From Rhodospirillaceae bacterium (lineage in GTDB: Bacteria; Pseudomonadota; Alphaproteobacteria; Rhodospirillales; JABHCV01), in contig JABHGV010000092.1 of NCBI GenBank assembly GCA_018671895.1, forward strand, positions 1 to 40,738: 40,738 nt of DNA, in the 5' to 3' direction. The translations under genes were made by a program, and so were the position numbers. The notes beneath the pieces are model-generated. The model did not search any database, was not told the origin of the DNA, and was given only the letters and a program-made list of their open reading frames with translations. Of this stretch, positions 1 through 40,738 are shown piece after piece. The first letter of the stretch is position 1. Each line of letters opens with the position of its first letter.

Positions 1-3
1 ATT

Positions 4-1224
4 ATGGCTCGTATCGTACAGAAATTTGGTGGCACGTCGGTCGGTGATATTGACCGTATCAAGGCCGTCGCCGAACGCGTCAAGGCAGAGGTCGATGCTG
101 GTCATCAGGTCGCCGTCGTGGTTTCTGCCATGTCGGGCGTCACCAATCAGCTTGTCGGTTATGTCGACGAGGTTTCCAGCCTGTATGACGCTCGGGAATA
201 TGACGTCGTCGTGTCGTCGGGCGAGCAGGTGACGTCTGGATTGCTGGCGCTTGCCCTGCAAAAGCTGGGCGTCGAGGCTCGTTCGTGGCAGGGTTGGCAA
301 ATCCCGGTGCATACCAACAATGCCCACGGCAAGGCGCGCATCGAATCCATTGAATCTGACGCCCTGATCGAACGTATGGAACGGGGCGAAGTCGTCGTCG
401 TTCCGGGATTTCAGGGTGTTTCCCCGGATGGTCGGGTGACGACACTGGGTCGTGGTGGGTCGGATACCTCTGCGGTTGCGCTGGCGGCTGCGCTGAAGGC
501 GGATCGTTGTGATATCTACACGGATGTCGAAGGCATCTACACCGCCGATCCGCGGATTGTCGCCAAGGCCCACAAGCTGGACCATATTACTTACGAAGAA
601 ATGCTCGAAATGGCGTCTGTCGGTGCCAAGGTGCTGCAGACCCGTGCCGTCGAAGTGGCGATGAAGCACGCCGTTCGCCTGCAAGTACTCTCTACCTTTA
701 CCAATACCCCCGGAACACTTGTCGTTGATGAGGATGAAGTCGTGGAACAGGAATTAGTAAGCGGAATTGCCTATACGCGTGATGAGGCCAAGATCACCCT
801 GATCAAGGTCGCCGACCGGCCCGGTATCGCCGCCGCCATTTTCGGCCCCCTGGCCGATGCGGGCGTTAACGTCGATATGATCGTCCAGAATGTCTCGGAA
901 GACGGCAAGGCCACCGATGTGACCTTTACCGTTACCCGCAGCGATCTGGAGCTGGCTGTCGATGTCATTGAAAAGGCCAAGGGTGACTTGGATTATGAAG
1001 GGCTGCGTACAGATGCCGATGTGGTCAAGGTGTCGGTGATTGGTGTCGGCATGCGCAGTCATGCCGGTGTCGCTCAGCGTATGTTCAGCACATTGTCCGA
1101 CAAGGGTATTAACATTCAGGTTATTTCCACCTCCGAGATCAAGGTCAGTGTCCTGATCGCCGAGGAATACACGGAACTTGCCGTGCGTGCCCTGCATGAA
1201 GCTTACGGGTTGGATGCCGATTAA
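4..1224 (+). CDS. lysC: Aspartate kinase
   Basis: Cytoplasmic enzyme that phosphorylates L-aspartate, the first step toward lysine, threonine, methionine and diaminopimelate. The N-terminus carries the kinase motif KFGGTSVG (residues 6-13), followed by SAMSGVTNQL near residue 42 and the GRGGSDTSA substrate/nucleotide segment near residue 149. The C-terminal third (about 265-406) has two ACT-type regulatory repeats, including VNVDMIVQN and GINIQVISTSEIK, which in this family bind feedback inhibitors. At 406 aa it has the usual length of monofunctional class aspartokinases. The start lies three bases into the window, so its promoter is not visible. It is the first gene of a long same-strand block, and the next gene starts one base after its stop. 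Identification is secure; which amino acid inhibits it cannot be told. Confidence 0.97.
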   Translation: MARIVQKFGGTSVGDIDRIKAVAERVKAEVDAGHQVAVVVSAMSGVTNQLVGYVDEVSSLYDAREYDVVVSSGEQVTSGLLALALQKLGVEARSWQGWQIPVHTNNAHGKARIESIESDALIERMERGEVVVVPGFQGVSPDGRVTTLGRGGSDTSAVALAAALKADRCDIYTDVEGIYTADPRIVAKAHKLDHITYEEMLEMASVGAKVLQTRAVEVAMKHAVRLQVLSTFTNTPGTLVVDEDEVVEQELVSGIAYTRDEAKITLIKVADRPGIAAAIFGPLADAGVNVDMIVQNVSEDGKATDVTFTVTRSDLELAVDVIEKAKGDLDYEGLRTDADVVKVSVIGVGMRSHAGVAQRMFSTLSDKGINIQVISTSEIKVSVLIAEEYTELAVRALHEAYGLDAD

Positions 1225-1225
1225 T

Positions 1226-2245
1226 ATGTCAGACACCTACAGCAACGCCGAGTTACAAGCCTTGTGGCAGCGTGGTCGGGATTTCCTCGGCTGCGAATAC
1301 GCCATCTTGGGCGGTGCCATGTCCTGGTTGTCGGAACGCAATTTGGTTTCCGCCATCTCGAACGCCGGTGGTTTCGGAGTTATTGCCTGTGGCTCGATGA
1401 TGCCCGACATGCTGGCAGATGAAATCGCTGCGACCAAGGAAATGACTGACAAGCCGTTTGGCGTCAATCTGATCACCATGCACCCGGAATTGGATGCCCT
1501 GATCGATGTCTGCATTGACGGCAGCGTCAGCCATGTGGTGCTGGCCGGTGGTCTGCCCAGCGGCGCTTCAATCGCTAAAATCAAGGATGCCGGACGCAAG
1601 GTTATCTGTTTTGCTCCGGCAGCGGCGCTTGCCAAGCGCCTGATCCGCAACGGTGCCGATGCGCTGGTTATCGAAGGCTCGGAAGCCGGTGGGCATATCG
1701 GCCCTGTGTCGACCAGTGTGCTGGCTCAGGAAATCCTGCCCAATGTGACCGATGTTCCGGTTTTCGTTGCCGGTGGTATCGGTCGCGGCGAGGCGATGGT
1801 GTCGTATCTGGAAATGGGGGCGGCGGGCTGCCAGTTGGGCACACGTTTCGTTTGTGCGACCGAATCCATTGCCCATCCCGACTTTAAAAAGGCCTTCATC
1901 CGCGCTAACGCTCGCGATGCCATGCCGACCGTTCAATTGGACGAGAAATTTCCGGTGATCCCGGTGCGCGCCCTCGTTAACGAGGGCACCAAACGCTTCA
2001 TGCAGAAACAGCGCGAAGCGGCAGACAGGGTCGAGGCCGGTGAGGTCGAATTGAAAGACGCGCAGTTGGATATCGAGCATTTCTGGGCCGGAGCCCTGAA
2101 ACAGGCGGTCATTGATGGCGATGTTGAAAATGGCTCGCTGATGGCCGGACAAAGCGTCGGCATGGTGAAGAGTGAACAGTCCATACAGGAAATTATCGAC
2201 GAATTGGTCGCTCAGGCGGGCCATGCGCTAACAGCGCGAAAGTAG
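1226..2245 (+). CDS. Nitronate monooxygenase family FMN oxidoreductase
   Basis: TIM-barrel flavoenzyme of the nitronate monooxygenase / 2-nitropropane dioxygenase family. Family members oxidise alkyl nitronates, and relatives include enoyl-ACP reductase FabK, so the substrate is uncertain. Visible signatures are the N-terminal barrel with SNAGGFGVIA (about residue 46), the GSEAGGHIGP flavin/substrate loop, and the phosphate-binding VAGGIGRG followed by GAAGCQLGTRF, all typical of the family. Length is 339 aa from the ATG at 1226. An in-frame codon at 1178 would overlap lysC and is unlikely to be used. The one-base gap after lysC argues for co-transcription and translational coupling. No direct metabolic link to aspartokinase is evident. 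Confidence 0.85.
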   Translation: MSDTYSNAELQALWQRGRDFLGCEYAILGGAMSWLSERNLVSAISNAGGFGVIACGSMMPDMLADEIAATKEMTDKPFGVNLITMHPELDALIDVCIDGSVSHVVLAGGLPSGASIAKIKDAGRKVICFAPAAALAKRLIRNGADALVIEGSEAGGHIGPVSTSVLAQEILPNVTDVPVFVAGGIGRGEAMVSYLEMGAAGCQLGTRFVCATESIAHPDFKKAFIRANARDAMPTVQLDEKFPVIPVRALVNEGTKRFMQKQREAADRVEAGEVELKDAQLDIEHFWAGALKQAVIDGDVENGSLMAGQSVGMVKSEQSIQEIIDELVAQAGHALTARK

Positions 2246-2292
2246 TCCGCGACCACCTGATCGCCAATTAAATATTGCGGGAAAGTCCCTGC

Positions 2293-4593
2293 ATGGCTAA
2301 GTCATGGACTATGAATCAGCCGCCCTCACAATCACAGACAATCCCGACGCCGCGTCGCCTGTTGGCGCGGGTGCGCGATGTTATGGCCGGATCAGGCAAT
2401 CCCGAGGAACGCCTGAATGAAACCGTCGCCATTATTGCGGCCGATGCCGTCGCCGAAGTGTGCTCGATTTATGTGTTGCGCGCCGGTGAGGTTCTGGAAC
2501 TCTTTGCCACCGAAGGTCTGTCACCTGATGCGGTTCATAATACCCGGCTCAGGGTTGGTGAAGGTCTGATCGGCCTGATCGCCGCACAGGCGCGACCAAT
2601 GGCCTTCGACGATGCGCCCAGCCATCCCGACTTCGTTTTCCGTGAAGAAACCGGCGAGGAAAAATACCAGTCGCTGATGGGCGTCCCGATCATGCGTGGT
2701 GGGCGTGTTATCGGCGTCATTGCGGTGCAGAACAAGACCAGTCGTCAATACACCGAAGAAGAAATTGAAACCCTGCAAACCGTGGCCATGGTGGTCGCCG
2801 AGCTGGTTTCCAGTGGCGACCTGATTGCGCGTAACGAGCAATTGCCCGCCGACGGCAATGCCCTGCTGCCCCTGCGTATTGCGGGGGTTGGCCTGAATTC
2901 CGGGATTGGAATTGGCACCGCCGTTTCCCACCATCATGAATTCCACATTACCAATCTGGTCGCCGATGATATCGAGGCCGAGCAGGAACGGTTGCGCCAG
3001 GCGGTCAAGGAAATGCACGGGGCGCTGGATGACTTGCTCGATTCAACCGACATTAATGGCGCTGGCGAACACCGCGATATTCTTGAATCCTATCGCATGA
3101 TCGCCGAAGACGCCGGTTGGTTTTCCCGTATAGATGAAGCCATTACCACAGGCCTGACGGCGGAAGCGGCCGTGCAAAAGGTGCAAAACGAAATTCGCGC
3201 CCGCATGAGCCAAATCACCGACCCGTACCTTCGCGAGCGTATTCATGATCTGGATGATCTGGCGGGCAGGCTGCTTCAGCATTTGCTCGGCGAAAGCACC
3301 ATGGCCCCTGATTTTCCGGAAACCGGAACGGTGATCCTGATTGCCCGCAATATGGGCCCTGCGCAATTGCTTGATTACGATCGCTCACGACTGGGTGGGC
3401 TGGTGCTGGAAGAAGGCTCGGCGACGGCCCATGTTACCATCGTCGCTCGTGCCCTGGATATTCCCGTCGTCGGTCAGGTCCGCGATGTGCTTGACAAAAT
3501 AGAGACCGGCGATCCGGTCATCGTCGATGGCCGAAATGGTCAGGTCTTCCTACGCCCCGGCGAAGAAGTTCAGCAAAGATTTCAGGCCAGCCTTAAGAAC
3601 CGCGAGAAGCAACTAGCGTCCTATGCCCAGTTGCGCGATCTACCAGCGGTGACCACCGATGGTGTTGATATTGGCCTGTTCATAAACGCAGGTCTGCTGA
3701 TCGATCTGCCGCATATCCATGAAACCGCGGCTGACGGCGTCGGGCTTTATCGAACCGAGGTACCGTTCATGGTGCGCTCGGATTTCCCCAATGTGGATGA
3801 TCAAACGGCACTGTATACAAAAGTCATCGAACAGGCCGATGGCAAGCCGGTGACGTTCAGGACATTGGACATCGGCGGCGACAAGATGCTGTCGTATGTT
3901 GGCGACAGTAACGAGGAAAACCCGGCTATGGGTTGGCGGGCAATCCGTGTCTCGCTGGACCGTCCGATCATGTTGCGCCAGCAATTACGAGCCCTGATCC
4001 GGGCTATGGCAGGGCGTGAATTGCGTGTCATGTTCCCGATGATTGCCGAAGTATATGAATTCCAGCAGGCCAGAAAACTTCTCGACAAGGAACTGGAACG
4101 CGCCAAAGAGCGCGAAGAGGCTTTTCCCGATGTGGTGAAAGTCGGAGTTATGATCGAGGTGCCATCGTTATTGTTACAGTTGCCACAATTGCTCAACCGG
4201 GTTGATTTTATTTCTCTAGGTAGTAACGATTTGTGTCAGTTCCTGTTTGCCGCCGACCGGGGAAACCCCCAGATATCGGAACGCTATGATCCGCTGTCCC
4301 CCGCCATTTTGTCCTTGTTTAGCTCACTTGCCCGGCAATGTGATGAAGCAGGCGTTCCCTTTAGTCTGTGCGGCGAAATGGCGGCCTCGCCACTGGATGC
4401 CATGGCCCTGATCGGGGCGGGTCTAAGGAACCTTTCCATGGCTCCGAACGCGATCGGTCCGGTCAAGGCGATGGTTCGAAGCCTGTCCGTCGAAGATTTG
4501 ACGGGCTACATGCAGACTTTGTATGCCTCGCCCAAACATAGCCTCAGGGGTATCCTGCACGCCTTTGCCAAGGATCATGGTGTTGCCGTTTAA
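2293..4593 (+). CDS. ptsP: PtsP, GAF-domain phosphoenolpyruvate-protein phosphotransferase (nitrogen PTS enzyme I)
   Basis: Enzyme I of the nitrogen-related phosphotransferase system. It takes phosphate from phosphoenolpyruvate and passes it to NPr (PtsO). An N-terminal GAF sensory domain (about residues 35-180) is followed by the enzyme I body. The phosphorylated histidine lies in GSATAHVTIVAR (about residue 380). The C-terminal PEP-binding barrel shows GLYRTEVPF, SLGSNDLCQF and the catalytic-cysteine loop SLCGEMAASP. Length is about 766 aa, close to E. coli PtsP (748). The start is ambiguous: TTG 2275, ATG 2293 (after a GGGAAAG stretch) and ATG 2311 are in frame. I use 2293. In this family the GAF domain senses glutamine or 2-oxoglutarate-type nitrogen signals; that is family knowledge and not visible here. 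Confidence 0.95.
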   Translation: MAKSWTMNQPPSQSQTIPTPRRLLARVRDVMAGSGNPEERLNETVAIIAADAVAEVCSIYVLRAGEVLELFATEGLSPDAVHNTRLRVGEGLIGLIAAQARPMAFDDAPSHPDFVFREETGEEKYQSLMGVPIMRGGRVIGVIAVQNKTSRQYTEEEIETLQTVAMVVAELVSSGDLIARNEQLPADGNALLPLRIAGVGLNSGIGIGTAVSHHHEFHITNLVADDIEAEQERLRQAVKEMHGALDDLLDSTDINGAGEHRDILESYRMIAEDAGWFSRIDEAITTGLTAEAAVQKVQNEIRARMSQITDPYLRERIHDLDDLAGRLLQHLLGESTMAPDFPETGTVILIARNMGPAQLLDYDRSRLGGLVLEEGSATAHVTIVARALDIPVVGQVRDVLDKIETGDPVIVDGRNGQVFLRPGEEVQQRFQASLKNREKQLASYAQLRDLPAVTTDGVDIGLFINAGLLIDLPHIHETAADGVGLYRTEVPFMVRSDFPNVDDQTALYTKVIEQADGKPVTFRTLDIGGDKMLSYVGDSNEENPAMGWRAIRVSLDRPIMLRQQLRALIRAMAGRELRVMFPMIAEVYEFQQARKLLDKELERAKEREEAFPDVVKVGVMIEVPSLLLQLPQLLNRVDFISLGSNDLCQFLFAADRGNPQISERYDPLSPAILSLFSSLARQCDEAGVPFSLCGEMAASPLDAMALIGAGLRNLSMAPNAIGPVKAMVRSLSVEDLTGYMQTLYASPKHSLRGILHAFAKDHGVAV

Positions 4594-4708
4594 GAGATAA
4601 ACCGCGCTTGACCCTTGAATTTTCATCATAAATCGTCAAAATATCGTCTGCCGTATGGGCGAGTTTTCTTATTTGTCGCCGTCAATCGATTCCCTCGGGG
4701 AACTATGA

Positions 4709-5779
4709 ATGATGTCTCAGGATACAGACAACGCAGCGATTGCCGATCAGGACTCCGACCACGGGGCCGGTGTCGGGATGCTTTTACGCGCCTCCAGGGA
4801 ACGCCTTGGCGAGGATTTACGCAGCGTTGCCAGTATCTTACACATCCGTTTCATCTATCTTGAGGCGATTGAAGAAGGCCGTTTCGACGATCTTCCGGGC
4901 ACCGCCTATGTCATAGGATTTATCCGGTCGTATTCCGAATATCTGGGGCTCGACAGCGCCGAGGTGGTGCGTCGCTTCAAAGAAGAGTCAGCGGCCGCAA
5001 CGGAGAACACCGAACTGGTGTTTCCGGTTCCGATCCCTGAATCGAGCATTCCCGGCGGTGCCATCGTCCTCGTTGGGTTCATGGTCGCCGCCTTCGCTTA
5101 TGGCGTATGGTACATGGGCACGGCCAAGGACGGTTTTTTCGCGCAAATGGTAACGCCGGTGCCAGAACGGCTGGCCGACAAGGCACCCGCGCCAACACCG
5201 GAGCCTGAACAAATAACCGTTGCCAAAACTGTTGCCAAGGCAGAACCGGTCAAGGTGGCAGAAGAGGCAGAGCCGGTTGTTGAAAAGCAGGTTGTTATGC
5301 TGAGCGAAGCCGAACAGGAACGGGCCGACGCTTTGTTAGAGGCCATGGCCGAGGAAGTTGTTGTCGCGGCACCTGAAACGCCGGTCGAGCCTGAAACAAC
5401 CGTCGAACAGCCGGTCGCCCAACCGGCCCCCCAAGAGGTCGCGACCGTTACCAATGGCACGGTCAATGGTTCGGTCAATGGCACGGTTAGCGGTTCGGAT
5501 AATCAGGTTTCCCGTATTCTGGTTAAGGCGCGCCAGAACAGCTGGATACAGGTTCGCGACGATGTCGCCCAGCAGCTGGTGGTAACGAAAGTTCTCAGGG
5601 CCGGTGACAGCTATCAGGTGCCAAATCAGCCGGGGCTGAAATTATTGACCGGCAATGCGGGCGCACTTGATATATTTGTGGACGGTCAGGTGGTTCCGGC
5701 GATAGGAGAGTCCGGTTCGATCCGCCGTGGCGTTGCGCTTGACCCGGACCGTCTGGTTCAAGGCGCAGCGGTCGATTGA
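4709..5779 (+). CDS. RodZ-like helix-turn-helix membrane protein (DUF4115)
   Basis: Cytoskeletal or regulatory protein of the RodZ type. A cytoplasmic HTH domain (about residues 22-90, with [15 protein letters not shown] and [12 protein letters not shown] typical of HTH_25) is followed by one transmembrane helix (about 116-136). A long Pro/Glu/Val-rich periplasmic linker leads to a C-terminal DUF4115 beta domain (about 275-345). RodZ links MreB to the wall elongation machinery in rod-shaped bacteria. The linker includes a short tandem repeat at 5452-5500. A GGGG ribosome-binding site lies 8 bases before the ATGATG start. It lies between ptsP and ispG, and placement of rodZ next to ispG is also seen in Gammaproteobacteria. 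Length is 356 aa. Confidence 0.85.
5452..5500 (+). repeat. 12-bp tandem repeat inside the RodZ-like linker
   Basis: About four imperfect 12-base units of the type GGCACGGTCAAT / GGTTCGGTCAAT. They encode alternating Asn-Gly-Thr-Val and Asn-Gly-Ser-Val in the periplasmic linker. The unit is a multiple of three, so copy changes would keep frame and vary only linker length. Confidence 0.8.
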
Positions 5780-5789
5780 GGACCATTTA

Positions 5790-7076
5790 GTGAGCAATAA
5801 ATTTAATACAGCAGCACGGCGCAAAAGCGTCGCCGTCGCTATCGGCAATGTTGTTGTTGGCGGTGACGCTCCGATTGCCGTGCAGTCGATGACCAATACC
5901 GATACCGCCGATATCGACGCCACCGTCGAACAGGTGGCAGCGCTGGCCCATGTGGGGTCTGAACTGGTGCGGATCACTGTTGACCGCGATGAATCGGCGA
6001 AGGCCGTTCCGCATATTCGTGATGCGCTGGACAAACAGGGCATTGATGTGCCGTTGGTTGGCGATTTCCACTACATCGGGCACAAACTGCTGGTTGACAA
6101 TCCGGCTGCTGCCGAGGCCTTGGCCAAGTATCGCATCAATCCCGGCAACGTCGGTTTCAGAGAGAAAAAAGACGGCCAGTTCTCGTCGATGATTGAAACC
6201 GCACTTCAATATGACCGCCCGGTGCGCATCGGCGTTAACTGGGGCAGCCTTGATCAGGAACTGGTCGCCGCGATGATGGACGAGAACGCTGCGCTGGAAT
6301 CGCCGCTGGATGTATCGGAAGTCACGCGTGAGGCGTTGGTCCGCTCAGCGCTGGACAGTGCCGAGCGCGCCCTTGAACTGGGTATGTCGGCTGACAAGAT
6401 CGTGCTGTCGTGCAAGGTCAGCGGCGTTCAGGACCTGATCGCCGTTTATGACGACCTGGCTGGACGCTGTGACTACGCCCTGCATCTGGGCCTGACAGAG
6501 GCCGGTATGGGGTCGAAGGGCATCGTCGCTTCGAGCACCGCCATGGGCATCTTGCTGCAAGGCGGCATCGGCGACACCATTCGCATTTCGCTGACGCCTG
6601 AACCGGGCGGCGAGCGTACCCGCGAGGTAGTGGTTGCCCAAGAACTTCTGCAAACCATGGGATTGCGGGCATTCACGCCAATGGTTACGGCGTGCCCGGG
6701 CTGTGGTCGCACGACCTCGACCGTGTTTCAGGAACTGGCAAGCGCCATTCAGGACCATGTGCGCGCGTCGATGCCGGTGTGGCGTGAGCAGTATCCCGGT
6801 GCCGAGAATCTTAATCTGGCCGTTATGGGCTGTATCGTGAACGGCCCGGGCGAAAGCAAACACGCCGACATCGGAATCAGTTTGCCCGGCACCGGCGAGG
6901 AGCCTTCGGCCCCGGTGTTTATCGACGGCAAAAAGGAAGTCACCCTGCGCGGCCCGAATATCGCCGAAGAATTTACGAAAATCGTCGACGATTATGTCGC
7001 CAGCCGTTACAAGCCCGACTATAAATCTAAGAAGGGCGAGGCAACGGCAAAAACGCCGTCTGCCGCCGCCCAATAA
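5790..7076 (+). CDS. ispG: 4-hydroxy-3-methylbut-2-en-1-yl diphosphate synthase
   Basis: Iron-sulfur enzyme of the MEP isoprenoid pathway. It reductively converts the cyclic diphosphate MEcPP to HMBPP. The protein begins with a TIM-barrel part (VQSMTNTDT, then DFHYIGH and PGNVG). The cluster domain has cysteines at 302 and 305 (ACPGCGRT) and at 348 (GCIVNGPGE), the three 4Fe-4S ligands of the family. The start is GTG at 5790, supported by GAGG eight bases upstream and by the N-terminal alignment. The upstream in-frame ATG at 5727 lies inside the preceding gene. Length is 428 aa. The last about 20 residues are Lys/Ala-rich and probably a flexible tail. It lies 10 bases after the RodZ-like gene, in one operon. 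Confidence 0.97.
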
Positions 7077-7088
7077 AAGGAATAACGG

Positions 7089-8333
7089 ATGTCCTCGTTG
7101 CAGCCGGTCCGCGGCACGCATGATTTATTGCCTGATGAAAACCGGCGTCACCGCCGGGTCATCGATACCGTGCGCGAGGTTTCCGGGCGCTATGGCTTCG
7201 ATGAAGTCACAACCCCGATTTTCGAGAAGACAGAGGTCTTTGCCCGCACCCTTGGTGACACGTCCGATATTGTTACCAAGGAGATGTATACATTTGAGGA
7301 TAAAAGCGGCGACAGCATCACGCTGCGCCCGGAAAACACCGCCGGTGTGGCGCGGGCCTTTATTTCCGGCGGACTGGCCCAGTCACTGCCGCTGAAATTC
7401 ATCTATCAGGGACCGATGTTCCGTTACGAGCGCCCGCAAAAGGGCCGTCAGCGTCAGTTCCATCAGGTCGGCGCGGAAATCCTCGGCGTTGAATCCGCCC
7501 TTGCCGATGTCGAAATTATCGCTCTGGGCGCACATTTTCTCGATGCCCTTGGGGTCCTTGATCAGGCGACGCTGGAACTGAACAGTCTGGGTGACTCTGA
7601 CAGCCGCGCTGCCTATCGCGAGGTCCTGGTCGACTATTTTTCCAGCCATAAGGACAAATTGTCCGAAGACAGCCGCGAACGGCTTGGGCGAAATCCCATG
7701 CGAATTCTTGATTCCAAGGATCAAGGTGACCGCGTTATCATCGCCGATGCCCCGCAAATCGCCGACAGTTTCAACGATACATCGAAGGCTTTTTTCGATG
7801 CTGTGCTGGCCGGTCTTGAAACGGCGGGCGTGGCGTATACCCTGAATTCAAAATTGGTGCGTGGCCTTGATTATTACTGCCACACGGCGTTCGAGTTCAC
7901 CACCGATGCCCTTGGGGCCCAAGGTGCGCTGGTTGCGGGTGGTCGTTATGACGGGCTGATTAAACAAATGGGTGGCCCGCAAACGCCGGGTACCGGTTGG
8001 GCCGCCGGTGTTGAACGCCTCGCCATGATGATCGAAAAACCCGAAGACGCCGCCCGCCCCATCGCCATGATCGGGCTGGGCGATGAAGCCGAGGTGAAAG
8101 CCCTGACATTGACTCAGCAGTTGCGTCACGCTGGATTCAGGGTCGAGCTAGGGTATTCGGGCAATATGAAAAAACGCATGAAACGGGCCAATAACGTCAA
8201 TGCCGCCGCCGCCGTTATTATCGGCGATGATGAACTGGCAAAGAATGTCGCCACCGTTCGGGATATGGAGACGGGTGATCAATTAGAGGTGCCGCTGGCA
8301 TCTTTGGAGGACCACCTGGCTCGTTATCGTTAG
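7089..8333 (+). CDS. hisS: Histidine-tRNA ligase
   Basis: Class II aminoacyl-tRNA synthetase that charges tRNA-His. It begins with the typical PVRGTHDLLP, has class II motif 2 (FRYERPQKGRQRQFHQ), the histidine-specific loop LVRGLDYYCHTAFEF, motif 3 with GGRYDGL and GVERL, and a C-terminal anticodon-binding domain. These catalytic histidine-A motifs argue for a true synthetase and against the HisZ paralogue. Length is 414 aa, normal for the bacterial enzyme. It starts 12 bases after ispG and is followed at 7 bases by the glutamyl-tRNA reductase gene, so it is part of the same operon. Confidence 0.97.
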   Translation: MSSLQPVRGTHDLLPDENRRHRRVIDTVREVSGRYGFDEVTTPIFEKTEVFARTLGDTSDIVTKEMYTFEDKSGDSITLRPENTAGVARAFISGGLAQSLPLKFIYQGPMFRYERPQKGRQRQFHQVGAEILGVESALADVEIIALGAHFLDALGVLDQATLELNSLGDSDSRAAYREVLVDYFSSHKDKLSEDSRERLGRNPMRILDSKDQGDRVIIADAPQIADSFNDTSKAFFDAVLAGLETAGVAYTLNSKLVRGLDYYCHTAFEFTTDALGAQGALVAGGRYDGLIKQMGGPQTPGTGWAAGVERLAMMIEKPEDAARPIAMIGLGDEAEVKALTLTQQLRHAGFRVELGYSGNMKKRMKRANNVNAAAAVIIGDDELAKNVATVRDMETGDQLEVPLASLEDHLARYR

Positions 8334-8340
8334 CGATGCC

Positions 8341-9618
8341 ATGAACGTATCCCCACCCAAAACTGAAGGCCGTCCACTGGTCGTCGGGGCAAACCATCGG
8401 TCCTCGTCGATGCTTTTGCGCGATCGTCTGTTCGTCGAAGAACATGCCATGTCCGGTGTCCTGGAAGCACTGGCCGGTGTTGGGGCGGGCGATGCGTTAC
8501 TGCTGTCCACATGCGACAGGGTCGAGGTGCAGGCGATCATCGGAAACGATGTCGATGAGGCCACCATTGTCGAGGGTATCCTGGGTGTTCTGGCCGGACA
8601 CGGTGAAACCCCGGTCAAAGAACTGGATGGGCAGACTTATGCCTATTGGGATTCTGATGCGGTGCGCCAGGTCTTCGCCGTCAGCGCCTCGCTCGACAGT
8701 CTGGTCATCGGCGAGCCGCAGGTGTTGGGTCAGGTCAAGGCCAGCCACCGTATAGCGAAAGAAACAGGCAACATTAGCTCCGGGCTCGAGACCCTGATGC
8801 AGGCCGCCTATGCGACGGCGAAAAGAGTCCGCAACGAGACCGATATCGGCAAACGGCCGGTATCCATCGCCGCCGCCGCGACCCGTCTGGCAAAGGACCT
8901 GCATGGAAACCTTGCCGACAGTTCGGTGCTGCTGGTCGGCGGCGGAGAAATGGGCGAATTGATTGCCACTGACATGCTGGCTTCAGGCCTTGGAAATCTG
9001 GTGGTAACCCACCCCAATGCCGGGCGCTCGAACGAACTGGCCTCTCGTCTGGACTGCCACACAGATGATTTCGACGCCTTGGACACATTGCTGCATTCTG
9101 CCGATATCGTGCTCGCCTCGTTGGGACGCCGCACCCGCTGCATTCGCGAAGATATGGTCACAGCTGCTATCGGCCAGCGTCGACACAAGCCTATATTCCT
9201 GATCGACACCGCCATTCCCGGTGATATCGAACCGTCTGTCGAGCGCATCGACGATGCCTTTTTGTATGACCTCGGTGATCTGGAACGGGTCGCCATGGAG
9301 GGCCGCGCTGAACGCCGTGGCGAGGCCGCCGCCGCCTGGAAAATCGTTGACGATGATATCGCCGGTTTTCTTGGTATCCAGGCGGAACGTGAAGCGGTGC
9401 CGACATTGAATAAGTTGCGTGCGCATGTCGAAGCCCTGCGCCTTCAGGCGCTGGCGGACGGCGGTGGCGACGATGAAAAGGCGACGCGTCTGCTTGTCAG
9501 TCGCTTGCTTCACGACCCGTCGGAAGCCTTGCGCAATGCGGCACGGGCCAATCCGGATCAACACCAGTTCATGCAGGAAACCATTGACCGGCTTTTCGGT
9601 CTTGGTGACAAGGAGTGA
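8341..9618 (+). CDS. hemA: Glutamyl-tRNA reductase
   Basis: First enzyme of the C5 pathway to 5-aminolevulinate. It reduces glutamyl-tRNA to glutamate-1-semialdehyde with NADPH. The catalytic cysteine is Cys58 in LLLSTCDR (family consensus STCNR, here N to D). The conserved IGEPQVLGQVK follows at about residue 122, then the NADPH-binding VLLVGGGEMGEL (about 198) and the helical dimerisation domain. Length is 425 aa, typical. It sits directly before prfA and prmC, the same order as the hemA-prfA-prmC operon of E. coli. Most Alphaproteobacteria make aminolevulinate with ALA synthase (also named hemA), so this enzyme is noteworthy. The family assignment is secure. Confidence 0.95.
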   Translation: MNVSPPKTEGRPLVVGANHRSSSMLLRDRLFVEEHAMSGVLEALAGVGAGDALLLSTCDRVEVQAIIGNDVDEATIVEGILGVLAGHGETPVKELDGQTYAYWDSDAVRQVFAVSASLDSLVIGEPQVLGQVKASHRIAKETGNISSGLETLMQAAYATAKRVRNETDIGKRPVSIAAAATRLAKDLHGNLADSSVLLVGGGEMGELIATDMLASGLGNLVVTHPNAGRSNELASRLDCHTDDFDALDTLLHSADIVLASLGRRTRCIREDMVTAAIGQRRHKPIFLIDTAIPGDIEPSVERIDDAFLYDLGDLERVAMEGRAERRGEAAAAWKIVDDDIAGFLGIQAEREAVPTLNKLRAHVEALRLQALADGGGDDEKATRLLVSRLLHDPSEALRNAARANPDQHQFMQETIDRLFGLGDKE

Positions 9619-9624
9619 CAAGAC

Positions 9625-10698
9625 GTGAGTTTGAATGAAAGCCTCGAGAAGGTTGTTGCCCGGTTCGATGAACTGGGCGAGTTGATGGCGGATCCGGGGG
9701 CCGCGGCATCCGGGGACTTCGCCGGTATGTCCAAGGAATATTCAAATCTGACGCCGGTGGTTGAAGCCATTACCGAACTTAAGGCGGCAGAGAATGAAGC
9801 GGTCGATCTGGCGACGATGCTGGCCGACAAAGAAACCGATACTGAGATGCGCGAACTGGCGGAAGCTGAATTCAAGGAATTGAAGGAATCAATCCCGACG
9901 CTGGAACGTAACGTCCAGTTGATGTTGCTGCCCAAGGACGAGGCCGACGACAAGAACGCCATTTTGGAAGTTCGTGCTGGAACCGGCGGCGACGAAGCGG
10001 CCTTGTTTGCCGCCGACTTGTTTCGCATGTACCAGCGCTATGCCGAGGCGCGCCGCTGGAAGTTCGAGATTATGGCCTTTAACGAAACCGGCATCGGTGG
10101 CTGCAAGGAAGCCGTGGCCTCGGTTTCCGGCCGTGGTGTCTTTGCGCGGCTGAAGTTCGAGTCCGGCGTTCATCGTGTGCAACGGGTGCCGGCGACCGAA
10201 TCGGGCGGGCGGATACATACGTCGGCCGCTACCGTCGCGGTGATGCCCGAAGCCGAAGAAGTCGATATTCAGATCGAAGATAAAGACCTTCGTATCGATG
10301 TTTTTCGTGCCAGTGGTCCGGGCGGCCAGTCGGTCAACACGACAGACAGCGCCGTGCGCATTACCCACTTGCCAACCGGTGTTGTCGTGTCCCAGCAGGA
10401 TGAAAAATCACAACACAAGAACAAGGCCAAGGCGATGCGGGTGCTGCGGTCGCGCCTGTACGATCATCAGCGCCAGCAACTGGACGCCGAACGCTCGGCG
10501 GCGCGGAAAAGCCAGGTCGGCTCCGGTGATCGTTCGGAACGGATTCGCACGTATAACTTCCCGCAGGGGCGCATCACCGACCATCGAATCAATCTGACCC
10601 TGCACAAGCTGGACCGCTTCATGGATGGTGATTTGGATGAAGCCGTCGATGCTTTGATTTCGGAAGATCAAGCCAGCCGTCTGGCTGAAATTTCGTGA
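9625..10698 (+). CDS. prfA: Peptide chain release factor 1
   Basis: Recognises UAA and UAG stop codons and triggers peptide release on the ribosome. The GGQ catalytic motif is at residues 233-235 in [10 protein letters not shown]. The codon-recognition tripeptide PAT is near residues 189-191 (RVPATES), which marks RF1 and not RF2. Length is 357 aa, close to the standard 360. The start is GTG at 9625 with AAGGAG about 9 bases upstream; the preceding hemA stop lies within this stretch. The glutamine of GGQ is the substrate of PrmC, encoded next. Confidence 0.97.
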
Positions 10699-11552
10699 CA
10701 ACCGCCGATACCGCCGGCGAGGCGCTTAAGAAAGCGGCTCAGGCGTTAACTGGGGCCGGGGTCGATAGTGCGCGTCTGGATGCCCGCCTGTTGATGGCCC
10801 ATGCCTTAGGCCTCAGTGCCGAAGGGGTGTTCGGCCAACCCGACCGCGTGCTTGGCGCGGAAGAGAAAGAACGCTTCCTCAGCCTTGTTGAAAAACGCCG
10901 GTCGCGCCAACCATTGTCGCAAATTGTTGGCTGCCGGGAATTCTGGAGCCTTGAGTTTGCCGTTACCACCGACACCCTGACGCCGCGTCCGGATTCGGAA
11001 ACCCTGATAGAGGCAGCTCTGGCGGCATTCCCCGACAAGGGGGCAGACCTGACTATTCTTGATCTCGGTACCGGCACTGGCTGTCTGTTACTGACGTTGC
11101 TGCACGAGCGCCCCGGCGCATCGGGTGTCGGGGTCGATATCAGCGAGGCTGCCCTTGATGTGGCACGAGCCAATACCGAGGCTCTTGGCCTTGATAATCG
11201 CACCCGATTGATCGCGAGTGACTGGGGGGCGGAGCTGGCCGATCAGCGTTTTGACCTAATCGTTTGCAACCCGCCCTATATCCCCGAAGGCGACCGCAGC
11301 AGCCTGATGCCAGAGGTCGCCTCGTTCGAGCCGCCGCACGCCTTGTTCGCGGGCGCAGACGGGCTTGATGCGTACCGCACGCTGATTCCCGACATCAAAA
11401 AGCACCTGCGGACGGGTGGCAGGGTATTCTTCGAGGTCGGTATCGACCAAGCCGACGCCGTTGCCGATATGCTCGGTCATGCGGGTTTTGATGATATCGA
11501 TATTTCAAAGGATTTGGCGGGCATCGGCCGTTGTGTCCAAGGGTGCGGTTAA
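10695..11552 (+). CDS. prmC: Peptide chain release factor N5-glutamine methyltransferase
   Basis: SAM-dependent methyltransferase that modifies the GGQ glutamine of release factors. An N-terminal helical domain is followed by a Rossmann methyltransferase domain with [16 protein letters not shown] (motif I, about residue 120) and the glutamine-binding NPPY motif at 192-195. Its GTG start overlaps the prfA stop in a GTGA arrangement, showing translational coupling of the factor and its modifying enzyme. Length is 285 aa, normal for the family. It is probably the last gene of the operon before the 281-base gap. Confidence 0.96.
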
Positions 11553-11575
11553 GTCATTCTTTTTTCAAAAAACAG

Positions 11576-11604
11576 TTGGAATACAGGCCCATCCCGACTA
11601 GTTT
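11576..11604 (+). promoter_or_regulatory. Possible sigma-70-type promoter for the DUF4167 leader
   Basis: TTGGAA (11576-11581) is separated by 17 bases from TAGTTT (11599-11604). This is a moderate match in a gap after prmC, and would put the transcript start near 11611. It is inferred from sequence only. Confidence 0.3.
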
Positions 11605-11610
11605 CATATG

Positions 11611-11833
11611 CAAGAGGGTGACTTGAAGATTGGTCACGGGGGCCGGGCGCGAATGACGCACCCTGTAAAGGCTCCATTCCCCACGCAGTGCCGGTATAAG
11701 ACATTGGCTTTAAGTGGAGCGAACCGTAAAGACGGAACGCCCGGGTTGCTAAGTGGGAACCATTATCTGACAACAGGAACAAGATGATACGGGCCCTGGT
11801 GAAATCCAGGTTCTTATCGAAAACATAAATGCC
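11611..11833 (+). ncRNA. Candidate structured 5' leader RNA of the DUF4167 gene
   Basis: A gene-free stretch of about 220 bases able to form a series of helices. AGGGTG (11615-11620) can pair with CACCCT (11659-11664), and in competition GTGAC (11618-11622) can pair with GTCAC (11633-11637). CCGTAAAGACGG (11724-11735) is a tetraloop hairpin, extended by GCG/CGC across an AA/AA internal loop. ATTATCT (11762-11768) pairs with AGATGAT (11782-11788), with one G-U. CCTGG/CCAGG (11795-11799 and 11806-11810) closes a small loop just before the start codon. I do not recognise a known riboswitch or sRNA family. No open reading frame here looks coding. Confidence 0.4.
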
Positions 11834-12361
11834 ATGAAAAATGCATCCAACAACAGACGAGGCCGACCGCGCAGTGGCGGAGGCAAATCTCGTCAGGGTT
11901 CCAGAAACCGGAATTACGACAGTCACGGACCGGAAAGTAAAGTCCGTGGCTCGGCCCAACAGGTTCTCGACAAATATCTGGCGATGGCCCGTGATGCGCA
12001 ATCCGCCGGTGACAGAATTGCCGCCGAAGGCTATTTCCAACACGCCGAACATTATTATCGTGTGTTGAATGACCGTCAGGACCAGCAGAAGAAAAACCAG
12101 AATGACCGTCAGCAGAATTCCGGACCGCAGGGTCAGGACAATGCGAATAAGCCGAAGCAGGACGAAAACGTTTCTGCCGAAGCACCGGCTGACAATGTTT
12201 CTGCCGATGGCGCTGCTGAGAAGTCGGAAGAACCTTCGAAGCCACGGCGAAAGCGCCGACCGTCTAAATCTGACGATAAGGCTGTTCAGGAAGTCAAAAT
12301 TGAGATGTCAGAAGATACGGCACCCACTGGTAACGATGGTGACGACGAGGCCGCGGCCTAA
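11834..12361 (+). CDS. DUF4167 domain-containing protein
   Basis: Small hydrophilic protein of 175 aa with the DUF4167 domain at the N-terminus (about residues 10-80). An Arg/Gly-rich, RNA-binding-like start leads into a short helical segment (VLDKYLAMARDAQSAGDRIAAEGYFQHAEHYYRVL). The rest is low-complexity Gln/Asn, Ala/Glu and Lys/Arg-rich and is predicted disordered. The family is widespread in Alphaproteobacteria next to prmC and clpB, but its function is unknown. The basic N-terminus suggests nucleic-acid binding (inference). The ribosome-binding site is poor, and the start lies just after the leader hairpins, so translation may depend on leader structure. The gene ends 6 bases from the convergent MOSC gene. 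Confidence 0.85.
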   Translation: MKNASNNRRGRPRSGGGKSRQGSRNRNYDSHGPESKVRGSAQQVLDKYLAMARDAQSAGDRIAAEGYFQHAEHYYRVLNDRQDQQKKNQNDRQQNSGPQGQDNANKPKQDENVSAEAPADNVSADGAAEKSEEPSKPRRKRRPSKSDDKAVQEVKIEMSEDTAPTGNDGDDEAAA

Positions 12362-12367
12362 AGCGGA

Positions 12368-13126
12368 CTAATCCTTTATTTCATCGCCGACGGCGAAACT
12401 ACCACCGGTTTTAACCGTGGCGAACACTCCCATATTGACGTGCCCAAAGCCTCGTTGCAGTTCCTTTACAAGGTTTCTGTCGCGCTCGCCGGTGCTCGGG
12501 TCAACGTTGATGGCGGCGCATCGGTCGATATGTTCAGTCACCGAAAGGGTGACGCTGCCAACCTGTATGTCCTTGCCGCACCACTCGAACTCTTTCCACG
12601 GATCAAGTCCGTCGATATAGATGTTGCCGCGAAAACGAATGGGGTCCAGCGGCATGCTGACGACGCGTTCGAAATCGCGGACCGATGCCAGATTGATTAA
12701 GGAAATGACCTTGGTTTTCTGGTCCGAGAAGACGACCTCGTCCTTAGCCTCGACCAGCTGTGGCTTGCCGCGGCACTCATCCTTCATATAAGCAGCGAAG
12801 AAATCTTCCAGCAGGGCTCGGCCCAGCGGATCACTCATGTTTCCGCGTTTGACCTGCTTGCCGTCGCGAAAGATGGTCAATTCGTTGGTTGCTTCATCGA
12901 ACCGGGTGTCCAGCGCCGCCAGTTTTTCGTTCTTCATCAACGCAAGGAAACTGGTCTTTGGCAACCAGTGCGGCTTGCCGTCTTCGAACCGGGTTGACCC
13001 CAGGGCAAAAGCGAAGCGACGGTCGCTGTTGAGCCCGCCTCCTGCTTCAACAGTAGCCTGTTTCATCTCATCGGGGCTCAAACCTTTGACCGGATAGCGG
13101 CAAATTCTGGAAATGCTTGATGTCAT
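12368..13126 (-). CDS. MOSC domain-containing protein
   Basis: Protein of about 252 aa with an N-terminal MOSC beta-barrel domain (starting at RICRYPVKGLSPDE) and a C-terminal MOSC domain. The C-terminal domain is seen in DRCAAINVDPSTGERD, which contains the conserved cysteine expected to carry sulfur, and GHVNMGVFATV. MOSC proteins are related to the molybdenum-cofactor sulfurase C-terminus and to YcbX/YiiM, and act in metal-sulfur or N-hydroxylated compound metabolism; the substrate here is unknown. Two starts are in frame, 13150 and 13126, and neither has a clear ribosome-binding site. I chose 13126 because the domain begins immediately after it. It is convergent with the DUF4167 gene and divergent from clpB. 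Confidence 0.8.
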   Translation of the reverse strand: MTSSISRICRYPVKGLSPDEMKQATVEAGGGLNSDRRFAFALGSTRFEDGKPHWLPKTSFLALMKNEKLAALDTRFDEATNELTIFRDGKQVKRGNMSDPLGRALLEDFFAAYMKDECRGKPQLVEAKDEVVFSDQKTKVISLINLASVRDFERVVSMPLDPIRFRGNIYIDGLDPWKEFEWCGKDIQVGSVTLSVTEHIDRCAAINVDPSTGERDRNLVKELQRGFGHVNMGVFATVKTGGSFAVGDEIKD

Positions 13127-13174
13127 CGGGACACAATCTGCATAAGTCATTGATGTGTCAAGAGACCTGGGATG

Positions 13175-13202
13175 CTTGCGAAGCAGGAAAATTGCGCCAT
13201 AT
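13175..13202 (+). promoter_or_regulatory. RpoH (sigma-32) heat-shock promoter of clpB
   Basis: CTTGCGA (13175-13181), a 13-base spacer, then CGCCATAT (13195-13202). The consensus is CTTGAAA, 13-14 bases, CCCCATNT, so the match is close at both elements. It lies 38 bases before the clpB start, the classic place for heat-shock control. Confidence 0.7.
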
Positions 13203-13239
13203 TAATCGGACGACGTTTTAATCAAGGCTCGGAGCGAAG

Positions 13240-15831
13240 ATGGATTTCGAAAAGTACACCGAAAGATCCCGTGGTTTCATTAACGCGGCCCAGATGCTGG
13301 CGACACGTTCCAGTCATCAGCAGCTGACGCCTTTGCACGTCTTGAAAGTGCTTCTGGACGACAAGGAAGGTCTGGCCGCCAATTTGATTGGTGCCGCCGA
13401 TGGCGACGCCGCAAAGGCCTTGGTCGCAACCGAGGCCGAACTGGATAAGCTGCCCAAGGTCGAAGGTTCCGGTGCCGGACAGGTTCATCTGTCACAGGAA
13501 ACCGCACGGCTGTTGGCCAGTGCCGAAGAAATTGCCGAAAAGGCGGGTGATTCATATGTCACCGCGGAACGCCTGTTGCTGGCCGTTGTACTGGCGACGG
13601 GGACCCCGGCGGCAAAAGCGCTTTCTGATGCCGGTGTGACGGCGCAGAACCTGAATACGGCCATCGAAGACGTCCGCAAAGGGCGCACAGCCAACAGCGC
13701 CAGCGCCGAAGACAGTTACGACGCGTTGAAAAAATATGCCCGCGACCTGACCGCGGATGCCGCTGAAGGCAAGATCGACCCGGTCATTGGCCGTGATGAA
13801 GAAATCCGCAGAACCATTCAGGTGCTGTCGCGCCGGACCAAGAACAATCCTGTTCTGATCGGCGAACCCGGTGTCGGCAAGACCGCCATCGTCGAGGGGC
13901 TGGCTCAACGTATCGTTGACGGTGATGTTCCGGAAAACCTGAAGAACAAGAAGCTGATGGTGCTCGACCTTGGCGCTTTGATCGCCGGGGCCAAGTTCCG
14001 TGGCGAGTTTGAGGAACGCCTGAAGGCTGTGCTGGAAGAAGTAACGGTGGCAGCGGGCGAGATCGTCCTGTTTATCGACGAAATGCATACCCTGGTCGGG
14101 GCCGGTGCGTCGGAAGGGTCGATGGATGCATCGAACCTGATCAAACCGGCGCTGGCGCGTGGTGAATTGCACTGCGTCGGCGCGACGACCCTGAACGAAT
14201 ACCGAAAATATGTTGAAAAAGACGCCGCTCTGGCGCGACGTTTTCAGCCCGTTTTCGTTTCCGAACCGACAGTCGAAGACACCATTTCGATTTTGCGCGG
14301 CATCAAGGAAAAATACGAACTGCACCATGGAGTGCGCATTTCCGACGGGGCGCTGGTTTCTGCGGCGACCCTGTCGAACCGCTATATTTCGGACCGCTTC
14401 CTGCCCGACAAGGCCATTGATCTGGTCGATGAGGCGGCATCTCGCTTGCGCATGGAGGTCGATTCCAAGCCCGAGGAAATCGACGAGCTGGACCGTCGCA
14501 TCATTCAGTTGAAGATCGAGCGCGAGGCCCTGAAAAAGGAAGACGACGACGCGTCCCGCGACAGGCTGTTGAAACTGGAAGACGAACTAGTTGATCTCGA
14601 GGCCCGTTCGCACACCATGACGGCGGAATGGACGCAGGAAAAAGATGCTATGGCCGACACCACCAAGCTGAAGGAACAGCTTGATCAGGCCCGCACCGCC
14701 TATGATCGGGCCTTGCGTGAAGGCGAACATGAACAGGCCGGTGAACTGCAATACGACCTGATCCCCAGACTTGAGGCACAGATCGCCGATACCGAGGAGA
14801 AGGAAAGCCATACCCTTCTGGAAGAAGCGGTCAGCGACGCGCATGTCGCCGGCATCGTTTCGCGCTGGACCGGTATTCCCGTCGACAAGATGTTGCAGGG
14901 CGAACGCGACAAACTGCTCGATATGGAAAACAGTCTGCGTGGTCGCGTTATCGGTCAGGAAGAAGCGCTGGAAGCCGTTTCCAACGCCGTCAGGCGCGCA
15001 CGTGCGGGACTGCAAGATGCCAGCCGTCCAATCGGCTCGTTCCTGTTCTTAGGCCCCACCGGTGTCGGCAAGACTGAACTGACCAAGGCGCTGGCCGAAT
15101 TCATGTTTGATGATGAACACGCCCTGATCCGTATCGATATGTCGGAATACATGGAAAAGCATGCTGTTGCGCGGCTGATTGGTGCGCCTCCCGGCTACGT
15201 CGGGTATGACGAGGGCGGGGCGCTGACCGAAGCGGTACGGCGCAGGCCCTATCAGGTGGTGCTGTTCGACGAGGTCGAAAAGGCCCATCCAGATGTCTTT
15301 AACGTGCTGTTGCAAGTTCTCGATGATGGCCGCCTGACTGATGGTCAGGGCCGCACCGTCGACTTTACCAACACGTTGATTATTCTGACCTCGAACCTGG
15401 GTGGCGATATTCTAGCGGCTCAGGACGAAGGCCATGATTCCGAAGAAGTCCGCGGCCAGGTGATGGAGGTGGTTCGTGCCTCGTTCCGTCCGGAATTCCT
15501 GAACCGGCTCGACGAAACCATTCTGTTCCACCGTCTGTTCCGCGATCACATGGACAGCATCGTCGATATTCAACTGGCGCTTCTGGATAAACTGCTCGAG
15601 GATCGTGGCATTACGTTGCAACTGGATAGCGCGGCCCGGGCATGGCTGGCTGATGCCGGATACGACCCTGTCTATGGCGCACGACCATTAAAACGGGTCA
15701 TTCAACGCGCCCTGCAAAATTCGCTGGCCGGGCTTATTCTGGAAGGCCGGGTGCTCGATGGTGCGACAGTCAATGTCTCGGCAGGCGATGACGGCCTGAC
15801 TATCAATGGCGAAAAAGCCGAGGCGGCATAA
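13240..15831 (+). CDS. clpB: ATP-dependent disaggregase ClpB
   Basis: Hsp100 chaperone that works with DnaK to extract polypeptides from aggregates. Domains in order: N-terminal Clp repeat domain (about 1-145), first AAA+ domain with Walker A GEPGVGKT at 208-215, a middle coiled-coil (about 405-525, rich in Glu/Lys), and a second AAA+ domain with Walker A GPTGVGKT at 605-612. A C-terminal ClpB D2-small domain ([11 protein letters not shown]) follows. The presence of the middle coiled coil separates it from ClpA and ClpC. Length is 863 aa, typical. An AGCGAAG/GGAG ribosome-binding site precedes the ATG. It appears monocistronic, with its own RpoH-type promoter, and a copy of the small repeat follows its stop codon. 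Confidence 0.98.
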
Positions 15832-15835
15832 ACAA

Positions 15836-15866
15836 GTGCACTGCGTGGCGTGGTCTCTGGAAGTCA
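15836..15866 (+). repeat. Small interspersed repeat, copy A (3' of clpB)
   Basis: 31 bases starting 4 bases after the clpB stop, in the same orientation as the gene. It matches 27 of 31 positions of copy B at 31041-31071; the shared core is CTGGAAGTCA. The first half can form a weak CAC/GTG hairpin. It lies in the clpB/M23 convergent gap, where no canonical terminator with a T-run is seen. Confidence 0.6.
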
Positions 15867-15887
15867 AAACAAGATTATCGACAGAAC

Positions 15888-17279
15888 CTAGTTCTGAGCC
15901 AATTTAACCGATTCTGCCTGTTCGGCATATTGGCGACGAATGGCATTGCGCGCTGTCTGGAAGGCGGCCAGTTCGCGGCCTTTCAGCTTGCGCCCGGACG
16001 GCATTTTGACCCGGAACGGATTGACCTGGCGCTTGTTACGCAGAATTTCGTAATGCAGGTGCGGGCCGGTCGACCGACCGGTGGTGCCGACATAACCAAT
16101 CACCTGTCCTTGTTTCACACGCCGTCCCTTGCGGGTCTTGATCGATTTCATATGGGCATAGGCGGTGGAATAATCGGCGTTGTGGCGGATGCGCACGTAT
16201 TTGCCGTAAGCACCGTTGCGCCCGGCGTGTTCGACCGTGCCGTTGCCGGCGGCATAAATGGGGGTGCCGCGCGGGGCAGCGAAATCCAGCCCCTTGTGCA
16301 TCTTGGTGTAGCCCAGGACCGGATGGCGGCGTTTGCCAAAGCCGGACGACAGCCGTGCCCCGTCAATGGGGGTGCGCATCAGTGCTTTCTTGGCGCTTGC
16401 GCCCTTGTCGTCAAAATAATCGACGGTGCCATCGGCCAGTGTGTGCTGGTAAACGGCCTTGCGTTTTCCGCTGAGCGTCAGAGACGCATAGACGATGTCA
16501 CCGTTGTGGGTGTGTTCGCCGTCTTCGTTGTAGAAACGCTCGTACATGACCTCAAGCGCATCGCCGGTGCGGATATCGCGCTGGAAATCGACATCCCAGG
16601 AATACAGCCGGATCATTTCCGACATCACGGATGCCGGAACATCGACTTTGCTTCCGGCCCTCGACAGGCTGGAAACGATGGTGTTTTCGGCGCGTGCAAG
16701 CTTGCGGTTCAGGACCAGTTTTTCTTTCGATGCCGTGAATCCGCCGTTCTCGCCGCGTGCAACGACGATGTTGTTGACGTAATCCGGTGACAGGTGCAGT
16801 TCCCTGAATTCTCCGCCCGCCGTATCGGCGCTGTCATGCAGGCGGTCGGGATCAGCTTGGAAATGCAGGTCGATTTTCTGTCCGGCCCGGATACGTTCGG
16901 GGCGGAAATGCTTTTTCATGGCGCGAATAACGTCATTGGTCTCGACATCGCTGAGACCGGCGCTGACAAGCATTCGCCCAAGGTTATCGCCGGGTCGTGT
17001 GGTCAGCGTCTGGACATAGTTGGGTGCTTCGCCTTCGCCCAGAAAGTCCACCAGGGCGTCGGGCAGGCGGAAGGTCAAGCTGGCGGCGGCCGCAGAATTG
17101 CCGAGCGAGATTGGTGCCATTGCCAGCGTCTTTTCGCCGGGTGCATGCTGAACGGCGAGCTCATCGGTCGCCTCGAGGACGAATCCGGCCGATAAAAGGA
17201 CACCGGCAGTCAAAATGCCGACGACGACTAAACCTCTCAGGAACATGGCCCCTGCTTTCGTGGTTGCAAAGCGAATCAT
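15888..17279 (-). CDS. M23 family peptidoglycan metallopeptidase
   Basis: Membrane-anchored or periplasmic zinc endopeptidase of the LytM/M23 family, which cuts peptide cross-links in peptidoglycan. A hydrophobic N-terminal segment (about residues 10-35) acts as signal anchor. A central region has a LysM/OapA-like part (TRPGDNLGRMLVSAGLS). The catalytic domain (about 310-430) carries HKGLD with zinc ligands His328 and Asp332, and the HLH motif at 407-409. All catalytic residues are present, so it is probably an active hydrolase and not an EnvC-type activator. It lies 31 bases after the oxidase-like gene on the same strand and may be read through from it. Length is 463 aa, similar to alphaproteobacterial morphogenesis endopeptidases. 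Confidence 0.9.
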   Translation of the reverse strand: MIRFATTKAGAMFLRGLVVVGILTAGVLLSAGFVLEATDELAVQHAPGEKTLAMAPISLGNSAAAASLTFRLPDALVDFLGEGEAPNYVQTLTTRPGDNLGRMLVSAGLSDVETNDVIRAMKKHFRPERIRAGQKIDLHFQADPDRLHDSADTAGGEFRELHLSPDYVNNIVVARGENGGFTASKEKLVLNRKLARAENTIVSSLSRAGSKVDVPASVMSEMIRLYSWDVDFQRDIRTGDALEVMYERFYNEDGEHTHNGDIVYASLTLSGKRKAVYQHTLADGTVDYFDDKGASAKKALMRTPIDGARLSSGFGKRRHPVLGYTKMHKGLDFAAPRGTPIYAAGNGTVEHAGRNGAYGKYVRIRHNADYSTAYAHMKSIKTRKGRRVKQGQVIGYVGTTGRSTGPHLHYEILRNKRQVNPFRVKMPSGRKLKGRELAAFQTARNAIRRQYAEQAESVKLAQN

Positions 17280-17310
17280 CTTGTTGAATCAATACTCTCG
17301 GGGGAAAACG

Positions 17311-18687
17311 TTAAGAATTTATTGTCTCTGTCGGGGCTTTCAACAGGGCCTTGGAAACCATCCATATAAACATCACGCCGCCGATGATGGCGATCAGCGC
17401 ACCGATGCCGTTCAGATACATGCCAACGATGGCGCCCATTTCTTCCAAACCCTGGTCGCCGCCTGCGGTTTTGCGCGGGGTGCCGTAGCCTCCAGCCAGA
17501 AACAGGCCGATGGCAGCCACAGTCTGGCCGCCGGCAAACATGTAGATTTGCGCGTACAATGCCTTGCCGGGCTTGAGTGCGCGTCCCAGCACCGGCAGGA
17601 ATAGCCCATAGAACAGGCCCATGAAGCTCAGGTTGATGGCGGCAATAACACCATGATAATGGGCCGGGGTGCGGGTATCGGCACCATCGACGAACAGTCC
17701 CAGAAATCCACCGACGGCAAATACCAGCGGTGCGGCCGCCAGACACAGGAAGGCCGGGTCGCGCCATGGCAGGGGACCGCTGCTGCGAATGACAGGAAAT
17801 GCGACGACGGCAAACAGCAGGGACGGCGCGGCGAGGCCGTATTGCATGTTGGTGAATTGCGAGAAATACCTTTCGGAATCAGGCCCGTAAGTCAGCGAAA
17901 TGGCGAGTCCGATCAATGCATAGACACCCAGCAGGCCCATCGCCCATGCCATGGTCTTGCAGCCGACGATATCGCGGCCCAAGGTCAAGCGCCCCAGCTG
18001 ATACAACGCCACCAGCAACAGGGCGGTATTGGCGTATTGCAGAATGTGACCGCCGCCCCAGAACAGGTTCTCGTTGAAATCGTATGACAAGGGCTGGCCG
18101 TCAAGCTGCATCAGGGCGATGCCAAAGGCCGCCAATGCGGCCAGATAGATCAACCCGGTGGTCATCATCGACAGCACGAAGGGGCGTTTCCATTCCCCGT
18201 TTGATCCCGGAAGTCGGATCAACAGGTCGACCGTCTTAATGGCGACGGCGATGCCCAGCAGCGCCAGTCCGGCGTAATACAAGGGATCGGAAATTGCCGG
18301 GATGTAGTTGTTCAGGCTGGCTTCTCCCCGGTCCATAAATGCTGGAACGAACAACAGCAGGCAACTGACGTAGGCGGCGACAAGGATCGGGTTGCGTATA
18401 GTTCCTGATGTGCCGATTTCACCCGCCAGACGGGCCGTCGCCAGATGCAACAGCGCCCCCATCACGGCCAGGAACCAGACGGCAAATGAAAACACCACAT
18501 GGATGACCAGACCCTTCTGAAAGAAGTCCAGCGGCCACGGAAAGATGTCTTGTATTCCGGGTACCCGGGAAAGAGCCAGCAGCAGGGCGAAGACCCCGGC
18601 GATGGCGAGTGACAACATGGCAAGACCGGCCCAGCCGCGTAATTCGGCGGCATCGTGCCGGTTTAAGGGGGGCTGCGTGTCAACCAT
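17311..18687 (-). CDS. Heme-copper oxidase subunit I-like protein lacking the CuB His-His pair
   Basis: Polytopic membrane protein (458 aa, about 12 helices) related to cbb3/NorB-type subunit I. Conserved features are His63 in helix II (candidate low-spin heme ligand), His214 and Tyr218 in the spacing His-x3-Tyr (GGGHILQY, like the cross-linked His-Tyr of oxidases), and HYH at 343-345 (like HFH in helix X, ligands of both hemes). The His-His pair of helix VII, which supplies two of three CuB ligands, is absent from the expected region (about 255-300). It is therefore unlikely to be a standard oxygen reductase. Its start overlaps the DUF420 gene by 8 bases, so the two are co-expressed, downstream of the aa3 oxidase genes. 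A role in oxidase assembly, heme handling or electron transfer is inference only. Confidence 0.7.
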   Translation of the reverse strand: MVDTQPPLNRHDAAELRGWAGLAMLSLAIAGVFALLLALSRVPGIQDIFPWPLDFFQKGLVIHVVFSFAVWFLAVMGALLHLATARLAGEIGTSGTIRNPILVAAYVSCLLLFVPAFMDRGEASLNNYIPAISDPLYYAGLALLGIAVAIKTVDLLIRLPGSNGEWKRPFVLSMMTTGLIYLAALAAFGIALMQLDGQPLSYDFNENLFWGGGHILQYANTALLLVALYQLGRLTLGRDIVGCKTMAWAMGLLGVYALIGLAISLTYGPDSERYFSQFTNMQYGLAAPSLLFAVVAFPVIRSSGPLPWRDPAFLCLAAAPLVFAVGGFLGLFVDGADTRTPAHYHGVIAAINLSFMGLFYGLFLPVLGRALKPGKALYAQIYMFAGGQTVAAIGLFLAGGYGTPRKTAGGDQGLEEMGAIVGMYLNGIGALIAIIGGVMFIWMVSKALLKAPTETINS

Positions 18688-19111
18688 TGGCCGGATAGAT
18701 GTGCAAGGCCATTACATAAATAATGACGCCGGAGGTCGATACGTACAGCCACAACGGCCAGGTCCACTTGGCTAATTTCTTATGATCTTCAAAACGTCCC
18801 CTTGCGGCGCGCCAGATCACTACTGGCACCATCGGCACCAGGACGATGGCACCCATAACGTGGAAAACCAGAATAGTGAAATAAACCGGACGGATAAAAC
18901 CTTCGCCGCCAAATTTCGCCAGCCCGGCGTTCAGGTGATAAATGACATAAATGATTAGAAACAGGACGGCCAGAGAGATCGCCACCATCATCGTTTTCTT
19001 GTGCAGATCGCGCCGCCCGGTGCGGATGAAGAAGTATCCCGCGATCAAAACTGCGATGGTCGTAGAATTGATGGCGGCAAGAATATGGGGAAAGGTTGTG
19101 ATCTCGGGCAT
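18680..19111 (-). CDS. DUF420 family membrane protein
   Basis: Integral membrane protein of 143 aa with four predicted helices. Conserved features are a histidine near residue 8 (FPHILAAINSTT), RDLHKK, IYHLN and FEDHKKLAKWTWPLWLYVSTSG, matching the DUF420 family. The Gram-positive member CtaM is needed for maturation of heme A-containing oxidases, which fits this position beside an aa3 oxidase locus. Its ATG directly follows the stop of the 41-aa peptide gene, and its end overlaps the oxidase-like gene by 8 bases, so the three form one tightly coupled unit. Confidence 0.8.
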   Translation of the reverse strand: MPEITTFPHILAAINSTTIAVLIAGYFFIRTGRRDLHKKTMMVAISLAVLFLIIYVIYHLNAGLAKFGGEGFIRPVYFTILVFHVMGAIVLVPMVPVVIWRAARGRFEDHKKLAKWTWPLWLYVSTSGVIIYVMALHIYPANG

Positions 19112-19237
19112 TTAGAAGCCGGTGACGTACTTGTAAATGATGCTGGCGAACATGAATATGGCGATGGCAAACGCAATCGTGCCGATTGTTTTGTTGCTGA
19201 GCATGTTTTTGCGAGGTTCTGGATTGTTGTTCTGCAT
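19112..19237 (-). CDS. 41-aa single-pass membrane peptide of the oxidase locus
   Basis: Short ORF with a charged N-terminus (NNNPEPRKN) and one transmembrane helix (about residues 17-35, rich in Ile/Ala/Phe), ending YKYVTGF. It is analogous to the CoxF-type small proteins found in alphaproteobacterial cox operons, which also have a Pro/Glu/Arg-rich head and one helix. The stop codon abuts the ATG of the DUF420 gene (TAAATG), strong evidence of coupling. An AAGGACATTGA stretch upstream offers a ribosome-binding site. The function is unknown. Confidence 0.65.
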   Translation of the reverse strand: MQNNNPEPRKNMLSNKTIGTIAFAIAIFMFASIIYKYVTGF

Positions 19238-19296
19238 TATTCAATGTCCTTGAAAAGAGGCCGGACTATACCTGTGCCACGGGGGAAAGACGAGGC

Positions 19297-19337
19297 AAAA
19301 AAAGGCGGGAACCGCAATCAAACGGCCCCCGCCTTTT
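19297..19337 (-). terminator. Rho-independent terminator after coxC
   Basis: On the - strand the sequence reads AAAAGGCGGG, an 18-base loop, then CCCGCC followed by seven T. It lies 20 bases after the coxC stop and separates coxB-coxA-cox11-coxC from the peptide-DUF420-oxidase-like unit. The A-run on the other arm also lets it work on the + strand. Confidence 0.8.
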
Positions 19338-19356
19338 AATGTAAGCGAACAGTTGT

Positions 19357-20169
19357 CTAGTACTGGTAGCCGTAGCTGCCCCACCAGTAAATCCAGATGA
19401 ACAGGAAGACCCAGACTACATCAACGAAGTGCCAGTACCAGGCGGCTGCTTCGAAACCGACGTGCTGCTTAGGCGTGAAGTGTCCCGAGCTGGCCCGCAG
19501 ATAGTTCACGGTCAGGAAACAGGCTCCGACGAAAACGTGGAAGCCGTGGAAACCGGTGGCCAGATAGAAGGTCGACGGATAGATGCCGTCCGTAATGCCG
19601 AACATGGCTTCGGAATATTCATAAGCCTGCAGGCCGATAAACAGGAAGCCCAGCGCAACGGTCATCAGCAGGCCAAGACGCAGCTTGCTGTAGTCGCCTT
19701 TTTGCAGGGCGTGGTGGGCCCAGGTCAGCGTGACGCCGGAGCTCAGCAGGATAATGGTGTTGTAGAAGGGCAGGCTCCAAGTGTGCAACGGAACGATGCC
19801 TTCGGGCGGCCATGTTTCATGAGCGAGAGAACTGAGGGCCGGAACGCTGCTGTGGAAGTAGGCCCAGAAGAAGGCAACGAAGAACATCACTTCAGAGGCG
19901 ATGAACAGGATCATGCCGACACGCAGACCATGCTGCACGACGGGCGTGTGGTCTTCGCCGTTCTGGGCTTCTTTGACGACATCGCGCCACCAGCCAAACA
20001 TGCAGTACAGAACGATCGCCAGTCCGGCCAGGAAGCCATACAACGGGCCTTCCTGCATGTACCAGATACCACCGACGGCCATGACGAAGGCACCGATTGT
20101 GCCAACAATCGGCCAGCCGCTCGGCTCAACCATGTGAAAGGGGTGCTTCTTAACTTGTTCGCTCGACAT
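19357..20169 (-). CDS. coxC: Cytochrome c oxidase subunit III
   Basis: Seven-helix subunit of the aa3-type oxidase, involved in complex stability and proton uptake. Recognisable parts are HPFHMVEPSGWPIVG at the start, the WWRDVVKEAQ segment, MILFIASEVMFFVAFFWAYFHSS, TGFHGFHVFVG and the C-terminal AAWYWHFVDVVWVFLFIWIYWWG, the standard subunit III end. Length is 270 aa. It is last in the coxB-coxA-cox11-coxC run, 24 bases after cox11, and is followed by a clear terminator. Confidence 0.97.
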   Translation of the reverse strand: MSSEQVKKHPFHMVEPSGWPIVGTIGAFVMAVGGIWYMQEGPLYGFLAGLAIVLYCMFGWWRDVVKEAQNGEDHTPVVQHGLRVGMILFIASEVMFFVAFFWAYFHSSVPALSSLAHETWPPEGIVPLHTWSLPFYNTIILLSSGVTLTWAHHALQKGDYSKLRLGLLMTVALGFLFIGLQAYEYSEAMFGITDGIYPSTFYLATGFHGFHVFVGACFLTVNYLRASSGHFTPKQHVGFEAAAWYWHFVDVVWVFLFIWIYWWGSYGYQY

Positions 20170-20193
20170 CAGTGCTACTCCACTTGAATTAAC

Positions 20194-20817
20194 TTAAGTT
20201 CTTGAATCAATTTTCATTTTGGCCGCTGTTTGTGCGGCCTTTTTGGCTTGTGCCCGTTTGGCATCGTCCGGGTCCCTGTAGAAAGTATAAGACAGGGTAA
20301 TCGTGCGAAGGTCGCGGGCGTTGGGGTCGTTAAACATTTCAGGATCAACAAAGAAAGTCACAGGTAAAGACGCTTCTTCACCTGGCGCCAGTTTCTGCTC
20401 GGTAAAGCAGAAACATTCGACCTTGTTGAAATATTCCCCGGCCTTGTACGGCGTCACGTTGAATGTCGCGGTGCCAATGACGGTTTCATCGCTCGTGTTC
20501 ACGGCCGTGTAATGGGCCAGTGCTTCAGAACCGATGGGCAGGGTGATTTCCTTTTGTGCCGGCTTGAACTTCCAGGGCAGGGCCGAGTTGACATTGGAAT
20601 CGAAACGCACGGTGATCATCCGTTTTTCATCCGTCGCAACCGGATTTCCGGTAACGCTGGCAACACTTTCCACTCGGGATGTGGAGCCGCCGTATCCGGT
20701 GACCTGACAGAACAGCTGGTACAGAGGAACCGAGGCAAAAGCCAGCCCAACCATGCCGCCAGCGATGCCGAAAAGCACCATAGCGGTTTTTTTGTTACTG
20801 GTTTTGGGCTTGCTCAT
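20194..20817 (-). CDS. ctaG: Cytochrome c oxidase assembly protein CtaG/Cox11
   Basis: Copper chaperone that delivers Cu(I) to the CuB site of subunit I. One N-terminal helix (about residues 10-32) anchors a periplasmic beta domain. The copper-binding CFCF motif is seen in VECFCFTEQ, followed by the conserved PVTFFVDPEM and TLSYTFY. Length is 207 aa from the ATG at 20817. A TTG at 20829 is in frame but less likely. It sits between coxA and coxC. The heme O synthase gene (ctaB), often next to ctaG, is not in this operon. Confidence 0.95.
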   Translation of the reverse strand: MSKPKTSNKKTAMVLFGIAGGMVGLAFASVPLYQLFCQVTGYGGSTSRVESVASVTGNPVATDEKRMITVRFDSNVNSALPWKFKPAQKEITLPIGSEALAHYTAVNTSDETVIGTATFNVTPYKAGEYFNKVECFCFTEQKLAPGEEASLPVTFFVDPEMFNDPNARDLRTITLSYTFYRDPDDAKRAQAKKAAQTAAKMKIDSRT

Positions 20818-20846
20818 ACCTTGATCCAACTGTTGCCTAATGACCC

Positions 20847-23361
<2,515 letters not shown>

Positions 23362-23559
23362 TCGAACCGTTCCGATATAAAATTAAATCAATGACAATTG
23401 CGACCAGAATGTTTTGCTTCTTAGACTCGCTTTAACGAGACTATGGCTTGATTATTCCTAGTTGCTTCCCCGAGGGTGACTAACATGCGAAAGATCGAAT
23501 GAAAAGGCTTTTTTGAATGGCTCAGCACCACACTCGGGTATATCAAATGCTCTGTTTGA

Positions 23560-23600
23560 ATGCCTTCCCGTCGTTTGCCCGGCAGGTGAAATGAAGGCAT
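23560..23600 (+). promoter_or_regulatory. Inverted repeat covering the ribosome-binding site of the phosphatase gene
   Basis: ATGCCTTC (23560-23567) and GAAGGCAT (23593-23600) are perfect 8-base complements around a 25-base loop that itself contains TGCC/GGCA. The right arm includes the only Shine-Dalgarno candidate (GAAGG) for the start at 23610, so the folded RNA would hide it. Translational control is inferred. The rest of the 248-base divergent gap (23362-23609) shows another small hairpin (AGACTCG/CGAGACT around 23422) but no convincing promoter. Confidence 0.45.
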
Positions 23601-23609
23601 AGTGTCGTC

Positions 23610-25355
23610 ATGAAAAACGGTGACGTCATTCAAGATAGCGAAATAAAGGGCAAAGAAAGTATATCCGGGCACCTCGAACTGCTTTCGGATATGGGGCAGG
23701 ATTTTGCCACTTCGCTGGATATCGACGAGACCTTGCGCCATGGGTTGCAGCGAATCGCTGATTACGTCGGGGCCGAAGGCGGTGCGCTGTTCCTGCTTGA
23801 TGAAAGCGGCGAGATGCTGGAATGCACGGCTTGTGTCGGGCCGACGGAAATCGTCGGGCTGAAACTGGGCAGTTCAGAGGGCATTGTCGGACGTAGCGTT
23901 CAGGAAAATACCGGTGAAATCGTCCGAGACGTCTCCAAAGACCCCAATTTCAAGACCGAGGTCGATGCAGAAAGCGGCTTTACCACACGCTCCATCCTGT
24001 GTGCGCCCCTAAGCGTCAAGGACGAACGCATCGGCGCTATTGAACTGGTCAACAAGACCAGCGGTGATGGTTTGTTCGATGACAACGACCTGTTTTTCCT
24101 GCAATCGCTGGCCTCTTCGGCAGCTCTTGCCATCCTCAACGCGCGCATGGCCGAGGCCCTTGTCGAACAGGAAAGGGTCAAGCGCGAACTGGAACTGGCC
24201 GCTGAAATTCAACGCAGTCTTTTGCCTGATGAGAAAGGGGAGGAGTACCCTGTGCATGGTGTTAATTGCCCAGCGCGTACAGTTTCGGGCGATTTTTATG
24301 ATTATTTTCCACTGCCTGACGGTCGCATCTATTTCAATTTAGGCGATGTGTCGGGCAAGGGCATGAACGCCGCTTTGCTGATGGCGAAGACGGCGAGCCT
24401 GTTCCGGTGCTTGGGAAAAACCATCCACGACCCCGGACGCCTGTTGTCGCTGATTAACGATGAAATCTGCGAGACCGTCACCCGCGGCATGTTCGTGACC
24501 ATGCTGGGCGGCATTTACGATCCGAAGAAAGGCACCGTCAAACTGGCCAACGCCGGACACGAGCCACCGCTGTACCACGCCCGGGACGGCAGCTTTACAC
24601 CCCTGCCGGCCGAGGCCCCGCCGCTGGGCATATCGCCTTTGTTGACGGCAGGCGGCGGCATTCCGGTAACCGAGCTTGGTCTTGATGGCGGCAGTCTTTA
24701 TGTTTTCACCGATGGTGTTACCGAGGGCTATCTTGAAGACGGCAGTGAATTCGGCGCCGACGGCCTGATGACGCTGCTCACCGATATGGCCAGCGCCGCG
24801 GCCCCGGAGCGCCTGGCTGAGGTAAAGCGGCGCATAAACAGGGAAAACGTCGCGCTGAGGGATGACCTGACGTTGTTGGTAGTCGATGACGGTGTTTCGA
24901 TGGACGGGCGCGAGCAAATGGCCGGAGAGGCGGATATGAGCGACGACGAGACGATTCTGCACCTGCAGTTTCCGTCCCACCCGGATCGCCTGAAACTGGT
25001 CCGCAGCGCCGTTTTCGACACCTCTATTCACAGCGGCTGCAGCGACCCCATTGCGCGCGACATCGTCATTGCCGTCGACGAGGCATGTCAAAACATCATT
25101 CGTCATGCCTACAAAGGCTCACCCGACGGCGAGGTCGTTCTCGATATTTGCCGGGAAGGCGCTAATCTGGTGCTCAATCTGCGCGATTACGCCGACAAGG
25201 TGGATGTATCGAAAATCAAACCGCGCGATCTGGACGACATCAGGCCCGGCGGGCTTGGCACCCACTTTATCCGCGAGGTGATGGACGAAGTCACATTCCT
25301 GGACCCGCCAGAGGGCGAAGGAAATCTTCTTCGAATGGTCAAACAAATCGCTTAG
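23610..25355 (+). CDS. GAF-PP2C(SpoIIE)-HATPase partner-switching regulator
   Basis: Three-domain signalling protein of 581 aa. A GAF sensor (about residues 25-185) is followed by a short coiled linker and a PP2C-type SpoIIE phosphatase (about 200-430). The phosphatase has the metal-binding SGDFYDYF, GDVSGKGMNAALLMAK, FTDGVTEG and DDLTLLVVDD motifs. The C-terminal GHKL ATPase/anti-sigma kinase domain (about 450-580) has the N-box DEACQNIIRHAY and G-box GGLGTHFI. Such proteins both phosphorylate (RsbW/SpoIIAB-like) and dephosphorylate STAS partners. The STAS gene follows at 37 bases, so it is the likely substrate. No sigma factor gene is nearby; the lipid transporter follows instead. The soluble sequence has no transmembrane helix. 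Confidence 0.88.
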   Translation: MKNGDVIQDSEIKGKESISGHLELLSDMGQDFATSLDIDETLRHGLQRIADYVGAEGGALFLLDESGEMLECTACVGPTEIVGLKLGSSEGIVGRSVQENTGEIVRDVSKDPNFKTEVDAESGFTTRSILCAPLSVKDERIGAIELVNKTSGDGLFDDNDLFFLQSLASSAALAILNARMAEALVEQERVKRELELAAEIQRSLLPDEKGEEYPVHGVNCPARTVSGDFYDYFPLPDGRIYFNLGDVSGKGMNAALLMAKTASLFRCLGKTIHDPGRLLSLINDEICETVTRGMFVTMLGGIYDPKKGTVKLANAGHEPPLYHARDGSFTPLPAEAPPLGISPLLTAGGGIPVTELGLDGGSLYVFTDGVTEGYLEDGSEFGADGLMTLLTDMASAAAPERLAEVKRRINRENVALRDDLTLLVVDDGVSMDGREQMAGEADMSDDETILHLQFPSHPDRLKLVRSAVFDTSIHSGCSDPIARDIVIAVDEACQNIIRHAYKGSPDGEVVLDICREGANLVLNLRDYADKVDVSKIKPRDLDDIRPGGLGTHFIREVMDEVTFLDPPEGEGNLLRMVKQIA

Positions 25356-25392
25356 AACAGAAACATCTGGGAATGAAGGTCGGACACGAAAA

Positions 25393-25725
25393 ATGAAACA
25401 CGAAGTCAATGAACAGGGCGGAGCCGTTGTTGTCGGTTTCGAAGGAGACGTGGATCTTCAATCCTCGCCAGACGCCAGAAAGATCATGCTTGAATGCGTC
25501 GAGCGCAAGATGCCCATTCTGATCGACCTGTCGAAGGTCGAATACATCGACTCATCGGGCATTGCGTCCCTGGTCGAATGCCTGCAAACGGCACGAAAAT
25601 CGGGCAGCGATCTGGTGCTGGTGGCGGTGAGTGAGTCGGCGCTTCGGGTTCTGGAGTTGGCGCGTCTGGATAAAGTCTTTACCATTTGCGATACCATCGA
25701 GGACGGTCTGGCAAAAGTCGGATAG
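25393..25725 (+). CDS. STAS domain protein (anti-sigma factor antagonist or MlaB-like)
   Basis: Single STAS domain of 110 aa. The motif YIDSSGIASL contains Ser55, which aligns with the phosphorylated serine of SpoIIAA/RsbV. The preceding Asp and following Gly are intact, so it can be a phospho-switch protein. Its position between the phosphatase/kinase gene and mlaE allows two roles. It may be the target of the upstream regulator, or it may act like MlaB, the STAS subunit that binds the MlaF ATPase in E. coli. The two roles are not exclusive. It is 24 bases upstream of mlaE. Confidence 0.85.
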   Translation: MKHEVNEQGGAVVVGFEGDVDLQSSPDARKIMLECVERKMPILIDLSKVEYIDSSGIASLVECLQTARKSGSDLVLVAVSESALRVLELARLDKVFTICDTIEDGLAKVG

Positions 25726-25749
25726 TGAATTTCGATTTCTGGGGTTGGG

Positions 25750-26568
25750 ATGCAGTTCAAAGACCTGAAAGAACAGGCAGAAAACTATGCTGAAAAAATC
25801 GGCAAGCTGACCGTTGTCGGCGTCGAGGAAATCGGCAATGGCGGTGTGCTAGTCGCCGAGAGCATGTATTGGCTGATCTTCGGGGCCAGCCTGAAACAAC
25901 CGGTGCGACCATCGGCCGTCGTCGTGCAGATGGTTGAAATCGGCATCAAGGCCATTCCCATTGTTGCCATGCTGGCCGGTGCCATCGGTGCCATGCTGGC
26001 CATTCAAAGTATTTATATGCTGAGCATCTTCGGGGCCGAGTCCCAGGTCGCCTATGGCGTCGCCTTTTCGGTGGTGCGCGAATTTGCACCGTTGATTACC
26101 GGCATTCTGGTCGCCGGTCGGTCCGGCTCCGCACTGGCGGCGCGCTTGGGCACCATGAAAATCAGCCAGGAAATTGATGCGCTCAAGGTCATGGGGATTA
26201 ACCCGGTGCGGTTCCTGGTCGTACCTGCATTGCTGGCGATGCTGATTATGGTGCCGGCCTTGACCATGCTGAACGGCATGATCGGGCTGTTGTGCGCCGG
26301 ATTGTATATTAATGCCGACCTGGGCGTCAGCCTGGCGGCCTATGGCGAACAATTGATCGATATCCTGTCCATCGACGATGTCATGCACGGCATCGGCAAA
26401 AGCGCCATCTTCGCGGTTCTGATCGCCGTTATCGGGGTCGTCAACGGGGCCTCGGTCACCGGTGGTGCCGAAGGCGTCGGCAAGGTAACGACACGTTCCG
26501 TGGTGCAAGCCATTTCGGCAATTATTGTCACCGACATGATATTCGCGTTCATCGCGACACGCGGATAA
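25750..26568 (+). CDS. mlaE: MlaE family lipid ABC transporter permease
   Basis: Inner-membrane permease subunit of an Mla-type ABC transporter that moves phospholipids between inner and outer membranes. At 272 aa it has five to six predicted helices and the family segments VVREFAPLITGILVAGRSGSALAARLGTM and EIDALKVMGINPVRFLVVPALLA. These form the elbow/coupling region contacting the ATPase. GGGG before the ATG serves as ribosome-binding site. It forms an operon with the MlaF-, MlaD- and lipoprotein-encoding genes, with gaps from 13 bases to overlap. Confidence 0.93.
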   Translation: MQFKDLKEQAENYAEKIGKLTVVGVEEIGNGGVLVAESMYWLIFGASLKQPVRPSAVVVQMVEIGIKAIPIVAMLAGAIGAMLAIQSIYMLSIFGAESQVAYGVAFSVVREFAPLITGILVAGRSGSALAARLGTMKISQEIDALKVMGINPVRFLVVPALLAMLIMVPALTMLNGMIGLLCAGLYINADLGVSLAAYGEQLIDILSIDDVMHGIGKSAIFAVLIAVIGVVNGASVTGGAEGVGKVTTRSVVQAISAIIVTDMIFAFIATRG

Positions 26569-26581
26569 AGGGGATAAGCGA

Positions 26582-27421
26582 ATGACCGCCGATGAAACCG
26601 ACCAGCCAAAGACCGTGATCGAGGTCGAAAACCTCGTCACCCACTATGGCCCCCGCAAAATTCTGGATGGCGTCAGCATGAACGTCCAGGAAGGCGAGGT
26701 CATGGTCATCATGGGCGGCAGTGGATCGGGCAAAAGTACGCTGCTCAGGTTCCTGATGGCGCTTGAACGCCAGACGTCGGGTACCATCAAGCTGTTGGGA
26801 AACGACATTGAAGAACTGAGCCAGCAGGAAATGTTCAAATTGCGCAAGAAAATCGGCGTCGCCTTTCAGGGCGGGGCGCTGTTTTCATCGATGACGGTCG
26901 GCGAGAACATCATGTTGCCGCTCTATGAACATGCCGACCTTGATATGATGACCATGGAAATCATGGCGCGCATGAAGCTGGAGGTCGTCGACCTTGCCGG
27001 GTTCGAAGATTTGATGCCGTCGGAACTGTCGGGTGGCATGATCAAGCGCGCGGCTTTTGCCCGCGCCGTTATCATGGACCCGCTGCTGCTGTTTTGCGAC
27101 GAGCCATCGGCCGGGCTGGACCCGGTTGTCGCCTCGGCCCTGGATGACTTGATTTTGAAATTACGCGATGCCATGCGTATGACCGTCGTCGTCGTCACCC
27201 ATGAACTGGAAAGCGTGTTCAAGATCGCCGACCGGGTAACGGTGCTGGATCGTGGTCATATCCTGTTTATCGGTACCGTTGATGAATTGCGTGCGTCGAA
27301 AAGCGAGCGTATACAGAACCTTCTCAACCGTCGCCCTGAAGACGACAACATCGACCCGGACGAATATCTGCGCCGGCTGACAGGCGAGGCTGAGGACATT
27401 GGGGGAGGCGCGACCTTATGA
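26582..27421 (+). CDS. mlaF: MlaF family ABC transporter ATP-binding protein
   Basis: Cytoplasmic ATPase that drives the MlaE permease. It shows Walker A GGSGSGKST (about residues 50-58), the Q-loop AFQGGALFSSMT, the signature LSGGM, Walker B LLFCDEPSAGLDP and the H-loop VVTHELES. Length is 279 aa. The extra C-terminal part (RPEDDNIDPDEYLRRLTG) is longer than a minimal ATPase; in E. coli the MlaF tail contacts the partner subunit and MlaB. Its stop overlaps the next start (ATGA), showing translational coupling. Confidence 0.95.
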   Translation: MTADETDQPKTVIEVENLVTHYGPRKILDGVSMNVQEGEVMVIMGGSGSGKSTLLRFLMALERQTSGTIKLLGNDIEELSQQEMFKLRKKIGVAFQGGALFSSMTVGENIMLPLYEHADLDMMTMEIMARMKLEVVDLAGFEDLMPSELSGGMIKRAAFARAVIMDPLLLFCDEPSAGLDPVVASALDDLILKLRDAMRMTVVVVTHELESVFKIADRVTVLDRGHILFIGTVDELRASKSERIQNLLNRRPEDDNIDPDEYLRRLTGEAEDIGGGATL

Positions 27422-28347
27422 GGAATAACAAGCTCAACTACGTGATTGTCGGAACATTTGTGTTGGCCATGCTGGTCGGCCTGATTATGTCCGTTGTCAT
27501 GTTGACAGGGCGGACCGGGTCCACGGATTCATACTATGCGATCTACAATAACGTCACCGGCGTCAAATTCGGCACCCAGGTGATGTATGAAGGCTATCCG
27601 ATCGGGCAAGTCGACGAAGTGACGCCTGTCGTCGGGGCCGGAAAAATGAGCTTCCGGGTTGATTTCTCTATTATCGAGGGCTGGCGTCTGCCCAACGACA
27701 GTGTGGCCAATATCGCCGCGCCGGGTTTGTTGTCGGCAATCACGATAAGCATTTCAGCCGGACAAAGCGCCGATACGCTGAAGCCGGGGGCGGAAATTGA
27801 CGGCGAGGAAAACGCCGACATGTTCGCCGTCGTCAGTCAGGTCGCCGACGATCTGCGCCCGCTGATGAAAACCATCGACGGCACCGTCGGCAGTTTCGGC
27901 AAGTTGCTGGAAACGGACATCACCGAAATGGTTTCCGACCTTGCCCAACGGGCCCCCAGGATCGCCGACAACATCGAAGACTTCACCGGTAAGATCAACC
28001 AGAGCAGCGACCAGTTGATGGCCCTGCTGACGCCTGAAAACAGGGAAAAGATCGAGGCCATGATCAGCAATCTGGATGTGGCGGCGACAAACTTTACCGA
28101 ACTGTCGGGAAATCTGGACGGGCTGGTCAAGGAACTGGACGCTCTGGTCGTCGACAACAAGGGCAATATCGACAAGTCCATGGTCGACTTGCGCTATGTG
28201 GCGGATTCTGTGGCCCGCCATATCGATTCCCTGAACCAGAATATGGAAGCGACGGCGCGCAACATGTACGAGTTCAGCCGCCAGATCAGACAAAATCCGG
28301 GATTGTTGCTGGGTGGAACGCCGCCCCGTGACGAGGCGCGGCAATGA
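27418..28347 (+). CDS. mlaD: MlaD family MCE-domain protein
   Basis: Periplasmic lipid-binding subunit anchored by one N-terminal helix (about residues 7-28). A single MCE domain follows (about 38-115, with YAIYNNVTGVKFGTQVMYEGYPIGQV). The remaining part (about 130-290) is largely helical and coiled-coil-like, with repeated Asp/Leu/Ile heptad patterns. That is longer than in E. coli MlaD (183 aa) and could build a longer tunnel across the periplasm. It overlaps the mlaF stop by 4 bases. Length is 309 aa. Confidence 0.92.
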   Translation: MRNNKLNYVIVGTFVLAMLVGLIMSVVMLTGRTGSTDSYYAIYNNVTGVKFGTQVMYEGYPIGQVDEVTPVVGAGKMSFRVDFSIIEGWRLPNDSVANIAAPGLLSAITISISAGQSADTLKPGAEIDGEENADMFAVVSQVADDLRPLMKTIDGTVGSFGKLLETDITEMVSDLAQRAPRIADNIEDFTGKINQSSDQLMALLTPENREKIEAMISNLDVAATNFTELSGNLDGLVKELDALVVDNKGNIDKSMVDLRYVADSVARHIDSLNQNMEATARNMYEFSRQIRQNPGLLLGGTPPRDEARQ

Positions 28348-28364
28348 TAAAGGGGGATATTGCA

Positions 28365-28964
28365 GTGAACCTGAAAACAATCTTTTCGGCCCTGACGGTC
28401 GTTGTCGCCTTGTCGGTCGCCGGTTGTTCGCAACCGCCGGTACCGAAAGACAATTATTACCGCTTGCAGGTCGCAACTCCGCAAGCAGCACCCGCGCCTA
28501 TCTTTAAAGGCGTTATCGAGGTCAGCCGCTTCGTCGCCGATGGCCTGACCGCCAGTCGCCCTATCGCCTATAGCAAGGCCGATAGCCCGCATCAGCTGAA
28601 TGCGTATCATTATCATTTCTGGACCGAACCGCCGGTCGTCATGCTGCGCGACCAGTTGGTCGATTTCCTGCGCGCCGCCAACGCAGCCGATTTGATCGTG
28701 ACGCCGGAAATCAGGTCCACCGTCGATTATGTTCTGACCGCCAAGATCAAACGGCTGGAAAAAATCGCCGGTTCATCGTCCAGCGCCGTTGTTGAACTGG
28801 AACTGGGGTTGCAGGACAACCACAAGGACCGGGTCGTGCACTTAAAGACCTATCGGGTCGAAACCACGGCGAAATCCAGTTCCGTTGCCGATGCCGTCGT
28901 CGCGCTCAACAAGGCGCTTGGCAGCGCCTATACCCTTTTCGTCGAAGACCTGAAGAAACTCTAG
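28365..28964 (+). CDS. ABC-type transport auxiliary lipoprotein (PqiC/DUF330-like)
   Basis: Outer-membrane-type lipoprotein, 199 aa. The signal peptide ends in the lipobox LSVAGC, so the mature protein starts at Cys21. The mature part begins with YYRL, then IEVSRFVADGLTASRPIAY and a segment near WTEPPVVMLRDQLVDFLR, matching the auxiliary lipoprotein family that accompanies MCE transporters (PqiC/YmbA). I chose GTG at 28365 because AGGGGG lies at ideal distance and it gives a normal signal peptide. The ATG at 28344, overlapping the mlaD stop, is the alternative. It replaces the MlaC/MlaA-type partners seen in E. coli, neither of which is encoded here. Confidence 0.8.
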   Translation: MNLKTIFSALTVVVALSVAGCSQPPVPKDNYYRLQVATPQAAPAPIFKGVIEVSRFVADGLTASRPIAYSKADSPHQLNAYHYHFWTEPPVVMLRDQLVDFLRAANAADLIVTPEIRSTVDYVLTAKIKRLEKIAGSSSSAVVELELGLQDNHKDRVVHLKTYRVETTAKSSSVADAVVALNKALGSAYTLFVEDLKKL

Positions 28965-28994
28965 ACGTTATTCCACGCGGCCCCTCCTTTCGCT

Positions 28995-29024
28995 TTCAAC
29001 ACCTTGATTTCGGCTGGTGTTGAA
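28995..29024 (+). terminator. Hairpin after the Mla operon, possible terminator
   Basis: TTCAACACC (28995-29003) and GGTGTTGAA (29016-29024) form a perfect 9-bp stem with a 12-base loop, 30 bases after the lipoprotein stop. Only TTTG follows, so the T-run is short and termination is plausible but weak. Confidence 0.45.
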
Positions 29025-29093
29025 TTTGAGCAGAGCACCACTTTGCCTTAGGGTGTAAGTGGAGCAATATTCAATGAAAGGGTGCGCCACCGC

Positions 29094-29987
29094 ATGAAGG
29101 GCTTCTTAGGCATTTTGGGGATGATTTTGTGCCTGCTGGCCGTGTCACCAAGCATGGCGGAAGAAGATCGCGTGCAATTTCTGATCCGGCAAGCCGAGAC
29201 GGCGATTTCCCAAGATGATATTGAACAGACGGCTCAATACCTCATGGAAATGAATGAATTGTTCTATGGCCTGGGCACCGAGCAAGAAGATATTCCCGGA
29301 AAATTTTCCATGACGAATTATCAAAAAGAGTTGTGCCTGGATCGAAAAGCGACAGCTTTATTGTTTACACCCGCAAAGATAAAACGCCTTCAGCATATTG
29401 CACGCGTCTTGGCAGATGGGCTTGTTCACAGAAAAGAAGAAAACGAACCCTACGTTCACGTCATACTCGAATGTACCCAGGACAACGGCGATCCCGTGCC
29501 GACGGCCAAGGCATTGCGAGAGGGCTTTTCCTGGGTGAAGAAGCTCAATGAGGCAACCATCGAGGAAGCACACGCCATGGGGCAGGAGTATGAGGCGCTG
29601 CTTGAACAGCACCCGGGCGACTTTTTTTATGACATGCTTAACGATTCTGTAGACATCAGAATCCGCTATATACGCGAAGAGGAAGAGCGCCGGGAAGAAA
29701 AAAAACGCTACCCCAAAGGCAGATTCTATCAGATCGATCTCGTTAATAAAGCCGACAAGGGCGTCCTCGCCGCCCAGTTGGAGGTGGCGCGCGGCATCGA
29801 AACCGGGACCGACTTCCGGCAGCACAACGCGATGGCTTATTTTTGGTACAAACACGCCCTGCAAAACGGGGGAGGCGACGTCGCCCAAGCCGGCATGGAC
29901 AGGCTGCATCCCCATTTATGGGAAGGGGATTTTCAACTCATTGACATGTGGACCGAAGAGGGTCGCCGTCCTTACCAGCCTAAATAA
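29094..29987 (+). CDS. Secreted protein with Sel1-like C-terminus
   Basis: Unrecognised protein of 297 aa. A clear signal peptide (about residues 1-22, cleavage after SMA before EED) points to the periplasm or outside. The mature part is charged and helical. Near residue 241-270 the pattern AMAYFWYKHALQNGGGDVAQAGMDRL resembles a Sel1/TPR-like repeat, where Ala, Trp/Tyr, Lys-Ala and Gly recur. Two internal cysteines (in KELCLDRK and ILECTQD) could form a disulfide. The ATG at 29094 follows AAAGGG at 12 bases; GTG at 29082 is in frame but has no room for a binding site. The gene is convergent with the MuF-type gene, 14 bases apart. No function can be assigned. Confidence 0.7.
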   Translation: MKGFLGILGMILCLLAVSPSMAEEDRVQFLIRQAETAISQDDIEQTAQYLMEMNELFYGLGTEQEDIPGKFSMTNYQKELCLDRKATALLFTPAKIKRLQHIARVLADGLVHRKEENEPYVHVILECTQDNGDPVPTAKALREGFSWVKKLNEATIEEAHAMGQEYEALLEQHPGDFFYDMLNDSVDIRIRYIREEEERREEKKRYPKGRFYQIDLVNKADKGVLAAQLEVARGIETGTDFRQHNAMAYFWYKHALQNGGGDVAQAGMDRLHPHLWEGDFQLIDMWTEEGRRPYQPK

Positions 29988-30001
29988 TGCGCTTCGTTCA
30001 T

Positions 30002-30991
30002 CTATTCTTCGCCCATGCACACTCTGTATAGGCGAGACAATTCCGCCGCGATTGAATAGTGGTCATCCTGTTTGCGTTTAAGACTCTTCAGCTTCTCTTG
30101 CGCGATGTCACGCGTCTGCTTTTCGGTTTCGATTTTTTGATCTATCTCATCAAGTTTTTGTTGTAGCAAACGAAGATAAGCAATCGTTGAGATCGCTCCA
30201 ACGGGGCCTGGCTTGGATAGCGAGCCGGAAATTGCCGCAGTCCTCATTTCATATACTATTTCTTCACGGTCTGACCTCAATTCTTCGAGTCTATTTTCAC
30301 TTTTTGCAACATCTCCCTTTGCCTTTTCAATAGGCTCACGCAAATCATCATGCCTGCGCCACGCGGCATTCTTTTCCCACTTAAGTTTCTCACAGTCTTT
30401 TTTCTTTTCTTCCGCCGTGCAGCGGCAGTTATAGGCCTCGCCGGGGTGGCCGCCTTCGGGCGGGTTGTCCCAGGAAAATGTCCTCCCATTTCGTCTGGCG
30501 TGCGACGAGCGCACCTTGCTGTCGCCAGCCGTGCGCCAGATGTAGGAGCCTTTCTTCGTGTCAGACGTGTTCTTATTAGTCGTGCTCTTGGCGGTTCTGT
30601 AAAATTCCAGCAGTCCGGTGTCAGGATTGATCGTTCCGGCGCCGCCTCTTTCTTTCAGCAAGCTGGCCTCGGCGGGGGATATATGGGCGAGAACCGTATC
30701 GCCACGGCGGCCCATGCCTTGCAGGTGTTGAGCCATGGATTGAAGCGCGGATTCAGACTCGCCGCCCGGTTTCATAACGCCATCGACGCGCAAGCCGTTG
30801 GCGTGCTGGAAGCTCCGAATGGCGTCGATCAGGGCGCGGTCGGGGAATTCCGTCATGCCCCAATCGGGGACTTCATAAAAGCCCATATCATGCAAAATTT
30901 GCTTTGCCGCGAGAACGTCATTCGGCTGGGCGGTGACGTTATCGGCGATGGTGTGTTTTAACTTGAAGGTCTTGTTAGTAGTCCTGGTCAT
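30002..30991 (-). CDS. Orphan fusion protein: peptidoglycan-binding domain, phage MuF-type domain, coiled coil
   Basis: Protein of 329 aa. Residues about 10-85 resemble a peptidoglycan-binding domain (AAKQILHDMGFYEVP, FPDRALIDAIRSFQHANGLRVDGVM). A glycine motif GGAGTINPDTGLLEF lies near residue 116. Residues about 150-195 match the phage Mu F / minor head protein signature: WRTAGDSKVRSSHARRNG, then WDNPPEGGHPGE and CRC. The rest (about 200-329) is highly charged with coiled-coil character and a short hydrophobic stretch (VGAISTIAYL). The start at 30991 has GGAG eight bases upstream. An upstream in-frame ATG (31213) would run through the hairpin and repeat and is rejected. No other phage gene is nearby, so it is an orphan. 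There is no signal peptide. Confidence 0.75.
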   Translation of the reverse strand: MTRTTNKTFKLKHTIADNVTAQPNDVLAAKQILHDMGFYEVPDWGMTEFPDRALIDAIRSFQHANGLRVDGVMKPGGESESALQSMAQHLQGMGRRGDTVLAHISPAEASLLKERGGAGTINPDTGLLEFYRTAKSTTNKNTSDTKKGSYIWRTAGDSKVRSSHARRNGRTFSWDNPPEGGHPGEAYNCRCTAEEKKKDCEKLKWEKNAAWRRHDDLREPIEKAKGDVAKSENRLEELRSDREEIVYEMRTAAISGSLSKPGPVGAISTIAYLRLLQQKLDEIDQKIETEKQTRDIAQEKLKSLKRKQDDHYSIAAELSRLYRVCMGEE

Positions 30992-31040
30992 GATTTTGTC
31001 TCCGTCTTGGGTGTGCTTGGTGATTGCGGTTTCTTCTTTG

Positions 31041-31076
31041 GCGCACTGCGTGGTGCGGTTTCTGGAAGTCAGGCAT
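31041..31076 (+). repeat. Small interspersed repeat, copy B
   Basis: 36 bases upstream of the MuF-type gene on the opposite strand. The first half forms CGCAC/GTGCG. The last 14 bases (TGGAAGTCAGGCAT) are repeated exactly, inverted, in copy C at 31318-31331, and overall 28 of 36 positions agree with copy C. Confidence 0.65.
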
Positions 31077-31089
31077 GAAAGGGGACCAA

Positions 31090-31116
31090 GAGCCCGGTTT
31101 TGAAAAAACCAGGCTC
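31090..31116. other. 12-bp hairpin upstream of the MuF-type gene
   Basis: GAGCCCGGTTTT and AAAACCAGGCTC pair at 11 of 12 positions around a GAA loop. No T-run follows directly on either strand, so it is not a standard terminator. It lies in the 367-base gene-free stretch 30992-31358, which otherwise holds two repeat copies, a terminator and no coding sequence. Confidence 0.6.
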
Positions 31117-31181
31117 CTGTCAAAATTAAAATCGGACTTTCAGAGAATGCGCCACGCGAAGCGTGCGTAAGGAATGACCAT

Positions 31182-31220
31182 AAAAAAAACACGCGTGCCC
31201 GGAATACGGACACACGTGTG
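31182..31220 (-). terminator. Rho-independent terminator downstream of the GapR-like gene
   Basis: On the - strand CACACGTG, one base, CCG, a short loop, CGG, one base, CACGCGTG is followed by eight T. The stem has two mismatches. It would end transcripts coming from the GapR-like gene about 140 bases upstream and insulate the MuF-type gene. Confidence 0.7.
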
Positions 31221-31317
31221 CTGGTCGATGGTGGAGACTATAGTGCTAAATGCACGTAAAAGTCAAGTAAAACGAGGAGTCTGGATTCCAGAGGCGTTGT
31301 CCCGAAGGGCACCCCAT

Positions 31318-31353
31318 ATGCCTGACTTCCAAGGTCCTCGCCCCGCAGGGCGC
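31318..31353 (-). repeat. Small interspersed repeat, copy C (3' of the GapR-like gene)
   Basis: Inverted copy of repeat B, starting 5 bases after the stop of the GapR-like gene and in the same orientation as that gene. Its first half forms CGCCC/GGGCG around TGCG. Compared with copy B the stem bases differ on both arms, yet pairing is kept. Confidence 0.65.
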
Positions 31354-31358
31354 ATTAA

Positions 31359-31604
31359 TCAAAGGATATCCAGCGCCTGCTTGTACAGGTCGAGAAGCTG
31401 TTCCTGCTCGTGGCGGTCCGATGTGTCCATGGAACGCAGACGGACAACCTGACGCAGAACCTTGGCGTCGAATCCGGTGCCTTTGGCCTCGGAATAAATC
31501 TCGCGAATATCGGCGGCCAGTGCCGACTTTTCTTCTTCCAGCCTCTCGATACGTTCGACAAACGAGCGTAGCCGATCTCCGGCGATGCCGCCAACTTCTC
31601 CCAT
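31359..31604 (-). CDS. GapR-like DUF2312 DNA-binding protein
   Basis: Small protein of 81 aa of the DUF2312 family, whose Caulobacter member GapR binds overtwisted, AT-rich DNA and supports replication. Visible family features are LRSFVERIERLEEEKSALAADIREIY (long coiled-coil helix), AEAKGTGFDAKVLRQVVRLR and the Asp/Glu-rich end LLDLYKQAL. The Caulobacter protein has 89 aa; this one lacks only part of the N-terminal tail. AGGAG lies at good distance before the ATG. A likely promoter lies about 40 bases upstream, and a terminator and repeat copy C lie downstream, so it is probably a single-gene unit. Confidence 0.9.
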   Translation of the reverse strand: MGEVGGIAGDRLRSFVERIERLEEEKSALAADIREIYSEAKGTGFDAKVLRQVVRLRSMDTSDRHEQEQLLDLYKQALDIL

Positions 31605-31643
31605 GGTGTTCTCCTGTTAAATCGTCATTTCAAAGGTGCGGGA

Positions 31644-31672
31644 TTTTTAGCCTTAGGACCGGCGCTTGGCAA
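31644..31672 (-). promoter_or_regulatory. Likely sigma-70-type promoter of the GapR-like gene
   Basis: On the - strand TTGCCA, a 17-base spacer and TAAAAA stand 40 bases before the start codon. The upstream carboxylate-amine ligase gene ends at 31694, so the promoter sits in the 89-base gap. Confidence 0.45.
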
Positions 31673-31693
31673 GGGGTGAAGGCGAGACCGATA

Positions 31694-32830
31694 TCAGACA
31701 CCCCTGACGGTTTCGTCGATCAGCATGTCGACGACGGCATCGAGAGCCTGTTTCGGCTCGGCCCCGCCTTCGATAGCGGCGTTATAAGTCGCCACCTGCA
31801 TGTGTGCGCTGGTGCCGTCGGAAACAATGGTGCGGATACGGGCGACCTCGTCTGTGCATCCCAGGGCCGCGGCGTCTTCGCCGATCAGATCGATCAATTC
31901 TTCCATCAATTCGCCACTGGGGACGATCGCCCCCTTGCCGAAATCCAGCAGCCCTTCATCCAGCCCGTATCGTTGGGCCCGCCAGCGGTTTTCGCTGATC
32001 AGCATGTTTGCGTACATGCGCCAGCGCTGGTTGTCGCGCCGCAACCGGTACAGCATATGAATGACGCACACGAAAACGGCGGCGATGGTGACGGCGTCTT
32101 CAAATCGGGTGCAGATATCGGAAATGCGCATTTCCAGGGTCGGGAAATTGCAACTGGGGCGGATGTCCCACCACAACATGGAGGGATCCTTGATGGTGCC
32201 GGCCTTGCACAGGATATCGACGTGGCGCTGGTATTCGGCGAAGGAATCAAATCGTTCCGGCAGCCCGGTGCGCGGCAGTTCGTCGAAAACGCTCAGCCGG
32301 TATGATTTCAGGCCGGTGTCTTCGCCGCGCCAGAACGGCGACGATGTGCTGAGCGCCAGCAGATGCGGCAGGAAATAACTCGCCTGATTCATCAGATCAA
32401 TGCGCAGTTCATCATCGTCGATGCCGACGTGTACATGCATGCCGCATATCAGCAATCGTCGGGCGACACCTTGCATGTCATTGGCAAGGGCGTTGTAGCG
32501 TTCTTTATCTGTGTGGTGCTGGTGCTGCCATTCGGAAAACGGATGGGTCGACGCTGCGATCGGGGCATAACCATATCCGTCGGCGATGTCGGCGACCGTG
32601 CGCCGCAGTTTGCCCAAATCGCGGCGGGCCTGGGCGATGGATGAACAGACGCCGGTGGCGACTTCGATTTGTGATTTCAGGAATTCCGGTTTGACCAGCT
32701 CTTTCAGCTGTTTTTCGCATTCCGCCATCAGGGAATCGGGCGGATCGCTGGCCAGGTCGCGACTGTCGCGTTCGACCAGCAGGTATTCTTCTTCGATGCC
32801 GATGGTGAATGAAGGCTTCACGGTCGCCAT
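31694..32830 (-). CDS. Carboxylate-amine ligase, YbdK family
   Basis: ATP-dependent ligase of the glutamate-cysteine ligase 2 (GCS2/YbdK) family, which joins an amino acid carboxylate to an amine. E. coli YbdK has weak glutamate-cysteine ligase activity. Seen here are the N-terminal [11 protein letters not shown] glutamate/metal-binding segment, [31 protein letters not shown] and the [15 protein letters not shown] motif with metal-binding residues. Length is 378 aa, matching the family. Its start is 9 bases after the N-formylglutamate amidohydrolase stop, so the two form an operon. The physiological substrate is unknown. Confidence 0.88.
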
Positions 32831-32839
32831 GGCTCCCCT

Positions 32840-33637
32840 TTAAAAATGCTCGACCCGGTGCAGCGTATCATCAGCCAGAATATCGGCAAAGGCTTCGGCC
32901 AGAATATCGGCCCAACGCTCAACTCCCTCCGGGGTTTCGACAAGATCCTGTCTGATCTCGACGGCGCAGTTGGGCAGCCCGGCGGCACCCGCGTGCAGGT
33001 CTATGGTATAGGCGATTTCGCGGCCTGAATAGGGTTCGTTGTCGCCGACATGCAGGGTGCCGTCTTCCGCCATGCGCAGCTTTTCCATCAACGGCGTCGG
33101 CATTCTGGGGTCGCGGTTCCACAACACGCCGATATCCCAATACCGGTCTTCGCCGCCCAGCGACGGGGTAAAGGTGTGGATGGAAAAAAGCGCAGGCGCC
33201 GGGCCGCGTCGCCACAGGTGGGCGAGGGCGTCTGCTGCGGCCGTATGATAAGGCCTGAAGAAGCTCTCGACCCGCTGGCGTTGCTCGTCTTCGTTCAGGT
33301 CCTGATTGCCGGGAATGGGGATTGTGTCGCTGACCAGCGGGATTGATCCCGGGTCGCCGTCCTGTCGATTGACGTCGATCAGCAGGCGCGAATAGCCGGC
33401 CAGCACCGCCGCCGCGTCCAGCCGCTCTGACAGCTGCCGGGTGACGTCAGCGGCACCGATGTCCCAGGCAATGTGCAGGTCCAGTTGCTTTTGATCGAGG
33501 CCAAGGGTGTCCAAGGATTTTGGGATGGCGCGGCTGGCGTGATCGCAGACCAGCAACATGGACGCCGCCCCGTCCGGGTTCAAAACCTCGAACGGGGGTG
33601 GGTCGTTGGGGCCTATCAAAGTGTTTTGCGTGTTCAT
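32840..33637 (-). CDS. N-formylglutamate amidohydrolase family protein
   Basis: Hydrolase of the HutG-like N-formylglutamate amidohydrolase family, which releases formate from N-formylglutamate. It is related to zinc-dependent amidohydrolases. Visible signatures are LLVCDHASRAIP, HIAWDIGAADVTRQLSERLDA, LIDVNRQ, FSIHTFTPSLGG and YTIDLHAG, containing the metal-binding His/Glu/Asp residues. Length is 265 aa from the ATG at 33637; longer in-frame extensions run through the tRNA gene and are not credible. No other histidine-degradation genes are nearby, so the role may be amino-acid deformylation or peptide salvage with the neighbouring ligase (inference). Confidence 0.85.
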   Translation of the reverse strand: MNTQNTLIGPNDPPPFEVLNPDGAASMLLVCDHASRAIPKSLDTLGLDQKQLDLHIAWDIGAADVTRQLSERLDAAAVLAGYSRLLIDVNRQDGDPGSIPLVSDTIPIPGNQDLNEDEQRQRVESFFRPYHTAAADALAHLWRRGPAPALFSIHTFTPSLGGEDRYWDIGVLWNRDPRMPTPLMEKLRMAEDGTLHVGDNEPYSGREIAYTIDLHAGAAGLPNCAVEIRQDLVETPEGVERWADILAEAFADILADDTLHRVEHF

Positions 33638-33711
33638 GGAGAAATTTTCACGCGCCGAACCCGCGGCGTCCAGCGTTTTGGTCAATTGTGAATTTCGATA
33701 ATGAGGGTAAA

Positions 33712-33786
33712 TGGTGCCGCCGGACAGAATTGAACTGTCGGCCTCGCCATTACCAATGGCGCGCTCTACCCCTGAGCTACGGCGGC
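33712..33786 (-). tRNA. tRNA-Thr (anticodon GGT)
   Basis: A full cloverleaf can be drawn on the - strand: acceptor GCCGCCG/CGGCGGC, D arm GCTC/GAGC, anticodon stem CGCCA/TGGCG with loop TTGGTAA (anticodon GGT), variable AGGCC, T arm GACAG/CTGTC with TTCAATT. Discriminator A is followed by encoded CCA. Length is 75 bases. It reads ACC and ACU threonine codons. It lies 74 bases upstream of the amidohydrolase gene, and no integrase or att-like duplication is next to it. Confidence 0.97.
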
Positions 33787-33927
33787 ATAATCGCAATCGA
33801 ACAAGAATCCGGGTCGCGAAGGCGCGCACAATGCCATAGCGCCCCCGCCTAAGCAAGCGTCCCTTGACGAAGATTATTTCGATGCGCACCATGCAGCACG
33901 AATAGCTGCATCGGGGACGCGATCTTC

Positions 33928-34059
33928 ATGAATACCGAGACCGGGAAAACCAGCAAGCACGACAGCAAATTGGCCGAACGCCGCCGCCGACAGGCCGAGC
34001 AGTTGCGGGCCAACTTGAAGAAGCGCAAGGATCAGGCCCGGAAACGGAATTCGCCGTAA
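33928..34059 (+). CDS. 43-aa highly basic small protein
   Basis: Short ORF rich in Arg and Lys (KLAERRRRQAEQLRANLKKRKDQARKR), predicted to be one amphipathic helix. Similar small Arg/Lys/Gln-rich ORFs are common near murA in Alphaproteobacteria, usually unnamed. GGGGA lies 11 bases before the ATG. The charge suggests RNA or DNA binding, possibly ribosome-associated, but no function is known. It precedes murA by 75 bases on the same strand. Confidence 0.6.
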   Translation: MNTETGKTSKHDSKLAERRRRQAEQLRANLKKRKDQARKRNSP

Positions 34060-34134
34060 ATTCCTTGTCGCCGCCCAAGCCATGACGTAAACAGACGCCA
34101 TCATTTGAACATTCTTGGCAGTTAAAGAAAATCC

Positions 34135-35421
34135 ATGGACAGAATTCTCATCCGCGGCGGCAACCCGCTAAACGGGACCATCCATATCAGTGGCGCGAAA
34201 AACGCGGCGTTGCCTTTGTTGGCGACGTGCCTGCTCAGCGAGCAGCCGCTGGTGCTGTCCAACCTGCCGCACTTGGCCGATATATCGACCATGGCGCACC
34301 TGTTGTCGGAATTGGGGGTCGATATCTCGATGGATGGCGGTGCCGGGAACGGCGGCAATATCGGTCGGGTCTTTCGACTGGATGCCGGGCCGGTCAACAG
34401 CACCACCGCGCCTTATGATCTGGTTCGCAAGATGCGGGCCTCGGTATTGGTTCTGGGGCCTCTGCTGGCACGTTTCGGCAAGGCCCGGGTGTCGCTGCCC
34501 GGCGGTTGTGCCATTGGCACCCGCCCGGTCGATCTGCACATCAAGGCATTGCAGCAGATGGGGGCCGAGATCGAACTGGATGAAGGCTACATCGAAGCCA
34601 GTGCTCCCGATGGCCTGAAAGGCGCCCATATCGTATTTCCCATGGTTACCGTCGGTGGCACCGAAAACCTGTTGATGGCGGCCACCCTGGCCGATGGCGA
34701 AACGGTGCTGGCCAATGCGGCGCGCGAACCGGAAGTTACGGACCTGGCCAACTGTCTGGTTGCCATGGGTGCCGAGATTGACGGTATCGGCACCGATACC
34801 CTGCGCATTCAGGGCATGAAGACCCTGCACGGGGCCGAATATTCGGTCGTTCCCGACCGCATCGAGACCGGTACCTATGCGGTTGCTGCCGCTGTCTGTG
34901 GCGGTGAGTTGACGCTGCTCGATACACGTCTGGAACTGATCGATTCCGTTGCCGAAGTGTTACGCAACGCGGGCGTCGAAATTGTCGAGGTCGACGGCGG
35001 CATTCGGGTGCGACGCAGCGACGATGGCCTGAAGGGCATCGATGTGATGACCGAACCCTATCCCGGCTTCCCGACCGACATGCAGGCCCAGCTGATGGTC
35101 TTGATGGCGGTCGCCGAAGGCGCGTCGATGATTACCGAGACCATTTTCGAGAACCGTTACATGCATGTACCGGAACTGTCGCGCATGGGGGCCAACGTCA
35201 ACGTCCATGGAGCGTCAGCCATTGTTCGCGGCCGTAGCAGCCTGCACGGGGCAGAGGTCATGGCGACCGACCTCAGGGCCTCTGTATCGTTGGTGCTGGC
35301 CGGTCTGGCGGCGGATGGCGAGACGACGATAAATCGCGTTTATCACCTGGACCGGGGATACGAACGCCTGGGTGAGAAGCTGTCGGCTTGCGGGGCCGAT
35401 ATCAAACGCCTGAAAGATTGA
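34135..35421 (+). CDS. murA: UDP-N-acetylglucosamine 1-carboxyvinyltransferase
   Basis: Catalyses the first committed step of peptidoglycan synthesis, adding enolpyruvate from PEP to UDP-GlcNAc. The protein begins with the typical [24 protein letters not shown]. The catalytic cysteine is in the [15 protein letters not shown] loop near residue 124, so fosfomycin sensitivity is expected from family knowledge. [19 protein letters not shown] and HLDRGYERL close the C-terminal part. Length is 428 aa, slightly longer than E. coli MurA (419). The start codon is ATG at 34135, with GAAAAT the only purine run upstream. Confidence 0.97.
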
Positions 35422-35499
35422 CGTACCAGAGACCTAACAGACTGGTATAAAACCGAAAAACCTTTTATTAATCCGTCTTGTACAAGTGCAAGGGCACGA

Positions 35500-36192
35500 A
35501 TGATGACAAATGAGTCGGAAAAACTGGTTTTGGCCCTGCCCAAGGGGCGCATCCTGAAAGAAGTGATGCCCCTGGTTCGGGCCGCTGGAATCGAGCCGGA
35601 AGCGGCGTTCGATGATGATAGCGCACGCCAGTTACGCTTCACCACAAACCGGCCCGATCTGGATATCATCCGGGTGCGCAGTTTTGATGCTGCGACCTTC
35701 GTTGCGTTCGGCGCGGCCCACATCGGTGTTGTTGGCAGCGATGTGCTGATGGAATTCGATTATCCGGAAATTTATGCGCCGCTGGATCTGGGCATCGGCT
35801 ATTGCCGTCTTGCAGTGGCAGAGCCGGTCGACATGGTCGGCGATGACCCGGAACGCTGGAGCCACATTCGCATCGCCACCAAATATCCGACCATTACTCA
35901 ACGGCACTTTGCCCAGCGCGGGGTTCAGGCCGAATGCATCAAGCTTAGCGGGGCCATGGAATTGGCACCGAACCTGGGGTTGTGCCGCCGCATCGTCGAT
36001 CTGGTGTCCAGTGGCGAGACCCTGAAGGCCAACGGTCTGGTTGAAATCGAGGAAATCGCCGAGATTACCTCGCGACTGGCCGTCAATCGGGCCGCCTGGA
36101 AAACCCGGACCGATGAAATCGGCGAATTGATCGACGGCTTCCGCGAAGCCCTGAATAAAACCGGAGCGCTCGTTTCCGAGACAGTCTCATGA
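35500..36192 (+). CDS. hisG: ATP phosphoribosyltransferase, short form
   Basis: First enzyme of histidine biosynthesis, joining ATP and PRPP. At 230 aa it is the short form (HisGS), which lacks the C-terminal regulatory ACT-like domain and needs the HisZ partner for activity. Recognisable are [15 protein letters not shown], the [25 protein letters not shown] segment and [31 protein letters not shown], the conserved PRPP/ATP-binding part. AAGGG lies 8 bases before the ATGATG start. It overlaps hisD by 4 bases (ATGA). The 78-base gap before it has a CTTGTACAAG palindrome at 35477-35486 of unknown meaning. Confidence 0.96.
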
Positions 36193-37493
36193 CGGCGCGG
36201 CTAACCACGACGGCGCCCGACTTTGAGGCAGCGTTTACCGAATTGCTGTCGGCGAAGCGCGAAACCGACACAGACGTTTCTGAAACGGTTACCGGCATTA
36301 TTACCCAGGTGCGGGACGGCGGCGATGCAGCGCTGTGTGATCTGACGTCGCGCCTCGACCGGTTTCAGGTAACGGCCGAAACGCTCGCCATTTCATCTGA
36401 TGAAATTGATGCCGCCGTCGCCGAGTGCGATGGGGAGCTGTTGGCGGCGCTGGAATTGGCGGCCAAGCGGATTGCCGATTTTCACGCCCGTCAAATCCCT
36501 GATGATCTGGACTACACGGACGAGGCCGGTCTGCGCCTCGGCTATCGCTGGACCCCGGTCGAAGCGGCCGGGCTGTATGTGCCGGGCGGCACCGCGGCCT
36601 ATCCGTCGTCGGTGCTGATGAACGCCATTCCGGCCAGCGTCGCCGGTGTCGAACGTCTGGTCATGGTGGTGCCGACCCCTGATGGTGTCGTCAATCCGCT
36701 GGTGTTGGCAGCCGCCCGCACGGCAGGGGTGACAGAAATTTATCGTGTTGGTGGGGCGCAGGCGATCGCGGCGCTGGCCTATGGCACCGAGACGATCAAA
36801 CCCGTCGACAAGATCGTCGGCCCCGGCAATGCCTATGTGGCAGCCGCCAAGCGTCAGGTGTTCGGAGCTGTCGGCATCGACATGATCGCCGGTCCGTCGG
36901 AAATTCTTGTGGTTGCCGATAACGCCAACGATGCCGACTGGATCGCCGCCGACCTGCTCAGTCAGGCCGAACACGACACCGCCGCGCAGTCAATTCTGAT
37001 CACCGATGACGCGGCCTTTGCCGATGCCGTTTCGGCGGCCGTCGACACGGCGCTGGAAACCTTGCCGCGTGCCGAGATCGCCGGGCAGAGCTGGCGCGAC
37101 TTCGGGGCTATTATCGTCGTTGAGGATATGTCCGATGCCGTGCCGCTGATTAATCGTCTGGCACCGGAACACCTTGAACTGGCGGTCGCTGACCCCGATG
37201 CACTTGCCGCCCAGGTCCGCAATGCGGGCGCTATTTTCCTTGGCCGCTATGCACCAGAAGCCTTGGGCGATTATCTGGCCGGGCCGAACCACGTGTTGCC
37301 GACGGCGCGCAGCGCACGGTTTTCATCAGGGCTGGGTGTCATAGATTTCATGAAAAGATCGTCTTTGATTGCGGCCGATGCCGACAGTTTGGGCGCGGTC
37401 GCGCCTGCCGCCATCCGGCTGGCCGAAGCCGAAGGACTGGACGCCCACGCCAGATCCCTGTCCATAAGGCTTAATAAAAGACCGCGGGAGTAG
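36189..37493 (+). CDS. hisD: Histidinol dehydrogenase
   Basis: Zinc enzyme that performs the last two oxidations of histidine synthesis, from L-histidinol to L-histidine, with NAD. Family signatures are [69 protein letters not shown], the zinc/substrate segment [10 protein letters not shown] and [10 protein letters not shown]. Length is 434 aa, normal. The start overlaps the hisG stop in ATGA, showing coupling of the first and last steps of the pathway. The C-terminal [13 protein letters not shown] is typical. Confidence 0.97.
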
Positions 37494-37498
37494 CGACC

Positions 37499-37972
37499 TT
37501 GAGCGATACGCAGAAGATTGCTGACCTGTTTCTAGACAAGAAAAGCGTTGTCAGTCTTTCGGCACAGGTCGATCACGAACGCAAGGTCGCCATTTACGAC
37601 CTGTTGGAAGAAAACAGCTTCGACCCGGAAGGCGACTTCAAAGGTCCCTTCAACCTGCATCTTTCCATTGCCGAGAACAGGCTGGTCTTCGACGTCCGGG
37701 ATGTATCGGATGGTGATCTGACAAAGTTCACCCTGCCGTTGAGCCCGCTCAGGTCCGTCATCAAGGACTACTTTCTGGTTTGCGACAGTTATTACAAGGC
37801 GATCAAGGTATCCTCGCCATCGCAGATCGAGGCCATCGATATGGGGCGGCGCGGCCTGCATGACGAAGGGGCTGAAATCCTGCGCGACCGTCTGGTCGGC
37901 AAGGCCGACATCGACGCCAATTCATCACGGCGCCTGTTCACCCTGATTTGCGTTCTTCATATCAGGGTTTAG
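37499..37972 (+). CDS. UPF0262 family protein
   Basis: Conserved alphaproteobacterial protein of 157 aa with no known function. Characteristic stretches are HERKVAIYDLLEENSF, GPFNLHLSIAENRLVFDV, KDYFLVCDSYYKAIK and the C-terminal ANSSRRLFTLICVLHIRV. The start is TTG at 37499, supported by GGGAG eight bases upstream, just 5 bases after the hisD stop. It is found between hisD and the low-molecular-weight phosphatase gene in many Alphaproteobacteria, and the same order is seen here. No membrane helix or signal peptide is seen. Confidence 0.9.
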   Translation: MSDTQKIADLFLDKKSVVSLSAQVDHERKVAIYDLLEENSFDPEGDFKGPFNLHLSIAENRLVFDVRDVSDGDLTKFTLPLSPLRSVIKDYFLVCDSYYKAIKVSSPSQIEAIDMGRRGLHDEGAEILRDRLVGKADIDANSSRRLFTLICVLHIRV

Positions 37973-37983
37973 GGGGTGCTGGA

Positions 37984-38427
37984 ATGACCGATCTTCCCTC
38001 TGCCGTCATGTTTGCCTGTACCATGAATTCCGTTCGCTCGCCGATGGCCGAGTCGATTTTAAAGCATCTGCACGGTCAGCAAATTTATGTGGATTCCGCA
38101 GGTGTCAGGGCTGGCGAGCCGGATGGTTTCGCCATCGAGGTGATGGCCGAAATTGGCATCGACATCAGCAAGCACAAGTCAAAAACCTTCGATGATCTGG
38201 AAGACAGTTCCTACGACATGGTGATTTCCCTGTCACCCGAGGCCCAGCACAAGGCGGTCGAAATGACCCGCGTGATGGCCTGTGACCTTGAGTATTGGCG
38301 AACGTTCGATCCGACATTTACCGAGGGAAGCCGCGATGCACGGCTTGAATCCTATCGTCAGGTGCGCGATCAATTGCTGGCGCGGATAACAGAAATGTTC
38401 CCGCCGGACGGCGGGTCGGGAATATGA
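37984..38427 (+). CDS. Low-molecular-weight protein-tyrosine phosphatase family protein
   Basis: Small phosphatase, 147 aa. The P-loop Cys-x5-Arg-Ser is CTMNSVRS with nucleophile Cys12 and Arg18. The general-acid loop is seen as FDPTFTEG. The second cysteine common in eukaryotic enzymes and the extra cysteines of arsenate reductases are absent, so protein or small-molecule dephosphorylation is more likely than arsenate reduction. I use the ATG at 37984, behind GGGGG, in place of the upstream in-frame ATG inside the UPF0262 gene. It lies 11 bases after that gene in the same operon. Substrate unknown. Confidence 0.88.
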   Translation: MTDLPSAVMFACTMNSVRSPMAESILKHLHGQQIYVDSAGVRAGEPDGFAIEVMAEIGIDISKHKSKTFDDLEDSSYDMVISLSPEAQHKAVEMTRVMACDLEYWRTFDPTFTEGSRDARLESYRQVRDQLLARITEMFPPDGGSGI

Positions 38428-38513
38428 AGCATCAACAGAATCGTTAAAACACTTGACCCGGCGGCGCTGGGACGTCACTTATTGGGCCGTTTTTGAACAT
38501 AAACGGATACAAA

Positions 38514-38732
38514 ATGGCGAAAGAAGAATTACTGGAATTCAGCGGCACCGTTAAGGAGCTCCTGCCCAATGCCATGTTCCGGGTCGAACTGGACAATGGA
38601 CACGAGGTTCTGGCGCACACGGCGGGCAAGATGCGCAAGTTCCGTATTCGCGTATTGGCGGGTGACAAGGTCAACGTCGAAATGACGCCTTATGATCTGA
38701 CCAAGGGTCGGATTACCTTCCGTTTCAAATAA
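38514..38732 (+). CDS. infA: Translation initiation factor IF-1
   Basis: S1/OB-fold factor of 72 aa that binds the ribosomal A site during initiation. It has the standard [11 protein letters not shown] start, [14 protein letters not shown], the RNA-binding [17 protein letters not shown] and the end [12 protein letters not shown]. The start at 38514 is fixed by this family beginning; GGA lies 8 bases upstream. It is 15 bases before maf, an arrangement common in Alphaproteobacteria. The 86-base gap upstream has a TTGACC element but no clear -10 box. Confidence 0.97.
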
Positions 38733-38747
38733 TTTGCAGGGTGACTG

Positions 38748-39344
38748 ATGATGGCGGTGACAGGCAGCGACAAGCCCCGCCTGATATTGGCATCCGCATC
38801 GCCGCGGCGCGTCGACTTGCTTGCCCAAATCGGCATTGTCGCCGATGAAATCTATCCAACCGATATTGATGAAACGCCGCTGACAGACGAGCTGGCCAGC
38901 GAGCATGCAAAACGCCTCGCCGTTGCCAAGGCATCTGCCGGGGCCGAGACCTTCCCCGACGCCATTGTCATCGGCGCCGATACGGTGGTCGCCGTCGGCA
39001 GACGCATTTTGCCCAAGGCTGAAACCGAGGCCGAGGCAAGAGATTGCCTGAAGCTGCTGTCAGGGCGTCGTCACAAGGTTCTGGGAGGGCTCTGCCTGAT
39101 CGGGCCGAACGGCAAACAAAACCTGCGTCTGGTCACCACATCGGTGACATTCAAACGACTGAGCGTGCGTGAAACTGATGACTATATCGCTTCTGGCGAA
39201 TGGCAGGGCAAGGCCGGGGGCTACGCCATTCAGGGTCGGGCTGCGGCGTTTGTTAAGCAGATCGTCGGGTCATATTCCAACGTCGTTGGATTGCCGCTGT
39301 TTGAAACTTCTTCGTTACTAAAGGGATTGGGCATTTATGACTAA
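38748..39344 (+). CDS. maf: Maf family nucleotide pyrophosphatase
   Basis: House-cleaning pyrophosphatase of 198 aa that hydrolyses non-canonical or excess nucleoside triphosphates (dTTP/UTP or m7GTP types). The conserved N-terminal ASASPRRVDLL, central IGADTVVAVG, LLSGRRHKVLGGLC and GGYAIQGRAAAFVKQIVGSYSNVVGLPL are all visible. Substrate class cannot be decided with certainty, although the QGRAA/GSYSNVVGLP form resembles the dTTP/UTP-type members. Its end overlaps the RNase gene by 8 bases. Confidence 0.93.
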   Translation: MMAVTGSDKPRLILASASPRRVDLLAQIGIVADEIYPTDIDETPLTDELASEHAKRLAVAKASAGAETFPDAIVIGADTVVAVGRRILPKAETEAEARDCLKLLSGRRHKVLGGLCLIGPNGKQNLRLVTTSVTFKRLSVRETDDYIASGEWQGKAGGYAIQGRAAAFVKQIVGSYSNVVGLPLFETSSLLKGLGIYD

Positions 39345-40738
39345 GGACATTCTGATCAGCATGCGCCCCGGGCGCGCCAGCACGGCCGTCGTCGAAGGCG
39401 GACGCCTTGTTGAATTGATCGTCGACGATGCAAATTCCGGCAGTCTGGTCGGCAATATTTATTTAGGCCGGGTTGAAAAGGTTCTCGACCAACTGGCCGC
39501 GGCGTTTGTCGATATCGGTCTGGGGAAATCCGGTTTTCTGGGGCTGGCCGAGGCGCGGCCGATAAATGCCGAGAGAAACGGCGACGATTCCATTTCCGAT
39601 TATCTGGTTGAAGGCGACAAGGTTGTCGTTCAGGTGCAACGCGATGGCTTCGAGGACAAGGGCGCCAAGCTGACGACACGCCTGGCGTTGACCGGACGCA
39701 TTCTGGTAATGACGCCGGGGGATGAGGGCCTGCGCATATCGCGGCGCATAGACGATGCCGATACGCGGGGCAGGCTGGATAGTCTGATCGGCGGCCTGAA
39801 GACCGAAGATGAGGGCTTTATCGTGCGCACCGCGGCGGCGGGTGCGACGGACGAGGAAATTACCGGCGATATCGAAAACCTGCGTCAGTCGGGGCTGGCT
39901 ATGGAAGCGGCGCGCGACACCCAAACACCGCCGGCGCTGTTGCTGGGCGAACAAGACCCGACCCTGCGTGCGCTGCGCGATCTGGCTGGCGACAATGTGG
40001 CCCGCATCGTTATTGATTCCGCAGACGCACTCGCCTCGGCAAAATCCTGGTGTGCCGCTTCGGCCCCGGCGTTGGCCGACAAACTGTCCCATCACAATGC
40101 GGCAAAACCGTTGTTCGAGGCCGAAGGCATCGAAGACGACATCGACAGCGCGCTGGGCCCGGAAGTCGCGCTGCCGTCCGGTGGCTCGGTTATCTTTGGT
40201 GAAACCCCGGCCCTGGTCGCCATTGATGTGAATAGCGGCGGTACCTTCAGAAGCGGTGCCGAACAGTCGGCGTTGGCCGCCAACATGGAAGCGGTGGGCG
40301 AAATCGCCCGACAAATCAGGCTTCGCAATTTGAGCGGCCTGTTGGTTGTCGATTTTATCTCGATGAAAAAAGCTGAAAGTAACGACAAGGTTCTGGGCGC
40401 GATGAAAAAGGCTGTTTCTGGGGATTCCATGTCGGTTTTCGTCGGCGGCTTTACCCGTTTCGGGCTGCTTGAAATGACCCGTCGACGGGGCCGCGAGGCG
40501 TTGTCGAAACTGCTGACCCGTTCGTGTGAAATGTGCGAAGGGATCGGCTATACCCGTTCGCCGCTGACGGCGTCGCTGACGGCACTGGACCGCCTGTTTG
40601 CCGAAAACGATTCCGACCCATCGATGCGCCTGTCCCTGCTGGTCAGTCCTGAATTGGCCGATGCCCTGGATGGCGAGGCGCTGGCAGCGCTCAGGGCCGT
40701 CGAAGAACGCCTTGGGCGTACCATTAAGATAACGGTGG
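39337..40738 (+). CDS. rng: Ribonuclease E/G family protein (3' end outside the window)
   Basis: Endoribonuclease acting in rRNA and mRNA processing. The open frame runs without stop from the ATG at 39337 to the window edge, 467 codons. An S1-like RNA-binding region (about residues 35-125, NIYLGRVEKVLDQLAAAFVDIG) is followed by the RNase H-like and DNase I-like catalytic parts. Metal-binding Asp297 lies in AIDVNSGG and Asp339 in VVDFISM. FGLLEMTRRR is intact, and the zinc-link has Cys397 and Cys400 (CEMCEG). There is no sign yet of the long RNase E scaffold, so an RNase G-sized protein is likely. It overlaps the maf gene, and the infA-maf-rng order is typical of the class. The symbol is chosen by context. 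Confidence 0.93.
   Translation, partial: MTKDILISMRPGRASTAVVEGGRLVELIVDDANSGSLVGNIYLGRVEKVLDQLAAAFVDIGLGKSGFLGLAEARPINAERNGDDSISDYLVEGDKVVVQVQRDGFEDKGAKLTTRLALTGRILVMTPGDEGLRISRRIDDADTRGRLDSLIGGLKTEDEGFIVRTAAAGATDEEITGDIENLRQSGLAMEAARDTQTPPALLLGEQDPTLRALRDLAGDNVARIVIDSADALASAKSWCAASAPALADKLSHHNAAKPLFEAEGIEDDIDSALGPEVALPSGGSVIFGETPALVAIDVNSGGTFRSGAEQSALAANMEAVGEIARQIRLRNLSGLLVVDFISMKKAESNDKVLGAMKKAVSGDSMSVFVGGFTRFGLLEMTRRRGREALSKLLTRSCEMCEGIGYTRSPLTASLTALDRLFAENDSDPSMRLSLLVSPELADALDGEALAALRAVEERLGRTIKITV

Follow-up and report, generated by a model that had tools for sequence, protein, structure and literature searches.

A GAF-PP2C-kinase protein and an RsbV-like STAS protein share an operon with an Mpc-like lipid transporter and may form its phospho-switch

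The window analysed here, 40,738 nucleotides long, is the forward strand of contig JABHGV010000092.1 (positions 1-40,738) from the Rhodospirillaceae bacterium assembly GCA_018671895.1. It carries a sensor or switch protein with GAF, PP2C and HATPase domains, a STAS protein, MlaE, MlaF and MlaD homologs, and a lipoprotein (Table 1). The six ORFs were confirmed on one strand with gaps of at most 37 nt, as the initial annotation had described; their coordinates give intergenic gaps of 37, 24, and 13 nt followed by two 4-nt overlaps. Pfam E-values are 4e-16 (GAF), 3e-37 (SpoIIE/PP2C), and 2e-24 (HATPase_c_2) for the switch protein and 2e-19 (STAS), 7e-31 (ABC ATPase), and 9e-10 (MlaD) for the other genes. 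The best NCBIfam match of the ATPase is MlaF, but the score is under the family cut-off. The best match of its AF2 model is MlaF of the MlaFEB(D) structures (Z 27). Promoter and terminator scans gave chance-level results only. The annotation had also pointed out that a sigma factor gene is missing, and none was seen among the ORFs checked (ten further ORFs scanned, the rest by eye).

Table 1. Genes, domains, and proposed functional sites of the operon
Feature	Coordinates	Strand	Basis
Sensor/switch protein, 581 aa	23610..25355	+	Pfam
Switch-protein domains: GAF (res. 36-175), SpoIIE/PP2C phosphatase (236-425), RsbW/SpoIIAB-like HATPase_c_2 kinase (454-578)			Pfam
STAS protein, 110 aa; proposed phospho-target and transporter subunit	25393..25725	+	Pfam STAS
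Codons of STAS residues 53-56 (D-S-S-G)	25549..25560	+	Computed from ORF start 25393, plus alignment
Ser54 codon, predicted acceptor	25552-25554	+	Alignment
MlaE/MpcE-type permease, 272 aa, without fused STAS	25750..26568	+	Pfam MlaE, E 1.5e-64
MlaF/MpcF-type ABC ATPase, 279 aa	26582..27421	+	Pfam, NCBIfam, AF2 fold match
Codons of MlaF C-terminal DPDEYLRRLT (res. 258-267), proposed STAS-contact tail	27353..27382	+	Conservation, AF2
MlaD/MpcD-type MCE protein, 309 aa, long C-terminal region	27418..28347	+	Pfam MlaD, res. 37-115
ABC_trans_aux lipoprotein (PF03886), 206 aa, in MpcA position	28344..28964	+	Pfam, E 6e-14

The operon had been taken for an Mla transporter. Its MlaE, MlaF, MlaD, and lipoprotein genes bear this out in part, but the system is Mpc-like and not canonical Mla. 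No MlaC is found among the six operon genes, and MlaD is not short (309 aa; the E. coli protein has 183 aa, PMC12436622). MlaE, MlaF, a long MlaD, and a PqiC-like lipoprotein lie in one operon, as in the Mla-Pqi chimeric (Mpc) system reported in 2025 from Brucella abortus. Mpc has MlaE/F/D-type genes, a long MlaD C-terminus, and in last place the gene of the PqiC-like lipoprotein MpcA, and a STAS domain is part of the system there too (PMC12436622). However, Mpc is a four-gene operon with STAS fused to the permease, whereas the window encodes a separate RsbV-like STAS and an upstream kinase/phosphatase, and its MlaF ends in a tail unlike the one in the fused-STAS operons examined. We file the transporter as Mpc-like and not as Mpc because its STAS is separate and its 272 aa permease carries none. 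In E. coli MlaFEDB, also an ABC transporter of the MCE family, the STAS protein MlaB likewise stands alone; it contacts the MlaF tail and bears Thr52 (PMC7367683, PMC5016091, and PMC7790496). Unlike the window, the E. coli locus has no adjoining kinase/phosphatase, and the portions of those papers drawn on here name none for it. The window also differs from MlaFEDB in that its operon lacks MlaC and has a PqiC/ABC_trans_aux lipoprotein, and in that its STAS is not closest to MlaB.

The residues expected of a working phosphatase and kinase are conserved in the switch protein. The metal-binding Asp residues of the PP2C domain (D228, D246, D368, D418, and D419) are invariant in 167 sequences. HATPase residues N495 and D526 and glycines G547, G548, and G550 are invariant in 164 sequences, of which 162 have E491 and the other two read X. 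The N-box and glycine-rich box are present; the usual DxGxG box has the form DYA/DFA here. Judged by these alignments the checked catalytic residues are essentially intact, and the sensor protein is probably able both to add and to remove phosphate. The window's genome has no second SpoIIE-type protein and no second strong HATPase_c_2 match, nor did it yield another convincing RsbW-type kinase.

The STAS protein had been credited with a phosphorylatable Ser55. The alignment instead places the acceptor at Ser54, the residue after Asp53 in IDSSG, in line with D-S-A-G of TM1442, D-S-T-G of RsbV, and D51-T52-G-G of E. coli MlaB. This position holds Ser in 173 of 174 STAS relatives and Thr in the other one, and the residue that follows is Ser in all 174. 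The protein scores 81 bits against TIGR00377 (cut-off 53) and falls short of the MlaB equivalog NF033618 (28.9 bits, cut-off 90). The best fold matches of its AF2 model (pLDDT 96) are anti-sigma-factor antagonists. By sequence it is RsbV/SpoIIAA-like and not MlaB-like. SpoIIE/PP2C, an RsbW/SpoIIAB-like HATPase, and a STAS with a Ser/Thr acceptor, the sequence features of partner switching, all occur together. A separate MlaB elsewhere in the genome, which would have undercut the initial annotation, was not found; the remaining STAS matches comprise an orphan RsbV-like protein and three long permeases, judged by eye to be SulP-like. As outputs of the switch, neither a separate MlaB nor a sigma factor was found.

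Two observations bear on a link between the STAS protein and the transporter. STAS is fused to the permease in Brucella Mpc (PMC12436622) and also in alphaproteobacterial loci that we examined. The MlaF tail D-P-D-E-Y-L-R-R-L is conserved among relatives: 149 of 158 have Y262 and 150 of 152 have L266. The AF2 model shows residues 259-267 as a helix, though with low confidence (pLDDT about 60-69). In E. coli, MlaF residues Y261, L265, and L266 contact MlaB (PMC7367683). The fusions and this contact-like tail indirectly support a role of the STAS as transporter subunit. The tail motif is missing from the nine operons with fused STAS and from the genome's own paralogous MlaF, which speaks for the same role. 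Among kinase-linked operons, however, the two most distant ones, L228 and L229, have it in weak form or not at all, and this weakens the case. Thr52 of E. coli MlaB aligns with Ser54. Of the reported mutants, T52E binds MlaF less well (PMC7367683) and T52A has no ATPase activity (PMC5016091). Since the T52A complex assembled but was inactive, the position can matter without phosphorylation.

The gene order is kept across one alphaproteobacterial order. In 118 of 119 pairs compared (119 genomes), the switch protein gene and mlaE share a contig and a strand and leave enough space between them for the STAS; the remaining pair is split over two contigs. The pair of switch protein and STAS, which could have proved to be set apart from mlaE in relatives, is thus almost always next to it. 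Searching with the switch protein alone gave 80 named loci; 64 of them are complete and the other 16 are cut by a contig end, so that all 80 are consistent with the six-gene order. Hand-read counts from 297 genomes of the order gave 179 with both switch and transporter, 10 with the switch only, 6 with the transporter only, and 102 with neither (phi 0.88); because of the relatedness of these genomes, the Fisher P for this co-occurrence is no true probability. Well over a hundred genomes show the arrangement, which is therefore not due to chance, and the adjacency is also found beyond the order. Distance-matrix correlations of 0.68-0.86 for all gene pairs show shared descent and single out no contact. 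Mean-field DCA of the STAS against HATPase, PP2C, MlaE, MlaF, MlaD, and the lipoprotein (85-104 effective sequences) was uninformative and was dropped, because its top pairs lay for the most part in gappy columns and at the ends of the alignments.

Kinase-phosphatase-STAS modules with outputs other than sigma factors are already known. HsbR-HsbA and CrsR-CrsA combine PP2C and an RsbW-like kinase in one protein that controls whether a STAS-type antagonist is phosphorylated, and HsbA has a non-sigma output, HsbD (PMC6482189). Unlike the window's protein, HsbR and CrsR carry a receiver domain and not GAF and feed into sigma/anti-sigma factors and a diguanylate cyclase, with no ABC transporter among the outputs. 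SiaABC(D) (PMC7647112, PMC8457831) and CapK-CapS / VapK-VapS-VapC (PMC13373217) also pair a kinase with a STAS-like protein, and their outputs are a cyclase, a repressor, and an antitoxin. The Sia kinase and phosphatase are separate proteins, and for the Cap and Vap systems the portions of the paper drawn on here describe no phosphatase.

The conserved order, the co-occurrence, and the intact catalytic and acceptor residues favor a switch acting on this transporter. So do the standing of the switch protein as sole SpoIIE-type and sole strong HATPase_c_2 protein in its genome, the STAS-permease fusions, the MlaF tail, the persistence of the STAS with MlaEFD, and the MlaB Thr52 data. We think it rather likely that this operon specifies an Mpc-like lipid ABC transporter and that a dedicated phospho-switch acts on the transporter's STAS subunit. 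The earlier proposal that the STAS is both phospho-target and transporter subunit gains from the lack of another MlaB and from the position of the pair beside mlaE; it has to be amended as to acceptor (Ser54), transporter class (Mpc-like), and kind of STAS (RsbV/SpoIIAA-like). We infer phosphorylation, STAS-MlaF binding, the direction of the switch, a signal, and lipid transport along the following lines. Dephosphorylated STAS would dock on MlaF, partly gripped by the MlaF C-terminal tail, and would permit assembly or ATPase activity. The HATPase domain would phosphorylate Ser54 and free the STAS, turning the pump off. A signal sensed by the GAF domain would activate the PP2C domain, which would strip the phosphate from the STAS and turn the pump on. 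That the linked kinase/phosphatase sets STAS phosphorylation, and that intermembrane lipid traffic is controlled post-translationally by a cytoplasmic signal, we regard as evenly balanced.

The switch protein and STAS might instead act on another target, for instance a transcription regulator or a sigma/anti-sigma pair, and share the mla transcript for co-production only. The pair is kept without the transporter in G175, G184, G212, and G018 and, in another order, in G407, and it stands beside mla remnants in G019; a second output is therefore possible, and these genomes weaken the switch reading. Loci of the G175 type might have lost mla by a deletion between the STAS and the gene that follows. 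The STAS itself also weakens the switch reading, being nearer to anti-sigma antagonists than to MlaB. HsbR, whose layout is similar, targets HsbA and, by way of HsbA, FlgM and HsbD (PMC6482189). Against this stand the adjacency throughout one order and beyond, the absence of a sigma factor alongside, the STAS-permease fusions, and the MlaF tail motif that accompanies a separate STAS. The STAS also remains with MlaEFD where the phosphatase does not adjoin (G002, G227, G443, and G620) or where no RsbW-type kinase was found (G241). We consider control of another process alone unlikely. A kinase that acts on both the operon STAS and the orphan STAS, coupling lipid traffic to another process, is less likely still. 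The orphan, on contig C6, has IDSSG and shares 42% identity with the STAS of the operon, and the genome encodes one strong RsbW-type kinase; as a possible second target it counts against a dedicated switch. However, similar orphans occur in G065 and G072, for which neither a switch protein nor an operon-type MlaE is listed, so the orphan need not depend on the switch kinase.

It is very improbable that the STAS is a structural MlaB-like subunit without phospho-regulation and the kinase/phosphatase an unrelated passenger. G241 would fit, since it keeps STAS, MlaEFD, the lipoprotein, and Ser54 with no RsbW-type kinase found, which also tells against the switch, and for E. coli MlaB, a functional protein, no kinase is known. 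Yet over 160 sequences keep the catalytic residues, the gene is in place across families, and the acceptor is almost always Ser here as opposed to Thr in E. coli MlaB and nine fused relatives. The last argument is tempered by SiaC, in which a Thr (T68) is phosphorylatable too (PMC7647112).

Phosphorylation of MlaB has been proposed in print since 2016 (PMC5016091 and PMC7367683). Our literature search found no paper naming an MlaB kinase and, with subscription journals mostly outside it, no publication on the switch/STAS and MlaE arrangement. If the switch reading is true, partner switching extends to ABC transporters as a new kind of output, and lipid traffic is linked to a sensor. The operon offers a natural system, in a large group of environmental bacteria, for asking whether intermembrane lipid traffic is switched by phosphorylation. 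The question of MlaB phosphorylation becomes directly testable because a kinase and phosphatase are encoded beside a STAS and an MCE transporter, also in named isolates; the arrangement is present in Magnetovibrio blakemorei and Terasakiella.

The six ORFs of the operon lie on one strand, where the initial annotation had placed them, with gaps of 37, 24 and 13 nt followed by two 4-nt overlaps. Pfam assigns GAF, SpoIIE/PP2C and HATPase_c_2 domains to a single 581-aa switch protein, and downstream of it, in order, STAS, MlaE, an ABC ATPase, MlaD and an ABC_trans_aux lipoprotein. The PP2C metal ligands are conserved, as are the N-box and the glycines of the HATPase. As previously stated, no sigma factor was seen among the window ORFs (10 further ORFs by Pfam scan, the remainder by eye).

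The arrangement is widespread in the alphaproteobacterial order of the organism. Among its 297 genomes, the switch protein is matched in 189 and MlaE in 212; 27 of the MlaE matches are weak (E 1e-40 to 1e-45) and were taken as the MlaE paralogue. Counted by hand, switch protein and transporter coexist in 179 genomes, the switch protein stands alone in 10, the transporter alone in 6, and 102 have neither (phi 0.88); of the six with the transporter alone, three or more (G183, G231, G261) are truncated at or close to a contig end. Coordinates were listed for both proteins in 119 genomes, and the pair shares contig and strand in 118 of these, the other being split over two contigs. Spacing from switch protein to MlaE is at least 348 nt (median 400); in six pairs spaced 816-1055 nt apart, the alignment with the switch protein stops near or before residue 435. 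A search of named genomes with the switch protein only gave 80 loci, Magnetovibrio blakemorei and Terasakiella among them. The full six-gene order holds at 64 of them (4 with a split or extra gene), while the other 16 meet a contig end. Across Alphaproteobacteria, a HATPase of the switch type and an MlaE of the operon type are likewise co-located in nine genomes.

By sequence and fold, the operon STAS is nearer to anti-sigma antagonists than to MlaB (AF2 model Z 19 vs 13). Permease fusions, the MlaF tail and variant loci point to a subunit role in the transporter. The Brucella Mpc permease has an N-terminal STAS (PMC12436622), fused there and separate in the window operon. We read nine such STAS-permease fusions, and all six scanned with Pfam gave a STAS match. 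For four of the six, one or both STAS models score over their curated cut-offs; L312 just passes that of PF01740 only, and L224 stays under both. The operon MlaF model has MlaF of MlaFEB(D) as its nearest structures (Z 27), and the protein ends D-P-D-E-Y-L-R-R-L, with Y262 in 149/158 and L266 in 150/152 relatives. This tail, helical in the AF2 model at low confidence, occupies the same place as Tyr261, Leu265 and Leu266 of E. coli MlaF, which pack on MlaB (PMC7367683). The motif is missing from the genome's own paralogous MlaF and from all nine fused-STAS operons, and is barely visible in the two most distant kinase-linked operons (L228, L229).

The variant loci were read one by one. A kinase-only protein precedes STAS-MlaEFD-lipoprotein in G002, G227, G443 and G620, whose SpoIIE proteins are located elsewhere in the genome. 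G241 has the same five genes, and an RsbW-type kinase was looked for there and not found. STAS can thus remain with the transporter without the usual regulator. Conversely, switch protein and STAS occur without mla in G175, G184, G212 and G018, and in G407 of a different order. In G019 both are intact, next to what is left of MlaE (82 aa) and of the lipoprotein; the transporter appears to have decayed and the pair to have been retained. The pair can therefore also remain without the transporter. In G507 (L223), an MlaEFD-lipoprotein set has PP2C and HATPase genes oriented towards it, and no STAS was seen within the 10 kb examined. Two STAS genes stand in the operon at L231 and L179; in L231 they are consecutive, between kinase and mlaE. 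Downstream of the pair in L099 and L101, two of the three loci L099, L100 and L101 (from G175, G184 and G212), are RNA-methyltransferase-like and CheA-like ORFs, assigned by eye. The small complete genome G393 (1.2 Mb) encodes a 129-aa HATPase of the switch type, with no STAS or mla seen near it.

The predicted phospho-acceptor, formerly given as Ser55, is corrected to Ser54 by alignment with TM1442, RsbV and E. coli MlaB. D53-S54-S55-G56 of the operon motif (from I52) aligns with D-S-A-G, D-S-T-G and D51-T52-G-G, respectively. The phospho-sites Ser56 of RsbV and Ser58 of SpoIIAA directly follow Asp, and the conserved acceptor of the operon STAS is therefore Ser54. Among 174 STAS relatives (142 distinct sequences), 173 have Ser at this position and one has Thr; Ser55 is invariant. 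The acceptor is thus almost always Ser in the operon family, whereas it is Thr in E. coli MlaB and in all nine fused proteins, beside which no kinase was annotated or recognised within the stretches read. This small contrast is compatible with a kinase acting on the operon STAS; Thr is also phosphorylatable, as in SiaC (PMC7647112). In E. coli, MlaB T52E binds MlaF more weakly (PMC7367683), and T52A allows the complex to assemble with ATPase activity absent (PMC5016091). By analogy with these effects, dephosphorylated STAS would permit transport and phospho-STAS would not.

MlaB phosphorylation is put forward in both of these studies, the later of which describes its regulation as open. HsbR and CrsR are PP2C-plus-kinase proteins that act on a STAS-type antagonist (PMC6482189), and kinase-STAS modules with outputs other than sigma factors are described in PMC8457831 and PMC13373217. 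PP2C/kinase-STAS switching itself is already known. An ABC lipid transporter as its output was not found in the literature searched, and this putative output would be the novelty.

Coordinates of the operon, its neighbours and related features at other loci
Feature	Sequence	Position	Strand
Six-gene operon	window	23610-28964	+
Cytochrome c oxidase genes	window	19357-23361	divergent from operon
301-aa ORF	window	29082-29987	
Phage Mu F-like protein	window	30002-31213	minus
Orphan STAS, 111 aa	L020 (contig C6)	6218-6553	
MlaE and lipoprotein remnants	L103 (G019)	4353-5032	
129-aa HATPase	L226 (G393)	5701-6090	
Two STAS genes	L231	1276-2009	

The genome containing the window (2.5 Mb, 98% complete) has one SpoIIE-type domain and one strong HATPase_c_2 match, both in the operon switch protein; a weak HATPase_c_2 match above cut-off lies in a 436-aa frame on contig C50, and others fall below cut-off. 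Of its three MlaE genes, the two outside the operon are at contig ends, and no STAS precedes the one with a readable upstream side, on C30. STAS matches comprise the operon STAS, three long SulP-like permeases and the orphan on C6. The orphan carries IDSSG, is 42% identical to the operon STAS and is possibly a second substrate of the switch kinase; G065 and G072 have similar orphans. Around the operon, cox genes also occur near the locus in G002 (L096) and G019. The ORF immediately downstream is without Pfam match, and the Phage Mu F-like protein, which carries a peptidoglycan-binding domain, is a possible prophage trace.
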